NCBI GenBank assembly: GCA_018711135.1
Contig: DVIS01000007.1
Coordinates: forward strand, 1-54,638
DNA: 54,638 nt
DNA from: Candidatus Onthousia faecavium
GTDB lineage: Bacteria; Bacillota_I; Bacilli_A; RF39; UBA660
Direction of reading: 5' to 3'
The notes under the pieces: generated by a model
Databases searched by the model: none
The model's input: the letters and a program-made list of their open reading frames with translations, nothing else
Told to the model about the DNA's origin: nothing
Shown here: positions 1 through 54,638 of the stretch, one piece after another
How positions within the stretch are numbered: position 1 is the stretch's first letter
Layout: the number at the start of each line of letters is the position of its first letter
Made by a program: the position numbers and the translations under genes

Positions 1-131
1 GTAGTTAGGTAATTTATAATTTGTGATGTTTAAATTCAAGGGCGATGAATTTAGGTTTCAGGCTCTTTTTGTTTTCTTAAAATTATGTTAAAAGTATAGA
101 TTTAGAAAATTAGTTAGTAGTTGTTAAGTCA
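1..131. repeat. Terminal direct repeat, left copy
   Basis: These 131 bases are identical to the last 131 bases of the window (54508-54638). The block contains a small inverted repeat (AAATTCA / TGAATTT around 33-53) and no open reading frame. An exact repeat at both ends means either an assembly overlap, so that the contig appears circular, or two copies of a dispersed repeat that stopped assembly. The core chromosomal genes between the copies make a genuine 54-kb circle unlikely. Confidence 0.9.
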
Positions 132-255
132 ATATTGGATTTTCCTTAAGAGAATATTTAATATTTAGAGATAAAGTTAGATGAATTTAAAAAATTGGTC
201 ATTTGAATAATAATTTACCTTTTGTTATAAGTGTATCAGAAGGAGGAATTATTTT

Positions 256-1186
256 GTGATTAGCAAAAAACAACACCAAAAAAATATTAAATGACTTAGC
301 TAGAAAGAATGAAATATTACCAGCTGTATCAGATCCAATATTTAAAGCGATTATTAATAGATGTCCTAAATATCGAGCAGACTTAGTATCAAGAATTACT
401 GGGATACCAAAAGAGGTGATACTTAATACTTATGCCATGAAGAATAGTGAGTATGTCATAGATAATGCTTTAGAGAGAAAGAAGACCTCTGATGTAGTAT
501 TTGGGATAGTTAATTCAATAGTTAATATTGAATTAAATGGCGGGTATTATGATGGACTTATTGAAAGAAATATTGCGTATAGAAATAAGATTCAAACAGA
601 TTTAGTAACTAAAAATCAAGATTATAAGAAGATGCCTAAAGTGATACAAATAAATATAAATAGATTTGGACATTTTAAAAGTAAACGAGATATTTTAAAG
701 TTTAAGTCAAAGGATGAAGATGGAATAGTAGAGACAGATAAATTTATTAATTATCACTTGAATCTTAAAAGAATTGAAAGAAAATATGAAAATGGTTTAA
801 GTTTAAATAAGTTAGAAAAAGAGTTACTAATACTGACATTAAAGAAAGTTGAAGAAATAAATAAGCTTAGTGAAGGAGATGAGGAGTTAATGGAGGTAGC
901 AAAAAACTTAAAAGATATAACTTATGATATTAATACGGTAGGACTTTATTATGAGGATGAAGAAAGAAAATGGGTTGAGAATGCAAAGATAAAATATCAT
1001 GAGGAGTTAGCTTTGAAGAAAGGTGAAAAGCGTGGAGAAAAGCGTGGCCTAAAAATTGGTCTTGAACAGGGGCTTGTTCAAGGAAAATTAGAGACAGCTA
1101 AGAATCTAATAGCTATGAATTTACCTTTAAAAGATGTGGTTAAAGCGACAGGTTTAAGTGAACAACAAGTTAGAAAATTATGTTAA
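256..1186 (+). pseudogene. Rpn / PD-(D/E)XK nuclease family putative transposase, frameshifted
   Basis: The product resembles the Rpn/PD-(D/E)XK nuclease-type putative transposases: an N-terminal segment like LPAVSDPIFKAII, a D...ExN core (TSDVVFGIVNSIVNIELN), a charged middle and a C-terminal EKRGEKRG-type repeat followed by a short helix-turn-helix-like tail (AMNLPLKDVVKATGLS). A GTG at 256 sits 9 bases after AGGAGG (241-246), but its frame stops after 12 codons. The main frame is open from 260 to 1186 without a good start; GTG 416 is only the first usable in-frame one and would cut off conserved sequence. One missing base in the A runs at 265-283 would restore a single reading frame. Known relatives are DNA nucleases linked to RecA-independent recombination. 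It is either decayed or carries a homopolymer sequencing error. Confidence 0.72.
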
Positions 1187-1249
1187 GAAAATCTAGTTAA
1201 TAAATTATTGGAATAATAGATAAAAACAAAATTATTTCTCATCTTTCGC

Positions 1250-1278
1250 TTGACGATTTTCTTAAATTTTACTATTCT
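1250..1278 (+). promoter_or_regulatory. Sigma-A-type promoter of the MBL operon
   Basis: TTGACG (1250-1255), a 17-base spacer and TATTCT (1273-1278) lie 28 bases upstream of the ATG at 1306. Confidence 0.55.
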
Positions 1279-1305
1279 ATATATTGTAGATAGGAGATAA
1301 AGTTT

Positions 1306-1842
1306 ATGGAAATTAAAAAAATAGTGACGGGAGCTTTAGAAGAAAATTGTTATGTTTTAAGTAAAGATGGGACATGTTTAATCGTAGATCCTGGGAGTGA
1401 TAGTAAAAAAATAAAAGAATTAGTTGGTCAAGATAAAATTCTTGGGGTTTTAGTAACACACTCTCATTTTGATCATATTGGAGCTCTTAGAGATTTCTTA
1501 AATATGAATAGAAGGATGAAAATCTTTAAAAAGAGTAATTTAACAGATTTAAAAGAAATAGAAATTGGTAGCTTTAAATTTATTCCTATTTTTACACCAG
1601 GTCATAGCAGTGATTCAGTAACTTTTTATTTTCAAGAAGAAAAAGTTATGTTTGTAGGAGACTTTATTTTTAAAGATACAGTTGGCAGATGTGATTTACC
1701 AACTGGTAGTAGTAAAGATATGGATTTATCAATTGCTAAAATAAAGAAATATGAAGACGATATTACTGTTTATACAGGTCATGGTGAGGATACAACATTA
1801 GGAAGAGAAAAAGAATATAACTTATATTTCCTAGGTAAATAG
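1306..1842 (+). CDS. MBL-fold metallo-hydrolase, glyoxalase II-like
   Basis: A 178-residue metallo-beta-lactamase-fold hydrolase. The metal-binding signature THSHFDH is at 51-57, with further ligands H100 (TPGHS), D119 (VGDFIF) and H159 (TGHGED). This is the full set expected for a two-metal glyoxalase II/YcbL-type enzyme. Length fits the single-domain YcbL class, which lacks the C-terminal substrate domain of classical GloB. Likely a cytosolic thioester or lactone hydrolase; the physiological substrate cannot be read from sequence. The start is supported by TAGGAGAT upstream. It is the first gene of a run reaching to YqeY (3285) with short gaps. Confidence 0.85.
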   Translation: MEIKKIVTGALEENCYVLSKDGTCLIVDPGSDSKKIKELVGQDKILGVLVTHSHFDHIGALRDFLNMNRRMKIFKKSNLTDLKEIEIGSFKFIPIFTPGHSSDSVTFYFQEEKVMFVGDFIFKDTVGRCDLPTGSSKDMDLSIAKIKKYEDDITVYTGHGEDTTLGREKEYNLYFLGK

Positions 1843-1869
1843 GACTTTTGAATAGTAAGAGGTGGGAAG

Positions 1870-2184
1870 ATGTATATTGATTTAGTAGTTTTAATTGTTT
1901 TATTAGTTGTAGTTGTTATGTTTTTTAAAAGATTCTCAAGTTTTGTTTACTTTGTAGCGATTATTGATATCTTTTTACGACTTTTAACTTTTATCAAAAA
2001 TAATATTGGCTTACCTGATGTTGCGGCTTTAATTGATAAATATATTCCTGAAAGTATTTTAGCTATTATTGATAAATATGCTGATGGGCTTGTTTATACA
2101 ATATTTGCTTGGGCCTTTATTGTAATTATGATAATATTTGAAAGTTATATAATAAAATTCTTTATTAAAAAGAAAAAAATATAG
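1870..2184 (+). CDS. Small multi-pass membrane protein
   Basis: A 104-residue protein with about three hydrophobic segments (about 2-18, 22-43 and 76-98) and a basic C-terminus (KKKK). AGAGGTGGGAAG precedes the ATG. I do not recognise the family. It sits 27 bases after the MBL hydrolase and 8 bases before the next gene, so all three are probably cotranscribed. No catalytic motif is visible; a membrane structural or assembly role would be a guess. Confidence 0.7.
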   Translation: MYIDLVVLIVLLVVVVMFFKRFSSFVYFVAIIDIFLRLLTFIKNNIGLPDVAALIDKYIPESILAIIDKYADGLVYTIFAWAFIVIMIIFESYIIKFFIKKKKI

Positions 2185-2192
2185 GAGGCAAT

Positions 2193-2837
2193 ATGCAAAA
2201 TAATAGATGGATTAAAGTTGTAGTAACAATAATAATATTAGAATTAGTTGTTGGTGGTATTATCTTTGCTTATAAAAAATTAAATACTAATACATCAAAT
2301 AATAGTCTTTCCCTTGATGATGCGATTGTTACCAAATTATATAATGAAATTGCTTACTTTGATCTTGACAGTATAGATGTTATGGATCCAAAAGTTATGC
2401 TTTATTATGCTTATAATAATGTAGATCCTAAAGATACTATAAATTGTGAGAGTGTAAGTGTTGAAAGTGATACTACAGGTTATAGTTGTAATGGTACTGC
2501 TTCCTTTGTTAGTAAAGAAAGTATAGAAGATGTACTTAAAGAAATATATGGACCAACTGCGAGCATAACTGAAATATCATTTCCATTAAGTCCTAATGAA
2601 TATGCTTACTATGATACCATCAATGATGGCTTCGTAGTTTATACTAAAGATGAGCAAGAAAGTGTTGATCCAATTAACTTGAAATTAAAAGAAGCTTTCA
2701 AAGATAAAGAGACTATTACCTTGACAGTTGAAGTTTTAGATGGTATTTTAGGAACTATTAATGATACCTATAAATATACATTTGAACAAGATGGTGATAA
2801 TTACTATTTAATAAGAAAAGAACTTGTTACTAGTTAG
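2193..2837 (+). CDS. Membrane-anchored hypothetical protein
   Basis: A 214-residue protein with one N-terminal transmembrane helix (about 8-27, WIKVVVTIIILELVVGGII) followed by an extracytoplasmic domain of about 185 residues rich in D, T, S and Y. Two cysteines (NCESVS and YSCNG) are close together and could form a disulfide. The ATG is preceded by ATAGGAGGCAAT, a strong ribosome binding site. No recognised family. The position between the small membrane protein and YqeY suggests one operon. Confidence 0.7.
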   Translation: MQNNRWIKVVVTIIILELVVGGIIFAYKKLNTNTSNNSLSLDDAIVTKLYNEIAYFDLDSIDVMDPKVMLYYAYNNVDPKDTINCESVSVESDTTGYSCNGTASFVSKESIEDVLKEIYGPTASITEISFPLSPNEYAYYDTINDGFVVYTKDEQESVDPINLKLKEAFKDKETITLTVEVLDGILGTINDTYKYTFEQDGDNYYLIRKELVTS

Positions 2838-2847
2838 GAGGAATAAT

Positions 2848-3285
2848 ATGTTTGAACAAATAAAAGCTGATATGATCAAAGCAATGAAAGAACAAGATAA
2901 GTTTCGTCTTACCGTTATAAGAATGCTTAAAGCTAGTATTGATAAAGTAAGAATAGATAAGAAAATCGAAATAACTGACGAGATTGTTATTGATGTTCTT
3001 GCCAAAGAATTAAAAACAAGAGAAGAAGCTAGAATAGAATTTGCCAAAGCAAATAGAGAAGATTTGGTCTCTAATTTAGATAAAGAAATTGCTATTATAA
3101 AAGAATATTTACCCGAGCCATTAAGTGAGGAAGAAATAGATAAAATAATAGATGAAACTGTCAAAGAAGAAAATGCCACAACTATTAAAGATATGGGTAA
3201 GGTTATGAAAGCTATAATACCTTTAGTTAAAGGTAGATGTGATATGAAAGAATTATCTAATAAAATAAAAGCAAAATTAAGTTAA
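2848..3285 (+). CDS. yqeY: GatB/YqeY domain protein
   Basis: A 145-residue YqeY family protein, full length for the family. Typical features are the KAMKEQDKFRLTVIRMLKASI helix near the N-terminus, the YLPEPLSEEEI motif around 100 and the closing KDMGKVMKAI and GRCDMKELS segments. The domain is the same as the tRNA-binding tail of GatB amidotransferase, but the stand-alone protein's function is not settled. The ATG at 2848 is chosen because AGGAGGAATAAT lies directly before it. The frame opens 24 bases earlier inside the preceding gene without a binding site. Confidence 0.9.
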   Translation: MFEQIKADMIKAMKEQDKFRLTVIRMLKASIDKVRIDKKIEITDEIVIDVLAKELKTREEARIEFAKANREDLVSNLDKEIAIIKEYLPEPLSEEEIDKIIDETVKEENATTIKDMGKVMKAIIPLVKGRCDMKELSNKIKAKLS

Positions 3286-3290
3286 AATAA

Positions 3291-3331
3291 CTGTCCTTTC
3301 TACATATTCTATAAAAGAAAGGACGGTTTTT
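3291..3331 (+). terminator. Rho-independent terminator after yqeY
   Basis: CTGTCCTTTCT (3291-3301) pairs with AGAAAGGACGG (3316-3326, one G-U) and is followed by TTTTTA. The 3' arm also supplies the only GAAAGGA-like ribosome binding site for the gene starting at 3335, so read-through would be needed to translate that gene from this transcript. Confidence 0.75.
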
Positions 3332-3334
3332 ATT

Positions 3335-4048
3335 ATGATGATTATTGCTCATAAAAGTAATCTTTATAACAATAAAAATTTTATTGAAGCAGTTAATAAT
3401 TTAGAAGGACTTACTGGAGTTATGTTGGATATTGTAATGACAAAAGATAAAAAAGTCTTAGTCTTTTCAAAAGTTACAACTAATAAGATTACTATTAATA
3501 CAATTCAAAATAATAACTTAAGTGAATTACAATATTATGATATTTTAAGTCTAGATGATGCACTAATGATGCTAAAAAACTTTAAGGGGAAAATCATTAT
3601 TAATCTTCTACCTTTAAATGAAGCCTTACTAATTGATGATTACCAAAAAGTAGTTGCTGATAATTTAAACTATACTGAAGAGGTAAAAAAAATAATTGAC
3701 AGATATCTTTATTTAAATATTTATATCTGTAGTAGCAGTTATAACCTCTTATATCAAATAACGAAAATCTTTATAAATAATCAGAAAGGTGTTATTCTGG
3801 ATGAAAATAGTGGTAGTTATATAGATGTTGACTTTTATATCTTTATTCCTAGTATGTTAAACGAAAAGATTATGAAAGAACAATTAAAACTTAATAAAGA
3901 GGTAATGATTATTATGGAAGATGCTGATGATATAGCAATTGTTCTTGGCTTTTTAGAAAAAAATAAAACTAATAAAGATAACTATCAATACATAACAAAT
4001 CATGCTAAAGTCTTTTATAATACTATAAAAAATATTGATGGAGGATAA
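3335..4048 (+). CDS. Degenerate glycerophosphodiester phosphodiesterase-like protein
   Basis: 237 residues. The N-terminus ([18 protein letters not shown], then [16 protein letters not shown]) follows the GDPD layout AHRG...N...A then ELDV..TKD..VV.HD. However, the catalytic His-Arg is His-Lys, the metal-binding Glu of ELDV is replaced (MLDI), and the HD after the second strand is absent (FSKVT). The Leu-rich LLPLN segment fits a later TIM-barrel strand. The protein is therefore probably catalytically dead or repurposed. The stop at 4046-4048 is one base from the rnhB start, so the two are translationally linked. Confidence 0.6.
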
Positions 4049-4049
4049 G

Positions 4050-5033
4050 GTGACAAAAGAAGAAATATTTGAAGAATTAACTAAACTTAAAATTTCTAAA
4101 GATAAATATATGGTTATAGATGAAGCTAGTCTGGTATGTCAAAATGTAATTGATAAGACAAATTTAATTGCCTTAGCTTGTCAAAAAGAAACTTATGATA
4201 AACTAGCTTGGAAAATAAATTTAGAAATGGGTGTTGAAATAAAATATAATAATAAATTTACTATTAGAACTGATTTATATAATTATAAACCCAAAGTAAT
4301 AATTAATGCTTATAACTTTATGGATTTAGAAACTTGTTACGAAAGAATGAAGACATTTTCTGAAGATAAAAAAGTTCTCAATAAATTAGAATTAGCAATC
4401 TGTGAGAAAGATAATTACTTTTTTGAAAGAAAGCTAAGAGAAAAAGGCATAAACTTTATTGCTGGTATTGACGAGGTAGGACGTGGCCCTTTAGTAGGAC
4501 CAGTTGTCGCTGCTTGTGTAGTTTTAGATAAGGATTTCTCTTTAGATGGATTAACAGATTCTAAAAAATTAAGTGAAAAGAAAAGAGAAATGTTTTATGA
4601 TTTAATTATGAAACAAGCTTTAGGCGTAGGAATAGGAATTGTATCAGAAAAAGTTATTGATGAAATTAATATATATGAAGCAACTAAAGTAGCGATGCAA
4701 GAAGCTTTCCGTAATTGTCACTCTCAAATTGATCATGTCTTAATTGATGCAATGAAACTAGATCTTAGTGTTCCTACAACTGCAATTATTAAAGGTGATA
4801 TAAAGTCTATCACTATATCAGCAGCTAGTGTTATTGCTAAAGTTACAAGAGATAGAATGTTAGATGAATTAGATAAAAAATACCCAATGTATGATTTTAA
4901 ACATAATAAAGGTTATCCTACCAAAAAACACCTTGAGGCTATAAAAAAATATGGTATTATTGCTGAACATAGAAGAACTTATGAACCCGTTAGAGAATAT
5001 TTAGAAAATAGTAAAAGTAATACTTTAAAATAA
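4050..5033 (+). CDS. rnhB: Ribonuclease HII with an N-terminal extension
   Basis: 327 residues from the GTG at 4050, chosen because GGAGG (4040-4044) lies 5 bases upstream; TTG 4035 and ATG 4038 lack a site. The catalytic RNase HII domain starts at about residue 138 ([15 protein letters not shown], with the DE pair), then [17 protein letters not shown] (third acidic residue) and [17 protein letters not shown]. The C-terminus has the [12 protein letters not shown] substrate-handle motif. The enzyme nicks RNA in RNA-DNA hybrids and removes misincorporated ribonucleotides. About 135 residues precede the core, versus about 70 in Bacillus RNase HII. The extra part does not match the RNase HIII TBP-like domain by eye. 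Confidence 0.92.
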
Positions 5034-5051
5034 GAAACTTATAATTATTAA

Positions 5052-5080
5052 TTGACAAGATGAAAATTGTAAGGTATAAG
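5052..5080 (+). promoter_or_regulatory. topA promoter embedded in an inverted repeat
   Basis: TTGACA (5052-5057), 17-base spacer, TATAAG (5075-5080). A perfect 9-base inverted repeat, AAACTTATA (5035-5043) and TATAAGTTT (5075-5083), encloses the promoter and its right arm covers the -10 box. Confidence 0.65.
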
Positions 5081-5102
5081 TTTGTATGAAAGAAGGGATA
5101 TA

Positions 5103-7127
5103 ATGTCAAAAAATTTGGTTATTGTGGAAAGTCCTAGTAAGAGTAAAACTATTGGTAAATATTTAGGCAATGATTATAAAGTTGTCGCTAGTGGTGGTCA
5201 TATTAGAGACCTTGCTACTACTGGACCTTTAGGACTTGGAGTTGATATAGAAAATGGTTTTAAACCTAATTATGTACCTTTAAAGGGTAAGAGGAAAATT
5301 ATTACTAGTCTTAAAAAAGATGCTAAAGAAGCTGATCATATTATTCTGGCAACCGACCCAGATCGGGAAGGAGAAGCGATTAGTTGGCATTTAAAAGAAG
5401 CTTTAGGGATAAAAGATAAAGACTATGACCGGGTATTATTTCACGAAATAACCAAAGATAAAGTTCTTGAAGCTATTAAACATCCTAGCAAGATAGATAA
5501 TAATTTAGTTAAAAGTCAGGAAACAAGAAGAATACTAGATCGAATAATTGGTTTTAGATTATCGAAATTATTACAAGCGAAAATAAAAGCTAAAAGTGCG
5601 GGAAGAGTTCAAAGTGTAGCTTTAAAACTAATAGTTGATAGAGAAAGAGAAATAGAAGCATTTGTACCTGAAGAATACTTTACAATAACTGCTCTTATTG
5701 AAGATGTTGAAGCTAACCTTTTTAAATATAAAGATGAAGAAATAAAACTACATAATGAAGAAGATGCTAATAAAGTTTTAGCCTCATTAACTGATAAATA
5801 CCTTTTAAATAGTATTGAAAAGAAAAAACGCAAAAAAGCTAGTAAAGCTCCTTTTATCACCTCAACTCTTCAACAAGAAGCATCTACTAAATTAGGATTC
5901 TCTGCTAAAAAGACTATGTCTCTTGCTCAGAAATTATATGAAGGAATAGACCTTGAAAATGAAACAGTTGGCCTTATTACCTATATGAGAACAGATTCAA
6001 TAAGACTTTCTGATGAGTTTGTTGGAAGCACTTTTCATTATATAGAAGAAAACTATGGACAAAAGTATATTGGTTATACTAAACATCAAAAAACAAAAGA
6101 AAATGTTCAAGATGCACATGAAGGAATTAGACCAACAAGTATTTTAAGAGAACCTCTAAAAATAAAAAAATATTTAACTGCTGATGAATTTAAACTATAC
6201 AGTCTCATCTATAAAAGAGCTTTAGCTTCTCTTATGGCTGATGCTATTATGGATCAAACAACCTTAATCTTTAATAACAACGATTATCTTTTTAAAGCTA
6301 CTGGTAGTATTTTAGTCTTTGATGGTTATTTAAAAGTATATGGTGATTATGAAAAGAATGAAGATAAAATTATTCCTGCCTTAGTCGAAGGCAATTACTA
6401 TAAAGCTAGTGATATTATAAGTGAGCAACACTTTACTAAACCACCTGCAAGATATACTGAAGCAAGACTAATAAAAGAAATGGAAGAACTAGGTATTGGT
6501 AGGCCTTCAACCTATGCTAAAACTATTGATACAATTAAAGATCGTAATTATGTTAAGATGGAAGATAAAAAATTTGTACCTACAGAAATGGGGCTTGAAA
6601 CAACTGATAAACTTCAAGAATTCTTTAGTGATATTATCAATGTCGAATATACTAAAAATATGGAAGAAGAATTAGATAAAGTAGCAGAAGGTAATCTTGT
6701 TTGGAATGAGGTTTTAAAAGAATTCTATGATCTATTTGAACCACGAGTAAAAAAAGCTTTTAGTGATATGGAAAAGAAAGCAGCAGAGCAGACTGGAGAA
6801 ATCTGTCCAGAGTGTGGCAGCCCTTTAGTTAAACGTAGTGGCCGTTATGGAGAGTTTGTCGCTTGTTCTAATTACCCTGAATGTAAATATATCAAGAAAA
6901 AAGAAAAAGAACGCATCGAAATATGTAATTGCTTAAAATGTGATGGCAAAATTCTTGAACGTAAAACTAGAAAAGGTAAAACATTTTATGGCTGTAGTAA
7001 TTTTCCCAAATGTAAAGAAGCTTTTTGGGATGAACCAACGGGGGAAAAATGTCCTAAATGTGGAGAAATGTTAGTTAAACATAATCAGGAAATAAAATGT
7101 AGTAAATGTGATTATAAGAGCTCTTAA
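5103..7127 (+). CDS. topA: DNA topoisomerase I (type IA)
   Basis: 674 residues from the ATG at 5103, which has GAAAGAAGGGA upstream; the longer frame from 5082 would begin inside the promoter region. The Toprim domain shows NLVIVESPSK near the start, GGHIRDL at 31-37 and ATDPDREGEA at 83-92. The active tyrosine is Y294 in LITYMRTDS. The C-terminus carries three zinc-ribbon modules with CxxC pairs (CPECG, CSNYPEC; CNCLKC, CSNFPKC; CPKCG, CSKC). The enzyme relaxes negative supercoils. Length and domain order are normal for the family. Confidence 0.97.
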   Translation: MSKNLVIVESPSKSKTIGKYLGNDYKVVASGGHIRDLATTGPLGLGVDIENGFKPNYVPLKGKRKIITSLKKDAKEADHIILATDPDREGEAISWHLKEALGIKDKDYDRVLFHEITKDKVLEAIKHPSKIDNNLVKSQETRRILDRIIGFRLSKLLQAKIKAKSAGRVQSVALKLIVDREREIEAFVPEEYFTITALIEDVEANLFKYKDEEIKLHNEEDANKVLASLTDKYLLNSIEKKKRKKASKAPFITSTLQQEASTKLGFSAKKTMSLAQKLYEGIDLENETVGLITYMRTDSIRLSDEFVGSTFHYIEENYGQKYIGYTKHQKTKENVQDAHEGIRPTSILREPLKIKKYLTADEFKLYSLIYKRALASLMADAIMDQTTLIFNNNDYLFKATGSILVFDGYLKVYGDYEKNEDKIIPALVEGNYYKASDIISEQHFTKPPARYTEARLIKEMEELGIGRPSTYAKTIDTIKDRNYVKMEDKKFVPTEMGLETTDKLQEFFSDIINVEYTKNMEEELDKVAEGNLVWNEVLKEFYDLFEPRVKKAFSDMEKKAAEQTGEICPECGSPLVKRSGRYGEFVACSNYPECKYIKKKEKERIEICNCLKCDGKILERKTRKGKTFYGCSNFPKCKEAFWDEPTGEKCPKCGEMLVKHNQEIKCSKCDYKSS

Positions 7128-7145
7128 AATCTAGAGCTTTTTTTC
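7119..7145 (+). terminator. Terminator after topA
   Basis: AGCTCT (7119-7124) and AGAGCT (7133-7138) flank an 8-base loop and are followed by a run of T. The hairpin overlaps the topA stop codon. Confidence 0.75.
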
Positions 7146-7181
7146 TTACCTTTTTTGGTCTATAATAGAATAGGTGATGAT

Positions 7182-8051
7182 ATGGCAAATAGTAGACTTT
7201 CTAGAGTAGAATATCAAGAAAAAAAGAGACACACAAAGAAAAAAATTAGATTGAGAAAATGGGTTATATTCCTTTTTCTTCTTATCTTTGTGATTATCTT
7301 TCTTATTTTTTCTCTTAAAATATTTGGTTGGTATCAAGATAATAAGGAAATAGATGATTTAGCCGACGATGTTATAAAGCAAACAGAATTGATTGAAAAA
7401 GAAGATAATACTAGTACGGAGACGATTAATCCTCCAGTTGATCCTGATGATGATTATTGGAATTATATTAAATTAAACTTATTAGAGGTTAATTTTCAAG
7501 ATCTTTTAGCCAAAAATAGTGATACCGTTGGTTGGATTCAAGTAAAAGGTACTAATATTAACTATCCAATTGTCCAAACTACTGATAATGACTATTACTT
7601 ATCACATGCCTTTGATAAAACTGCTAATGATGCTGGGTGGGTATTTATGGATTATCGTAATGATGCTACTAATTTTGATCAAAATACTATTATTTATGCT
7701 CATAGTCGCTATAATGGAACAATGTTTGGAAGCTTAAAAAATATTTTAAATAGTTCTTGGTATACAAATAAAGAAAACTATATCATTAGACTTTCTACGC
7801 CAACTGAGAATACCATGTGGCAAGTCTTTAGTGTTTATACAACTCCTAAAGAAAGTTACTATATTACACCTAACTTTGCTACTGAAGAAGAATATCTTCA
7901 ATTTTTAAATACTATAAAAAGTCGTAGTCAAGTTGATTTTTCTGCTACTGTTAATACTAATGATAAAATTTTAACTTTATCAACCTGTCAAGATAATTTT
8001 GGTAATCGTGTCGTGATGCATGCCAAATTAATTAAAAGAGAAATTAGATAA
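7182..8051 (+). CDS. Class B sortase
   Basis: 289 residues from the ATG at 7182 (AGGTGATGAT upstream). The frame opens at 7155, inside the TATAAT of the promoter (7161-7166), so the longer version is unlikely. A basic N-terminus (KKRHTKKKIRLRK) is followed by one membrane helix (about 27-46), then an extracytoplasmic sortase domain. H174 (IIYAHSRYNGTMFGSL), C269 (LTLSTCQ) and an Arg in FGNRVVMHAK form the catalytic triad. Spacing and the MFGSL and LSTC contexts match SrtB rather than SrtA. The enzyme joins surface proteins with an NP.TN-type signal to peptidoglycan. No substrate gene adjoins it; a candidate substrate lies at 49.6-50.4 kb beside a second sortase. Confidence 0.9.
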   Translation: MANSRLSRVEYQEKKRHTKKKIRLRKWVIFLFLLIFVIIFLIFSLKIFGWYQDNKEIDDLADDVIKQTELIEKEDNTSTETINPPVDPDDDYWNYIKLNLLEVNFQDLLAKNSDTVGWIQVKGTNINYPIVQTTDNDYYLSHAFDKTANDAGWVFMDYRNDATNFDQNTIIYAHSRYNGTMFGSLKNILNSSWYTNKENYIIRLSTPTENTMWQVFSVYTTPKESYYITPNFATEEEYLQFLNTIKSRSQVDFSATVNTNDKILTLSTCQDNFGNRVVMHAKLIKREIR

Positions 8052-8112
8052 TACTTATAAAAATGTAAGAAATTTTACCTTGCTATTATGCTACAATTGT
8101 AATGGTGAGAAA

Positions 8113-8240
8113 ATGAAACAACTACTAAAAATATAATCATTCTAATTATTGGAACGGTTATTACTATTATCTTCTTCACCTTTGCAAGTGTTTTTATCAC
8201 AATTAAATCATTAAAAAACAGTTTACGATTAAATAATTAA
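8113..8240 (+). pseudogene. Possible single-pass micropeptide, frameshifted
   Basis: An ATG at 8113 with GGTGAG upstream starts MKQLLKI and stops. Shifting by one base in the A5 run at 8127-8131 opens about 36 codons encoding a strongly hydrophobic segment (ILIIGTVITIIFFTFASVF) and a basic tail ending at TAA 8238-8240. A TTGCTA...TACAAT-like promoter precedes it (about 8075-8100). This looks like a membrane micropeptide gene broken by a one-base deletion, or a sequencing error. The rest of this roughly 300-base gap holds only the terminator listed separately. Confidence 0.35.
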
Positions 8241-8271
8241 CTTATAAAACAGAATCTTAGAAAAGGTTACA

Positions 8272-8301
8272 GAAATTACTAAATGAGTGGTAATTTCTTT
8301 T
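8272..8301 (+). terminator. Terminator upstream of the P-type ATPase
   Basis: GAAATTAC (8272-8279) and GTAATTTC (8290-8297) form a perfect 8-base stem with a 10-base loop, followed by TTTT. Confidence 0.75.
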
Positions 8302-8349
8302 AATTTTTGTTACAATAATTTTAATCAGAATAAGATAAGGGTGATATAA

Positions 8350-10962
8350 TTGAAAGATGCTTATACTATTAATAGTAGTGAAGTAATAGAAAAATTACAT
8401 AGTTCTAATCAAGGTTTAACTGAAGCATTAGCTAGATCAAGATTAGAAAAAAATGGACCCAATATTATTGCAAGTACTAAAAAGAAAACTATTTTTGAAA
8501 TGATTTTAGAACAGTTAAAGGATAAAATGATTATTATTCTTCTTTTCGCATCTATTCTTTCTTTTATCTTAGGAGAACAAGCGGAAGGTATTGTTATATT
8601 AATTATTATTTTTATTAATGCTTTAATCAGTATTATTCAAGAAAAAAAAGCCATGGATGCAATTGAAGCTTTAAAAAAAATGAATACTCCTCATACAACG
8701 GTTATAAGAGAAGGTAAGAAAAAAGAAATCCTAACTAAAGATTTGGTTGTAGGGGACTTAGTCTATTTAGAAGATGGAAATATTGTCCCCGCAGATATTA
8801 GATTAATTGAAGAACAAGGCTTAAAAGTAGATGAATCATCCTTAACTGGAGAAAGTGTTCCTGTAATGAAAGATGCTAATATCTTATTAGATGAAAAAAC
8901 ACCATTAGCAGATAGAACTAATATGGTCTATTCATCTACTATTATTTCTTATGGTACGGCAATTGGAATTGTTGTTACTACCTCATCTGATACAGAGGTA
9001 GGTAAGATCGCTAAAATGTTAGATGATACCGAAAACTTAGATACACCTTTAAAAAGAAAACTAAATAAAGTAGGTGAGGTCCTTTCTATTGCTGGTATTA
9101 TTATCGCTATTCTCATTTTCTTTATTGGACTTTTATATGGTAAAGACTTGATAGCTTTATTAATGATTGCCATATCACTAGCTATCTCAGTTATTCCTGA
9201 AGGTTTACCTGCTACTGCTACAATTGTTATGGCTTTAGGAGTTTCAAGAATGGCTAAAAATAATGCTCTTGTTAAAAAGTTGCCTGCTGTTGAAGCTTTA
9301 GGTAGTTCAACAGTTATTTGTACTGATAAAACTGGAACTCTAACCTTAAATAAAATGACCGTTACAGTTAGTGCTTTATTTACAGATATTATCTCTAAAA
9401 ATAAAATTAATAACTTTAATGATACAATGATTTATGCCGCTATTCTATGTAACAATGCTTCTTTAGATAAAAATAAAGTCTTAGGTGATCCAACGGAAGG
9501 AGCTTTACTTACTTATGCTTTAGACCATAACTATGATTTAACTAAGATAAGAAAAGACCATAAAATTTTATTTTCTAATCCTTTTGATTCTGTGAGAAAG
9601 AGAATGAGTGCCGTTATAAAAGATGATGATAATACTAATTATATTCTTTATAGTAAAGGTGCTCCTGAAGAGTTAATTGATGTTTGTACTGATACAATGA
9701 TAGATGGGAAAAAAGTTAAATTGACATCAAAAGATAGGAAATTAATAAAAGACTATTGTATGGAGCAATCTCGTAAAGGTTTAAGACTTTTAGGTTTTGC
9801 AACTAAAAATATTTCTAGTCTTCCTCATGAAGATGATCAAACTATTGAAAATGACTTAACCTTTATTGGTATTATGGGAATGATGGATCCACCACGAGAA
9901 GAGGTAAAACATGCGATAGAAACTTGTCATGAAGCTGGTATTAGAGTCATTATGATTACAGGAGACCATAAATTAACTGCTACCTCTATTGCTAAAGATT
10001 TAGGTATATATAAACAAGGTGATTTAGTAATTAGTGGAGAAGAGTTAGCTAAGATGAGTGATTTAAAACTACGTAATACCATTAAAGATATTTCTGTTTT
10101 TGCTAGAGTTACTCCTAATGATAAATTAAGAATCGTTAAAGCCTTAAAGAAAAATAAAGAAATCGTGGCGATGACTGGTGATGGGGTTAATGATGCTCCG
10201 GCTTTAAAGCAAGCTGATATTGGAGTTGCTATGGGAATTACTGGAACTGATGTTGCTAAAGATGCTGCTGCGATGATTTTACTTGATGATAATTTTACAA
10301 CTATTGAAAAAGCTGTTAAAGAAGGTAGAAGAGTCTATCGTAATATTCAAAAGGTAATTCAGTATCTTCTAGCAGGTAATATTGCTGAGGTTCTAACTAT
10401 CTTTACTACTATTCTTCTTAATTTAGCTAGTCCTTTACTTGCTGTTCATATTCTTTTCATCAACTTAGTAACAGATACACTTCCATCCCTTGCTTTAGGA
10501 ATTGATCCAGCAAGTCCTAATATTATGAAACATAAGCCTGTAAAAGAAGGAACTCTTTTTGAAAAAGGGCTTGTCTTTAGAACTTGTTTTTATGGTATTT
10601 TCCTTGCCATTATTACGATGATTGCTTATCTAATTGGTCATAATGATAGCTATCAAGCCGCTTTAACAATGTCCTTTACAGTCTTATGTTTATCACAAAT
10701 TTTTCATTCCTTAAATCAAAGTTCTAGTACTATTTCTTTGTTTAGTAAAGATTATCCTCGTAACAAGCTATTATATCTTGCAATGCTAGGATCTGTTTTT
10801 TTCCTATTATTAGTACTCTTTATTCCTCCATTAAGAGAGTTCTTCTCACTAGGTATCCTTAATGGTAGAGAATGGATTACAGTAATACTTTTATCACTTT
10901 CCCCAATACTAGTTGTAGAAATATTCAAATTTATTAAAAGACAAGCGAAAATAGAAAATTAA
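8350..10962 (+). CDS. Cation-transporting P-type ATPase, Ca2+ (PMCA/SERCA) type
   Basis: 870 residues from a TTG start with AAGGGTGATATA upstream. An N-terminal cation-ATPase domain (EALARSRLEKNGPN) precedes paired membrane helices. The actuator domain has TGES (166-169). Membrane helix 4 carries IPEGLPATATI (282-292), typical of type IIA calcium pumps. The phosphorylated aspartate is D326 in CTDKTGTLT. KGAPE and GDGVNDAPALKQADIG mark the nucleotide-binding and hinge regions, and the C-terminal part carries further membrane helices (NLVTDTLPSLALG). It probably exports Ca2+ using ATP. It stands alone between the sortase and the ftsAZ pair. Confidence 0.93.
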   Translation: MKDAYTINSSEVIEKLHSSNQGLTEALARSRLEKNGPNIIASTKKKTIFEMILEQLKDKMIIILLFASILSFILGEQAEGIVILIIIFINALISIIQEKKAMDAIEALKKMNTPHTTVIREGKKKEILTKDLVVGDLVYLEDGNIVPADIRLIEEQGLKVDESSLTGESVPVMKDANILLDEKTPLADRTNMVYSSTIISYGTAIGIVVTTSSDTEVGKIAKMLDDTENLDTPLKRKLNKVGEVLSIAGIIIAILIFFIGLLYGKDLIALLMIAISLAISVIPEGLPATATIVMALGVSRMAKNNALVKKLPAVEALGSSTVICTDKTGTLTLNKMTVTVSALFTDIISKNKINNFNDTMIYAAILCNNASLDKNKVLGDPTEGALLTYALDHNYDLTKIRKDHKILFSNPFDSVRKRMSAVIKDDDNTNYILYSKGAPEELIDVCTDTMIDGKKVKLTSKDRKLIKDYCMEQSRKGLRLLGFATKNISSLPHEDDQTIENDLTFIGIMGMMDPPREEVKHAIETCHEAGIRVIMITGDHKLTATSIAKDLGIYKQGDLVISGEELAKMSDLKLRNTIKDISVFARVTPNDKLRIVKALKKNKEIVAMTGDGVNDAPALKQADIGVAMGITGTDVAKDAAAMILLDDNFTTIEKAVKEGRRVYRNIQKVIQYLLAGNIAEVLTIFTTILLNLASPLLAVHILFINLVTDTLPSLALGIDPASPNIMKHKPVKEGTLFEKGLVFRTCFYGIFLAIITMIAYLIGHNDSYQAALTMSFTVLCLSQIFHSLNQSSSTISLFSKDYPRNKLLYLAMLGSVFFLLLVLFIPPLREFFSLGILNGREWITVILLSLSPILVVEIFKFIKRQAKIEN

Positions 10963-10994
10963 AAAAGGTTTTAAAAATACCTAAATGAAAGTAC

Positions 10995-11024
10995 TTGTTA
11001 AAATAATATGAAATAGTGTATAAT
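10995..11024 (+). promoter_or_regulatory. ftsA promoter
   Basis: TTGTTA (10995-11000), an 18-base spacer and a perfect TATAAT (11019-11024), 23 bases before the ftsA start. Confidence 0.6.
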
Positions 11025-11047
11025 GAAAAAAGAATAGAGGTGGAGTT

Positions 11048-12304
11048 ATGAGTCATATCTATACTGGTCTTGATATTGGTAATGGTAATATCAAAATAGT
11101 TGTAGTTAATGCCAGTGATTCTAGTGAAAATGGTAATGAAGATACCTACCATATCTTGGCAGCTACCTCTACTGTTTCTTTAGGTATGAAAAAAAATGTT
11201 ATATATGATGAAAAAAAATTAAAAAGTTCTCTTTTAAATGCCATAAAAAAAACTGAAGATATAATTGGTATGAAAATTAAAGAGGTTATATTAACATTAC
11301 CTGCTAATAGAGCTAGTATGACTATGGAAAATGGGATGGTTAATATTAAAGGCGAGACTGTAACAGGAAGAGATATTGAAGCAGTTATAAAAGATACGGT
11401 AAGAGATACTTATGACGAGACAAGGGAATTAGTAAGTTGTCTTCCCATATCATTTACAATTGATGATGAACCAAGTAGTCTTGAACCTTTAGGAAAAAGT
11501 GGTGAGAAGCTCTTTTTAAAGGCAGTTGTTGCTACTAGTCCTAAAGAAGAAATATATCCAATCATTAATATTGTTAGAAGTGTCGGTATTAATATTGTAG
11601 ATATTGTTTATAATACTCAAGCTGACTATTATACGGTTGCTAGTAGTAGTTTAGACCGGAAAATGGGAGCTATTATAAATGTTGGGACAGATATTACTAG
11701 TGTGGGTGTTTTTAATAAAGGGATTATGATTAAAAACTCTTATATTCCAGTAGGTAGTAGTAGTGTAGATAAAGATATCGTCTTTATTTATAAAATAAAA
11801 AAAGAAGAAGCGAAAAAACTTAAAGAGACTTTTGCACTTTCTTCTTCTCGGTATGCTGATCATAATGATGATATAAAAATGATAAATAGTGAGAATAAAA
11901 ATATTACAATAAATCAAGTTCAAATATCAGAAATTATTGAGTCACGCTTAAAAGAAATTTTAAAACTTGCAAAAAATGAGATAAATCGCTTAACAAAAAG
12001 AGAAATTAGTTATATAATTGTAGTAGGTGGTATTAGTGAAATAGCAGGCTTTAATTATATAGTAGAAAGTGTGTTAGGTAAATATGCAAGTTGTTTTAAT
12101 ATGAAAACATTAGGAGCACGGCACAATATGTTTACGAGTGCTTTAGGAAGCTGTAAATATTTTGATAAAAAATGTAAATTAAAAGAAAAAGATATTAATA
12201 TGTTTAGTGATGACGAGCTTAATAGTTTTATATCACCTAAAAAGAAAAATCAAGTGAATGAAACAATGATAAATAAATTCTTTAGTCATTTTTTAGATAA
12301 CTAA
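11048..12304 (+). CDS. ftsA: Cell division protein FtsA
   Basis: 418 residues, actin-fold ATPase that tethers FtsZ to the membrane. The phosphate-1 loop is near the N-terminus (YTGLDIGNGNIKIVV). The SHS2/1C region follows (VILTLPANRASM), phosphate-2 is MGAIINVGTDITSVGVF and the adenosine motif is IIVVGGISEIAGF. The C-terminus ends in a short helix (ETMINKFFSHFLDN) like the membrane-targeting amphipathic helix. AGAGGTGGAGTT precedes the ATG. Only 16 bases separate it from ftsZ, the classic order. Confidence 0.93.
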   Translation: MSHIYTGLDIGNGNIKIVVVNASDSSENGNEDTYHILAATSTVSLGMKKNVIYDEKKLKSSLLNAIKKTEDIIGMKIKEVILTLPANRASMTMENGMVNIKGETVTGRDIEAVIKDTVRDTYDETRELVSCLPISFTIDDEPSSLEPLGKSGEKLFLKAVVATSPKEEIYPIINIVRSVGINIVDIVYNTQADYYTVASSSLDRKMGAIINVGTDITSVGVFNKGIMIKNSYIPVGSSSVDKDIVFIYKIKKEEAKKLKETFALSSSRYADHNDDIKMINSENKNITINQVQISEIIESRLKEILKLAKNEINRLTKREISYIIVVGGISEIAGFNYIVESVLGKYASCFNMKTLGARHNMFTSALGSCKYFDKKCKLKEKDINMFSDDELNSFISPKKKNQVNETMINKFFSHFLDN

Positions 12305-12320
12305 TTAAGGAGGAGCAAAC

Positions 12321-13454
12321 ATGGGAAATGGACTAGAAATGGATCAATTAGCGAAAATAAAAGTAATTGGCTGCGGGGGCGGCGGTGGCAATGCTGTTAA
12401 CAGAATGGTAGAATCTGGTGTTAAAGGTGTTGAATTTATCGTTGCTAATACTGATTTACAAGTACTAAATAATTCTAAAGCTGATATTAAAATTCAGTTA
12501 GGTGCTAATTTAACTGATGGCTTAGGAGCAGGTAGTAGACCTGATATTGGTAGAGAAGCCGCTTTAGAGTCTAAAAAAGAAATAGAAGATGCTTTAACTG
12601 GTGCTGATATGGTATTTATAACTTGTGGAATGGGTGGAGGAACAGGTACAGGAGCTGCACCTGTTGTTGCGGAAATTGCTCAAGCTTTAGGTGCCTTAAC
12701 AGTAGCTATTGTTACTAAACCTTTTACTTTTGAAGGAAAAAAGAGAATGGATAATGCTTTAGCAGGTCTTCAAGAACTAGAAAAGCATGTTGATACTTTA
12801 ATTGTCATACCTAATGATAGATTAAGAGAAATAATTGATAAAACTACCCCAATGCTAGAAGCTTTTAAAGAGGTAGATAATGTCTTAAGACGAGGTGTTC
12901 AATCTATTTCCGATTTAATTGCTGTTGTTGGACTTGTTAACCTAGATTTCGCTGATGTGCAATCAGTTATGAAAGATTCAGGTCGTGCTATTATTGGAAT
13001 TGGAATTGGTATGGGTGAAGATAGAGCAATTGAAGCAGCTCAGCAAGCCGTTTCTAGTCCGTTACTTGAAACAAGCATTACGGGTGCTACTGATGCAATT
13101 ATTAATATTACAGGTGGTGTTAACTTAACCTTATTTGAAGCAGAACAAGCTGCTGAAGTTGTTAGAGCTGCATCAGGAACTGATATTAATACCATATTTG
13201 GTTCTGTTATTAACGAAAACTTATCTGATGAGGTTATTGTTACTGTTATCGCTACAGGTTTTGATAAAAAGAATCAAGGACAAGAAAAACAGCCAATTTT
13301 CTCTAATGTTCAACCAAATCGAAGAAGCATGAGAGAAGATAATCCTTATGTTGCTGCCATGAGTAGTAATCAAGAAGATGATGATGATAGCGATGGTGAA
13401 TTGCTAGAAAGTGATTATGATTTTCCACCATTTTTAAGAGATAAGAATTTTTAG
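12321..13454 (+). CDS. ftsZ: Cell division protein FtsZ
   Basis: 377 residues, tubulin-like GTPase that forms the Z ring. Nucleotide-binding motifs are [17 protein letters not shown] near the N-terminus and the tubulin signature GGGTGTG at 105-111. NTDLQVL and the T7-loop region NLDFADV are present. A variable acidic linker leads to the C-terminal peptide [13 protein letters not shown], the FtsA-binding tail. TTAAGGAGGAGC gives a strong start. A terminator directly overlaps the stop. Confidence 0.98.
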
Positions 13455-13477
13455 AACTGATAATCAGTTCTTTTTTG
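13453..13477 (+). terminator. Terminator after ftsZ
   Basis: AGAACTGA (13453-13460) and TCAGTTCT (13464-13471) form an 8-base stem with a 3-base loop, followed by TTTTTG. Confidence 0.85.
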
Positions 13478-13502
13478 TATATAATAAAAGTACGTATAAA
13501 AG

Positions 13503-13558
13503 TCAAAAAAGTTATTGACAAACTATCGTTCTATATGTTAAGTTGATTACATCAGGGG
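13503..13558 (+). repeat. Putative IS605-type left-end/promoter segment, copy 1
   Basis: This sequence directly before the TnpB fragment includes ATTGACAAACTAT and GTTCT and ends near CATCAGGGGA. It is about 75-80% identical over roughly 50 bases to 27565-27616, where no transposase remains. Being upstream of TnpB and repeated elsewhere, it is most simply the left end (with promoter) of an IS200/IS605-family element. Confidence 0.5.
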
Positions 13559-13568
13559 AGGTATCAAA

Positions 13569-14095
13569 ATGGAAGCATATAAAGCATATAAGTTTAGACT
13601 ATATCCAACGGATAATCAAAAGGTATTAATTAATAAAACTTTTGGTTGTGTTAGATTTGTTTATAACCATTTTTTAGATTATCAAAAGAATAACGGCTTT
13701 AAGAAATCTTCCTACTTATGTAAGGATTTGAAAGAGCTAACTAGTGAGTATGAATTTCTAAAAAAGGTTGATTCATGTGCTTTAAGATGTGCCATCTTCA
13801 ATTTAGAAGATGCTTATAAGAATTTCTTTGCTAAAAGAGGTAACTACCCTGTTTTTAAAGCAAAAAGATCTTATCAAAGTTATAAAACTAACTGTATTGT
13901 AAGTAGTTATAAAAATAATACTTATAGCAATATAAGGATTGATTTAGAAAAAAGACAAATAAAACTCCCTAAATTAGGTTTAGTTGATATAAGGGGATAT
14001 CGTAATAAAAAAGAGCTAGTTGGAAGAATAATTAGTGCGCAGGTAATGAAGGAAGCAACAGGTAAATACTATGTAAGTGTTATTGCTCTAGAAGA
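13569..14095 (+). mobile_element. Truncated IS200/IS605 OrfB (TnpB) fragment
   Basis: About 175 residues of a TnpB-type protein: the N-terminal helix-turn-helix (AYKFRLYPTDNQKVLINKTF, VRFVYNHFL), the middle segment (LRCAIFNLEDAYKNFFAKR, YPVFKAKRSYQSYKTN) and the beta strand run up to KYYVSVI. The RuvC-like catalytic core (DxG, E, D) and the zinc finger are entirely missing. The frame then runs without a stop into an unrelated DUF218 domain near 14085-14110. TnpB is an RNA-guided nuclease in intact elements; this piece cannot be active. AGGGGAGGTATC precedes the ATG. Confidence 0.85.
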
Positions 14096-14578
14096 AGCTC
14101 TAATTAAAGAGAAAGTTATACCTAGTAAAGCGATAGAACTATTAAAAACTAAAAACATTAATAAAGTCCTAGTAACAGGGGGAATAGGGGTAAACGGTGA
14201 TTTTAATGAAGCAGAATATATGAAAGAACATCTATTAGAAATAGGAGTTAAAGAAAGTGATATCTTAATTGAAGATAAATCTACGACAACAGAAGAAAAT
14301 ATTACTAACTCTATTAAAATATTAAAAGATAATATCTCTTAACTAACAAGACTATTATCTTAGTTTTTAGCGAGATTCACTTTAGAAGAGTAGGGATGGA
14401 GTTAAAAAAACAGTTACAAGGATATAACTGTCATTTAATATATCAATTTAAAGAAGACTCTTTAGTATCATTTGATAAAGTTATAATAGATAACAATTTA
14501 AGAGAACTTGCTATTAAAGAAATAAAAAAGATTATGCGTTTTATTCAAGCAGGTCTTATTGCTGATGAAAAAATATAA
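14096..14578 (+). pseudogene. DUF218 (YdcF/ElyC-like) domain gene, 5'-truncated and frameshifted
   Basis: After the TnpB junction the frame encodes IPSKAIELLKTKNINKVLVTGG, EAEYMKEHLLEIGVKESDIL and EDKSTTTEENITNSIKIL, the middle of a DUF218/YdcF fold, and stops at 14340-14342. The continuation is in another frame just downstream: NKTIILVFSEIHFRRV, then MELKKQLQGYNCH (ATG 14396) to the stop at 14576-14578, which is the expected C-terminal half. The gene has therefore lost its start to the IS fragment and suffered a frameshift near 14335-14345. Members act in envelope or peptidoglycan-related processes, but the substrate is unknown. Confidence 0.7.
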
Positions 14579-14675
14579 ATAGTTTACACCTTAAAGTGTA
14601 ATTATGTAAATAAATAATGAAGATAATAGATATTAATGATATAATACGTTTATAATAAATTGAAAAGGAGACATT

Positions 14676-15302
14676 ATGGAAACTATTATAACAGATATTA
14701 TGAATTCTTATGGGTATTTAGGAATTTTCTTTTTAATCATGATTGAAAATGTTTTTCCGCCTATACCTAGTGAGTTAATTTTAACTTTTGGTGGCTTTAT
14801 GGTCATTAGTAGTAATATGACAATTGTTGGGGTTATTATAGCTGCTACTTTAGGTTCGGTAGTAGGAGCCTTAATCTTATATTTTATTGGAAAAATCTTA
14901 AATAAAGAACGATTAATTAAGATAGTTACAAGTAAATATGGTAAACTATTACGAGTTAAGCCTAAAGATATTGAATCAGCTGATAAATGGTTTAATACTA
15001 AGGGAAATATAACAGTTTTATTTTGTAGATTTGTGCCTATAGTAAGAAGCTTAATTAGTATTCCTGCAGGGATGAGTGAAATGCCAATGTTTAAATTTTT
15101 ACTCTATACAACTATTGGTAGTGCTGTTTGGAATACGGCTTTAGTATGTGTTGGAGCTTTTGCTGGAGATAAAAAAGATGCGATTTTAGCTTTTATTGAT
15201 AATGCTTCTCATATTATCTTAATAGTTCTAATTATTTTAATTATTGGCTTTATTATTTGGTTCTATCATCGTAAAAGTAAGAAAGCAAAAAGTAGGAGTT
15301 AA
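14676..15302 (+). CDS. DedA-family membrane protein
   Basis: 208 residues with DedA/SNARE-associated features: an N-terminal re-entrant-like segment with IENVFPPIPSELIL, a GALILYFIGK helix, and the conserved FCRFVPIVRSLISIPAG motif, followed by two more hydrophobic segments and a basic tail (HRKSKKAKSRS). DedA proteins act as lipid scramblases/flippases, including undecaprenyl phosphate recycling; the lipid handled here is not determinable. AAAAGGAGACATT precedes the ATG. A bidirectional terminator follows. Confidence 0.9.
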   Translation: METIITDIMNSYGYLGIFFLIMIENVFPPIPSELILTFGGFMVISSNMTIVGVIIAATLGSVVGALILYFIGKILNKERLIKIVTSKYGKLLRVKPKDIESADKWFNTKGNITVLFCRFVPIVRSLISIPAGMSEMPMFKFLLYTTIGSAVWNTALVCVGAFAGDKKDAILAFIDNASHIILIVLIILIIGFIIWFYHRKSKKAKSRS

Positions 15303-15320
15303 GGTTAAGCTCCTACTTTT
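15287..15320. terminator. Bidirectional terminator between convergent genes
   Basis: AAAGTAGGAG (15289-15298) and CTCCTACTTT (15310-15319) form a 10-base stem with A on the left and T on the right, serving the DedA gene (+) and the glycosyltransferase (-). Confidence 0.85.
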
Positions 15321-16348
15321 GTTATGTTCGTTTTTATTCTTTTTTTGATTGTTTCTTTATTATCATCATCATTATGAAAAGGAATATCTAAATCATCAAA
15401 TATTTCTGCGTCTAAGATACTACTTTTATCTGACAAAAGTCCAAAGTCATATTTTCTATAATCACCATATTCTAATGTTACTAATTGTTTTAAGTCTTTG
15501 ACAAGTTCTATTTTTTCTTTTGGTGGTATCTCCCAAGTTAATACCTCACTTATTCTATTAAAACAATTAGATATTTGAATTATTCTTATTTCTTTTTGAA
15601 AAGTTTTAAAATTATTATGAATTATGGCGGCTTCTTCAATTTGTTTATTAACATCGAAAATATCTAAAATGTCAGGATTAATATCTTGATTAATTATTGA
15701 TCTACTATCTTTGACATTACGCCTATAAAAGTAATCATAGTGATTAAATTTAAGTAATCTTTTAGAGCTAAATAAAGCGCCATAACTATAACCAAAGTCT
15801 TCCCATCTTTTATCTTCAAGAAAATTAATGTCTCTTGCAATATCCATTCTAAATAACTTATCACAGCAAGAAGGAGATTCATAAACAATAACATCTTCTG
15901 TAGCAGGTAAATAATAAGATGTGCCTTTATGTCTTTGTCCTTTTAAAGAGGCATTGTTAAGTTTTTCATCTTCATTGATAAAGCAAATCTTAGTACTTAC
16001 AATCTCTGGAAATCCAGTTTCTTCTGCACCTTTATACATGTCTTTATACATATCAGGATGAATAAAGTCATCTGCATCTACAAAAGTAATATAAAATCCT
16101 TGACTAAAAACAATGCCCATATTTCTACATGCTCCAACACCTTTATTAAAAGAATTAGTATAGACTCTTATTTTTTCGGGATATTTACTTTTATATTGTT
16201 GAATAATATCTAAACTATTATCAGTTGAAGCATCATCAATTACCATAATTTCAATATCTTCTAAGTTTTCACTTGTCAATGATTTAAGACAATCATCTAA
16301 ATATTTTGCTTTATTATAGACAGGTACAATAACACTAATTTTAGGCAT
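15305..16348 (-). CDS. Family 2 glycosyltransferase
   Basis: 347 residues on the minus strand. The GT-A N-terminal domain is clear: PKISVIVPVYNKAKYLDDCL at the start, IMVIDDASTDNSLDI, NKGVGACRNMGI, and the metal-binding FVDADDF. The C-terminal part (about 230-347) is not recognised and is rich in charged residues. GT2 enzymes transfer a sugar from a nucleotide donor to a surface glycan or lipid acceptor. AAGGAGATGAGT precedes the start. No other glycan gene flanks it, so the acceptor is unknown. Confidence 0.9.
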   Translation of the reverse strand: MPKISVIVPVYNKAKYLDDCLKSLTSENLEDIEIMVIDDASTDNSLDIIQQYKSKYPEKIRVYTNSFNKGVGACRNMGIVFSQGFYITFVDADDFIHPDMYKDMYKGAEETGFPEIVSTKICFINEDEKLNNASLKGQRHKGTSYYLPATEDVIVYESPSCCDKLFRMDIARDINFLEDKRWEDFGYSYGALFSSKRLLKFNHYDYFYRRNVKDSRSIINQDINPDILDIFDVNKQIEEAAIIHNNFKTFQKEIRIIQISNCFNRISEVLTWEIPPKEKIELVKDLKQLVTLEYGDYRKYDFGLLSDKSSILDAEIFDDLDIPFHNDDDNKETIKKRIKTNITKVGA

Positions 16349-16375
16349 ACACTCATCTCCTTAAGATTAAGGTAT

Positions 16376-16404
16376 ATAATAGTCTAAAAATTAAATAATG
16401 TCAA
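16376..16404 (-). promoter_or_regulatory. Promoter of the glycosyltransferase gene
   Basis: On the minus strand, TTGACA (16404-16399), a 17-base spacer and TATTAT (16381-16376) precede the gene starting at 16348. On the + strand an extended -10 (TGATATAAT, 16440-16448) probably serves ftsK. Confidence 0.7.
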
Positions 16405-16468
16405 ATTGCTACTAAGTTCTTTAAAAAATATAAGTTCATTGATATAATTAGGATAGAAGGTGGGAAGT

Positions 16469-18748
16469 ATGGCAAAAAGGAAAAAGAAAAAAGAAGCAAA
16501 GAAAAGTTTTTCACATAGTAGTGAGCTCTATGGAATTCTCTTAGTTTTAGCAGGGATACTAGGAATTGGTAGGTATGGTCCTGTTGGGTCTATGATTGCC
16601 TCTTTTGGTATCTTTCTTGTAGGAGGACTTTATAATATTTTATTAGTTCTTTTAATTGTCTTAGGTATTTACTTAATAATTAATCGTTCATGGCCTAATT
16701 TATTTACAACGAAAATGTTAGGCTTTTATCTGTTAATTATTGGTGTTTTAGTCTTGATGCATGAGAATTACTTACTTAGTAATGATAGTAACGCGATTAA
16801 AGTTTTTAGTGAGACTATAGATCAATTAGTTGTATCTTTTTCTAATGTCTTAAAAGGGGCAAGACCAGAGGCGATAGGGGGAGGTATTATCGGTTGTACT
16901 TTTGGTGTTTTATTTATGTTGCTTTTCTCATTTAAAGGAATGCAGATAATCGCTTGGGTTTTAGTAATTGCAGGTATTTCCTTGTTTACTGGTTTTTCTA
17001 TTGTAGATTTTGTAAGAAATAGTGCTTTAAAGGCGAAAGAAAAATTACCAAAAAGGCATAGTAAAGAAGAAAAAGTTGAGGAACTTAGTAAGACGAAACC
17101 AATTATTACTGGTAATGAAGAACCAGCGATGGGAGAAATTAAAGAAGAAGAGAAAAAAATTGTTATATCTAGTATTGATGAATTAACTAAAGCTAAAGTT
17201 GATATGCAAGTTGAAGAACAAGAGCAAGTTGAAGAACAACAGTTAGTAGAACAGCCAGATAAACCAAAAGTACAGCGTAAATATACTTTGCCACCTATAA
17301 CTCTTTTAAATCCAGTTAAAAAGAATAAAAAAGGTGTTGATCAAAGTCAAATTGAGAAGAATATTGAACTTTTAGAAAAAGTTTTAAAGGACTTTATGAT
17401 TGTTGGCAAAGTAGTAGAGGTTCATATTGGTCCTGCTGTTACGCAATATGAATTAGAATTAAACTCAGGTACTAAAGTTAGTAAACTTTTAAGTATTCAT
17501 CGAGAAATAGCCCTTGCTTTAGCTACTAAAGATGTAAGAATTGAAGCACCAATTCCAGGGAAAAGTACAGTAGGAGTTGAAATAGCAAATAAAGAAATAA
17601 GTTCTGTTGCTTTTAAAGAGGTCTTTGAGAAAATACCGAAAAGTCTTGATGGTAGTAAATTATTATGTCCCTTAGGAAAAAATATTATGGGTAATGTTAT
17701 TTGGTGTGAGATCAATAAAACTCCGCACTTATTAGTAGCAGGATCAACGGGTAGTGGTAAATCTGTTTGTATTAATGGTATTATTTGTTCTATTTTAATG
17801 CGTGCTAAACCAGATGAGGTAAAATTAGTAATGGTTGATCCTAAAAAAGTTGAATTATCAGGTTATAATGGGGTACCGCATTTACTTAGACCTGTAGTTA
17901 CTGATCCGAAAGAAGCTAGTGTTGCTTTAGCGAAAATTGTTTCTGAAATGGAAAGACGTTATGATGTCTTTAGTGAGACTAAAACCAAAAATATCGCTAC
18001 TTATAATGCTTATGTCGAAGAGAAAAATAAGACTCTACCCGATGATGAAAAGATAAAGAAAATGCCATTTATCGTTGTAATTATCGATGAGTTAGCTGAT
18101 TTAATGTTAGTAGCAAGTAAAGATGTAGAAGCTTCTATTATGAGGATTACTCAAATGGCAAGGGCAGCAGGAATTCATTTAATCATTGCGACGCAAAGAC
18201 CATCAACAGATGTTATTACTGGTGTTGTTAAAGCTAATATTCCAAGTCGTATCTCTTTTGCTGTATCAAGTAGTATTGATTCAAGAACAATTCTTGATAT
18301 GACAGGAGCTGAAAAACTATTAGGTAAAGGTGATATGTTATTTTTACCAATGGGAGAGTCTGATCCAGAAAGAATTCAAGGGGCTTTCATTGATGATGAT
18401 GAGATTAAGAGAATTATTGATTATACTATTGAACAACAAAAAGCTGAATATGATCAAGCCTTCATGAACTTATCAGGGGATAGTGATAAGTCTGCTTCTC
18501 AAAAAGAGGATATGACGCAGCAAGAAGAATATGATGATCCATTATATAATGAAATAGTTGAATTTGTTATTGAAACACAAAAAGCTAGTGCTTCACTTTT
18601 ACAAAGAAGATTTAAATTAGGCTATAATCGGGCAGCAAGAATTATTGATTTGTTAGAAGAACGGGGTATAATTGGACCACCTAATGGTTCTAAACCACGT
18701 GAGGTGTTAGTAAAATTAGAAGATAATAACCAAGAAGAAGATTACTAG
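16469..18748 (+). CDS. ftsK: DNA translocase FtsK/SpoIIIE
   Basis: 759 residues from the ATG at 16469 (AGAAGGTGGGAAGT upstream; GTG 16460 lies within that site). Four or so N-terminal membrane helices (about 20-180) are followed by a charged linker with EQ-rich repeats. The motor has Walker A (AGSTGSGKS, about 425-432) and Walker B (PFIVVIIDELADLM). The C-terminal winged-helix gamma domain (SASLLQRRFKLGYNRAARI) reads KOPS/SRS-type sequences. It pumps chromosomal DNA at the division septum, and at the spore septum if it acts as SpoIIIE. Confidence 0.96.
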   Translation: MAKRKKKKEAKKSFSHSSELYGILLVLAGILGIGRYGPVGSMIASFGIFLVGGLYNILLVLLIVLGIYLIINRSWPNLFTTKMLGFYLLIIGVLVLMHENYLLSNDSNAIKVFSETIDQLVVSFSNVLKGARPEAIGGGIIGCTFGVLFMLLFSFKGMQIIAWVLVIAGISLFTGFSIVDFVRNSALKAKEKLPKRHSKEEKVEELSKTKPIITGNEEPAMGEIKEEEKKIVISSIDELTKAKVDMQVEEQEQVEEQQLVEQPDKPKVQRKYTLPPITLLNPVKKNKKGVDQSQIEKNIELLEKVLKDFMIVGKVVEVHIGPAVTQYELELNSGTKVSKLLSIHREIALALATKDVRIEAPIPGKSTVGVEIANKEISSVAFKEVFEKIPKSLDGSKLLCPLGKNIMGNVIWCEINKTPHLLVAGSTGSGKSVCINGIICSILMRAKPDEVKLVMVDPKKVELSGYNGVPHLLRPVVTDPKEASVALAKIVSEMERRYDVFSETKTKNIATYNAYVEEKNKTLPDDEKIKKMPFIVVIIDELADLMLVASKDVEASIMRITQMARAAGIHLIIATQRPSTDVITGVVKANIPSRISFAVSSSIDSRTILDMTGAEKLLGKGDMLFLPMGESDPERIQGAFIDDDEIKRIIDYTIEQQKAEYDQAFMNLSGDSDKSASQKEDMTQQEEYDDPLYNEIVEFVIETQKASASLLQRRFKLGYNRAARIIDLLEERGIIGPPNGSKPREVLVKLEDNNQEEDY

Positions 18749-18775
18749 TAGTGATGTTTTAATACAAAAAAATTA

Positions 18776-18955
18776 TTGCTAGCACTCTAAACTTATGGTA
18801 TTATTATGGTAATAAATAGTAGAAAGAAGGCATGAAGAATGGCAAGAATATTAAGTTTACAAAAAGTTACCTGGGGGGGGGTACTTTAGACATTTAAGTA
18901 CTTTCTTTCGTCATGGAATAAGAGCAGGATAGGAGTATTCTGTTCTTTTTTGATG
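18776..18955 (+). ncRNA. Short leader/sRNA unit with a G9 tract in a micro-ORF
   Basis: A complete small transcription unit: TTGCTA (18776-18781), 17-base spacer, TATTAT (18799-18804), an AGAAGG site, an ATG at 18839 opening MARILSLQKVTWGG, and a hairpin (about 18922-18950, GAGCAGGA with TTCTGTTC) ending in T6. A run of nine G (18873-18881) sits inside the ORF. With nine G the frame stops at 18887-18889; with eight it would run on for about 20 further codons (YFRHLSTFFRHGIRAG). I recognise no family. It may be an attenuating leader, a phase-variable micropeptide or an sRNA. Confidence 0.4.
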
Positions 18956-18961
18956 TGTAAA

Positions 18962-18977
18962 CTGGTTATATAACCAG
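18962..18977. promoter_or_regulatory. Perfect 16-base palindrome, putative operator
   Basis: CTGGTTATATAACCAG is a perfect palindrome with 8-base arms, 71 bases before the surface-protein start and just upstream of a probable -10 (TACAAT or TATAAT near 19000-19010). This is the size and symmetry of a dimeric repressor site. The regulator is not evident in the window. Confidence 0.5.
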
Positions 18978-19048
18978 GGTATAAAACTACAAAAATAGAT
19001 TACAATATAATTAATGTCAAAAATACTGATAATAGGAAGCGAGTAGAA

Positions 19049-20797
19049 ATGGAAAGAAGAAAAGAAAAAATAATAGTGTCAGGTTTAATTTTACTACTAA
19101 TAGTTGCAGTTGTAGGAGTAAGTTATGCCGCATTCAGTTATACAGGAACAGGTCAGACTGTTAATAGTATAACAACAGGTGCAATCACGATGACTTATAC
19201 AGAAAGTGATAATGTCATAAATATGAGTGGAGCTTTACCTACAACAGATAAAACAGGTACAGTTCGCTTAACAGAAGGAGAATACTTTGATTTTACGATA
19301 TCAAGTAATATCATAGGTAATGTTAATATCAACTATGAAATAAGTGCCAAAGAAATAGGAGAAGGAACAATAGATGGTTCTAATATAAAACTATATTTAA
19401 CAAAATTAAATAGTGATGGAACAGAAGAAGCATTAATGGTACCAGAAACATATAGTGAAGAAGCAAGTGCTAATAATTATACCGGAAGACCAGCAGGAGA
19501 GATGAGTTTATATACAAGTAGTATGAACTCTAGCGAAACTAATAACTATCGTCTTAGAATGTATGTAACTGAAGAATATAATCCTCAAGGAGATGGAGGA
19601 GGTTTAACCTTCTCAGTTCAGATAAATGTCTATGGAAAAGATGGAGATAAATATGTTCCAGAGACTGTACAAACAATTTTAGCTAACAACGAATTGCAAG
19701 AAACAAAAGAGAGTATGTTTAATTATACTAGTGATGGAAAACAAGTTGATCCCAATGATGAGGAAGACTATGCAACTGATCCAAATCCAGAATATATAAC
19801 AAATGGATTATACCAAGCAGAAGATGAAGATGGAATAAGTTACTATTTCAGAGGAAATGTAGATAATAACAATGTTCAATTTGGTGAATACCAAGAAGAT
19901 TATTATGTATATCGTACTAGATATGGAGCATATAGATATTATCAAAGTTTAGAAAGTTGCCTAGAATTTGATGGAAATAAAGAGAGTGAATGTTTTCCTG
20001 TTAAACTAGCATCTAAAGGAGATAAAATGTACTGGAAAATTGTAAGAATAAATGGAGATGGTTCTTTAAGATTAATATATGATGGTACACATAATGACGA
20101 GGGTATCCCATATACAAACAATTATTTTGGTAATAAAATGATAGGTGAAGAACGATATGCTGAAAAAAATGATGATCCAAAATATACAGGATATACCTAT
20201 GATAATGGCACTGATTCATTTATAAAGAAAGAGGTAGAGACTTGGTATGCCAATACATTAGGAGCTACTGCTTATGATGATATGGTAATAGGAGGTAGAT
20301 TCTGTAGTGATAGTAGCGGATATAAAAGCGCTAGTGATTATGGCCTTACAGAAGAATTATGGGGACCCTCTGTAGCAGACTTATATTTATATGCGAGTTT
20401 TGATAGACTAGCTTTGCCGCTTGTTTTAGGATTTTCAAGAGACGTTGTCCCAACATTAAAATGTCCAACGACAAGTGAAAGCTATGGAGGAAGCTACAGA
20501 TTAAAAGCAGGTTTAATAACAGCAGATGAATTAGTTTTTGCAGGTATGAATTTTCTCATCCCAACAAGTAACAATTATTTAACTATCGCTGACAATGCTT
20601 TGTATTATACAATGACCCCATCATTACTTGAAAATGTCTTGAATGGTCTTAGAGTGTGGCATATGAGTGTAGACTCTATCTATTATGGCAGCGTGGCTGG
20701 GTATAATGATGGGATACGTCCAGTTATTAATGTAATGCCTGATAACGGTTTTACCGGTGGTGATGGGACTGCTGAAAATCCCTATGTTTTATCATAG
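19049..20797 (+). CDS. Large exported surface protein with a CLec-like C-terminal domain
   Basis: 582 residues. An N-terminal signal/anchor helix (IIVSGLILLLIVAVVGVSYA) is followed by AAFSYTGTGQTVNSITTG, the SipW-dependent TasA/camelysin-like start. Next comes a beta-rich region (about 40-210), a charged linker and a C-terminal domain (about 255-582) containing YWKIVRINGDGSLRLIY and ending with YTMTPSLL...DGIRPVINV...GDGTAENPYVLS. The C-terminal signature matches both repeats of the DGR-like target at 51.7 kb. Its equivalent of the variable segment (about 545-565) uses ordinary T/A-ending codons and shows no C-ending island. No sorting signal is visible at the C-terminus. GGAAGCGAGTAGAA precedes the ATG. 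Confidence 0.75.
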   Translation: MERRKEKIIVSGLILLLIVAVVGVSYAAFSYTGTGQTVNSITTGAITMTYTESDNVINMSGALPTTDKTGTVRLTEGEYFDFTISSNIIGNVNINYEISAKEIGEGTIDGSNIKLYLTKLNSDGTEEALMVPETYSEEASANNYTGRPAGEMSLYTSSMNSSETNNYRLRMYVTEEYNPQGDGGGLTFSVQINVYGKDGDKYVPETVQTILANNELQETKESMFNYTSDGKQVDPNDEEDYATDPNPEYITNGLYQAEDEDGISYYFRGNVDNNNVQFGEYQEDYYVYRTRYGAYRYYQSLESCLEFDGNKESECFPVKLASKGDKMYWKIVRINGDGSLRLIYDGTHNDEGIPYTNNYFGNKMIGEERYAEKNDDPKYTGYTYDNGTDSFIKKEVETWYANTLGATAYDDMVIGGRFCSDSSGYKSASDYGLTEELWGPSVADLYLYASFDRLALPLVLGFSRDVVPTLKCPTTSESYGGSYRLKAGLITADELVFAGMNFLIPTSNNYLTIADNALYYTMTPSLLENVLNGLRVWHMSVDSIYYGSVAGYNDGIRPVINVMPDNGFTGGDGTAENPYVLS

Positions 20798-20822
20798 ATA
20801 TTATATTATTATCAAACTTAAT

Positions 20823-20858
20823 AAGTGTGTGTTCTCTTAATTGTAGACCACACTTTTA
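20823..20858 (+). terminator. Terminator after the surface-protein gene
   Basis: AAGTGTG (20823-20829) and CACACTT (20849-20855) form the stem, followed by TTTATC; the loop is 19 bases. Confidence 0.65.
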
Positions 20859-20923
20859 TCATTTCTATCCATTATCTTCTTGCTTTTCTCTTTCCTATAT
20901 TATATACTTATTCATAAATTGAT

Positions 20924-20939
20924 ACACTATAGATAGTGT
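20924..20939. promoter_or_regulatory. Palindrome upstream of trhP1, possible operator
   Basis: ACACTAT-AG-ATAGTGT is a perfect inverted repeat with 7-base arms, overlapping a TTGATA (20919-20924) and ending 25 bases before the ATG at 20965. Confidence 0.4.
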
Positions 20940-20964
20940 TTGTTTCAAGAAAGAAGTTGGTATT

Positions 20965-21798
20965 ATGAAATTGTTAGGCGTTGCTACATCAAATTATCAA
21001 AAATATTTAGATACTCCTCTTGATGGTTTTGTTTTCCCTTTAGAAAATTATGCAGTTGACTACTTTAAATACTTTACTATAGAAGATATAAAAGAATATA
21101 AAAGTAAAACTACTAAAGAATGCTTTGTGGTCATAAATAAAATGATCTTTAATAAAGATATTCCTAATCTAATTACGGTACTTAAAACTCTTGCTGATTT
21201 AAATGTTACTGGTGTCTTCTTTTATGATATGGCTATATTAAATATTGTTAAAGAACATAATATAAACTTAAATCTTATCTTTAACGAAACTCATTTAGTA
21301 ACTAATAGTGATACAATAAACTTATACTATAACTTAGGAGTAAAAGGAGCATATCTTGCTAATGAAATTACTCTAGATGATATTTTAACAATTAGAAAAA
21401 AGACTAAGTCTGAACTATTTGTCATGCTCTTAGGTAATCCCGTCGCTGCTATGAGTAAAAGACATCTGCTTACTAGTTATTTCCTTCATAACTCTAAACC
21501 TAAAAAAGATACTATTACCATTAAAGAACCAGTTACGAAAGGAGAATTTCTCGTTAAAGAGACAGATTTAGGAACAACATTTTTCTATAATAAGATCTTA
21601 AATCTAAGTAATGTCTACTTGAAATTACAAAATAGTGGTATCAACTATGGTATTATTAATGAAGGAAACTTTACTACTGATGAGTATATTAGCTTAATAA
21701 ATAATTTTAAAGACTTTAATAAATCGGCAATCGATAAAATTGCTGGTCATAATCGTGGTTTCTTATATCGCGAAACAATCTATAAAGTAAAGAGGTGA
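20965..21798 (+). CDS. trhP1: Peptidase U32-family protein, TrhP1/YrrN-like
   Basis: 277 residues, a TIM-barrel U32 family member without the cysteine cluster of its neighbour. The partner at 21803 is the full U32 protein, and greA follows soon after. The same neighbourhood (yrrN-yrrO-udk-greA) is known in Bacillus subtilis, where the pair is required for 5-hydroxyuridine at tRNA position 34. A supporting role in that modification is inferred. Diagnostic segments are weak (LLGVATSNYQKYL, FVMLLGNPVAAMSKRHLL). The stop is 4 bases before the next start. Confidence 0.75.
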   Translation: MKLLGVATSNYQKYLDTPLDGFVFPLENYAVDYFKYFTIEDIKEYKSKTTKECFVVINKMIFNKDIPNLITVLKTLADLNVTGVFFYDMAILNIVKEHNINLNLIFNETHLVTNSDTINLYYNLGVKGAYLANEITLDDILTIRKKTKSELFVMLLGNPVAAMSKRHLLTSYFLHNSKPKKDTITIKEPVTKGEFLVKETDLGTTFFYNKILNLSNVYLKLQNSGINYGIINEGNFTTDEYISLINNFKDFNKSAIDKIAGHNRGFLYRETIYKVKR

Positions 21799-21802
21799 GA
21801 TA

Positions 21803-22984
21803 ATGGCAAAAGTAGAATTACTAGCTCCGGCAGGAGATTTAGAACGTTTAAAAGTTACCTTACTATATGGTGCTGATGCTGTTTATGTAGGTGGTGAAAA
21901 ATACAGTCTAAGAGCTAATGCCGTTAATTTTACTTTAGAAGAGTTAAAAGAAGGTTGTACCTTTGCTCATAAACTTGGTAAAAAAGTATATTTGACTGCT
22001 AATATCGTTTTTCATGAACAAGATAAAGAAGATTATACTAACTATTTTAAGGATATTGTTGATTGTGGTATTGATGCTTTTATTGTTAGTGACCTTGCCT
22101 TAGCTAAATACTTAATTGATACCTATAAAGATAAGGAGATTCATATTTCTACGCAAGATTCTGTTACTAATTTAGAAAGTGCCAAATTTTATCGTGATTT
22201 AGGTGCTAAAAGAGTTGTTTTAGCTAGAGAACTAAGTAAGGAAGAAATAAAAGAAATATCATCCCTTCCTAACTTAGATACCGAGGTCTTTATTCATGGG
22301 GCGATGTGTACTTGTGTTAGTGGTAGATGTACTTTATCAAATTATGTTACCAATCGTGATGCTAATAGAGGAGGCTGTGCTCAAGTATGTCGTTTTGCTT
22401 TTGATAGTTCCCTTGGTGATACTTTCTCTTTAGCTACAAAAGATTTAAATCTTGCTCTATACATTAAAGACTTAATTGAAATAGGAGTTACCTCCTTAAA
22501 AGTCGAAGGAAGAATGCGTTCTTTGTATTACTTAGCTACGGTAATTGGAAGTTACCGCTATATCATCGATAACATTTATAACAATACTCTAACGGAAGAA
22601 AACCTTTTGGAATATAAACAAAGACTTGATAGTGTTGCCAATAGAGAAACAACTAGCCAGTACTTTACTCATGAAGCAGATGTTACTGATCAATACTATA
22701 CAGGTCGTCAAGAAATATCTAATCAAGAGTATTTAGGGTTAATAATTGGTTACGATGAAGAAACAAAATCAATCATTCTAAAAGAACGTAATTACTTTAA
22801 AGTAGGGGACTTAGTAGAAATATTTACTCCAGAAGGGGATATTTATCCTTATGAAATAACGACAATTCTAAACGAAGATAATGAACCAATTTCTGTCGCT
22901 AGACATCCTGAAGAAATATTAAAATTACCATTTGCTAAAAAACTAAGTGAATATTCTATGATAAGACTAATAAAGAAGGGATAG
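21803..22984 (+). CDS. trhP2: Peptidase U32-family tRNA hydroxylation protein TrhP2/YrrO
   Basis: 393 residues. It starts with the U32 hallmark VELLAPAGDLERLKVTLLYG and continues ADAVYVGG. The family signature region EVFIHGAMCTCVSGRCTLSN and GGCAQVCRF holds cysteines that in YegQ/TrhP relatives bind an iron-sulfur cluster. A C-terminal beta-barrel-like part follows (YLGLIIGYDEETKSIIL). Known relatives use prephenate-dependent chemistry to hydroxylate U34 of tRNA. AAGAGGTGAGATA precedes the ATG; 7 bases separate it from the next gene. Confidence 0.88.
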   Translation: MAKVELLAPAGDLERLKVTLLYGADAVYVGGEKYSLRANAVNFTLEELKEGCTFAHKLGKKVYLTANIVFHEQDKEDYTNYFKDIVDCGIDAFIVSDLALAKYLIDTYKDKEIHISTQDSVTNLESAKFYRDLGAKRVVLARELSKEEIKEISSLPNLDTEVFIHGAMCTCVSGRCTLSNYVTNRDANRGGCAQVCRFAFDSSLGDTFSLATKDLNLALYIKDLIEIGVTSLKVEGRMRSLYYLATVIGSYRYIIDNIYNNTLTEENLLEYKQRLDSVANRETTSQYFTHEADVTDQYYTGRQEISNQEYLGLIIGYDEETKSIILKERNYFKVGDLVEIFTPEGDIYPYEITTILNEDNEPISVARHPEEILKLPFAKKLSEYSMIRLIKKG

Positions 22985-22991
22985 ATATTAT

Positions 22992-24113
22992 ATGAACAAT
23001 TTTGCTAAAGCGAAAGAAAACTTTTTAAAGAAAGAAGAAAATCTTAGTATTTATGCTACTAAGAGTAAAGATGCCATTAGATTAAAGGAAGAAACCGAAG
23101 ATATTAGACCGCCATTTTTTCATGACATTGATAGAATTATTCATTCGCTATCTTATACTCGTTATCTAAATAAAACCCAAGTCTATATTGCTAATTCCAA
23201 TGACCATGTTAGTAAAAGAATAACTCATGTTCAATTAGTCAGTAAAATAGCTCGAACTATCGGAAGAGCTCTAAATCTAAATGAAGACTTAATCGAAGCT
23301 ATCGCCTTAGGTCATGATATTGGTCATACTCCTCTTGGACATGTTGGCGAGTCCATATTAAATAAAATTTCAAGGGAAGAACTTGGTGAATATTTCGCTC
23401 ACAATATTGAAGGTGTTAGATACTATATGTATATTGCTAAAAATGGACTTGGTTTAAACCTTACCGTCCAAGTTCTAGATGGTATTATGACTCATAATGG
23501 TGAAATGCTTAGTCCAGTCTATGAACCTACTAAAAAAACTAAGAAAGAATTTTTAAGAGAATATCAAGAAAGCTATCAAGACATAAAAAAAGCTAATACC
23601 TATCATGCTATGACCTTAGAAGGTTGCGTCGTAAGAATTAGTGATGTTATCGGTTATATTGGTAGAGACATTGAAGATGCTATTATGCTTGGAAATCTAA
23701 AAAGAGAAGATATTCCTAAAGAAATTACAAATGTTTTAGGTGATAACAATAAAGATATTATCAATACTCTTATCCTTGATATAATTAACGAAAGTCTAGA
23801 TAAGCCATATATTAAACTGAGTGATAAGGTTTATAATGCTTTAGTTGCTTTAAAGAAATTTAACTATGATAACATTTATAATAAAGCTTTAAGTAAATCA
23901 AAATATGAATACTATGAAAAAGGTATTTATCTTCTTTATAAAAAATACTTACAAGATCTTGAACATAAAAATTATGAAAGTACAATCTACCAAACTTTCT
24001 TAAATCATCAAAGTGATATTTACTTACAAGAAACCTCTTCAAAACGTCAAGTTATAGACTTTATCGCCGGAATGACTGATGACTTTTTAATGCGGGAACT
24101 AGAAATGATGTAA
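22992..24113 (+). CDS. HD-domain dNTP triphosphohydrolase (dGTPase-like)
   Basis: 373 residues. The metal-binding motif set is H..R....RITHVQLVSKIARTI, with HD at 108-109 in GHDIGHTPLGHVGE, matching the dGTP triphosphohydrolase-like subfamily. A later HAMTLEGCVVRISDVIGYIGRD supplies the final aspartate. The family hydrolyses dNTPs to nucleoside plus triphosphate, helping to control pools. It sits where B. subtilis has udk, between trhP2 and greA. ATG context is AAGAAGGGATAG. Confidence 0.85.
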   Translation: MNNFAKAKENFLKKEENLSIYATKSKDAIRLKEETEDIRPPFFHDIDRIIHSLSYTRYLNKTQVYIANSNDHVSKRITHVQLVSKIARTIGRALNLNEDLIEAIALGHDIGHTPLGHVGESILNKISREELGEYFAHNIEGVRYYMYIAKNGLGLNLTVQVLDGIMTHNGEMLSPVYEPTKKTKKEFLREYQESYQDIKKANTYHAMTLEGCVVRISDVIGYIGRDIEDAIMLGNLKREDIPKEITNVLGDNNKDIINTLILDIINESLDKPYIKLSDKVYNALVALKKFNYDNIYNKALSKSKYEYYEKGIYLLYKKYLQDLEHKNYESTIYQTFLNHQSDIYLQETSSKRQVIDFIAGMTDDFLMRELEMM

Positions 24114-24180
24114 TATTTGTCAAACACTGGTACTATTTTCTATACTAGTACATATTATATAAAGATTTAGTAAAAAATGC

Positions 24181-24209
24181 TTGCTAAATTTTTTAAAATA
24201 TGGTAAAAT
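24181..24209 (+). promoter_or_regulatory. greA promoter and leader hairpin
   Basis: TTGCTA (24181-24186), 17-base spacer, extended -10 TGGTAAAAT (24201-24209). Downstream in the leader, GATTAGG (24224-24230) pairs with CCTAATC (24235-24241) around a GAGA tetraloop. Confidence 0.6.
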
Positions 24210-24269
24210 TTTACTCGTATTATGATTAGGGAGACCTAATCTTAATTATTATAAAATGAGGTGAAAGTA

Positions 24270-24743
24270 ATGAAAAATAATAAAGTTGTCTATTTAACAG
24301 AATCAGGTTTGGCTGATTTAAAAAATGAATTAGATGTTTTAATAAATGAAAAAAGACCTGCTAATATTATAGCTATTAAGGAAGCTCGTAGTCTTGGTGA
24401 TTTATCTGAAAATGCTGACTATGATGCTGCCAAAAATGAACAAGCCCAAATAGAAGGTAGAATAAAAGCAATTGAAAAAATGCTTGAAAATGTAGAAATT
24501 ATTAAAGATATACCTAAAGATGTGGTTGGCCTTGGTAGCACTGTAGCTATTAAATATGTTGATGATCCTGATGATAGTGATGAATATCAAATTGTAGGTA
24601 GTCAAGAGGCCGATCCTTTTGAAGGAAGAATATCTAATGAAAGTCCTATTGCTATGGCTTTATTAAATCATAAAGTAGGAGATATTATTACAGTTGAAAG
24701 CCCTAATGGTAGTTACGATGTTGAAATAACAGCCATCAAATAA
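24270..24743 (+). CDS. greA: Transcription elongation factor GreA
   Basis: 157 residues from the ATG at 24270 (GAGGTGAAAGTA upstream); the GTG at 24261 is part of that site. The N-terminal coiled coil is typical (LTESGLADLKNELDVL, then EARSLGDLSENADYDAAKN with the acidic tip that reaches the polymerase active site). The C-terminal FKBP-like domain closes with SPIAMALLNHKVGDIITVESP. It rescues backtracked RNA polymerase by stimulating transcript cleavage. Length is the family standard. Confidence 0.97.
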   Translation: MKNNKVVYLTESGLADLKNELDVLINEKRPANIIAIKEARSLGDLSENADYDAAKNEQAQIEGRIKAIEKMLENVEIIKDIPKDVVGLGSTVAIKYVDDPDDSDEYQIVGSQEADPFEGRISNESPIAMALLNHKVGDIITVESPNGSYDVEITAIK

Positions 24744-24760
24744 CCTTTGAGGCTTTTTTT
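24732..24760 (+). terminator. Terminator after greA
   Basis: GCCATCAAA (24732-24740) pairs with TTTGAGGC (24746-24753) with one bulged base, then T7. It overlaps the greA stop. Confidence 0.75.
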
Positions 24761-24808
24761 TAAAATTTATGGGGGAGTAAAGAAATATTTCTTTGCTATG
24801 GTGAGAAG

Positions 24809-25855
24809 ATGTTAAACAAGAAAGAATTAAATGAAAGAATTGATACCTATCTTAAGGAAAATAATAACCTTTTTTATCTAAACAATTTAACTCCTATTTT
24901 ACATTTATTAGAGCAAAGTAAGAGTTTGATTAATCCCTATGAAGAATTAGGGACTAATTGTATTGCAATTAACTATCATGATAAGATTGATGGTTTAACA
25001 TCTTTTGAACTTGTAAGAGAATATCTTTATCTTTTAAACCCTAAATATCAAGATATTTTTACTAAATGCCTTAATAATGGTACTTTTGGTTTTGCGGATA
25101 CTATAAATGATGAGGTAGACTACTTAACTATAAATTGTTCTGGAAGAAAAGATAAGCATCTTTTTTTTAATGTTGGTTTTGAAGGAAATATTCTTGATGG
25201 AAAAATATTAGTTCATGAGTTTTTCCATTACTTAAATACTGCGAATTATGCTTCTAGAGAATTATTTACAGAGTTTATTTCTATTTACAATGAAAATAAA
25301 TTTTTAGATTATTTAAAGACTAAAGGTTATTCTGATGGTGATATAACTAAGGCGAAGCTTGAAAGATACTTAGGTTTTTATCGAATAATTAATCCTTTAT
25401 ACTATGAGACACTTATCTTAAATATAGGTTCTTTAATAGGTGATTTTGATTATAATTTTTTGATGAAATATAAAGATGTTCTTTCTTTTCCTTCTTTAAC
25501 ATTTGAAAAGTGGGAAGAGGTATTAGATACATTTTTGGATAAATTGAAAAAGTGTGATGAGCCAAATCATCATAATCAAGAAAAGGTTACGCCTGATATT
25601 AGTTATCGTTATTTCCTTGGGACTGTTTTAAGTTGTTATTTATTAACTCATGAAGATGAAAATACTCATAAAAGAGTGCTAGAATTAAATGATAAATTAG
25701 CTTCTGGTCTTTCTTTGTCTGATAGTTTTAATATTCTTGAGCTTGACCTTAATAATATTTCTAGTCATGATTTAGTTGCTAGTGTTAATAATTACTATGA
25801 TAAAATTCTTACAAAAGAAAAAGAACATCAGAAAATTAAAATAAGATCAAGTTAG
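24809..25855 (+). CDS. Putative zinc metallopeptidase-like protein (HEFFH)
   Basis: 348 residues, cytosolic by appearance. HEFFH at 136-140 within KILVHEFFHYLN is a textbook HExxH motif with hydrophobic flanks. Glutamates downstream (RELFTEFISIY) could give the third ligand, as in gluzincins. Otherwise the family is not recognised, and the C-terminal 150 residues are helical and charged. A small hairpin (TAAAGAAATA / TATTTCTTTG) and GGTGAGAAG precede the ATG. Peptidase activity is inferred from the motif alone. Confidence 0.65.
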   Translation: MLNKKELNERIDTYLKENNNLFYLNNLTPILHLLEQSKSLINPYEELGTNCIAINYHDKIDGLTSFELVREYLYLLNPKYQDIFTKCLNNGTFGFADTINDEVDYLTINCSGRKDKHLFFNVGFEGNILDGKILVHEFFHYLNTANYASRELFTEFISIYNENKFLDYLKTKGYSDGDITKAKLERYLGFYRIINPLYYETLILNIGSLIGDFDYNFLMKYKDVLSFPSLTFEKWEEVLDTFLDKLKKCDEPNHHNQEKVTPDISYRYFLGTVLSCYLLTHEDENTHKRVLELNDKLASGLSLSDSFNILELDLNNISSHDLVASVNNYYDKILTKEKEHQKIKIRSS

Positions 25856-25858
25856 ATC

Positions 25859-26047
25859 TTATTTTATGTATGTATTACGATAAAAATTGTATGGTGTTGG
25901 CCGCATATTATAAAAATATGGTATTGGCATCGGATATACTGGATAATAGTAGTTAGGTCTGGTGCTACTTCCTATTCCATAACCAATAACTCCACCAATT
26001 ATTAATGGAATAAAACCACTTCTAGTATTAATATGATTATTATACAT
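25859..26047 (-). CDS. Small Gly/Tyr/Pro-rich protein
   Basis: 62 residues on the minus strand. A hydrophobic glycine-rich segment (GFIPLIIGGVIGYGIGS) is followed by a tail rich in Y, P, N and M (PNYYYPVYPMPIPYFYNMRP). An excellent AAAGGAGGAATAAGAGC ribosome binding site makes it a real gene despite its size. Composition recalls small spore-coat or cell-surface proteins of spore formers, and sigK occurs in the window, but this is only a guess. It ends 3 bases from the convergent upstream gene. Confidence 0.65.
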   Translation of the reverse strand: MYNNHINTRSGFIPLIIGGVIGYGIGSSTRPNYYYPVYPMPIPYFYNMRPTPYNFYRNTYIK

Positions 26048-26180
26048 GCTCTTATTCCTCCTTTATACATAATTTATGCCTATATAACATAATAGTTAAA
26101 TGTTAATGCCTATTAATTTGTAAACTATTATTTTCAAAAGGTAAAGTTTATGTTACAATTAATCTAGTAGAGGTGATAGG

Positions 26181-26693
26181 ATGAAAATAAAAACTAAAAG
26201 AGAAACAAAAAAGAATTATCTTATTTTAGGAGCTATATATGTTGTTGTAATTGTTCTTGTTTTATATCTGGCAAGTTGGTATACAACTTATAAAAATTAT
26301 CAACAGGAAACACCTGTTTTAAAAGATATCCTATTGGAGGTTAAAACAGATGAGTTAGGACATTATTTACAAGAAAATCCTGATGCTATTCTTTATTTAT
26401 GTACTGCTAGTGATACGGAATGTCGTGAATTTGAAGGTAGTATAAAAAAAGCTCTTCAAAATAATGATTATCCTGATTTAGTATACATAAATTTAGAGGA
26501 TGTTGATGATACTATTACTTATTTAGAAGATTTATTAAAAAACTATGATGGTAGTGATTATAGAGTTACGAGAATACCTTGTCTAATTAAATTTACTGAT
26601 GGTAAGATAACGGATGTTGAAGATGGTTTAAATGGTGCTTTATTAACTAAAGATGAAGCTTTAAACTTTCTTGATGTTAATGAAATAGAGTAG
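26181..26693 (+). CDS. Membrane-anchored thioredoxin-like protein
   Basis: 170 residues. A basic N-terminus and one membrane helix (about 14-32, LILGAIYVVVIVLVLYLAS) lead to a thioredoxin-like domain: LYLCTASDTEC in the redox-site position (two Cys separated by six residues rather than CxxC), VYINLEDVDD and a VTRIPCLIKFTDGKI strand with the cis-Pro. Without a CxxC pair a disulfide reductase role is doubtful. AGAGGTGATAGG precedes the ATG. It is 14 bases from trmL. Confidence 0.7.
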   Translation: MKIKTKRETKKNYLILGAIYVVVIVLVLYLASWYTTYKNYQQETPVLKDILLEVKTDELGHYLQENPDAILYLCTASDTECREFEGSIKKALQNNDYPDLVYINLEDVDDTITYLEDLLKNYDGSDYRVTRIPCLIKFTDGKITDVEDGLNGALLTKDEALNFLDVNEIE

Positions 26694-26707
26694 GAGAAAG
26701 AATAATT

Positions 26708-27217
26708 ATGAATCATATTGTTTTATATCAGCCTGAAATACCCCAAAATACAGGAAATATTATGAGAACTTGTGTTGCAACTAATACTAAACTCCATTTA
26801 ATTAAACCTCTAGGTTTTTCTTTGGATGAAGCTCACTTAAAAAGAAGTGCTGTTAATTATATTGATAAATTAGATTATGAAATATATGAAGATTTTGCTG
26901 AATTTAAAGAAAAGAATAAAGGAATTTATTACTATTTAACAAGATATGGGCGTAAACCTCATACTAGTTTTGATTATAGTAATAAGGAAAATGAGAATCT
27001 TTACTTTATATTTGGTAAAGAATCTACTGGTATTCCTAAAGAAATATTACAAGAAGACTTGAAGCATTGTCTTAGAATACCGATGACTAGTAATGTTCGG
27101 GCTTTAAATGTTTCTAATAGTGTAGCAATTGTAATTTATGAGGCTTTAAGACAACAAGATTTTAATGATTTATTAAGGGAAGAACCTCATAAGGGTGCTG
27201 ATTATTTAGAAAGATAG
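26708..27217 (+). CDS. trmL: tRNA (cytidine/uridine-2'-O-)-methyltransferase TrmL
   Basis: 169 residues, SPOUT (trefoil-knot) methyltransferase, full length. Diagnostic segments are IVLYQPEIPQNTGNIMRTC at the N-terminus, the middle FIFGKESTGIP, and the knot RIPMTSNVRALNVSNSVAI. It methylates the ribose of position 34 in tRNA-Leu isoacceptors using S-adenosylmethionine. TAGGAGAAAGAATAATT precedes the ATG. Confidence 0.95.
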   Translation: MNHIVLYQPEIPQNTGNIMRTCVATNTKLHLIKPLGFSLDEAHLKRSAVNYIDKLDYEIYEDFAEFKEKNKGIYYYLTRYGRKPHTSFDYSNKENENLYFIFGKESTGIPKEILQEDLKHCLRIPMTSNVRALNVSNSVAIVIYEALRQQDFNDLLREEPHKGADYLER

Positions 27218-27260
27218 GAATATTCTTAACCTTTCTTACATATAATAAAAAGAATTGTGT

Positions 27261-27289
27261 TTGACATTTACTTTAAATTGTGGTAGTAT
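27261..27289 (+). promoter_or_regulatory. Near-consensus promoter
   Basis: TTGACA (27261-27266), 17-base spacer, extended -10 TGGTAGTAT (27281-27289). It drives the small gene at 27319, one of the best sigma-A sites in the window. Confidence 0.8.
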
Positions 27290-27318
27290 TAATCCACGCA
27301 GTAAGAAAGGAGCATTCA

Positions 27319-27534
27319 ATGAGTTTTATCAATAATCTTCGTATTTCTGCAACTCCAAGTAGTGAGAAATCTTTAAATGATATAATGACAAAAGTCTATA
27401 AATACGATACCAAACCTCATTATATTAAAACTGCAGAAGAAGAAAGAGCTTACCATGACTATTGGATTCAAGAAAAGTTAGAGAGAATGTATGGTAAACC
27501 AAATCAAAAGAAATTTGTTAGAAATCCAAGATAA
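27319..27534 (+). CDS. Conserved-looking small hypothetical protein
   Basis: 71 residues from the ATG at 27319 (AAGAAAGGAGCATTCA upstream); the frame extends back to 27280 but that overlaps the promoter. Soluble, highly charged, beginning SFINNLRISATPSSEKSLND and ending KFVRNPR. No recognised domain. With its own strong promoter, ribosome binding site and terminator it forms a monocistronic, probably well-expressed gene. Confidence 0.65.
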   Translation: MSFINNLRISATPSSEKSLNDIMTKVYKYDTKPHYIKTAEEERAYHDYWIQEKLERMYGKPNQKKFVRNPR

Positions 27535-27557
27535 AAATTATATCTTGGATTTTTTTC
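27522..27557 (+). terminator. Terminator of the 71-residue gene
   Basis: AAATCCAAGATA (27522-27533) and TATCTTGGATTT (27541-27552) form a perfect 12-base stem followed by T; it overlaps the stop codon. Confidence 0.9.
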
Positions 27558-27564
27558 ATATTAT

Positions 27565-27616
27565 AAAAAAATATTGACAAACTATTGTTCTGGCTGCTAA
27601 ACTGATGTCATCATGA
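27565..27616 (+). repeat. Putative IS605-type left-end segment, copy 2 (orphan)
   Basis: AAAAAATATTGACAAACTAT followed by TGTTCT, CTAA, TGAT and CATCATGAGA matches 13503-13558 at most positions. Nothing resembling a transposase follows; the rpmB terminator begins about 20 bases later. Confidence 0.45.
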
Positions 27617-27635
27617 GATTGATTGTAAAAATAAA

Positions 27636-27663
27636 AAACCTAACAACATATTAAGTTATTAGG
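27636..27663 (-). terminator. Terminator of rpmB
   Basis: On the minus strand CCTAATAAC (27663-27655) pairs with GTTGTTAGG (27647-27639), followed by TTTTTTAT. Confidence 0.8.
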
Positions 27664-27841
27664 CAGCTTGTTTTTCTTGCTTGCGCATAGTCCTGATTTC
27701 ACGTGCACTCATTCTAATTTTTGTTCCATCTTCAAGACGAATTGTTTGAAAATTAGGCTTTTGTTGTCTTTTTGTTATATTTAATGCATGAGATCTGCCA
27801 TTTGCAGATAAAGGTTTTTTAGTAGTTACTTTTCTTGCCAT
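27659..27841 (-). CDS. rpmB: 50S ribosomal protein L28
   Basis: 60 residues. MARKVTTKKPLSANGRSHAL followed by NITKRQQKPNFQTIRL and VRVSAR-like KIRMSAREIR matches bacterial L28 from end to end. The zinc-binding cysteines of the C+ form are absent. AAAAGGAGGGATTATA precedes the ATG. It is transcribed against its neighbours, and its upstream region is shared with dnaE. Confidence 0.92.
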   Translation of the reverse strand: MARKVTTKKPLSANGRSHALNITKRQQKPNFQTIRLEDGTKIRMSAREIRTMRKQEKQAA

Positions 27842-27992
27842 TATAATCCCTCCTTTTAGTTAAACATACTTGCTTTATAACTTTATCATAAAAGCCTTGC
27901 AAAGTCAAATAAATATAGAAAAAATATGTAAATTATATAAAATAAAGAAAAAATATGATAAACTAAAAATACTTAAAAAAGGTGTGATTAAA

Positions 27993-30956
27993 ATGTATTA
28001 TAATCTTTATGTGAAAAGTAACTATTCTCTTTTAGAAAGCTTATTAACTCTTGCTGATGTTATTGATTATAACCTTTCTAAAGGCCATAAAGCTGCTATT
28101 ATATGTGATAATAACATGTATGGGGTTATGGATTTTATCAAACAGTGTCATGATAAGAATATTAAACCAGTTATTGGTTTAGAGGTTACAATTTTAAATA
28201 ATAAAGTCCTTTTGTTTGTAAAAAATTATCGAGGTTATATTAATTTGATAAAAATATGTACTTATCAAAATGATCAGACACTAACTATTGATAAACTGTT
28301 AAACCATAAAGATAACCTTTACTTTTTAATACCTTATAGTAATTTAGATTTCTATAATAAATATAAAGATGAGCTTGCTGACATTTATTTAGGTTATAGT
28401 ACGAAAGAAGAAGAACAAGCAGCTTTAGTTCAGACTAATAATATTGTTTATTTAAGGGAATGTTTATATAAAACAAAAGAAGATGGTATTTATTTAAAAT
28501 ATCTATATCTAATTAAGGATGGAAAAACACTTAATGATCATATAGAATATAATGTTATTAATAAAGAATTATATATGAATAATAATTTGGAAAAAGAAGA
28601 TAGTATTGGTTTTATTAATACACTAAAAATAGTTAATGATTGTAATTTAGAATTACCTAAAGCAGAGTTGCTTTTACCAATATATGACTGTCCTTATAAT
28701 ATGGATAGTGCTACTTACTTAAGAAATCTATCTTTAAAAGGACTTTCAAAACGGCTTGCTAATAAAGTTACTAAAGAATACTTAAATCGTCTAAATTACG
28801 AATTAAAAGTTATTACTGATATGGGGTTTGCTAATTACTTTTTAGTTGTTTATGATTTTATTAAATATGCTAAGAAGAGGAAAATTTTAGTTGGGCCAGG
28901 GCGAGGTAGTGCGGCTGGAAGTTTAGTTGCTTATTGTCTTGGTATTACGGAAATTGATCCATTAGAATATAATCTACTCTTTGAGAGATTTTTAAATCCT
29001 GAGAGAAAAACAATGCCTGATATTGATACTGATATTCCAGATTTATATCGTGATGATATTATTAATTATGTTACTAATAGATATGGTTCTAAAAAAGTGG
29101 CGGGAATTGTAACTTTTGCTACTTTAGCTAGTAAACAAGTTTTAAGAGATGTAGGTAGAATCTTTAATATTCCCACCTATAAAATAGATAAATTAACCTC
29201 TTATATTCCAGCAATGTCTCATAAAAAATTACTTGATTTTTATAATGAAGATATAAGGTTTAAAGAATATATTTTAAGTGATGAAAGCTTAAAACAGGTT
29301 TTTAAAACAGCTTTAAAATTAGAAGGGGCAAAAAGGCAAATTGGGACTCATGCAGCGGGTATTGTTATGTGTAAAAAGGATTTAGATGAGGTTATTCCTC
29401 TTACTAAAAATGATGATATGTATTTAACTGGTTATGGTATGAATTATCTTGAGGAATTAGGACTTTTAAAGATGGATTTTCTTGGTATTAGAAACTTAAC
29501 AATTATTATGAATGTTTTAGATATGATTGCAAACAATCAGCATCTTACTATTGACTTTAATAATATTCCTTTAGATGATGAAGCAACCTATAATTTATTT
29601 AAAAATGCTAATACTAGTGGTATCTTTCAGTTTGAATCTAGTGGTATGCGAAAATTTTTAAGGAAATTAAAGCCTTCTAATTTTAATGATTTAGTTGCAG
29701 CGATTGCTCTATTTCGTCCAGGACCTGCTGAAAACATTGATTTATATATTGCTAGAAAAGAAGGAAGAGTACCTACAATATATCTTGATAAGAGTTTAGA
29801 AACAGTTTTAAAAGATACTTATGGTATTATGATTTATCAAGAGCAAATTATGCAAGTTGCTAGTCTTTATGCTGGTTACTCTTTAGGTGAGGCTGATATT
29901 TTAAGACGTGCTATTAGTAAAAAGAAAGTTGATATCTTAAAAGAAGAAGAAACAAAGTTTCTTGAAAAGGCTACAAAACTTGGTCATGATTTAGAAACTG
30001 CTAAAACTATCTTTGCTTCAATTTTAAAATTTGCAGGTTATGGTTTTAATAAAAGTCATGCTGTTGCTTATTCCTTAGTTGCTTATAAAATGGCTTATTT
30101 AAAAGTTCATTATCCTTTAGAATTTTATGCTAATCTTTTAAACAATGCTATTGGGGTGGAAAGTAAAACAAAAGAATATTTAAGAGAAATAAAAGCTCAT
30201 AATTTAAATGTGGTAAAACCAGATATTAACTATAGTGAAGCTCATTTTACTACTAAAGATGAGAGCATTATCTTTCCGTTTTCTAGTATTAAAGGTATTG
30301 GTATTAATGTCTGTAAAAATATTGTAGATGCTAGAAATAATAAAGAGTTTTTTGATTTGTATGATGCTGTTTCAAGATTAGTAAGAGGGCGTATTACAAA
30401 AAAACAATTAGAAACTTTAATTTTATCAGGTGTTTTTGATCGCTTTAATTATACTCGAAAAAGTTTATTAACAAATTTAGATAGTTTATATAATTATGGG
30501 GAATTAACGCTTGATTTAGATGAAAGTCTTGTTTTAAAACCAGAAATAGAAAATATTGCTGAATATTCTAAGAATGCACTTTTAGAGCAAGAACTATTAT
30601 GCTTTGGTTTTTATATTAGTAATCATCCAACTACAGTTTATAAGAGTAAATATCAAAATATTATTGATCTTAATCTTTTAGGTAACTACTTTAATCGTCA
30701 AGTTAATGTAATAGTAATGATAGAAAAAATAAAAGCTATTAAAACGAAAAAGAATGAAGATATGGCTTTTATAACTGGAAGTGATGAAACAGGAGTTTTA
30801 GATTTTATCTTTTTTCCTAAAACTTATAAGTTATATATGGATCTTGCTAAGGGAGATATTTGTATGTTAAGAGGAAATGTTGAAAAAAGATATGATGAGT
30901 TACAACTTGTTGTTAATGGGGTAACTTATTTAAGGAGAAATGATGAAGAAAATTAG
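27993..30956 (+). CDS. dnaE: DNA polymerase III alpha subunit DnaE
   Basis: 987 residues from the ATG at 27993 (AAAAAAGGTGTGATTAAA upstream); the frame runs back to 27870 through AT-rich sequence without a site. An N-terminal PHP domain is present (LYVKSNYSLLESLLTLAD), but the metal-binding HxH of active PHP domains is replaced, so proofreading by PHP is unlikely. The polymerase core has GPGRGSAAGSLVAYCLGI, ERFLNPERKTMPDIDTDIPD (catalytic Asp pair), GTHAAGIVM and YGFNKSHAVAYS. A C-terminal OB-fold (VNVIVMIEKIKAI, GDICMLRGNVEKR) follows. It is somewhat shorter than the roughly 1,115-residue Bacillus DnaE. Acts in chromosome replication, probably beside PolC. Confidence 0.95.
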   Translation: MYYNLYVKSNYSLLESLLTLADVIDYNLSKGHKAAIICDNNMYGVMDFIKQCHDKNIKPVIGLEVTILNNKVLLFVKNYRGYINLIKICTYQNDQTLTIDKLLNHKDNLYFLIPYSNLDFYNKYKDELADIYLGYSTKEEEQAALVQTNNIVYLRECLYKTKEDGIYLKYLYLIKDGKTLNDHIEYNVINKELYMNNNLEKEDSIGFINTLKIVNDCNLELPKAELLLPIYDCPYNMDSATYLRNLSLKGLSKRLANKVTKEYLNRLNYELKVITDMGFANYFLVVYDFIKYAKKRKILVGPGRGSAAGSLVAYCLGITEIDPLEYNLLFERFLNPERKTMPDIDTDIPDLYRDDIINYVTNRYGSKKVAGIVTFATLASKQVLRDVGRIFNIPTYKIDKLTSYIPAMSHKKLLDFYNEDIRFKEYILSDESLKQVFKTALKLEGAKRQIGTHAAGIVMCKKDLDEVIPLTKNDDMYLTGYGMNYLEELGLLKMDFLGIRNLTIIMNVLDMIANNQHLTIDFNNIPLDDEATYNLFKNANTSGIFQFESSGMRKFLRKLKPSNFNDLVAAIALFRPGPAENIDLYIARKEGRVPTIYLDKSLETVLKDTYGIMIYQEQIMQVASLYAGYSLGEADILRRAISKKKVDILKEEETKFLEKATKLGHDLETAKTIFASILKFAGYGFNKSHAVAYSLVAYKMAYLKVHYPLEFYANLLNNAIGVESKTKEYLREIKAHNLNVVKPDINYSEAHFTTKDESIIFPFSSIKGIGINVCKNIVDARNNKEFFDLYDAVSRLVRGRITKKQLETLILSGVFDRFNYTRKSLLTNLDSLYNYGELTLDLDESLVLKPEIENIAEYSKNALLEQELLCFGFYISNHPTTVYKSKYQNIIDLNLLGNYFNRQVNVIVMIEKIKAIKTKKNEDMAFITGSDETGVLDFIFFPKTYKLYMDLAKGDICMLRGNVEKRYDELQLVVNGVTYLRRNDEEN

Positions 30957-31410
30957 TGTAATTATTTTAATTTGTAGTTTGTTTTTATTAGATCTAGTAA
31001 TAAAATTTCTAGTTAGCAATTATCTTACTACTATAACTGTTATTGATAATTTCTTTTCTTTAACTTATGTCTTAAATGATGGAGCTGCTTTTAGTATTTT
31101 AGCAAGCCAAACCTTTATGATCATCTTAATAACATTACTATGTTTAGCTTTTGTTATCTACGAGTTAAAGAAAAATTTAAATGATAGGGTAGAAACTATC
31201 GCTTATTCTTTTATTTTAAGTGGTCTTTTAGGTAACTTTGTTGATCGCTTAATTGATGGCTATGTTATTGACTATTTATCGTTTAAGGTATTTAATTATA
31301 ATTATCCCGTTTTTAATCTAGCTGATATTTTAATAGTTTTAGGAGTTATAATTATGCTAATCAAAGAAATAGGAGGAATTATTCATGCAAATAGAAGTGA
31401 AAGAAAGTGA
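30940..31410 (+). CDS. lspA: Lipoprotein signal peptidase
   Basis: 156 residues, four membrane helices. Family motifs are VLNDGAAFSIL (45-54), GNFVDRLIDGYVIDYL with catalytic D111, and VFNLADILI with catalytic D129. It cleaves the signal peptide of prolipoproteins after diacylglyceryl transfer; a substrate candidate (lipobox LTGC) is encoded at 50.5 kb. AAGGAGAA precedes two tandem ATGs (30940, 30943). The start overlaps the end of dnaE by 17 bases and the end overlaps rluD by 26, so the three are translationally coupled. Confidence 0.95.
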   Translation: MMKKISVIILICSLFLLDLVIKFLVSNYLTTITVIDNFFSLTYVLNDGAAFSILASQTFMIILITLLCLAFVIYELKKNLNDRVETIAYSFILSGLLGNFVDRLIDGYVIDYLSFKVFNYNYPVFNLADILIVLGVIIMLIKEIGGIIHANRSERK

Positions 31411-32269
31411 GAAAAGGCTTGATAGTTATCTTGCTTTTGTAACAGATTTATCACGTAGTAAAATTCAAAAATTATTAGATCAAGAAAAAATATTAGTTAA
31501 TGGTAAAATAAAACCAGCAAGTTATAAAGTAAAAGAGCATGATCTAATTACTGTTGAGTTAGAAGAAGAGTATAGTGATTTAGAGCCTACTAATATACCC
31601 TTAGATATTGTCTATGAAGATGAATATCTTCTAATCATCAATAAGCCTAGTGGTTTAGTTACTCATCCTGCTCCAGGACATGTTACAGATACCTTAGTAA
31701 ATGCTTTATTATATCATAATAAAGTAGAACCAACTGCTAATTTTCGCCCTGGTATTGTTCATCGTCTTGATAAAGATACTAGTGGTTTAATGGTTGTAGC
31801 AAAGAATTCTAAAGTAATGGAACTTTTAAGTGCTATGATGAAAGAAAAAAAAGTTGAAAGACATTATTTAGCTATTGTTGATGGGGTTATTAATCATGAT
31901 AGTGGTACCATTGATGCTCCGATAGGACGAGATGAAAATAACAGGCAAAAGATGGCAGTGACTGCGAAAAATAGTAAAGAAGCAATTACCCACTTTAAAG
32001 TTTTAAAACGTTTTACCAATAATACCTTACTTGAATGTATCTTAGAAACAGGTAGGACTCATCAAATAAGAGTTCATTTAAACTATATAAATCATCCGGT
32101 AACTAATGATCCAGTTTATGGCAATCATAAAAAGGTAACTTCTTTTGGTCAAATGCTGCATTCTAAAAGTATAAGATTCATTCATCCAGTTACTAAAAAA
32201 GAACTCTATTTCGAACAAACTCCACCACAAGAGTTTTTAGACTATCTAGAAGCGATAAATATAAAATAA
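31385..32269 (+). CDS. rluD: RluA/RluD-family pseudouridine synthase
   Basis: 294 residues. An S4 RNA-binding domain (RLDSYLAFVTDLSRSKIQKL, ILVNGK) is followed by the catalytic domain with GIVHRLDKDTSGLMVVAK (catalytic D129) and ETGRTHQIRVHL. It isomerises uridines in 23S rRNA; whether it is the RluD position-specific member or a close relative (YlyB type) cannot be fixed from sequence, though linkage to lspA is the usual Firmicutes arrangement. AGGAGGAATTATTC precedes the ATG. Confidence 0.93.
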   Translation: MQIEVKESEKRLDSYLAFVTDLSRSKIQKLLDQEKILVNGKIKPASYKVKEHDLITVELEEEYSDLEPTNIPLDIVYEDEYLLIINKPSGLVTHPAPGHVTDTLVNALLYHNKVEPTANFRPGIVHRLDKDTSGLMVVAKNSKVMELLSAMMKEKKVERHYLAIVDGVINHDSGTIDAPIGRDENNRQKMAVTAKNSKEAITHFKVLKRFTNNTLLECILETGRTHQIRVHLNYINHPVTNDPVYGNHKKVTSFGQMLHSKSIRFIHPVTKKELYFEQTPPQEFLDYLEAINIK

Positions 32270-32321
32270 AGATAATATTTATTTATTGGCAGAATTATGT
32301 TAAAATATATAGCGGAGGGCG

Positions 32322-33476
32322 ATGGCTATGGAAGAACACATTATAGATATGAATGAAAAAAATACATTAGCTATGAAACTTCTTCATTATTTTATTACTG
32401 AAAAAAATTATACACCAATTATATTGCAAGGTGCAGAAGATGAAATTTGGCTTGAAAACTTAGATGAAGATTATAAAATAGTTAGAATTGTTATAAAATA
32501 TATTCATAATAATGAACAATATAAATTTGATGTTTTTAAAACAAATAGAATTTTAAAGAAGATAAAAAGAAAAACTTTATCATTTAAACTTAATACTTTA
32601 AGTATCTTTTTAGATTTGGGTGGTAATGTTTCTTTAGATGAATTTAAAAATGATAATGTTACAGCAGTAGAAATTAAAGAAGATGAGGATATTAAGAAAA
32701 ATAAACTCTTAAAGTCTATTTTTCCGGATTTAGCTAAAAAAATAAGATTTAGTGAAGAGGGAGTAGCATTGTTTGTTAAAGTAACTAATGATATAAATAA
32801 ACATAATCAAGAAGATCATAAAAAGGCTGTTGATGTTTTTAAACCTAAAAAGCCAATTGTAACTTATACACTTATTATAATAAATTTACTTGCTTTCTTT
32901 ATTCCTTTATTAATTGGTAATAGTGAGTATGTTTATAATCATTTTGCTTCTTTTGGACCATTTATCAAGATGGGGGAGTATTATAGATTATTGACGGCAA
33001 CTTTTCTTCATGCTAATATTGCTCATTTATTATTTAATATGTATGCTTTATGGATTGTTGGAATGCAATTAGAAAGCTTTATTGGTAAAACTAGATTTTT
33101 AATCGTATACTTATTTAGTGCTATAGCTGGTAGTTTGTTATCAGTTATTGTAACTTTCAATGCTGTTAGTGTAGGTGCTAGTGGAGCTATTTTTGGTTTA
33201 TTAGGGGCTCTTTTATATTTTGGTTATCATTATCGTGTCTATTTAAGTTCTGTTATTAAAAGTCAAATTATTCCTGTTATTATTATTAATTTAGTTTTAG
33301 GTTTTATCTTACCAGGAGTTGATAATGCTGCTCATATTGGTGGTTTAATTGGGGGGTTCTTAATGATGATTGGAGTAGGAGTTAAATATAAGAGTAGTCG
33401 CTTTGAACAAATAAATGGTGTAATAGTAAGTTTAATTTATTTAGCTTTCTTAATATATATGGCTTTCATCTTTTAA
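32322..33476 (+). CDS. Rhomboid intramembrane protease, GluP/YqgP-like
   Basis: 384 residues. A cytosolic N-terminal domain of about 170 residues (as in B. subtilis YqgP/GluP) leads to seven or so membrane helices. The catalytic serine is S287 in VGASGAIFGL and the histidine is H338 in AAHIGGLIGG; the HANIAHLLFNMYALW segment is the family's L1/TM2 hallmark. The enzyme cleaves membrane proteins within the bilayer. GGAGGGCG precedes the ATG. A terminator-free gap of about 55 bases follows to priA. Confidence 0.9.
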   Translation: MAMEEHIIDMNEKNTLAMKLLHYFITEKNYTPIILQGAEDEIWLENLDEDYKIVRIVIKYIHNNEQYKFDVFKTNRILKKIKRKTLSFKLNTLSIFLDLGGNVSLDEFKNDNVTAVEIKEDEDIKKNKLLKSIFPDLAKKIRFSEEGVALFVKVTNDINKHNQEDHKKAVDVFKPKKPIVTYTLIIINLLAFFIPLLIGNSEYVYNHFASFGPFIKMGEYYRLLTATFLHANIAHLLFNMYALWIVGMQLESFIGKTRFLIVYLFSAIAGSLLSVIVTFNAVSVGASGAIFGLLGALLYFGYHYRVYLSSVIKSQIIPVIIINLVLGFILPGVDNAAHIGGLIGGFLMMIGVGVKYKSSRFEQINGVIVSLIYLAFLIYMAFIF

Positions 33477-33532
33477 TTTCTTTTTCTTTTTAAATATAAT
33501 GCGAACTATAGTTTAAGTAAAGAGGTGATAGA

Positions 33533-35698
33533 GTGATAGTAGGAGTACTAGTAGAGATAACATCTAAAAGTTTGGATCGAATTTTTGACTATAAAGTTCC
33601 TTCTAACCTTAAAGATAAGATAAAGATTGGCCTAAGAGTAGAGGTTCCGTTTGGTAGTAGGACTATTGTTGGTTTCATTTTAGAAATAAAAAATAAAAGT
33701 GATGTTAATAATCTTAAAGAAATAAAAGCCGTTCTTGATGAAGAGGTGATCTTAACAGATGAATTATTAGAACTAGGAAAATATCTTCATAAAGAAACCT
33801 TAGCTTCTTTAATAAGCTGTTATCAGGTTATGCTGCCTAAAGGTTATAAGGCTAGTATAAAAAATAAAGTTAATCCTAAATATCATAAAGTTTATTATTT
33901 AAATACTAATGTCAATAAAACTTTAACTACAAAACAACAAGAGGTTATAGATTTATTTAAAGGTAAAGAAAAAATAGTGAGAGAAGAGTTAAAAGAATTT
34001 TCTCCTGCTATTTTAAATACTCTTGTTAAAAATAATATTTTAACAGTCAAAGAAGAGGAACTTTATCGTTTAGCATATGACCAAGTAACCAAAAAAGAAA
34101 AAGTATTAACTGAAGAACAAAAAAAGGCAGTTACTAACATTTTAGCAACTGATAAAACTGTTTCCCTATTATATGGAGTAACAGGGAGTGGGAAAACAGA
34201 GGTGTATATAGATTTAATTAGTAAATATCTAGCAAAGGGTTTAAAAAGTATTGTCTTAGTTCCAGAGATATCTTTAACTCCGCAGTTAATTAAAAGATTT
34301 GAAGAACGTTTCGCTGGTAGATTAGCTCTATTACATAGTGCTCTATCGGATGGTGAAAAATATGATGAATATCGTCGTATTGTAAGAGGTGAGGTAGATA
34401 TTGTTATAGGAGCTAGGAGTGCCGTTTTTGCTCCTCTTACTAATCTTGGCCTTATTATCATTGATGAATGTCATAGTGATTCTTATAAGCAAGATAATAA
34501 TCCTAAATATAATGCTAAAGAGGTTGCTATAAAAAGAGCAGAATTAACTAAGGCGAAGGTTGTTTTAGGTAGTGCTACTCCCATGTTAGAAGAGTATGCT
34601 AGAGGTTTAAAAAAAGTTTATAATTTAGTTGCTTTAACGAAACGAGCTGGATCTCATAATAGTACCTTACCAACTGTAGAATTAATAGACATGAATAAAG
34701 AAATAAAAAGATCTAAAGGACACTTTTCTCTTCCTTTAATAGAAGAAATAAAAAAGACTATCGCTAAAGGTGAGCAAGTCATTCTTCTTTTAAATAGACG
34801 TGGTTATTCTTCTATTGTTACATGTAGTAATTGTGGAGAAACAATTAAATGTCCTAATTGTGATATCACTTTAACTTATCATAAAGCCAGTAACATTTTA
34901 AGATGTCATTATTGTGGTTATGCAACTAAATATCAAGTCACATGCCCTAAATGTCATCAAGATTCTTTAAAAGATCTTGGAGTGGGAACTGAGAAAATAG
35001 AAGAAGAAATTTATCAGTATATTAAAGAAGCTACTGTAATTAGAATGGATGTAGATACTACAAGTAGAAAAGGAGCACATCAAAAGATTATCTCTTCTTT
35101 TGCTCAAGGTAACGCTAATATTTTATTAGGAACGCAAATGGTTGCCAAAGGACTAGATTTTCCTAATGTTACTTTAGTTGGTGTAATCAATGCAGATACC
35201 TCTTTAATGTTGCCAGACTTTCGGAGTAGTGAAAAAACTTTTGCTCTTTTAAATCAAGTAGCAGGAAGAGCAGGAAGAGGGGAGAAAAAAGGAAGAGTAA
35301 TCTTCCAAACCTTTAATAGTGATAATTATGCTATTAAATTTGCCAAAGAAAATAATTATCTTGCTTTCTATCAGGAAGAAATGAAAATAAGAAAGTTAAT
35401 GAAATATCCTCCATACTATTATATAGTATCTTTAAATATTTCTAGTAAAGATAAAAACATGGCTTTAATAGAAGCTAAAAAGTGTGAGAAAGTCTGTCTT
35501 AAATACTTAGACAAAACAATCATCTTAGGTCCAAGCCCTGCCGCCATTTTTAAAAAGCAAAACGTTTATTATTATCAATTAATATTAAAATATCAACACC
35601 AAGATAATCTTCATGAAATAATGGAAAAACTAGTTAACTACTATGCTTCTATAACTAAAGTGAATCTTGATCTTGATTTTAATCCGATTCATCTTTAA
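33533..35698 (+). CDS. priA: Primosomal protein N' (PriA helicase)
   Basis: 721 residues from a GTG with AAAGAGGTGATAGA upstream. A 3' DNA-binding domain at the N-terminus (VGVLVEITSKSLDRIFDYKVP), Walker A GVTGSGKTE (215-223), DECH-type Walker B (LIIIDECHSDSYKQ), then the zinc-binding insertion with four CxxC-type pairs (CSNCG, CPNCD, CHYCG, CPKCH). LLGTQMVAKGLDFPNVT and QVAGRAGRG are helicase motifs V and VI. It reloads the replisome at stalled forks. Confidence 0.96.
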   Translation: MIVGVLVEITSKSLDRIFDYKVPSNLKDKIKIGLRVEVPFGSRTIVGFILEIKNKSDVNNLKEIKAVLDEEVILTDELLELGKYLHKETLASLISCYQVMLPKGYKASIKNKVNPKYHKVYYLNTNVNKTLTTKQQEVIDLFKGKEKIVREELKEFSPAILNTLVKNNILTVKEEELYRLAYDQVTKKEKVLTEEQKKAVTNILATDKTVSLLYGVTGSGKTEVYIDLISKYLAKGLKSIVLVPEISLTPQLIKRFEERFAGRLALLHSALSDGEKYDEYRRIVRGEVDIVIGARSAVFAPLTNLGLIIIDECHSDSYKQDNNPKYNAKEVAIKRAELTKAKVVLGSATPMLEEYARGLKKVYNLVALTKRAGSHNSTLPTVELIDMNKEIKRSKGHFSLPLIEEIKKTIAKGEQVILLLNRRGYSSIVTCSNCGETIKCPNCDITLTYHKASNILRCHYCGYATKYQVTCPKCHQDSLKDLGVGTEKIEEEIYQYIKEATVIRMDVDTTSRKGAHQKIISSFAQGNANILLGTQMVAKGLDFPNVTLVGVINADTSLMLPDFRSSEKTFALLNQVAGRAGRGEKKGRVIFQTFNSDNYAIKFAKENNYLAFYQEEMKIRKLMKYPPYYYIVSLNISSKDKNMALIEAKKCEKVCLKYLDKTIILGPSPAAIFKKQNVYYYQLILKYQHQDNLHEIMEKLVNYYASITKVNLDLDFNPIHL

Positions 35699-35785
35699 CT
35701 TATTTAGAGAGATTCAAAAAGTAATAGGGAACTAGTTTAAGTTAATAGTAAATATGGCAATTTACGGAAAAATATATTTATCTAT

Positions 35786-35935
35786 TTGTCTAAATAATAT
35801 TTTGATGGTATATTGAATACGTAAAGAAATTTTACATAAACTAAAAAGGGACACTTAATTTCGCATGTTGAGTGTTGCCAATAAAATTTGGTTTCCACCT
35901 AAATCATTGCTTAGTTAGGTGGCTTTGTCTATATT
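35786..35935 (+). ncRNA. Orphan small RNA resembling the antitoxin RNAs at 40.5-41.1 kb
   Basis: Promoter TTGTCT (35786-35791), 17-base spacer, TATATT (35809-35814). The RNA would begin with a small hairpin (GTAAA/TTTAC), continue AAAAAGGGACACTT...GAGTGTTGCC and end at a strong hairpin, CCACCTAA with TTAGGTGG, then CTTTGTCT. The GGACACT...GAGTG.TTGCC element and the overall order (5' hairpin, element, terminator) repeat in the two RNAs near frr. The opposite strand encodes a hydrophobic stretch (about 35935-35998) but lacks a start codon, so any toxin gene here is lost. The remaining sequence of this 370-base gap shows nothing else except the hairpin listed next. Confidence 0.5.
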
Positions 35936-36002
35936 AAAACTATAAAAAGTAGTAATAATAGAAGGAAGATAATTATTACTAAAGATAGAATTAAAAAATT
36001 GG

Positions 36003-36041
36003 AAGACTTAATATTAGATAAAAGTATAAGTCTTCTTTTTT
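36003..36041. terminator. Hairpin terminator upstream of sigK
   Basis: GAAGACTTA (36002-36010) and TAAGTCTTC (36027-36035) form a 9-base stem followed by T6. It insulates sigK from transcription of the small-RNA locus. Confidence 0.7.
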
Positions 36042-36068
36042 GACATAAAATTTATTAGGTGATAATTT

Positions 36069-36779
36069 ATGTTGTTTAATTTATTTGATAGCTTGCGAGG
36101 TTTTTTCACCTTTACAGCAAGTTACTCAAATCAGGTTTTTAAAGAACCATTATCTAAAGAAGAGGAAGAGGAATGCATTAAGAAAATGCAAGAAAAAGAT
36201 CCCTTTTATCGTAATAAATTAATAGAGCATAATCTTCGTTTAGTTGCTCACATCGTTAAAAAATTTGATTATAAAAATATCGATCAAGATGATCTTATCA
36301 GTGTTGGAACCATTGGCCTTATCAAAGGAGTTGATACCTTTATCCCTAATAAAGGTAATCGCTTAACAACTTATTGTGCTAAATGTATTCAAAATGAAAT
36401 TCTAATGTACTTTAGAGCAAACAATAAAAATAACAAAAACATCTCTTTAAATGAACCCGTTGGCTTCGATAAAGAAGGGAATGAAATATCGATTCTTGAT
36501 GTAATTAAAGCCCCTAAACCAGATTTCATTGAAGAAATTAATATGAAAGATAACGTTAAACTACTAAATAACTATTTAAAAGTTTTAAGTAAGAGAGAAA
36601 AAGAAATAATAATCAAACGTTATGGCCTTAATGGTGAAGAAGAATGGACTCAAAAAATGATTGCTGATAAATTAAATATCTCAAGAAGTTACGTATCTCG
36701 AATCGAAAAAAGAGCTTTAACAAAAATTCTTCGGGAGTTTATTAAGAACAATAAGTATAATAGTAATGATTTTTGTTAA
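36069..36779 (+). CDS. sigK: Sporulation sigma factor SigK
   Basis: 236 residues. An N-terminal hydrophobic pro-sequence-like stretch (MLFNLFDSLRGFFTFTASYS) precedes QVFKEPLSKEEEEECI, as in pro-sigma-K. Region 2 has NLRLVAHIVKKFDY, DDLISVGTIGLIKGVDTF and EILMYFRANNKNNKNISLNEPVG. Region 4 has LSKREKEIIIKRYGL and KLNISRSYVSRIEKRAL. Sigma-K directs late mother-cell transcription during endospore formation. The gene is continuous, with no skin-type interruption. AGGTGATAATTT precedes the ATG. It implies the organism, or its recent ancestor, sporulates. Confidence 0.9.
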   Translation: MLFNLFDSLRGFFTFTASYSNQVFKEPLSKEEEEECIKKMQEKDPFYRNKLIEHNLRLVAHIVKKFDYKNIDQDDLISVGTIGLIKGVDTFIPNKGNRLTTYCAKCIQNEILMYFRANNKNNKNISLNEPVGFDKEGNEISILDVIKAPKPDFIEEINMKDNVKLLNNYLKVLSKREKEIIIKRYGLNGEEEWTQKMIADKLNISRSYVSRIEKRALTKILREFIKNNKYNSNDFC

Positions 36780-36822
36780 AATATAAATATATATAGTGTT
36801 ATAATAATTGTAGGAGTTAAAT

Positions 36823-38235
36823 ATGAAGATGGAAAATAAAGCTAAACTTAATAATACTAAAAACAATTATCTAATTATACCTATTCTAACAAGTGTCACC
36901 TTAGTGTTTTTGTTCTTTTTATTTATCTTTGTTCCTAAAGTTAGATTAAAAGAGGATGGCCTCCTTTTAGACATGAATGAAAAACATCGTAATCAAAGTT
37001 TGATTATAACCTCACCATTTATCGATTTAAAGAACAAATTTAAAGAAGAAAATAATATAAATTACCAAAAGCCAGGTGATTATAACATTACTTACACTTA
37101 TCGAGATAAATTATGGCGTTATTCTATTAAACAAAAAGTTAAAATAAAAGATCTTACTAAGCCACAAATTATATTAGAAGGAGGAACAAATATCAACTAT
37201 TGTCCTTCAAAAGAATATCAAGAATTAGGTTTTAAAGCTTATGATAATTTAGATGGTGACATAACCTCTAAAGTAAAAATAAAAAAGTCTAAAGATAAAA
37301 TTATTTATCAAGTAAGCGATAAAGCCGGTAATAAAACAGAAGTAGAACGCATTATAAATTATGAAGATAAAACTAAACCAGTTATAACTCTAATGGGTGA
37401 AAGTACCTTAGTCATTCCTTTAAATTCTCCATATGAAGAAAAAGGGGCGACAGCATTTGACAACTGTGATGAAGATATAAGTGCCGCTATAGAAATAACT
37501 AGTGATGTCGATACTACTAAACTAGGTACTTATACCGTCACTTACATCGCGAAAGATAAAGCCGGTAATAAAGAAATAGCCACAAGAACTGTAAAAGTTT
37601 TAGAACCCTTACAAGAAAATACCATCTATTTGACTTTTGATGATGGTCCAAGAGATGGTACAACAAATATAATTCTAGATATTTTAAAAGAAAAAAATAT
37701 TAAAGCTACTTTCTTTGTAACTAATAATGGTCCAGATGATTTAATTAAAAGAATTGTTGATGAAGGACATAGTATCGGTATACACACAGCAACCCATAAC
37801 TATTCTTACATCTATTCATCTATTGATAATTACTATGCCGACTTAAAAACAGTTAAAGATAGAATCTACAACTTAACTGGCGTAACTACCAACCTAGTTA
37901 GATTTCCAGGTGGTAGTAGTAATACTATTTCTGCTAAATATTCACCAGGAATTATGAGTGAATTAACTAAAAAGCTTATCGCTGATGGTTATCAATACTA
38001 CGATTGGAATATTGAAAGTGGTGATAGTTCTTTTGCAAGAGATGAAGAAAAACTATTTAACCACGTTACTAACAGCTTAAAACATAATAAAGCTAATGTT
38101 ATTCTCATGCACGACATTAAAAGTTATACTGCCAATAGTCTTGGAAGAATAATTGACTATGCCTTATCTAACGGTTATAGCTTTGATACTATTACAAATG
38201 ATACTATGTTAATAAGACAAAAAGTAAATAACTAG
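36823..38235 (+). CDS. Polysaccharide (peptidoglycan) deacetylase with Ig-like domains
   Basis: 470 residues. One N-terminal membrane helix (about 15-35) is followed by two DUF5011-type Ig-like repeats (DLTKPQIILEGG..., DKTKPVITLMGE...) each ending in DKAGNK. The C-terminal NodB domain has motif 1 TFDDGPRDG, motif 2 HTATHN, motif 3 RFPGGSSN and a later VILMHDIK. This is the full catalytic set for a metal-dependent N-deacetylase of peptidoglycan or a similar glycan, exposed outside the membrane. Position after sigK suggests, but does not prove, a spore-cortex role. Confidence 0.88.
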   Translation: MKMENKAKLNNTKNNYLIIPILTSVTLVFLFFLFIFVPKVRLKEDGLLLDMNEKHRNQSLIITSPFIDLKNKFKEENNINYQKPGDYNITYTYRDKLWRYSIKQKVKIKDLTKPQIILEGGTNINYCPSKEYQELGFKAYDNLDGDITSKVKIKKSKDKIIYQVSDKAGNKTEVERIINYEDKTKPVITLMGESTLVIPLNSPYEEKGATAFDNCDEDISAAIEITSDVDTTKLGTYTVTYIAKDKAGNKEIATRTVKVLEPLQENTIYLTFDDGPRDGTTNIILDILKEKNIKATFFVTNNGPDDLIKRIVDEGHSIGIHTATHNYSYIYSSIDNYYADLKTVKDRIYNLTGVTTNLVRFPGGSSNTISAKYSPGIMSELTKKLIADGYQYYDWNIESGDSSFARDEEKLFNHVTNSLKHNKANVILMHDIKSYTANSLGRIIDYALSNGYSFDTITNDTMLIRQKVNN

Positions 38236-38285
38236 CCAGATTACGGAAAATAATATATACTATATATACGAGGAGTTGTATACTT

Positions 38286-38810
38286 ATGAATAGATATTTA
38301 CCTGATGTTTATAGTAAAAATGTTTTAAGCATAAATTATGATAAGTTAAAAAAGAAGAAAATAAAGTGTTTAATATTTGATCTTGATAATACCTTAGTTC
38401 CTATTCATACTGAAAAGATAGTTCCGAAAATAAAGGCTTTAATAACAAAATTAAAAAAAGACTTTCTCGTTATTATAGTATCTAATAGTCCCAAAAAAAG
38501 AGTAAATACTATTAGCGAGGTCTTACAGATAGATGCTTATCCTAATGCCTTAAAACCACTAACAAGAACACTAAGAAAAATTAAGAAAAAATATAATTTA
38601 ACATCACAAGATATTGCTATGATAGGTGATCAATTCATTACTGATATGAACTACGGATATAAAGGTAAACTCTTAAAAGTATTTGTTGATACTATTAGTA
38701 ATGAAGATTTAAAAATAACAAGTTTAAATAGATTTTTTGAGAAAAAAATTATGCACAAATATCAAAAAGATAATCTATTTAAGAAAGGTGAGTATTATGA
38801 TGAACGATAA
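38286..38810 (+). CDS. yqeG: YqeG-family HAD-IIIA phosphatase
   Basis: 174 residues. HAD motif I is CLIFDLDNTLVP, motif II VIIVSNSPKKR and motif III/IV MIGDQFITDMNYG. Length and motif spacing match YqeG. In Firmicutes it lies directly before yqeH, as here, where the two overlap by 14 bases. Physiological substrate unsettled. ACGAGGAGTTGTATACTT precedes the ATG. Confidence 0.9.
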   Translation: MNRYLPDVYSKNVLSINYDKLKKKKIKCLIFDLDNTLVPIHTEKIVPKIKALITKLKKDFLVIIVSNSPKKRVNTISEVLQIDAYPNALKPLTRTLRKIKKKYNLTSQDIAMIGDQFITDMNYGYKGKLLKVFVDTISNEDLKITSLNRFFEKKIMHKYQKDNLFKKGEYYDER

Positions 38811-39801
38811 ATATTGTGAGGGGTGTGGCGTCAAATTACAAAGCGAGAATGTTTTACAAGAAGGATATACATCGTCTTTAGACAATAATCTTTGCCAAAG
38901 GTGTTTTAGAATTAAAAACTATGGTGATTATCAAGTTGTTACTAAAAGTAATGAAGAATATATAGAAATATTAAAAGACATAGGTAAGACTAAAGATTTA
39001 GTTCTTTATATAGCAGATTTGCTTAACATTGAAGAAGATTTAATGAAAATTAGAGAGTATATTCCTAATAAAATGTTATTAGTCTTAAATAAAAGAGATG
39101 TTCTACCTAAATCTGTTAAAGATGAAAAAATTATTAACTATTTTGAATCTTTAGATATACCTTTTGAAAAGATAATAGTTATTAGTAGTGAAAAAAACTA
39201 TAATATTGATTATTTACTAAAACAAATAAAACTTTATCAAACAACTAACAATGTTTATGTTGTAGGACATACAAATGCCGGTAAGAGTAGTTTAATAAAT
39301 AAATTAATAAGAAACTATTCCACTAAATTCCAAGAATTAACTATTTCTCCTTTACCATCAACTACTTTAAATACTGTTACTATTGAAATAAATGATTATC
39401 TTACTTTAATAGATACTCCTGGTTTAGTAGATAGTGGTAGTTTAATTAATTATTTAGATAAGGATATGTTTAAGAAAATTAATCCACGTAAAGAAATAAA
39501 ACCTAAAACTTATCAACTACGAAAAGGGCAATCTGTTATTATTGATAATATTTTAAGATTAGATTATAAAGAAGGAGAAAGGAATAGTTTTACTTTCTAT
39601 GTTTCTAATGATTTAAAAGTAAAAAGAATTTCTGCTAGTAAACCACTATTAAAGGACTTACAAAAGATAACCTACGAAATGAAATATAATGAAGATATAT
39701 GTATCAATGGTTTAGGTTTCATCAAAGTAGTAGGCAAAGGAACTGTTGATATATATCTAGATTCAAAAGTTACAAGTTATACAAGAAAGAGTTTGATTTA
39801 A
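38797..39801 (+). CDS. yqeH: Ribosome biogenesis GTPase YqeH
   Basis: 334 residues from the ATG at 38797 (AAGAAAGGTGAGTATT upstream); the frame opens at 38737 inside yqeG. An N-terminal zinc finger (CEGCGVKLQ ... CQRCFRIKNYG) precedes a circularly permuted GTPase: G4 NKRD first, then G1 GHTNAGKSS (about 157-165) and G3 DTPG. A C-terminal RNA-binding region follows. It is needed for 30S subunit assembly. Confidence 0.95.
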   Translation: MMNDKYCEGCGVKLQSENVLQEGYTSSLDNNLCQRCFRIKNYGDYQVVTKSNEEYIEILKDIGKTKDLVLYIADLLNIEEDLMKIREYIPNKMLLVLNKRDVLPKSVKDEKIINYFESLDIPFEKIIVISSEKNYNIDYLLKQIKLYQTTNNVYVVGHTNAGKSSLINKLIRNYSTKFQELTISPLPSTTLNTVTIEINDYLTLIDTPGLVDSGSLINYLDKDMFKKINPRKEIKPKTYQLRKGQSVIIDNILRLDYKEGERNSFTFYVSNDLKVKRISASKPLLKDLQKITYEMKYNEDICINGLGFIKVVGKGTVDIYLDSKVTSYTRKSLI

Positions 39802-39843
39802 AATATGTCAAAATATGGAAATATATTATGAACTTTAAGTTAG

Positions 39844-39872
39844 TTGCTATTTTCCCCATTCTATAGTATAAT
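39844..39872 (+). promoter_or_regulatory. frr promoter
   Basis: TTGCTA (39844-39849), 17-base spacer, TATAAT (39867-39872), 20 bases before the start. Confidence 0.75.
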
Positions 39873-39892
39873 TTGCTTAAGGAGAGAATTAT

Positions 39893-40438
39893 ATGGATAG
39901 TGAATTTATAAAAGAAATAGAAAATAAAATGAAGGCTGCTTTAGCTAATTTGGAAAAACGTTTTGCAACTGTAAGAGCAGGACGAGCTAATCCATCTAGT
40001 TTAGATGGGGTAGTGGTAGATTATTATGGTTCTATGACACCATTAAAAAGTCTTGCGACTATATCAGTTCCTGAAGCTACACAATTATTGATTAAACCTT
40101 TTGATCGTAGTTGTTTAAATGCCATTGAAAAAGCGATTATCGCTGCTAACTTAGGCTATAATCCTTCTAATGATGGTGAAACAATCAGAATAGTTATTCC
40201 AGCTTTAACAGAAGAAAGAAGAAAAGAACTTGTTAAACAAGTTAAAGCTTTAGCAGAAGATGAAAAAGTTGTAATTAGAAATATTCGTCGTGATGCTAAT
40301 GAAAAAATAGAAGCAATGGAATTACCAGAAGATGAAGAAAAAGGTATGATGAAAGATGTTCAAGATTTAGTTAATGAATATAATAAAGAGATTGATAATA
40401 TTCTAAAAACTAAAGAGCAAGAATTAATGACAGTTTAA
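39893..40438 (+). CDS. frr: Ribosome recycling factor
   Basis: 181 residues, full length. MKAALANLEKRFATVRAGRA followed by NPSSLDGV, the domain II segment YYGSMTPLKSLATISVPEAT, and the C-terminal long helix (KALAEDEKVVIRNIRRDANE) are diagnostic. With EF-G it splits post-termination ribosomes. AAGGAGAGAATTAT precedes the ATG. Its usual partner pyrH is not adjacent. Confidence 0.97.
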   Translation: MDSEFIKEIENKMKAALANLEKRFATVRAGRANPSSLDGVVVDYYGSMTPLKSLATISVPEATQLLIKPFDRSCLNAIEKAIIAANLGYNPSNDGETIRIVIPALTEERRKELVKQVKALAEDEKVVIRNIRRDANEKIEAMELPEDEEKGMMKDVQDLVNEYNKEIDNILKTKEQELMTV

Positions 40439-40505
40439 GACCAATAATATATGTAAAAATATCTATATAAAATGAAAATAGCCATTTTTTGGAAGATATT
40501 GGTAG

Positions 40506-40645
40506 TTGCATAATTTTATTATTATTGTATAATATAAGTAAGTGAGAGATAATCTCATAAAAAAGGACACTCTACTTGAGTGCTTGCCTTAATTTGTTAA
40601 AGTAGCAGCACTATCCTAAAACGGATGGTGCTATTTTTATTAGTT
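40506..40645 (+). ncRNA. Candidate antitoxin RNA, copy 1 (with promoter)
   Basis: Promoter TTGCAT (40506-40511), 16-base spacer, TATAAT (40528-40533). The transcript would carry a short hairpin (GAGA-TAA-TCTC), the GGACACTCTACTTGAGTG hairpin, CTTGCC, and end in AGCACTATCC / GGATGGTGCT (40607-40632) plus ATTTTTA. Its 3' end overlaps the 3' end of the convergent toxin ORF. Confidence 0.65.
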
Positions 40646-40715
40646 CTATTACAATTAGTAATAGAACATATATTATTCCAACGAGGAAAATAATGATAAA
40701 ATCTTTTTTACTCAT
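40611..40715 (-). CDS. 34-residue hydrophobic peptide, candidate type I toxin, copy 1
   Basis: On the minus strand an ATG preceded by AAAGGAGGTGGTTCC, an almost perfect ribosome binding site, opens MSKKDFIIIF, a continuous membrane span (LVGIIYVLLLIVIELI) and a short polar end (APSVLG). Size, charge pattern (KKD then hydrophobic) and the convergent small RNA overlapping the 3' end fit the Fst/TxpA type of type I toxin. Upstream, a perfect palindrome TAACAGA-TG-TCTGTTA (40781-40796) lies near the likely promoter. The toxin assignment is inference from architecture. Confidence 0.7.
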   Translation of the reverse strand: MSKKDFIIIFLVGIIYVLLLIVIELIKIAPSVLG

Positions 40716-40925
40716 GGAACCACCTCCTTTGTTAAAAAAAGAAAGATGGCAAGCACCCGTTTGAGTGTCAATATATATACTAACAGATGTCTGTTATGAT
40801 TGATAGTGGAAATTATTTCCAAATTTAGATGCTTTAAATCGTTAACATAATTATTCCTTAAAAAGTGGAAATGGCTAGTTTTTAGGGAATAGAATTATAT
40901 GAATTACATTGGAAGATATTGGTAG

Positions 40926-41065
40926 TTGCATAATTTTATTATTATTGTATAATATAAGTAAGTGAGAGATAATCTCATAAAAAAAGGACACTCTACTTGA
41001 GTGCTTGCCTTTATAGTTATGGTTAAAGCACTATCCTAAAACGGATGGTGCTGTTTTTATTAGTT
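40926..41065 (+). ncRNA. Candidate antitoxin RNA, copy 2
   Basis: Promoter and 5' end are identical to copy 1 (TTGCAT 40926, TATAAT 40948). The segment between the GTGCTTGCC element and the terminator differs (TTTATAGTTATGG versus TTAATTTGTTAAAG), which might give each RNA its own specificity. The terminator hairpin is at 41027-41052. Confidence 0.65.
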
Positions 41066-41135
41066 CTATTACAATTAGTAATAGAACATATATTATTCCA
41101 ATGAGGAAAATAATGATAAAATCTTTTTTACTCAT
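41031..41135 (-). CDS. 34-residue hydrophobic peptide, candidate type I toxin, copy 2
   Basis: Same length and ribosome binding site as copy 1, with two substitutions: Val12 to Ile and Ile28 to Thr. Conservation of an open frame and strong site in both copies, while the flanking DNA drifts, argues that the peptide is made. The upstream palindrome is degraded here (TAACAGA-TA-TTTATTA). Confidence 0.7.
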   Translation of the reverse strand: MSKKDFIIIFLIGIIYVLLLIVIELIKTAPSVLG

Positions 41136-41337
41136 GGAACCACCTCCTTTACTAAAAAAGAAAGATGGCAAACACCCGTTCAAGTGTCAATATATATACT
41201 AACAGATATTTATTAGGATTAATAGTGGTAATTATTTCCAATTCAGATGATTTAAAACATTAACATAATTATTCTCTAAAAAGTGGAAATGGATAGTTTT
41301 TAGGGAATAGAATTGTGTAAAAATTTTATATCCATAT

Positions 41338-41590
41338 TTGCTTTAAACCAATAATTGTGTTATAATCACTAAGTGAAACCGGAAGAAGGAGTAGTAATAA
41401 AGAAATGCTTTTTAAAGAGAGTCTATGGCTGGTGGAAATAGATAAGCTTACTTTATGAATTCACCTTACTAGGTCCTATAGCAAAACTATAGGCGTTAAT
41501 CGCGTTAAGATAATGAGAATAGTTAAATAACTATAAATTAAGGTGGTACCACGAAAAAATCGTCCTTAAGTTATAGTTATTTTTTCGTTT
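41338..41590 (+). promoter_or_regulatory. T-box leader (Phe) with promoter
   Basis: TTGCTT (41338-41343), 17-base spacer, TATAAT (41361-41366). The leader has the Stem I AGAGAGT and GGCTGGTGGAAA segments, a probable UUC specifier at 41460-41462 (TGAATTCACC context) and the T-box core AAGGTGGTACCACG (41540-41553). The terminator stem is AACTATAAATTAAGG (41529-41543) with CCTTAAGTTATAGTT (41564-41578), followed by ATTTTTT. Uncharged tRNA-Phe would pair with UUC and stabilise the antiterminator, turning on the downstream HAD-pheS-pheT genes. Confidence 0.92.
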
Positions 41591-41600
41591 AGGAGGCTTT

Positions 41601-42230
41601 ATGATTAAAAGAGTTATTTGGGATGTTGATGGAACCTTACTAGATAGTGACTTTACTTATGAAGATGAACTATTTAAAAGTTTATTATCTGAAAGGAATA
41701 GTAAAACTTTAATTGAAAGAAAAGTAACTTTGCTAGTTAGTTATGAAAAAAGTCATTATCGTTATACTAAATCTGCTCTTAGTACCTATTTATCTAAAGA
41801 ATTAAGTTTTAATATTAGTACTGATTTTATAGAAAAATGGATAAACTTTAATATGACTATCCCTGATCAAATTCATGAAGGAGTAGAAGATGTTTTAGCA
41901 TATTTAGAAAGTAAAGATATTGATAATGTTGTTTATAGTAATTGGTTTGCTAAAACGCAAGAAGGTAGATTAGAAAAGGCAAAGCTTCGTTCCTACTTTG
42001 GAGAAATATATGGTGGTGATACCTTTATCAAACCAAATTATACTGGCTATTTACAAGCTTGTTACCCGTATCTTCCTCATGAATGTCTTATGATAGGAGA
42101 TAACTATATGAATGATGTCCTAGGTCCAAGATTAGCAGGTCTTAATGCCATTTACTATGATAAATATGATAGAAACAAGGATGTAAATAATAAAATAAAA
42201 AGTTTAGTAAAAATAAAGGAGATGTTATAG
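41601..42230 (+). CDS. HAD-superfamily phosphatase in the pheST operon
   Basis: 209 residues. Motif I is VIWDVDGTLLDSD at the start, motif II VVYSNW, a Lys near 135 (FIKPNYTGYL) and motif IV MIGDNYMNDVLG. The helical cap between motifs I and II matches the phosphoglycolate phosphatase-like subfamily. TAGGAGGCTTT precedes the ATG. Its stop overlaps the pheS start by sequence adjacency (TAG then ATG), so it is under the same T-box. Substrate unknown; a link with Phe-tRNA supply is only contextual. Confidence 0.85.
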   Translation: MIKRVIWDVDGTLLDSDFTYEDELFKSLLSERNSKTLIERKVTLLVSYEKSHYRYTKSALSTYLSKELSFNISTDFIEKWINFNMTIPDQIHEGVEDVLAYLESKDIDNVVYSNWFAKTQEGRLEKAKLRSYFGEIYGGDTFIKPNYTGYLQACYPYLPHECLMIGDNYMNDVLGPRLAGLNAIYYDKYDRNKDVNNKIKSLVKIKEML

Positions 42231-43277
42231 ATGGATGTTTTAGCTTTACAAGCTTTAAAAAAAGAAATAAATAAAGATTTTGATAATGTTAAAGACTTAA
42301 AAACTTTAGATGAGTTAAGAGTTAAATATCTTAGTAAGAAAGGAATTATTACTGAATTAAATAGTAAAATTAAAGAGATTCCAAATGAAGAAAAAAAAGA
42401 CTATGGAATGAAAGTTAATGAGGTAAGAAGTTATTTTAATGACAAATATGAAAGTCTTAAAACTACTTTAGAAAAAGAAGCTTTAGAAATGAAACTTGCA
42501 AAAGAAAAAATTGACTTAACTTTACCAAGTGTTAAATTTAAGACTGGTTCTCCTAATATCTTAGAGAAACTTATTGAAGAGGTAGAAGAGCTTTTAATTT
42601 CAATGGGGTATGATGTTTTAGATGGACCAGAGGTAGAAGAAGATAAATATAATTTTGAAATGCTTAATCTTCCTAAAGGCCATCCCGCAAGAGATGCGCA
42701 AGATACCTTCTATTTAGAAAATGAAGAATTACTTTTACGTAGTCAAACTTCACCTGTTCAAGTTAGAGCGATGTTAGCAAAGGGAGGAGTTGAACCAATT
42801 AGAATGATTTGTCCTGGTAAGACTTATCGTCGCGATGATGATGATGCGACACATTCTCATCAATTTATGCAAATAGAAGGTTTGGTAGTTGATAAAAATA
42901 TAAGTCTCTCAGACTTAAAGGGAACAATAGACTTAATCGTTAAACGTCTCTTTGGTGATGATACCATTACGAGATTTAGACCAAGTTACTATCCATTTAC
43001 AGAACCATCAGTAGAGGTTGATATTAGTTGCTTTAAATGTAAAGGAGAAGGTTGTAATATCTGTAAGAATACTGGTTTTATTACTGTTGCTGGAGCCGGT
43101 ATTGTTCATCCTCATGTTTTAGAAATGGCAGGATATGATCCTAAAGAATGGACTGGTTTTGCTTTTGGTTTTGGTGCTGATCGCTTAGCAATGTTAAAAT
43201 ATGGTATTAATGATGTTCGTGTTTTCTATAATACGGATTTAAGAGAAACAAAAGAGTTTGATAGAGTGGAGGAGTAA
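42231..43277 (+). CDS. pheS: Phenylalanyl-tRNA synthetase alpha subunit
   Basis: 348 residues. An N-terminal coiled coil (about 1-90) is followed by the class II core: motif 1 region LLISMGYDVLDGPEVEEDKYNFE, LLRSQTSPVQVR, motif 2 KTYRRDDDDATHSHQF and motif 3 GFAFGFGADRLAML. An internal zinc-like CFKCKGEGCNICKNTG is typical of bacterial PheS. Forms an alpha2-beta2 enzyme with PheT; it contains the aminoacylation site. Confidence 0.97.
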   Translation: MDVLALQALKKEINKDFDNVKDLKTLDELRVKYLSKKGIITELNSKIKEIPNEEKKDYGMKVNEVRSYFNDKYESLKTTLEKEALEMKLAKEKIDLTLPSVKFKTGSPNILEKLIEEVEELLISMGYDVLDGPEVEEDKYNFEMLNLPKGHPARDAQDTFYLENEELLLRSQTSPVQVRAMLAKGGVEPIRMICPGKTYRRDDDDATHSHQFMQIEGLVVDKNISLSDLKGTIDLIVKRLFGDDTITRFRPSYYPFTEPSVEVDISCFKCKGEGCNICKNTGFITVAGAGIVHPHVLEMAGYDPKEWTGFAFGFGADRLAMLKYGINDVRVFYNTDLRETKEFDRVEE

Positions 43278-43278
43278 A

Positions 43279-45648
43279 ATGATAAATTTAGAATGGGTTA
43301 AAGATTATATTGACTTAACTGATGAAGATTTAGAAAAATTAGCAGTTAAAATTACTGAAGCTGGTATTAATATTGAAAAAGTTATTACTAATAATATTCC
43401 TAATTTAGTAATTGGTAAGGTTATATCTTGTGTTGATCATCCTGATAGTGATCATTTACATGTTTGCAAAGTAGATATTGGTAGTGAGGTTTTAAATATT
43501 GTCTGTGGTGCTCCTAATGTTAGAACTGGACTTAAAGTTATTGTTGCTAAAGTTGGAGCTATTTTACCAGGTGATTTTGAAATAAAGAAAAGTAAAATTA
43601 GAGGCGTTGACAGTTGTGGTATGATTTGTGCTCTTTATGAACTTGGTTTAGAAGAAAAAACGGAAGAAACTTATGCTAAGGGAATCTATGAATTATCTGA
43701 TGATGCTCCAATTGGTAAAGATCCGCTTACTTTTTTAGGCCTTACCGATACTTTATATGAATTAGATATTCATAAACATCGTAATAATGATTGCTATTAT
43801 CACCTTGGTTTTGCTTATGAGATTGCAGCTATTTTAAATCGTAAAGTAACACTACCAGACCTTACTTTTAAGGAAAATCTTCCTAGTGTTGAAGATATGT
43901 TAACTCTAACTGTTGCTACGAAGAAATGCCCTTATTATTCAGCACGTATTGTAACAGATGTTGAAATAGGAGAATCTCCTGATTTTATTAAAAAACGTCT
44001 AAACTCTGTTGGTATTAGATCTATTAATAATGTCATTGATATTTCTAATTACGTCATGTTAGAATTTGGGCAACCTTTACATTTCTTTGATAAAGATAAA
44101 TTGGGAACTAATATCTTAGTTAGAGATGCTAAAGATGAGGAAGAGATAATAACACTCGATGGTAAAAAACGTCTTTTGAGTGAAGATGATATTGTCATAA
44201 CTGATGGCGTTAAACCAGTGTGTATCGCTGGAGTTATGGGGGGAGAAAATACGGAGGTAACACCAGATACTAAGACTATTTTAATTGAAAGTGCTATCTT
44301 TGATCCCGTTAGTATTAGATATACAGCAAGTAAATTAAACTTGAAGAGTGAAGCTTCTATTAGATATGCGAAAGGCTTAAACTATGAGTATACAGAACTA
44401 GCGTTAAAAAGAGCATGTCATTTACTAGAAAAATATGCTCATGCTAAGGTTTTAACTGGAGAAAAAGTATATGATAAAATAGAGAAAATTTCTAAAGTAG
44501 TTACTTTTAAACAAGAAGAGATTAATAAAATGTTAGGAATAAATATTTCTTTAGAAGATATGAAAGTAGAATTAGGACGAATAGATTTTCCATTTACATT
44601 AGATAACGATACTTTTACGGTTACAATACCTAATCGGAGGCTTGATGTTGATCCAAATGTAAATGATATTGCTGAAGAAATAGGACGGCTTTATGGTTAT
44701 CAAAATCTTGTTGCTACTTTACCTATATCTCCAACGAAAAAAGGGGGTTATGCTAAAGATGTATTGTTAAGAAAAAATGTTTCGAAAAGACTTAGAAGCC
44801 TTGGCTTAAATGAGACTAAGACTTATACTTTAGTTAGTAAAGAAATGGCTTCCATGTTTAATTATGATAATAAAAGAGGTAAAGAACTACCTAATCCAAT
44901 GAGTCAAGATAAAAGTGTTTTAAGAACAACATTAATTCCTTCTCTATTAAATATTTATAATTATAATAAAGCTCGTAATGTTGAAGATATTATGCTTTAT
45001 GAAATTAGTAAAGTTTATGATATAGAGTATAATGAAGAGATAAAAGTCGCAGTCTTAATGAAAGGAAGATATTTATCTAATCTTGTAACAACTGATGTGA
45101 AAGTAGATTTCTATTTAATTAAAGGTATTTTTGAAAATTTACTTGACTTTTTAGGCTTTAAAAATAGATATCACATTGAACCATGTAAATTACCTGATGT
45201 TCATCCTTATATTGGGGCTAAAATCTTTTTAGATAAAGATATGATAGGTATTATTGGGAAAGTAGATCCTTTGGTTAATAGTGATGATATTTATATCTTA
45301 GAATTATCCCTAACTAAATTAATGAAAGCTTCCAAACCGCTAAAATATAAAGAAGCTAGTAAGTATCCTGCTGTATCTAAAGACATCGCTTTTATTGTTC
45401 CTAAAGATATGACATCAGGGGAAATAGAAACAGTTATTAAAAAAGCTGGAGGAAGATTATTAAGTGAGATAAAAGTCTTTGATGTTTATAGTGGAGAACA
45501 TGTTAGTAAGGATGAAAAGAGTATTGCCTATAATCTTGTCTTCCAAAACAATGAGAGAACTTTAACTGATGAAGAGGTTATGGAAATCTTTAATAATATT
45601 GCTACGAAAGTAACAACCTCTTTAAATGTTAAATTACGTGATAAATAA
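43279..45648 (+). CDS. pheT: Phenylalanyl-tRNA synthetase beta subunit
   Basis: 789 residues from the ATG at 43279, one base after the pheS stop (GTGGAGGAGTAAA upstream); the frame opens at 43258 within pheS. It begins with MINLEWVKDYIDL, then a tRNA-binding EMAP domain (VIGKVISCVDHPDSDHLHVCKVDIG), the B3/B4 editing domain (NVIDISNYVMLEFGQPLHFFD), the B5 domain and a C-terminal anticodon-binding FDX-ACB domain (KYPAVSKDIAFIVP). Complete for the family. Confidence 0.97.
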   Translation: MINLEWVKDYIDLTDEDLEKLAVKITEAGINIEKVITNNIPNLVIGKVISCVDHPDSDHLHVCKVDIGSEVLNIVCGAPNVRTGLKVIVAKVGAILPGDFEIKKSKIRGVDSCGMICALYELGLEEKTEETYAKGIYELSDDAPIGKDPLTFLGLTDTLYELDIHKHRNNDCYYHLGFAYEIAAILNRKVTLPDLTFKENLPSVEDMLTLTVATKKCPYYSARIVTDVEIGESPDFIKKRLNSVGIRSINNVIDISNYVMLEFGQPLHFFDKDKLGTNILVRDAKDEEEIITLDGKKRLLSEDDIVITDGVKPVCIAGVMGGENTEVTPDTKTILIESAIFDPVSIRYTASKLNLKSEASIRYAKGLNYEYTELALKRACHLLEKYAHAKVLTGEKVYDKIEKISKVVTFKQEEINKMLGINISLEDMKVELGRIDFPFTLDNDTFTVTIPNRRLDVDPNVNDIAEEIGRLYGYQNLVATLPISPTKKGGYAKDVLLRKNVSKRLRSLGLNETKTYTLVSKEMASMFNYDNKRGKELPNPMSQDKSVLRTTLIPSLLNIYNYNKARNVEDIMLYEISKVYDIEYNEEIKVAVLMKGRYLSNLVTTDVKVDFYLIKGIFENLLDFLGFKNRYHIEPCKLPDVHPYIGAKIFLDKDMIGIIGKVDPLVNSDDIYILELSLTKLMKASKPLKYKEASKYPAVSKDIAFIVPKDMTSGEIETVIKKAGGRLLSEIKVFDVYSGEHVSKDEKSIAYNLVFQNNERTLTDEEVMEIFNNIATKVTTSLNVKLRDK

Positions 45649-45676
45649 CTAGAGACTATCAAAGCTCTAGTTTTTA
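45648..45676 (+). terminator. Terminator after pheT
   Basis: ACTAGAG (45648-45654) and CTCTAGT (45665-45671) with a 10-base loop, then TTTT. Confidence 0.8.
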
Positions 45677-45691
45677 ACTTAGGAGGCTTAT

Positions 45692-46816
45692 ATGAATAAT
45701 CTTGTTGATGATGTTGATGCCATTTACATCCATATTCCTTTTTGTAACAATATTTGTGCTTATTGTGATTTTTGTAAAATCTATTATAATAAAAAAATAG
45801 TTATATCGTACTTAAAACAACTAGAACTAGAAATAAAAGCTAACTATAATCATGAAGAAATTAATACTTTATATATTGGGGGAGGTACTCCAAGTAGTTT
45901 AGATATAGATAGTCTTGAAATTTTACTACAATTACTTAGTCTTTTTAACTTAAGTAAAGATGCTGAGATTACTTTTGAAGCTAATCCTGATAGTTTAACT
46001 CCTAAAAAAATAAAACTTTTAAAAAAATATGGTGTTAATAGGATCAGTTTAGGAGTAGAAACAATCAATGAAAGTCTTGGAGAATTGCTTAAGAGAAAAA
46101 CATCTAAAGAAAAAGTAAGAGAGGTTATTAAGACATTAAAACAGGAAGGAATTTCTAATATTAATGTTGATTTAATTTACGGAATAAAAGGTGAAGATCT
46201 AAAAATCTTAAAAGAGGATTTAGATTTTCTCATTTCTTTAGATGTTTTCCATATTTCAACTTACTCTTTAATACTAGAAGATAATACCATTTTAAAAATT
46301 AAGGGCTATCAAGAACTAGATCCTGATTTAGATAGTATTATGTATGAATATATTAGTAATTATTTAAAAGAAAAGGGCTTTGATCACTATGAAATATCTA
46401 ACTTTGCTAAAGATAAATATAAGTCAAAACATAATTCTAAATATTGGTATAATCTTCCTTATTATGGTTTTGGTTTAGGAGCAAGTGGTTATCTAAATAA
46501 TATTCGTTATACTAATACTAAAAGTATTACTAACTATCTTGCTAGTAAAAGGAAACTTGAAGAAGAAGTATTAACTTTCTTAGATACGATTAAATATGAA
46601 ATCATGTTAAGACTTAGATTAAAAGAAGGAATTGATAAACAAAGCTTTTTTAAACGTTATCATACTAATGTTGAAGATATTTTTCTCTATAAACCTTTAG
46701 TTGAAACTGGATATTTAAAAGAAACCTCAACTAATATTGCTATATTAGAAAAATATTTTTATGTTTCTAATACTATTATAGTAAAATTTCTTTCCACTTA
46801 CATCTTTAAAAAATAA
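45692..46816 (+). CDS. hemW: HemW-like radical SAM protein
   Basis: 374 residues. IHIPFCNNICAYCDFCK gives the CxxxCxxC iron-sulfur motif with the extra Cys typical of HemW, followed by LYIGGGTPSSL (SAM-binding) and ISLGVETINESL. The C-terminal HemN-like domain is present (YEIMLRLRLKEGIDKQSFFKRY). HemW is a heme chaperone and not a coproporphyrinogen oxidase, though annotations often confuse them. TTAGGAGGCTTAT precedes the ATG. Confidence 0.92.
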   Translation: MNNLVDDVDAIYIHIPFCNNICAYCDFCKIYYNKKIVISYLKQLELEIKANYNHEEINTLYIGGGTPSSLDIDSLEILLQLLSLFNLSKDAEITFEANPDSLTPKKIKLLKKYGVNRISLGVETINESLGELLKRKTSKEKVREVIKTLKQEGISNINVDLIYGIKGEDLKILKEDLDFLISLDVFHISTYSLILEDNTILKIKGYQELDPDLDSIMYEYISNYLKEKGFDHYEISNFAKDKYKSKHNSKYWYNLPYYGFGLGASGYLNNIRYTNTKSITNYLASKRKLEEEVLTFLDTIKYEIMLRLRLKEGIDKQSFFKRYHTNVEDIFLYKPLVETGYLKETSTNIAILEKYFYVSNTIIVKFLSTYIFKK

Positions 46817-46850
46817 ACTTTATCGTCTATACTATTAATAGAGGGATGAT

Positions 46851-47747
46851 ATGAATAGTAGAATAGAATTAAATAAAGATAAACAAAAAGAAATCGAACG
46901 TGAAAAACATCAGGAAAAGGCAAAAAAGATTATTAAAAGAATTGTTATTGCTATCTTAATAATTTTTCTTGTGGTCTTTTTTTCATGTTTATATATAACA
47001 AGAATAGGTACTATTAGTCTTCTTGTTCATGAAGAGGTTATCTATAATAGTAAATTACCTGAATCATTCTCATCTCTTAAAATAGTTCACTTTGGAGATC
47101 TTCATTATGAAGATAAGGCTTTATTAAAAGATACTGTTAATACTATTAATAAAAGAAATCCTGATATTTTAATATTTACAGGCGACTTATTAAAAGATGA
47201 AGAATTAACATCAAGTGCGAGAAAAGATTTGGTAGTTGAATTAAAAAAATTAACTGCTTCTATTGGTAAATATGCTGTTTTAGGAGAAACAGATAATGAT
47301 GAAGCTAAGTCAATTTTAAGAGATTGTGGTTTTACTATTTTAGAAGATACTAATACCTTAATCTATCATGGAACTAATGAGGCAATTATGTTAGTAGGAC
47401 TTAATACTAATAATGAGACTATTGATTATAATAAAGCTTTTACTAACTATAATTCTAATACTTTTACTATGGCTATTTTTCATAAACCTGATTATATTGA
47501 TAACTTTATAGATACTTATCCTGTTGATTTAGCTTTAGCAGGACATTCGCATTTAGGAGAAATTAGAATTCCTAAATTTCTTAATCTAGCTGAGAAAGAC
47601 TATGCGACTAAATATACTGATTCCTATTATAAAATTAACAATACTGACTTTTATATTACCAGTGGTATTGGTACTACTGAATTTGGGGTGAGAATTAATG
47701 CAAGACCAAGTATTAATTTCTTTAGACTTAGGAAAACAGATTCTTAA
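46851..47747 (+). CDS. Membrane-anchored metallophosphoesterase
   Basis: 298 residues. A charged N-terminus and one membrane helix (about 28-50) precede a calcineurin-like phosphoesterase domain with VHFGDLHYED, IFTGDLLKD, MAIFHKPDY and LAGHSHLGEIRIP, the standard two-metal motif series (GNH appears as GETDN). It resembles YkuE/YaeI-type enzymes. Extracytoplasmic orientation is inferred from the single N-terminal helix. The last 20 bases overlap the convergent carboxypeptidase gene. Confidence 0.87.
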   Translation: MNSRIELNKDKQKEIEREKHQEKAKKIIKRIVIAILIIFLVVFFSCLYITRIGTISLLVHEEVIYNSKLPESFSSLKIVHFGDLHYEDKALLKDTVNTINKRNPDILIFTGDLLKDEELTSSARKDLVVELKKLTASIGKYAVLGETDNDEAKSILRDCGFTILEDTNTLIYHGTNEAIMLVGLNTNNETIDYNKAFTNYNSNTFTMAIFHKPDYIDNFIDTYPVDLALAGHSHLGEIRIPKFLNLAEKDYATKYTDSYYKINNTDFYITSGIGTTEFGVRINARPSINFFRLRKTDS

Positions 47748-48780
47748 AAAATTCTAAGATACCACCTGTTTTCTTTTTTTCTTCTTTGATATAAATAGGT
47801 ATCTTGGCTAAAGTTTCCTCTTCTAAAGTAATTTCAATATTTCCAACTTTGCCTTTTTTTATCTCTTCATCAATACTTGCTAAAACTTTAACTTGATCTT
47901 TTTCTTTTTCTGTTAATGGATAAGAAAAAGACTCTTTAACATAATATTTTTTTTCATCAATAACAAGATCGAAATCATCTTTATCGACTATTTCATACAT
48001 ACTATAATTACTAAAGATCTCTTTACTTAATTCTTGGTGATTATTATATTCATCACTATCTTTTAAAGAGACGATAACTATTTCTAAGTCATTATTTTTA
48101 AAAGCTGTTACCAAAGTCTTACCAGCTTTAGGAGTATACCCATTTTTACCTCCAATACAAGTATCATCGCTACTTATAAGTTTAACTCTATTATACCAAA
48201 GATAACTTTTATTAGTAGTTTGTACCTCATATTTATTTGTTCCAAAGATCTTTCTAAATTCTTTATTTTTTAAGGCATATTTCGTTAATATAGCCATGTC
48301 GTAGGCAGTAGAGTAGTTTTCCGTTTCATCATCAAGACCATGGGCATTATTAAATATAGTATGGTCCATTCCTAAATCTTTTGCTTTTTCATTCATTAGT
48401 TTGACAAATTCTTCTTCACTACCTGCGATATAATTAGCGATAACTACGGCCGCATCATTACCACTTCTAAGCATTAATCCATATAATAAATCTTCTAGGC
48501 GCATTTTCTCATTTAATTCTAAATAAATACTTGTTCCATACATCTTTAAGATCTCTTCTCCTGTTGTAATTTCTTTATCTAAATTTCCTTCTTCAATTGC
48601 AATAATACAAGTCATTATCTTTGTAATGGAAGCGATTAATCTTTCTTCATTAATATTATTAGCATATAAAACTCTTCCACTATTAACGTCCATAACAATA
48701 CTACTTTTGGCACTGTCAGCTTTAACAGTTAGGGGAAATATACAAATAAATGTAACAATAACTAAAAATAATTTTTTCAT
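47728..48780 (-). CDS. D-alanyl-D-alanine carboxypeptidase (DacF/PBP5 type)
   Basis: 350 residues on the minus strand. Signal peptide MKKLFLVIVTFICIFPLTVKA; penicillin-binding motifs SITK (S51 nucleophile, K54), SGN (106-108) and GGKNGYT in place of KTG-Thr (Asn for Thr). A C-terminal beta domain follows (from about 260), ending in a possible amphipathic anchor (GGILEFFKNLFS). It trims the fifth D-Ala from peptidoglycan stems. Relation to spore DacF is possible but not shown. The start is preceded by TAGGTGTTCAT. Confidence 0.92.
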   Translation of the reverse strand: MKKLFLVIVTFICIFPLTVKADSAKSSIVMDVNSGRVLYANNINEERLIASITKIMTCIIAIEEGNLDKEITTGEEILKMYGTSIYLELNEKMRLEDLLYGLMLRSGNDAAVVIANYIAGSEEEFVKLMNEKAKDLGMDHTIFNNAHGLDDETENYSTAYDMAILTKYALKNKEFRKIFGTNKYEVQTTNKSYLWYNRVKLISSDDTCIGGKNGYTPKAGKTLVTAFKNNDLEIVIVSLKDSDEYNNHQELSKEIFSNYSMYEIVDKDDFDLVIDEKKYYVKESFSYPLTEKEKDQVKVLASIDEEIKKGKVGNIEITLEEETLAKIPIYIKEEKKKTGGILEFFKNLFS

Positions 48781-48920
48781 ATGAACACCTAATTAAATCT
48801 ATTCTAAAAAAATAAAAGTATAACTATGAAGAAGAAAAAAGAGTCTCTATTTTTTTGGAATAGAAGAATATTTTACATAAATATATATATAAAAGTTAAT
48901 AATAATAAAAGGTGGTGTTA

Positions 48921-49652
48921 GTGAAAAAAAAGAAACTTACTTATTATATTTTAATAGTTGCTATGACGCTTTTAATAGTTATAACCTCATATAATATAAC
49001 TGCTTATATCTATAACTATTTTAAACATATAAAAGAGATGAAAAGAATCGAAGAAGAGTTTGTTACTGATTCTAGTAGTGATTACTTAGAGATTGATTTA
49101 AATGAATTATTTAAACAAAATACTGATACTGTTGCTTATCTAAAAATAGAAGGAACTAATATTAGTTATCCGGTGGTACAAAGTAATGATAATGATTATT
49201 ACTTAGATCATGACTTTAATAAAGATAAAAATGATGAGGGGGCTATCTTTTTAGACTATCGTAATGACTTAGATAATCTAAGTAGAAATAATATTATCTA
49301 TGGTCATGGAAGACTTGATAAAACGATGTTTGGAAGCTTAGATGAACTTTTAAAAGAAGAGTGGTATCAAAATAATAAACCATATATTAAAGTTACTACT
49401 AAAAAGACAAAAATGATTTTTGAAATATTTAGTGTCTATACGATTTATAAAGAAGGTTATTATCTAACAACCTATTTTACTAGTGATATGTATTTTAAAA
49501 AGTTTTTAGAAGAACTTAAAACTAGAAGCATAATTGACTTTAAGAGTACAGTAAATGTTACTGATAAAATCTTAACTTTGTCTACTTGTCAAAATAACTT
49601 TGGGAAAAGAATTGTCGTTCATGCAAAATTAATAAAAAAAGAAGATGTTTAG
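48921..49652 (+). CDS. Class B sortase, second copy
   Basis: 243 residues from the GTG at 48921 (AAAGGTGGTGTTA upstream); GTG 48912 is part of that site. One N-terminal membrane helix (about 6-26), then the sortase fold with H129 (IIYGHGRLDKTMFGSL), C223 (LTLSTCQ) and the Arg in FGKRIVVHAK. It shares long stretches with the sortase at 7.2 kb (for example SYPVVQSNDNDYYLDH versus NYPIVQTTDNDYYLSH). It converges on, and overlaps by 4 bases, a gene whose product ends in an NPETND sorting signal, its likely substrate. Confidence 0.92.
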   Translation: MKKKKLTYYILIVAMTLLIVITSYNITAYIYNYFKHIKEMKRIEEEFVTDSSSDYLEIDLNELFKQNTDTVAYLKIEGTNISYPVVQSNDNDYYLDHDFNKDKNDEGAIFLDYRNDLDNLSRNNIIYGHGRLDKTMFGSLDELLKEEWYQNNKPYIKVTTKKTKMIFEIFSVYTIYKEGYYLTTYFTSDMYFKKFLEELKTRSIIDFKSTVNVTDKILTLSTCQNNFGKRIVVHAKLIKKEDV

Positions 49653-50404
49653 TCTTCTTTAGAGGTAAATTTCTTAATAGCATAACTAGACAAAATGACT
49701 GTTAATATTAAGAATGTAATGTGCAAGATAATGGGGTCATTTGTTTCTGGGTTTTCTACGCTATTAGCTAAGTCATTTATTTCTTGAAGGGTTAATTCTT
49801 CGCCTTTTTCAAGATCGAATCTAATGCCATCTATTTCAATCATGGCACCATCAGTATCAGCTGGTACCCAAATAGTTGGTCTATCACTAGATTCTGTCGT
49901 ATTAATAATCTCACTATTATCACCTAGAATAAGATAAGGAGCTGTATCAACATTACTACCTTTACCTAGTTCAATACCACCAAAACCATTACCTGAGACA
50001 TCAATTTTACCTTCTAGTGTTACAGTAGAACCGTTAATTAGTAAAGCGGCATTACCACCAGTTAGTTTAATATCCTTAATCGTTGCTTCTGTTTTATAGA
50101 CTTGTAAAACATAAATACCGCCCCAGACAGTGTTACTATTACTATTACTACTACCAAATGTTCCTACATACTTAATAGTATGATTAGCTCCATCAATGGT
50201 AACAGGTCGCATGATATTAATCTTTTCAGTAGTTTCAATATCACTACCTAAAATAATAGTACTAATACTACTATCATTCAAAGCTTCTTTTAATTCACTT
50301 TGATTATTAACGGTTTTACTTGTTGCGGCATTAACAGAAAAGGTAATACTTAAAGTAATAGTTAAAATTAAAGCAAATAAAAGTTTAGCTATCTTTTTCC
50401 TCAT
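49649..50404 (-). CDS. Cell-wall-anchored pectate-lyase-like surface protein (NPETND signal)
   Basis: 251 residues. Signal peptide (KKIAKLLFALILTITLSITFS..A), a right-handed beta-helix-like region with repeating strands (TIDGANHTIKYVG, ATIKDIKLTGGNAALLINGS), and a C-terminal sorting signal: NPETND at 218-223, a hydrophobic span (PIILHITFLILTVILSSY) and a charged tail (KKFTSKED). NP.TN is the pattern recognised by SrtB-class enzymes, and the neighbour is such a sortase. The pair is therefore a sortase-substrate module. No catalytic residues of a lyase are evident, so it may be adhesive. Confidence 0.85.
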   Translation of the reverse strand: MRKKIAKLLFALILTITLSITFSVNAATSKTVNNQSELKEALNDSSISTIILGSDIETTEKINIMRPVTIDGANHTIKYVGTFGSSNSNSNTVWGGIYVLQVYKTEATIKDIKLTGGNAALLINGSTVTLEGKIDVSGNGFGGIELGKGSNVDTAPYLILGDNSEIINTTESSDRPTIWVPADTDGAMIEIDGIRFDLEKGEELTLQEINDLANSVENPETNDPIILHITFLILTVILSSYAIKKFTSKED

Positions 50405-50538
50405 TGTTATTCCTCCTTTCTCTTATAGTTTGCTTTAATATTAAGTAAAATATACTCGAATTTTGTCTTAAATTTTTAAAAATTAACTTGCTATTTATCA
50501 AGTTATATACTATTCTTAAAATAGAGAGGAGAATAAAG

Positions 50539-51009
50539 ATGAAAGGTATAAAATTAATAGCTTTTTTAGGTTTAGCAATAATATTTTTAACAGGTTGTGG
50601 TAATGGTGGCAGTGATAGTAATGCGAATACGTTGACATGTACTAATACTACAGAAAATGATGGTATTGAAAGAAAAGAAGATATTGTCATGACTTTTGAT
50701 AACGATAAAATTACTAAGATTAAACTTTCAGTTGACAGTAAAGTTAAAGATGAGGTTGCTAAAGAAAATTGGGATCTTTTTGTTGCCATGATGGAAAGTC
50801 AATTTGTAGAAACAAAAGAAGATGGTTTTACTTTAACAACAGATAATGATAAAGATAATTATATATTTAAAGTAACTTTAGATGTTGATCCAACTATTGC
50901 AAAAGAAGATGTTTTTAGTACTTATGGATTAGCTTCATTAGGAGACTTTAATAGTACATATGATGAGATAATAGCAGCAGGGGAGGAAGCAGGTTTTACT
51001 TGTAAGTAA
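50539..51009 (+). CDS. Predicted lipoprotein of unknown function
   Basis: 156 residues from the ATG at 50539 (AGAGAGGAGAATAAAG upstream); the frame extends upstream without a site. A lipoprotein signal peptide (LIAFLGLAIIFLTGCG) has the lipobox LTGC, so the protein should be lipidated and processed by LspA. The mature part is about 135 residues, with two more cysteines (LTCTN near the start, FTCK at the end) that could pair. The motif TLTCTNT...D...VTFDNDKI... recurs in many gut Firmicute lipoproteins, but I cannot name a function. Confidence 0.78.
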   Translation: MKGIKLIAFLGLAIIFLTGCGNGGSDSNANTLTCTNTTENDGIERKEDIVMTFDNDKITKIKLSVDSKVKDEVAKENWDLFVAMMESQFVETKEDGFTLTTDNDKDNYIFKVTLDVDPTIAKEDVFSTYGLASLGDFNSTYDEIIAAGEEAGFTCK

Positions 51010-51072
51010 AAAACTCTTTTGCTTTTTTTTGATTTGTGGTATAGTAGTTATAAGAATAAGGAGGAGATTTTA

Positions 51073-51675
51073 GTGACAAAAGGTAGTGCAAGAAAACAAG
51101 TTACAAAAAAAGAGGAGGTATCTAGTTGGACTTATATTCTTCTTTTAACAGCTGTAGCAATATTAGGATGGGTATTAGGTAATTTTGATTTTAATATTGG
51201 AAAAGCAAGTTTAACAGTAGCAATATTTGTCTATCCTTTAAGATACTTTGTAGCGAATATCATTACTAAAAAATATGGTTATAAAGAGACTATGAATGGT
51301 ATTAGTTATTCAGCATGTCTAATGCTTTTATTCATTATTGTGGTTAGCCTTTTAGCTCAAAAAGATATAGATTATATTCCTGTAACAGGAGAGGTTTTTG
51401 CCTATTTAGCTAGTCAAATGATTAACTTAACTTTATATTACTATCTATTTATGAATACCGATAATAATAAACTAGCAATCCTTGCAACTTATGTCTTTGC
51501 TATGTTAGTTGATAATTTAATAAGTATGTTATTTATCAGTAGAATGGTAATGGTAGATGCTTTCTGGAGAACTTATTTTGTAACAATTTTGATTGAGGTA
51601 ATTATTTCTATTATTTTAATTAATTTTGATAATAAAAAAATTACAGGACCTAGTAGTAAAAGAAGACGCAAGTAA
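51073..51675 (+). CDS. VUT/YhhQ-like membrane transporter
   Basis: 200 residues from the GTG at 51073 (AAGGAGGAGATTTTA upstream). About six hydrophobic segments. The segment FVYPLRYFVANIITKKYGYKE resembles the conserved P..F...DI..E.YG motif of VUT-family (YhhQ/QueT-type) queuosine-precursor transporters, though Asp and Glu are replaced by Asn and Lys. A QASQL-like YLASQMINLTLYYYLF follows. The C-terminus is basic (SSKRRRK). Family membership is likely but substrate is not assured. Confidence 0.55.
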   Translation: MTKGSARKQVTKKEEVSSWTYILLLTAVAILGWVLGNFDFNIGKASLTVAIFVYPLRYFVANIITKKYGYKETMNGISYSACLMLLFIIVVSLLAQKDIDYIPVTGEVFAYLASQMINLTLYYYLFMNTDNNKLAILATYVFAMLVDNLISMLFISRMVMVDAFWRTYFVTILIEVIISIILINFDNKKITGPSSKRRRK

Positions 51676-51703
51676 AAACAAACTATAGTAAAGGAGTAAG
51701 CAT

Positions 51704-53581
51704 ATGAAAAAGAAATATATTATCGCTGCTGTTCTAATTGTTTTAGTAAGTGTTATTGCCTTAATAGGGACAACTTATGCCTTTTTGACGATGACAATAG
51801 AAGGGGATAAGACTATTACCTTAAGAGCAGGAGTATTTAAAGTGGATTTTACGGAAGGAGATTCAATTAACTTAAATAATGCTGCTCCTGTTAGTGATAG
51901 TAAAGGACAAAGTCAAACACCCTATACTTTTACGATTACTAACGAAGGTAACTTAACAGCGTATTATCATGTTTTAATGGAAGAAGATAGTGCTAATACA
52001 TTAGCGAATAGTTATTTAAAGATGAGAATAACAGGATCTAATGGTTATGATAGTGGAGTAGTAAAAGTAAGTAGTTATGGGACAGGAACGTTTGAAATAA
52101 TAGGAGAAAATGAGTTAGCAGTAGATGGAACTGTAACTTATAACCTCTGGATGTGGTTAGATGAGAATGCGGATAATAGTGCGCAAGGTAAGAACTATAA
52201 GAGTAAGATAGTAGTAGAGAGCTTTGATAGGAGTCAGATGAAAACAGTTGCTGATACTTTATTAACTAATGGAGTAGGAGAAAATGGAACGATAAATACA
52301 ACAGATTCAGAGCAGACATTTATAACAGGAACAGATCCAAACAACTATATCTGGTATAGTGGTAAGTTATGGAGAGCAGTATCAATAGATACAAGTGACA
52401 ATAGTGTTAAATTAGTGACACAGTGGAATATAAGTGCAATTCCTTATAATGAAGAAGATAATACAGCATTTGCAGGTAGTTATATGGAGGAGTGGTTGAA
52501 TGATACAAGTGTTGATGGTTTCTTAGGCAATTTAAGAGATTATGAGAACTTTATTAAGTTAGATAGTGTGTGGAATGCTACATTAACTACATCTACAAGT
52601 AAGCCAGCTGAAACAACGATGGTAGAAGCTCCTGTAGGATTATTAAATGTTTATGAATATACTATGAGCTATAGTGGAACAACTATTAGTAATGGCTATT
52701 TAAATAATGGCCTTAGTTGGTGGAGTGTCACTCCTTCTACTTTGTCAACCGTTCGGTATGTGGACTACCGCGGCAGCGTGTTCAACGAAAGTCCATCGTA
52801 TGTGTATGGCGTGCGGCCATCAATAAATCTAAAATCTAGCGTTAAAATTGTAGAGGGTGACGGCACAGCTGATAATCCGTATAGACTAAGTGGTGACAAT
52901 GATACAAATCTTTCAGGAACAATGTTAAATACAAGATATAGCGGTGAGTATGTAAGATTTGGTAGTGGAGAAAATAATCTATATCGAATAGTAAGTCATG
53001 AAAATGGAATGGGCACAAAGATAACAAGTGCTGAACCATTAAAAAATAGTGGAACATTTGCAAGAATTACTTTTGATAGTAATGGAAATGTGAATTATTC
53101 AAGTGATAATACAATAGGAACATTTTTGAATAATGACTATTTGAATACGGGAAATGGCTATTTGACTGATGAAGATATAGCAATGATAGAAGATGCGACA
53201 ACATGGTATTTGGGAACAGTAGGAAGAGGTGCCTCATATAAACTAGCCAAATATACAAATACTACGGATAATGTTCTAACATCAAGTGTAACGACAGCAA
53301 GAGTAGGGCTATTGAGGCTTGGAGAATTAATGGCAGGACAATTTGAGAGGTATGCAGTTAAAGGTGGAAGCTATAGTACTGGTTTAACAACAACTTATTG
53401 GACCTTAACACCATATTCTTTGTCTTACGTTTGGTCTGTGAACAGCCTCTGCCTCGCGGAACGCCGTAGTCCTTCGTACACGGATGGCGTGCGGCCATCC
53501 ATAAATCTAAAATCTAATGTGCAAATTGTAAATGGTGATGGAACTTTGAATTCGCCGTTCGAGTTACAGTTAGTAAGTTAA
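51704..53581 (+). CDS. Exported DGR-type target protein with two variable CLec-like domains
   Basis: 625 residues. A signal/anchor helix (IIAAVLIVLVSVIALIGTTYA) and a SipW/TasA-like N-terminal domain (FLTMTIEGDKTITLRAG) lead to two tandem domains (about 185-400 and 405-625). Domain 1 ends in WWSVTPSTLS...GVRPSINL...GDGTADNPYRLS and domain 2 in YWTLTPYSLS...GVRPSINL...GDGTLNSPFEL. The segment between TPxxLS and GVRP (residues 350-368 and 576-594) is encoded by mostly C-ending, GC-rich codons, unlike the rest of the gene, and differs between the copies. WW/YW and GVRP are the frame residues of C-type-lectin-fold DGR targets. Probably a surface ligand-binding protein with diversified loops. TAAAGGAGTAAGCAT precedes the ATG. 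Confidence 0.82.
   Translation: MKKKYIIAAVLIVLVSVIALIGTTYAFLTMTIEGDKTITLRAGVFKVDFTEGDSINLNNAAPVSDSKGQSQTPYTFTITNEGNLTAYYHVLMEEDSANTLANSYLKMRITGSNGYDSGVVKVSSYGTGTFEIIGENELAVDGTVTYNLWMWLDENADNSAQGKNYKSKIVVESFDRSQMKTVADTLLTNGVGENGTINTTDSEQTFITGTDPNNYIWYSGKLWRAVSIDTSDNSVKLVTQWNISAIPYNEEDNTAFAGSYMEEWLNDTSVDGFLGNLRDYENFIKLDSVWNATLTTSTSKPAETTMVEAPVGLLNVYEYTMSYSGTTISNGYLNNGLSWWSVTPSTLSTVRYVDYRGSVFNESPSYVYGVRPSINLKSSVKIVEGDGTADNPYRLSGDNDTNLSGTMLNTRYSGEYVRFGSGENNLYRIVSHENGMGTKITSAEPLKNSGTFARITFDSNGNVNYSSDNTIGTFLNNDYLNTGNGYLTDEDIAMIEDATTWYLGTVGRGASYKLAKYTNTTDNVLTSSVTTARVGLLRLGELMAGQFERYAVKGGSYSTGLTTTYWTLTPYSLSYVWSVNSLCLAERRSPSYTDGVRPSINLKSNVQIVNGDGTLNSPFELQLVS
52730..52840 (+). other. Variable region 1 (VR1) of the DGR-like target
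   Basis: Aligned without gaps to VR2. The diversified codons run from GAC (52763) to TAT (52805-52807): D-Y-R-G-S-V-F-N-E-S-P-S-Y-V-Y. Many end in C (GAC TAC CGC GGC AGC, TTC AAC), as expected from NNC diversification of AAC codons. The 3' boundary GGCGTGCGGCCATC (from 52808) plus the following 16 bases is nearly identical in VR2, an IMH-like block. Confidence 0.75.
53409..53520 (+). other. Variable region 2 (VR2) of the DGR-like target
   Basis: The diversified codons run from AAC (53441) to GAT (53483-53485): N-S-L-C-L-A-E-R-R-S-P-S-Y-T-D, again with C-ending codons (AAC AGC CTC TGC CTC, CGC). It matches VR1 in length and boundaries and shares GGCGTGCGGCCATC at its 3' end (from 53486). Its 5' flank (ACCATATTCTT) is closer to the template-like copy than VR1 is. 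Confidence 0.75.
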
Positions 53582-53583
53582 AT

Positions 53584-53621
53584 GTCAGCAGTCTAGGGAA
53601 TGTATTACCTAGACTGCTGAC
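53584..53621. terminator. Strong hairpin after the target gene
   Basis: GTCAGCAGTCTAGG (53584-53597) and CCTAGACTGCTGAC (53608-53621) form a perfect 14-base stem with a 10-base loop. Only AATTAAATTT follows, so it is a weak classical terminator. In characterised DGRs a hairpin/cruciform downstream of the VR promotes mutagenic homing, and this may be an equivalent. Confidence 0.7.
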
Positions 53622-53670
53622 TAATTAAATTTGGCTATAATTAGATTAGAATATATTATAGTAGGGAATT

Positions 53671-53738
53671 ACCATATTCTTCGTCAAACGTTCGGTATGT
53701 GAACAACAACAATCCGTCCAATGCGAACGGCGTCCGGC
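53671..53738 (+). other. Template-repeat-like (TR) copy, 18 nt shorter than the VRs
   Basis: Begins ACCATATTCTTCGTCAAACG and continues through AAC AAC AAC AAT...AAT..AAC to GGCGTCCGG. In the VR frame it reads S-N-V-R-Y-V-N-N-N...N-P-S-N-A-N-G-V-R, an adenine-rich version of the diversified loop. It is noncoding (no start, no ORF) and has nine codons where VR1 and VR2 have fifteen. In its 5' part (TCA to the third AAC) all 5 mismatches to VR1 and 6 of 7 to VR2 fall on template A; in the 3' part several do not. The remainder of the 53622-53960 gap shows nothing else recognisable. Confidence 0.65.
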
Positions 53739-53960
53739 ATTTCCTTGTGTTAAAAACACTAAAGACTAGATAGATAATAGAATTGTAATTACTTATGAAA
53801 CTATTTATACACTATCTCTTCCTATAAAACTAAAGGAAAGGTTAGTCCAATAGTTTATGTCAAGTGTTGTAGTAAAGTTATGTAAAGTACATAATTTTAT
53901 AAAAATGCTTGATTTTTTTTGTGTGCTACATTAAGGGAAAGGTAGGAGAGTGTTGAAAGT

Positions 53961-54424
53961 ATGAAATATAATTTAGTTTATTTAAAATGTAAAGGCGTGA
54001 TGGTTTATGTAAGTAGAAATAATAGTTATGTTGTTAGTTATTTATTGGATAAACTGCATAAAGGGATAATAGATATGCGAAATATTTAAAGTATGGTATG
54101 TTAGCTTCTAGAATGGATAGATTATCTACTGACTTAAAGAACTGTTTACACTTAGATAATATTGAAGAAATTATCTCTAAAATGGAGAGATTCTATAGTA
54201 GTTTTGTTTTAGAAAATAAACTTAAGGAGATAGATATTGTTACTGATAAGATAATTTTAAATATTAATAATAAGACTAAGATATATAAAAGTAGTGAGGT
54301 TTTTACGTTTTTAGGAGTTAATTATAAAGTTAAGAATAATAAAATATCAAGAAGAATAGTTAGTAAGACAAGAGGGAGAGTACTTAAGAAAAATATTAAA
54401 TGTTATTTAAAGTATGAGAAATAA
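53961..54424 (+). pseudogene. Remnant of MutS-like (MSL) accessory gene fused to a reverse transcriptase C-terminus
   Basis: ATG 53961 opens MKYNLVYLKCKGVMVYVSRNN...SYVVSYLLDK, resembling the MutS domain-I-like (MSL) accessory proteins reported near human-gut DGRs; it stops at 54087-54089. In another frame, LKYGMLASRMDRLSTDLKN continues the apparent MSL fold, then the frame from ATG 54098 runs to LNINNKTKIYKSSEVFTFLG followed by VNYKVKNNKISRRI and SKTRGRVLKKN. That is the NxKTKI...FLG...R.KTR..LKK pattern of reverse transcriptase motif 7 and thumb. The RT fingers and palm, including YxDD, are absent. The likely history is a large deletion joining MSL to the RT end, plus a frameshift. Confidence 0.5.
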
Positions 54425-54507
54425 AAAAGTACTTGCTAAAGTGATAGCTTTATGGTAACTTGTAGGTAAGGACGACTTTAAAACAGAATAAAAATAGGGA
54501 GGTGTTG

Positions 54508-54638
54508 GTAGTTAGGTAATTTATAATTTGTGATGTTTAAATTCAAGGGCGATGAATTTAGGTTTCAGGCTCTTTTTGTTTTCTTAAAATTATGTTAAAA
54601 GTATAGATTTAGAAAATTAGTTAGTAGTTGTTAAGTCA
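54508..54638. repeat. Terminal direct repeat, right copy
   Basis: Identical to 1-131. The stretch 54425-54507 between the RT remnant and this repeat holds no gene; GGGAGGTGTTG just before the repeat resembles a ribosome binding site but no start follows. Confidence 0.9.

Follow-up and report, generated by a model that had tools for sequence, protein, structure and literature searches.

Probable relic of a chromosomal diversity-generating retroelement at a gene with two tandem variable regions in Candidatus Onthousia

Near one end of a 54,638-nucleotide stretch of the Candidatus Onthousia faecavium genome (the window; contig DVIS01000007.1 of assembly GCA_018711135.1), a single gene carries two aligned, variable-looking segments followed by an adenine-rich noncoding copy, which raises the question of what wrote these segments and whether the writer is still at work. 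We find that the window very probably holds the relic of a genuine chromosomal diversity-generating retroelement (DGR) cassette, and that the variable regions (VRs) of an exported protein with two DUF6273 domains were written at an earlier time by mutagenic copying. The chromosomal neighbours of the locus include FtsK, DNA polymerase III alpha and PheT, on which basis a prophage origin of the cassette was rejected.

The target gene (51704-53581; + strand, as are all cassette features given below) encodes a protein of 625 aa with an N-terminal membrane/signal segment, a domain with no assigned family and two DUF6273 domains, in that order. The DUF6273 model (PF19789) matches two stretches of the protein with E=1.3e-6 and 28.9 bits, relative to a curated gathering cut-off of 23.5. 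Export is suggested by the hydrophobic, signal-like character of the N-terminal segment; an impression from the same segment that the N-terminus is TasA- or camelysin-like is unsupported, since neither this protein nor any of three paralogues has an N-terminal domain that matches an NCBIfam or Pfam family above cut-off. Domain 1 (52283-52894) is closed by VR1 and a GVRPSINL block, and domain 2 (52895-53578), C-type-lectin-like in a low-confidence model, is closed by VR2 and the same block, the VR in each case preceding the GGCGTGCGGCC block at the domain end. VR1 (52744-52807) matches the template repeat (TR) of the window in its left part with differences at A only, and VR2 lies at 53422-53485. 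IMH-like conserved 3' blocks lie behind VR1 (GGCGTGCGGCCATC; 52808-52821) and VR2 (53486-53499); the conserved block reads GGCGTGCGGCCATC(A/C)ATAAATCTAAAATCTA behind each VR, and is found a third time in noncoding DNA, from 53671 on.

The VR cores that the preliminary description had reported at 52763-52807 and 53441-53485, the 3' blocks and the A-rich copy 185 nt past VR2 (53671) all lie where it placed them. Its codon argument needs rewording: codons ending in C are in clear excess in each VR (7/15, or 47%, with a GC3 of 0.67, versus 7% and 0.23 outside the VRs, with at most 3 in any other 15-codon stretch of the gene), but they are not most of the VR codons. A sortase gene is found 2 kb upstream of the target gene (48912-49652). 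Elsewhere in the window, a 582-aa protein (19049-20797) with no Pfam match has a C-terminus weakly like that of the exported two-domain family (DGIRPVINV...GGDGTAENPYVLS), and is possibly a non-diversified DUF6273-like relative.

The DNA behind the target gene retains pieces of a DGR cassette, with deletions that we mapped by comparison with contig C1 of the same assembly and with sister cassettes of the genus. A hairpin (53584-53621) stands right behind the stop codon and is followed by the TR (53671-53738), which agrees exactly with the TR of sister genome G003 in its 3' part, AACAACAACAATCCGTCCAATGCGAACGGCGTCCGGC, but, relative to that TR, lacks 18 nt at AACAAC repeats, leaving the template 18 nt shorter than VR1 and VR2. 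The leader remnant between TR and accessory genes (53739-53960) is without about 60 nt between two ATTTCCTT repeats, and leads into the truncated 5' remnant, 42 aa long, of a conserved accessory ORF of about 112-117 aa (53961-54089). A fused remnant ORF of 108 aa (54098-54424), joined at the short repeat AATAATAAG, then combines the end of the accessory ORF, the start of an Avd-like gene and ~60 C-terminal residues of an RT (residues 254-316, 83% identity). All RT catalytic motifs, including the DGR-type (I/V/L)GxxxSQ, are missing from this ORF and Avd is truncated.

Differences concentrated at template adenines are seen in the window itself. With the gap placed for fewest total mismatches, 15/32 A's and 15/80 other bases differ between the window TR and its VRs (P=0.004), and with the gap placed for fewest non-A mismatches the counts are 17/30 and 10/60 (P=2e-4). 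The match is less clean than in sister cassettes, with 4-6 non-A mismatches per 30, which points to an earlier version of the TR, or a different one, as the writer of VR1 and VR2.

Complete sister cassettes in the genus run in the order two-VR gene, hairpin, TR, ~117-aa ORF, Avd-like gene and RT. Of 35 genus genomes, 31 have RT matches at E<=1e-20, and about half have a close orthologue (at least 73% identity); the DGR-type motif LPIGNYTSQ and YMDD are intact in the sister cassettes and on contig C1, and RT relatives with these motifs have a PHROG RT match. Across seven sister cassettes with 12 VRs, template A's are changed at 132 of 281 positions and other bases at 22 of 511 (P=2.6e-47), the changed A's going to G, T and C. 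These counts reject chance as the source of the VR/TR differences. The original proposal of a single, signal-bearing protein that has two tandem VRs, serves as a DGR target and lies beside a template holds. A-specific change is seen in both VR1 and VR2 of the same gene, and we therefore conclude that one template serves both. A mechanical TR/VR finder, applied to 80 RT loci, recovered both VRs in six Onthousia-type cassettes; in more distant RT clades it recovered mostly one VR, with two at locus L159.

Sequence comparison shows that VR1 and VR2 were written in the past by mutagenic template copying, with A's converted to any base. Afterwards the local template and machinery were very probably disabled by deletions at short direct repeats, of 18 nt in the TR, of about 60 nt in the leader and of about 1 kb where Avd is now fused to the end of the RT. 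In the intact sister cassettes, one template diversifies both VRs of the gene beside it and, in some genomes, probably unlinked paralogues as well.

The sister cassettes also bear on the smaller parts of the locus. The hairpin is maintained by compensatory changes, with 98% of cells paired (18-46% in slid controls) and double changes at 5/14 pairs. No hairpin of this kind was found at VR1, so one is unlikely to be needed at every VR; possible roles of the hairpin are termination of the target transcript or a part in homing or in the template RNA. The ORF of ~112-117 aa between TR and Avd is conserved across the cassettes of the genus (L138:5360-5695 and counterparts, besides the window remnant), and has no Pfam or other family match of its own; hhalign links it weakly (probability 72) to an ORF from a different RT clade, whose own similarity to MutS_I is marginal. 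It is perhaps a diverged relative of the MutS-like (MSL) proteins, which are known DGR accessories (PMC10053308).

Other DGR parts lie elsewhere in the assembly. Contig C1 carries an intact RT (316 aa, with LPIGNYTSQ and YMDD), which is the only intact RT of its type found in the assembly, together with a 112-aa ORF and an Avd-like ORF that matches the PHROG Avd family at E=3e-7 and the NCBIfam and Pfam Avd models only below cut-off. The adjoining TR was destroyed by an insertion, behind which only its last ~20 nt are left; the C6 TR is interrupted by a recombinase element and the C49 TR is truncated. Similarity searches thus recovered damaged relics on C1, C6, C49 and the window, and no intact template, in an assembly that is fragmented into 55 contigs and from which a complete cassette may be missing. 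A second DGR-type RT of this genome (G000:C30; L002:1201-2606) is accompanied by a clear Avd (NCBIfam DivGenRetAVD, E=1.5e-22). The opening bases of the window (region 1-1186) repeat sequence near the window end (54500-54638) and are followed by a PD-(D/E)XK transposase-family ORF at 416-1186; contig C1 ends in the same repeat, indicating that the assembly breaks at this repeat beside DGR cassettes.

The most serious rival, which we nonetheless regard as unlikely, is that the window locus is dead as a donor while its gene remains a recipient, with the RT and Avd of C1 and a template located elsewhere acting in trans. The intact C1 ORFs fit this reading, as do the unlinked copies that appear to be diversified in trans in sister genomes and, in this genome, a VR on contig C54 that fits a G003-type template (1/41 non-A and 12/24 A differences); the lack of any undamaged template among the four TRs of the assembly speaks against it. 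So does the 18-nt deletion, which would be expected in VRs copied from the window TR but is found in none of the VRs examined in this genome, so that none of them bears a visible sign of copying from the shortened TR. An assembly error could, in principle, account for the deletion. Copies of the VR2 module in the same genome are 65% identical in the VR and 97% identical in the downstream flanks.

Relatives of the two-domain module are present in 33 of 35 genus genomes. They number as many as 27 matches in a single genome, are spread over many contigs, and combine highly similar 3' modules with differing N-termini. Rates of change within this family can be read from G015 and G024, whose RTs are 99% identical. 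Over the last ~1.1 kb of one of the target genes that they have in common, the VRs differ at 14/126 positions versus 5/1008 in the flanks (P=1.6e-10), and 12 of the 14 VR changes fall at A's of a sister template (P=4e-4); the expectation behind the refutation test of the preliminary description, that VRs change faster than their flanks and at template adenines, thus holds in sister genomes. Eight unlinked VRs, chosen for few non-A differences from the template of their own genome, are changed at 88/184 A's versus 42/351 other bases (P=3e-19), and such A-specific differences suggest that in some genomes unlinked paralogues are diversified by the same template. Many other copies have moved away from the present template by drift that affects A and non-A positions to a similar extent, and we infer trans homing for just a part of the family.

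VR diversity could also arise without any DGR, by gene conversion among the many dispersed paralogues in the manner of vlhA or pilin genes; the highly similar 3' modules and differing N-termini of the family fit this reading. Flank divergence does shift abruptly in the cassette genes of G015 and G024, making recombination between paralogues evident; gene conversion would, however, move whole donor blocks without singling out template A's, whereas the differences concentrate at those A's and the VRs are nearly all unique, and we consider it very improbable as the source of the diversity. Least credible of all is that the window cassette is itself a functional DGR that uses a short template and takes its RT from the fused ORF. 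It does keep the hairpin, both ends of the TR and some of the leader, but an RT cut to its last ~60 residues without catalytic motifs, a fragment of Avd and a TR with an 18-nt deletion are all that remains of the rest, and the missing RT domain refutes function in cis unless the assembly is wrong.

The fold of the diversified domain was approached by structure prediction. A model of the single DUF6273 domain, with a pLDDT of only 54, has its best structural match in PDB 9qa6 (Z 14.0, rmsd 3.3 over 193 residues), and its further neighbours include the Treponema DGR variable protein TvpA (2y3c; Z 6.0) and several C-type lectins (Z 3.4-4.3); predicted phage DUF6273 proteins head the viral list. 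The lectin-like fold anticipated for this domain is thus echoed by its structural neighbours in a model of low confidence, in which the domain resembles C-type-lectin folds. Searching PDB sequences with a profile of the domain alignment produced no meaningful match, and a tandem two-domain prediction from 8 sequences reached a pLDDT of 33. The top match, the N-terminal DUF6273 domain of the Thomasclavelia ramosa IgA peptidase, differs in that it belongs to a protease and is not described as a DGR target (PMC12402451). AlphaFold work on DUF6273 DGR targets arrived at the same C-type-lectin-like fold (PMC10743442). We infer that the diversified loops may bind a surface ligand, receptor or antigen through such a fold.

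Bordetella phage BPP-1, the prototype DGR, has an RT, Avd and a TR beside a target with one VR, and the Onthousia cassettes resemble it in this arrangement, in their A-specific changes and in an IMH versus IMH* difference at the 3' end, but carry two VRs in the target. The BPP-1 hairpin lies directly at the VR (PMC3240598), whereas that of Onthousia occurs only behind VR2, at a distance of about 90 nt. DUF6273 proteins as DGR targets and the presence of tandem VRs within a single target have both been published before. Multiple VRs in one target ORF were counted in 31 DGRs of a survey (PMC6642488) and described from Marichromatium (PMC3521204) and Thiohalocapsa PB-PSB1 (PMC10907252), where trans activity was inferred for PB-PSB1. 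Thiohalocapsa PB-PSB1 (DGR 4 and 5) and Marichromatium purpuratum are like Onthousia in having several VR-bearing lectin-like domains per target, swapped N-termini, loci without RT or TR that are apparently trans-diversified, and transposon-damaged DGR parts (PMC10907252; PMC3521204). Their targets are vWA/VMAP conflict-system proteins of purple sulfur bacteria with three tandem CLec domains, whereas those of Onthousia are exported proteins of Bacilli with DUF6273 domains and form a far larger dispersed family. DUF6273 targets are known from gut phages, in Faecalibacterium prophages and tentaclins (PMC11792537, PMC10743442), and likewise have the VR at the domain C-terminus and, by modelling in the tentaclin paper, a C-type-lectin-like fold. 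These phage proteins have one VR-bearing domain each, followed in tentaclins by Ig-like domains, while the Onthousia target is cellular and chromosomal, with a membrane/signal N-terminus and two DUF6273 domains that are C-terminal, and no Ig family match in the 625-aa protein. The window module has no tblastn match in 50,697 phage records. What is notable here is the chromosomal setting in uncultured Bacilli and the large dispersed two-VR family. The 35 species of this one gut genus form a well-populated natural series in which intact cassettes occur alongside broken and element-interrupted ones, and a single template serves both a two-loop protein and some members of a large dispersed family; trans homing, two VRs per protein and DGR loss can thereby be tested directly.

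The interrupting element is of the RIT type. RIT elements consist of three adjacent tyrosine recombinases, span ~3.5 kb and have inverted repeats with a palindrome (PMC3414803), and the element in Onthousia TRs conforms to this definition, with 3373 bp, three PF00589 ORFs, inverted ends and a 20-bp palindrome. In seven Onthousia genomes the element or its scar is found at one and the same TR position, directly behind ...GGCAACGCGAA or its species variant, and both orientations occur. Both ends were read in G008:C20:19509-22906 (L300) and G015:C8:25499-28896 (L258), and one end or flank in G000:C6:3919-4009 (L264), G009:C4 (L301), G011:C48 (L305) and G020:C36/C82 (L302, L303); at G032:C106 (L270) only the palindrome, TTATAAGACATGTCTTATAA, is left, and in G024 a contig consists of the element alone. 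All seven occurrences of the palindrome in the 35 genomes are at this TR position. The elements of G008 and G009 are 99.5% identical over 1385 bp and in opposite orientations, while the RTs of these genomes share 82.7% identity; the insertions therefore seem to be recent and independent. Close RitC relatives (at least 88%) were confined to TRs and the element-only contig, with more distant ones elsewhere. We give even odds to the proposal that the element uses this TR position as a dedicated landing site, its insertion silencing hypermutation and its loss leaving damaged templates behind. Excision might even restore the template, which would make the element an on/off switch. We found no report in the literature of an element with a preference for a DGR template; such an element, if real, would represent a new way of silencing hypermutation systems. 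The 18-nt gap of the window TR spans the RIT-type insertion position, and it is our speculation that the gap is a footprint of this element.
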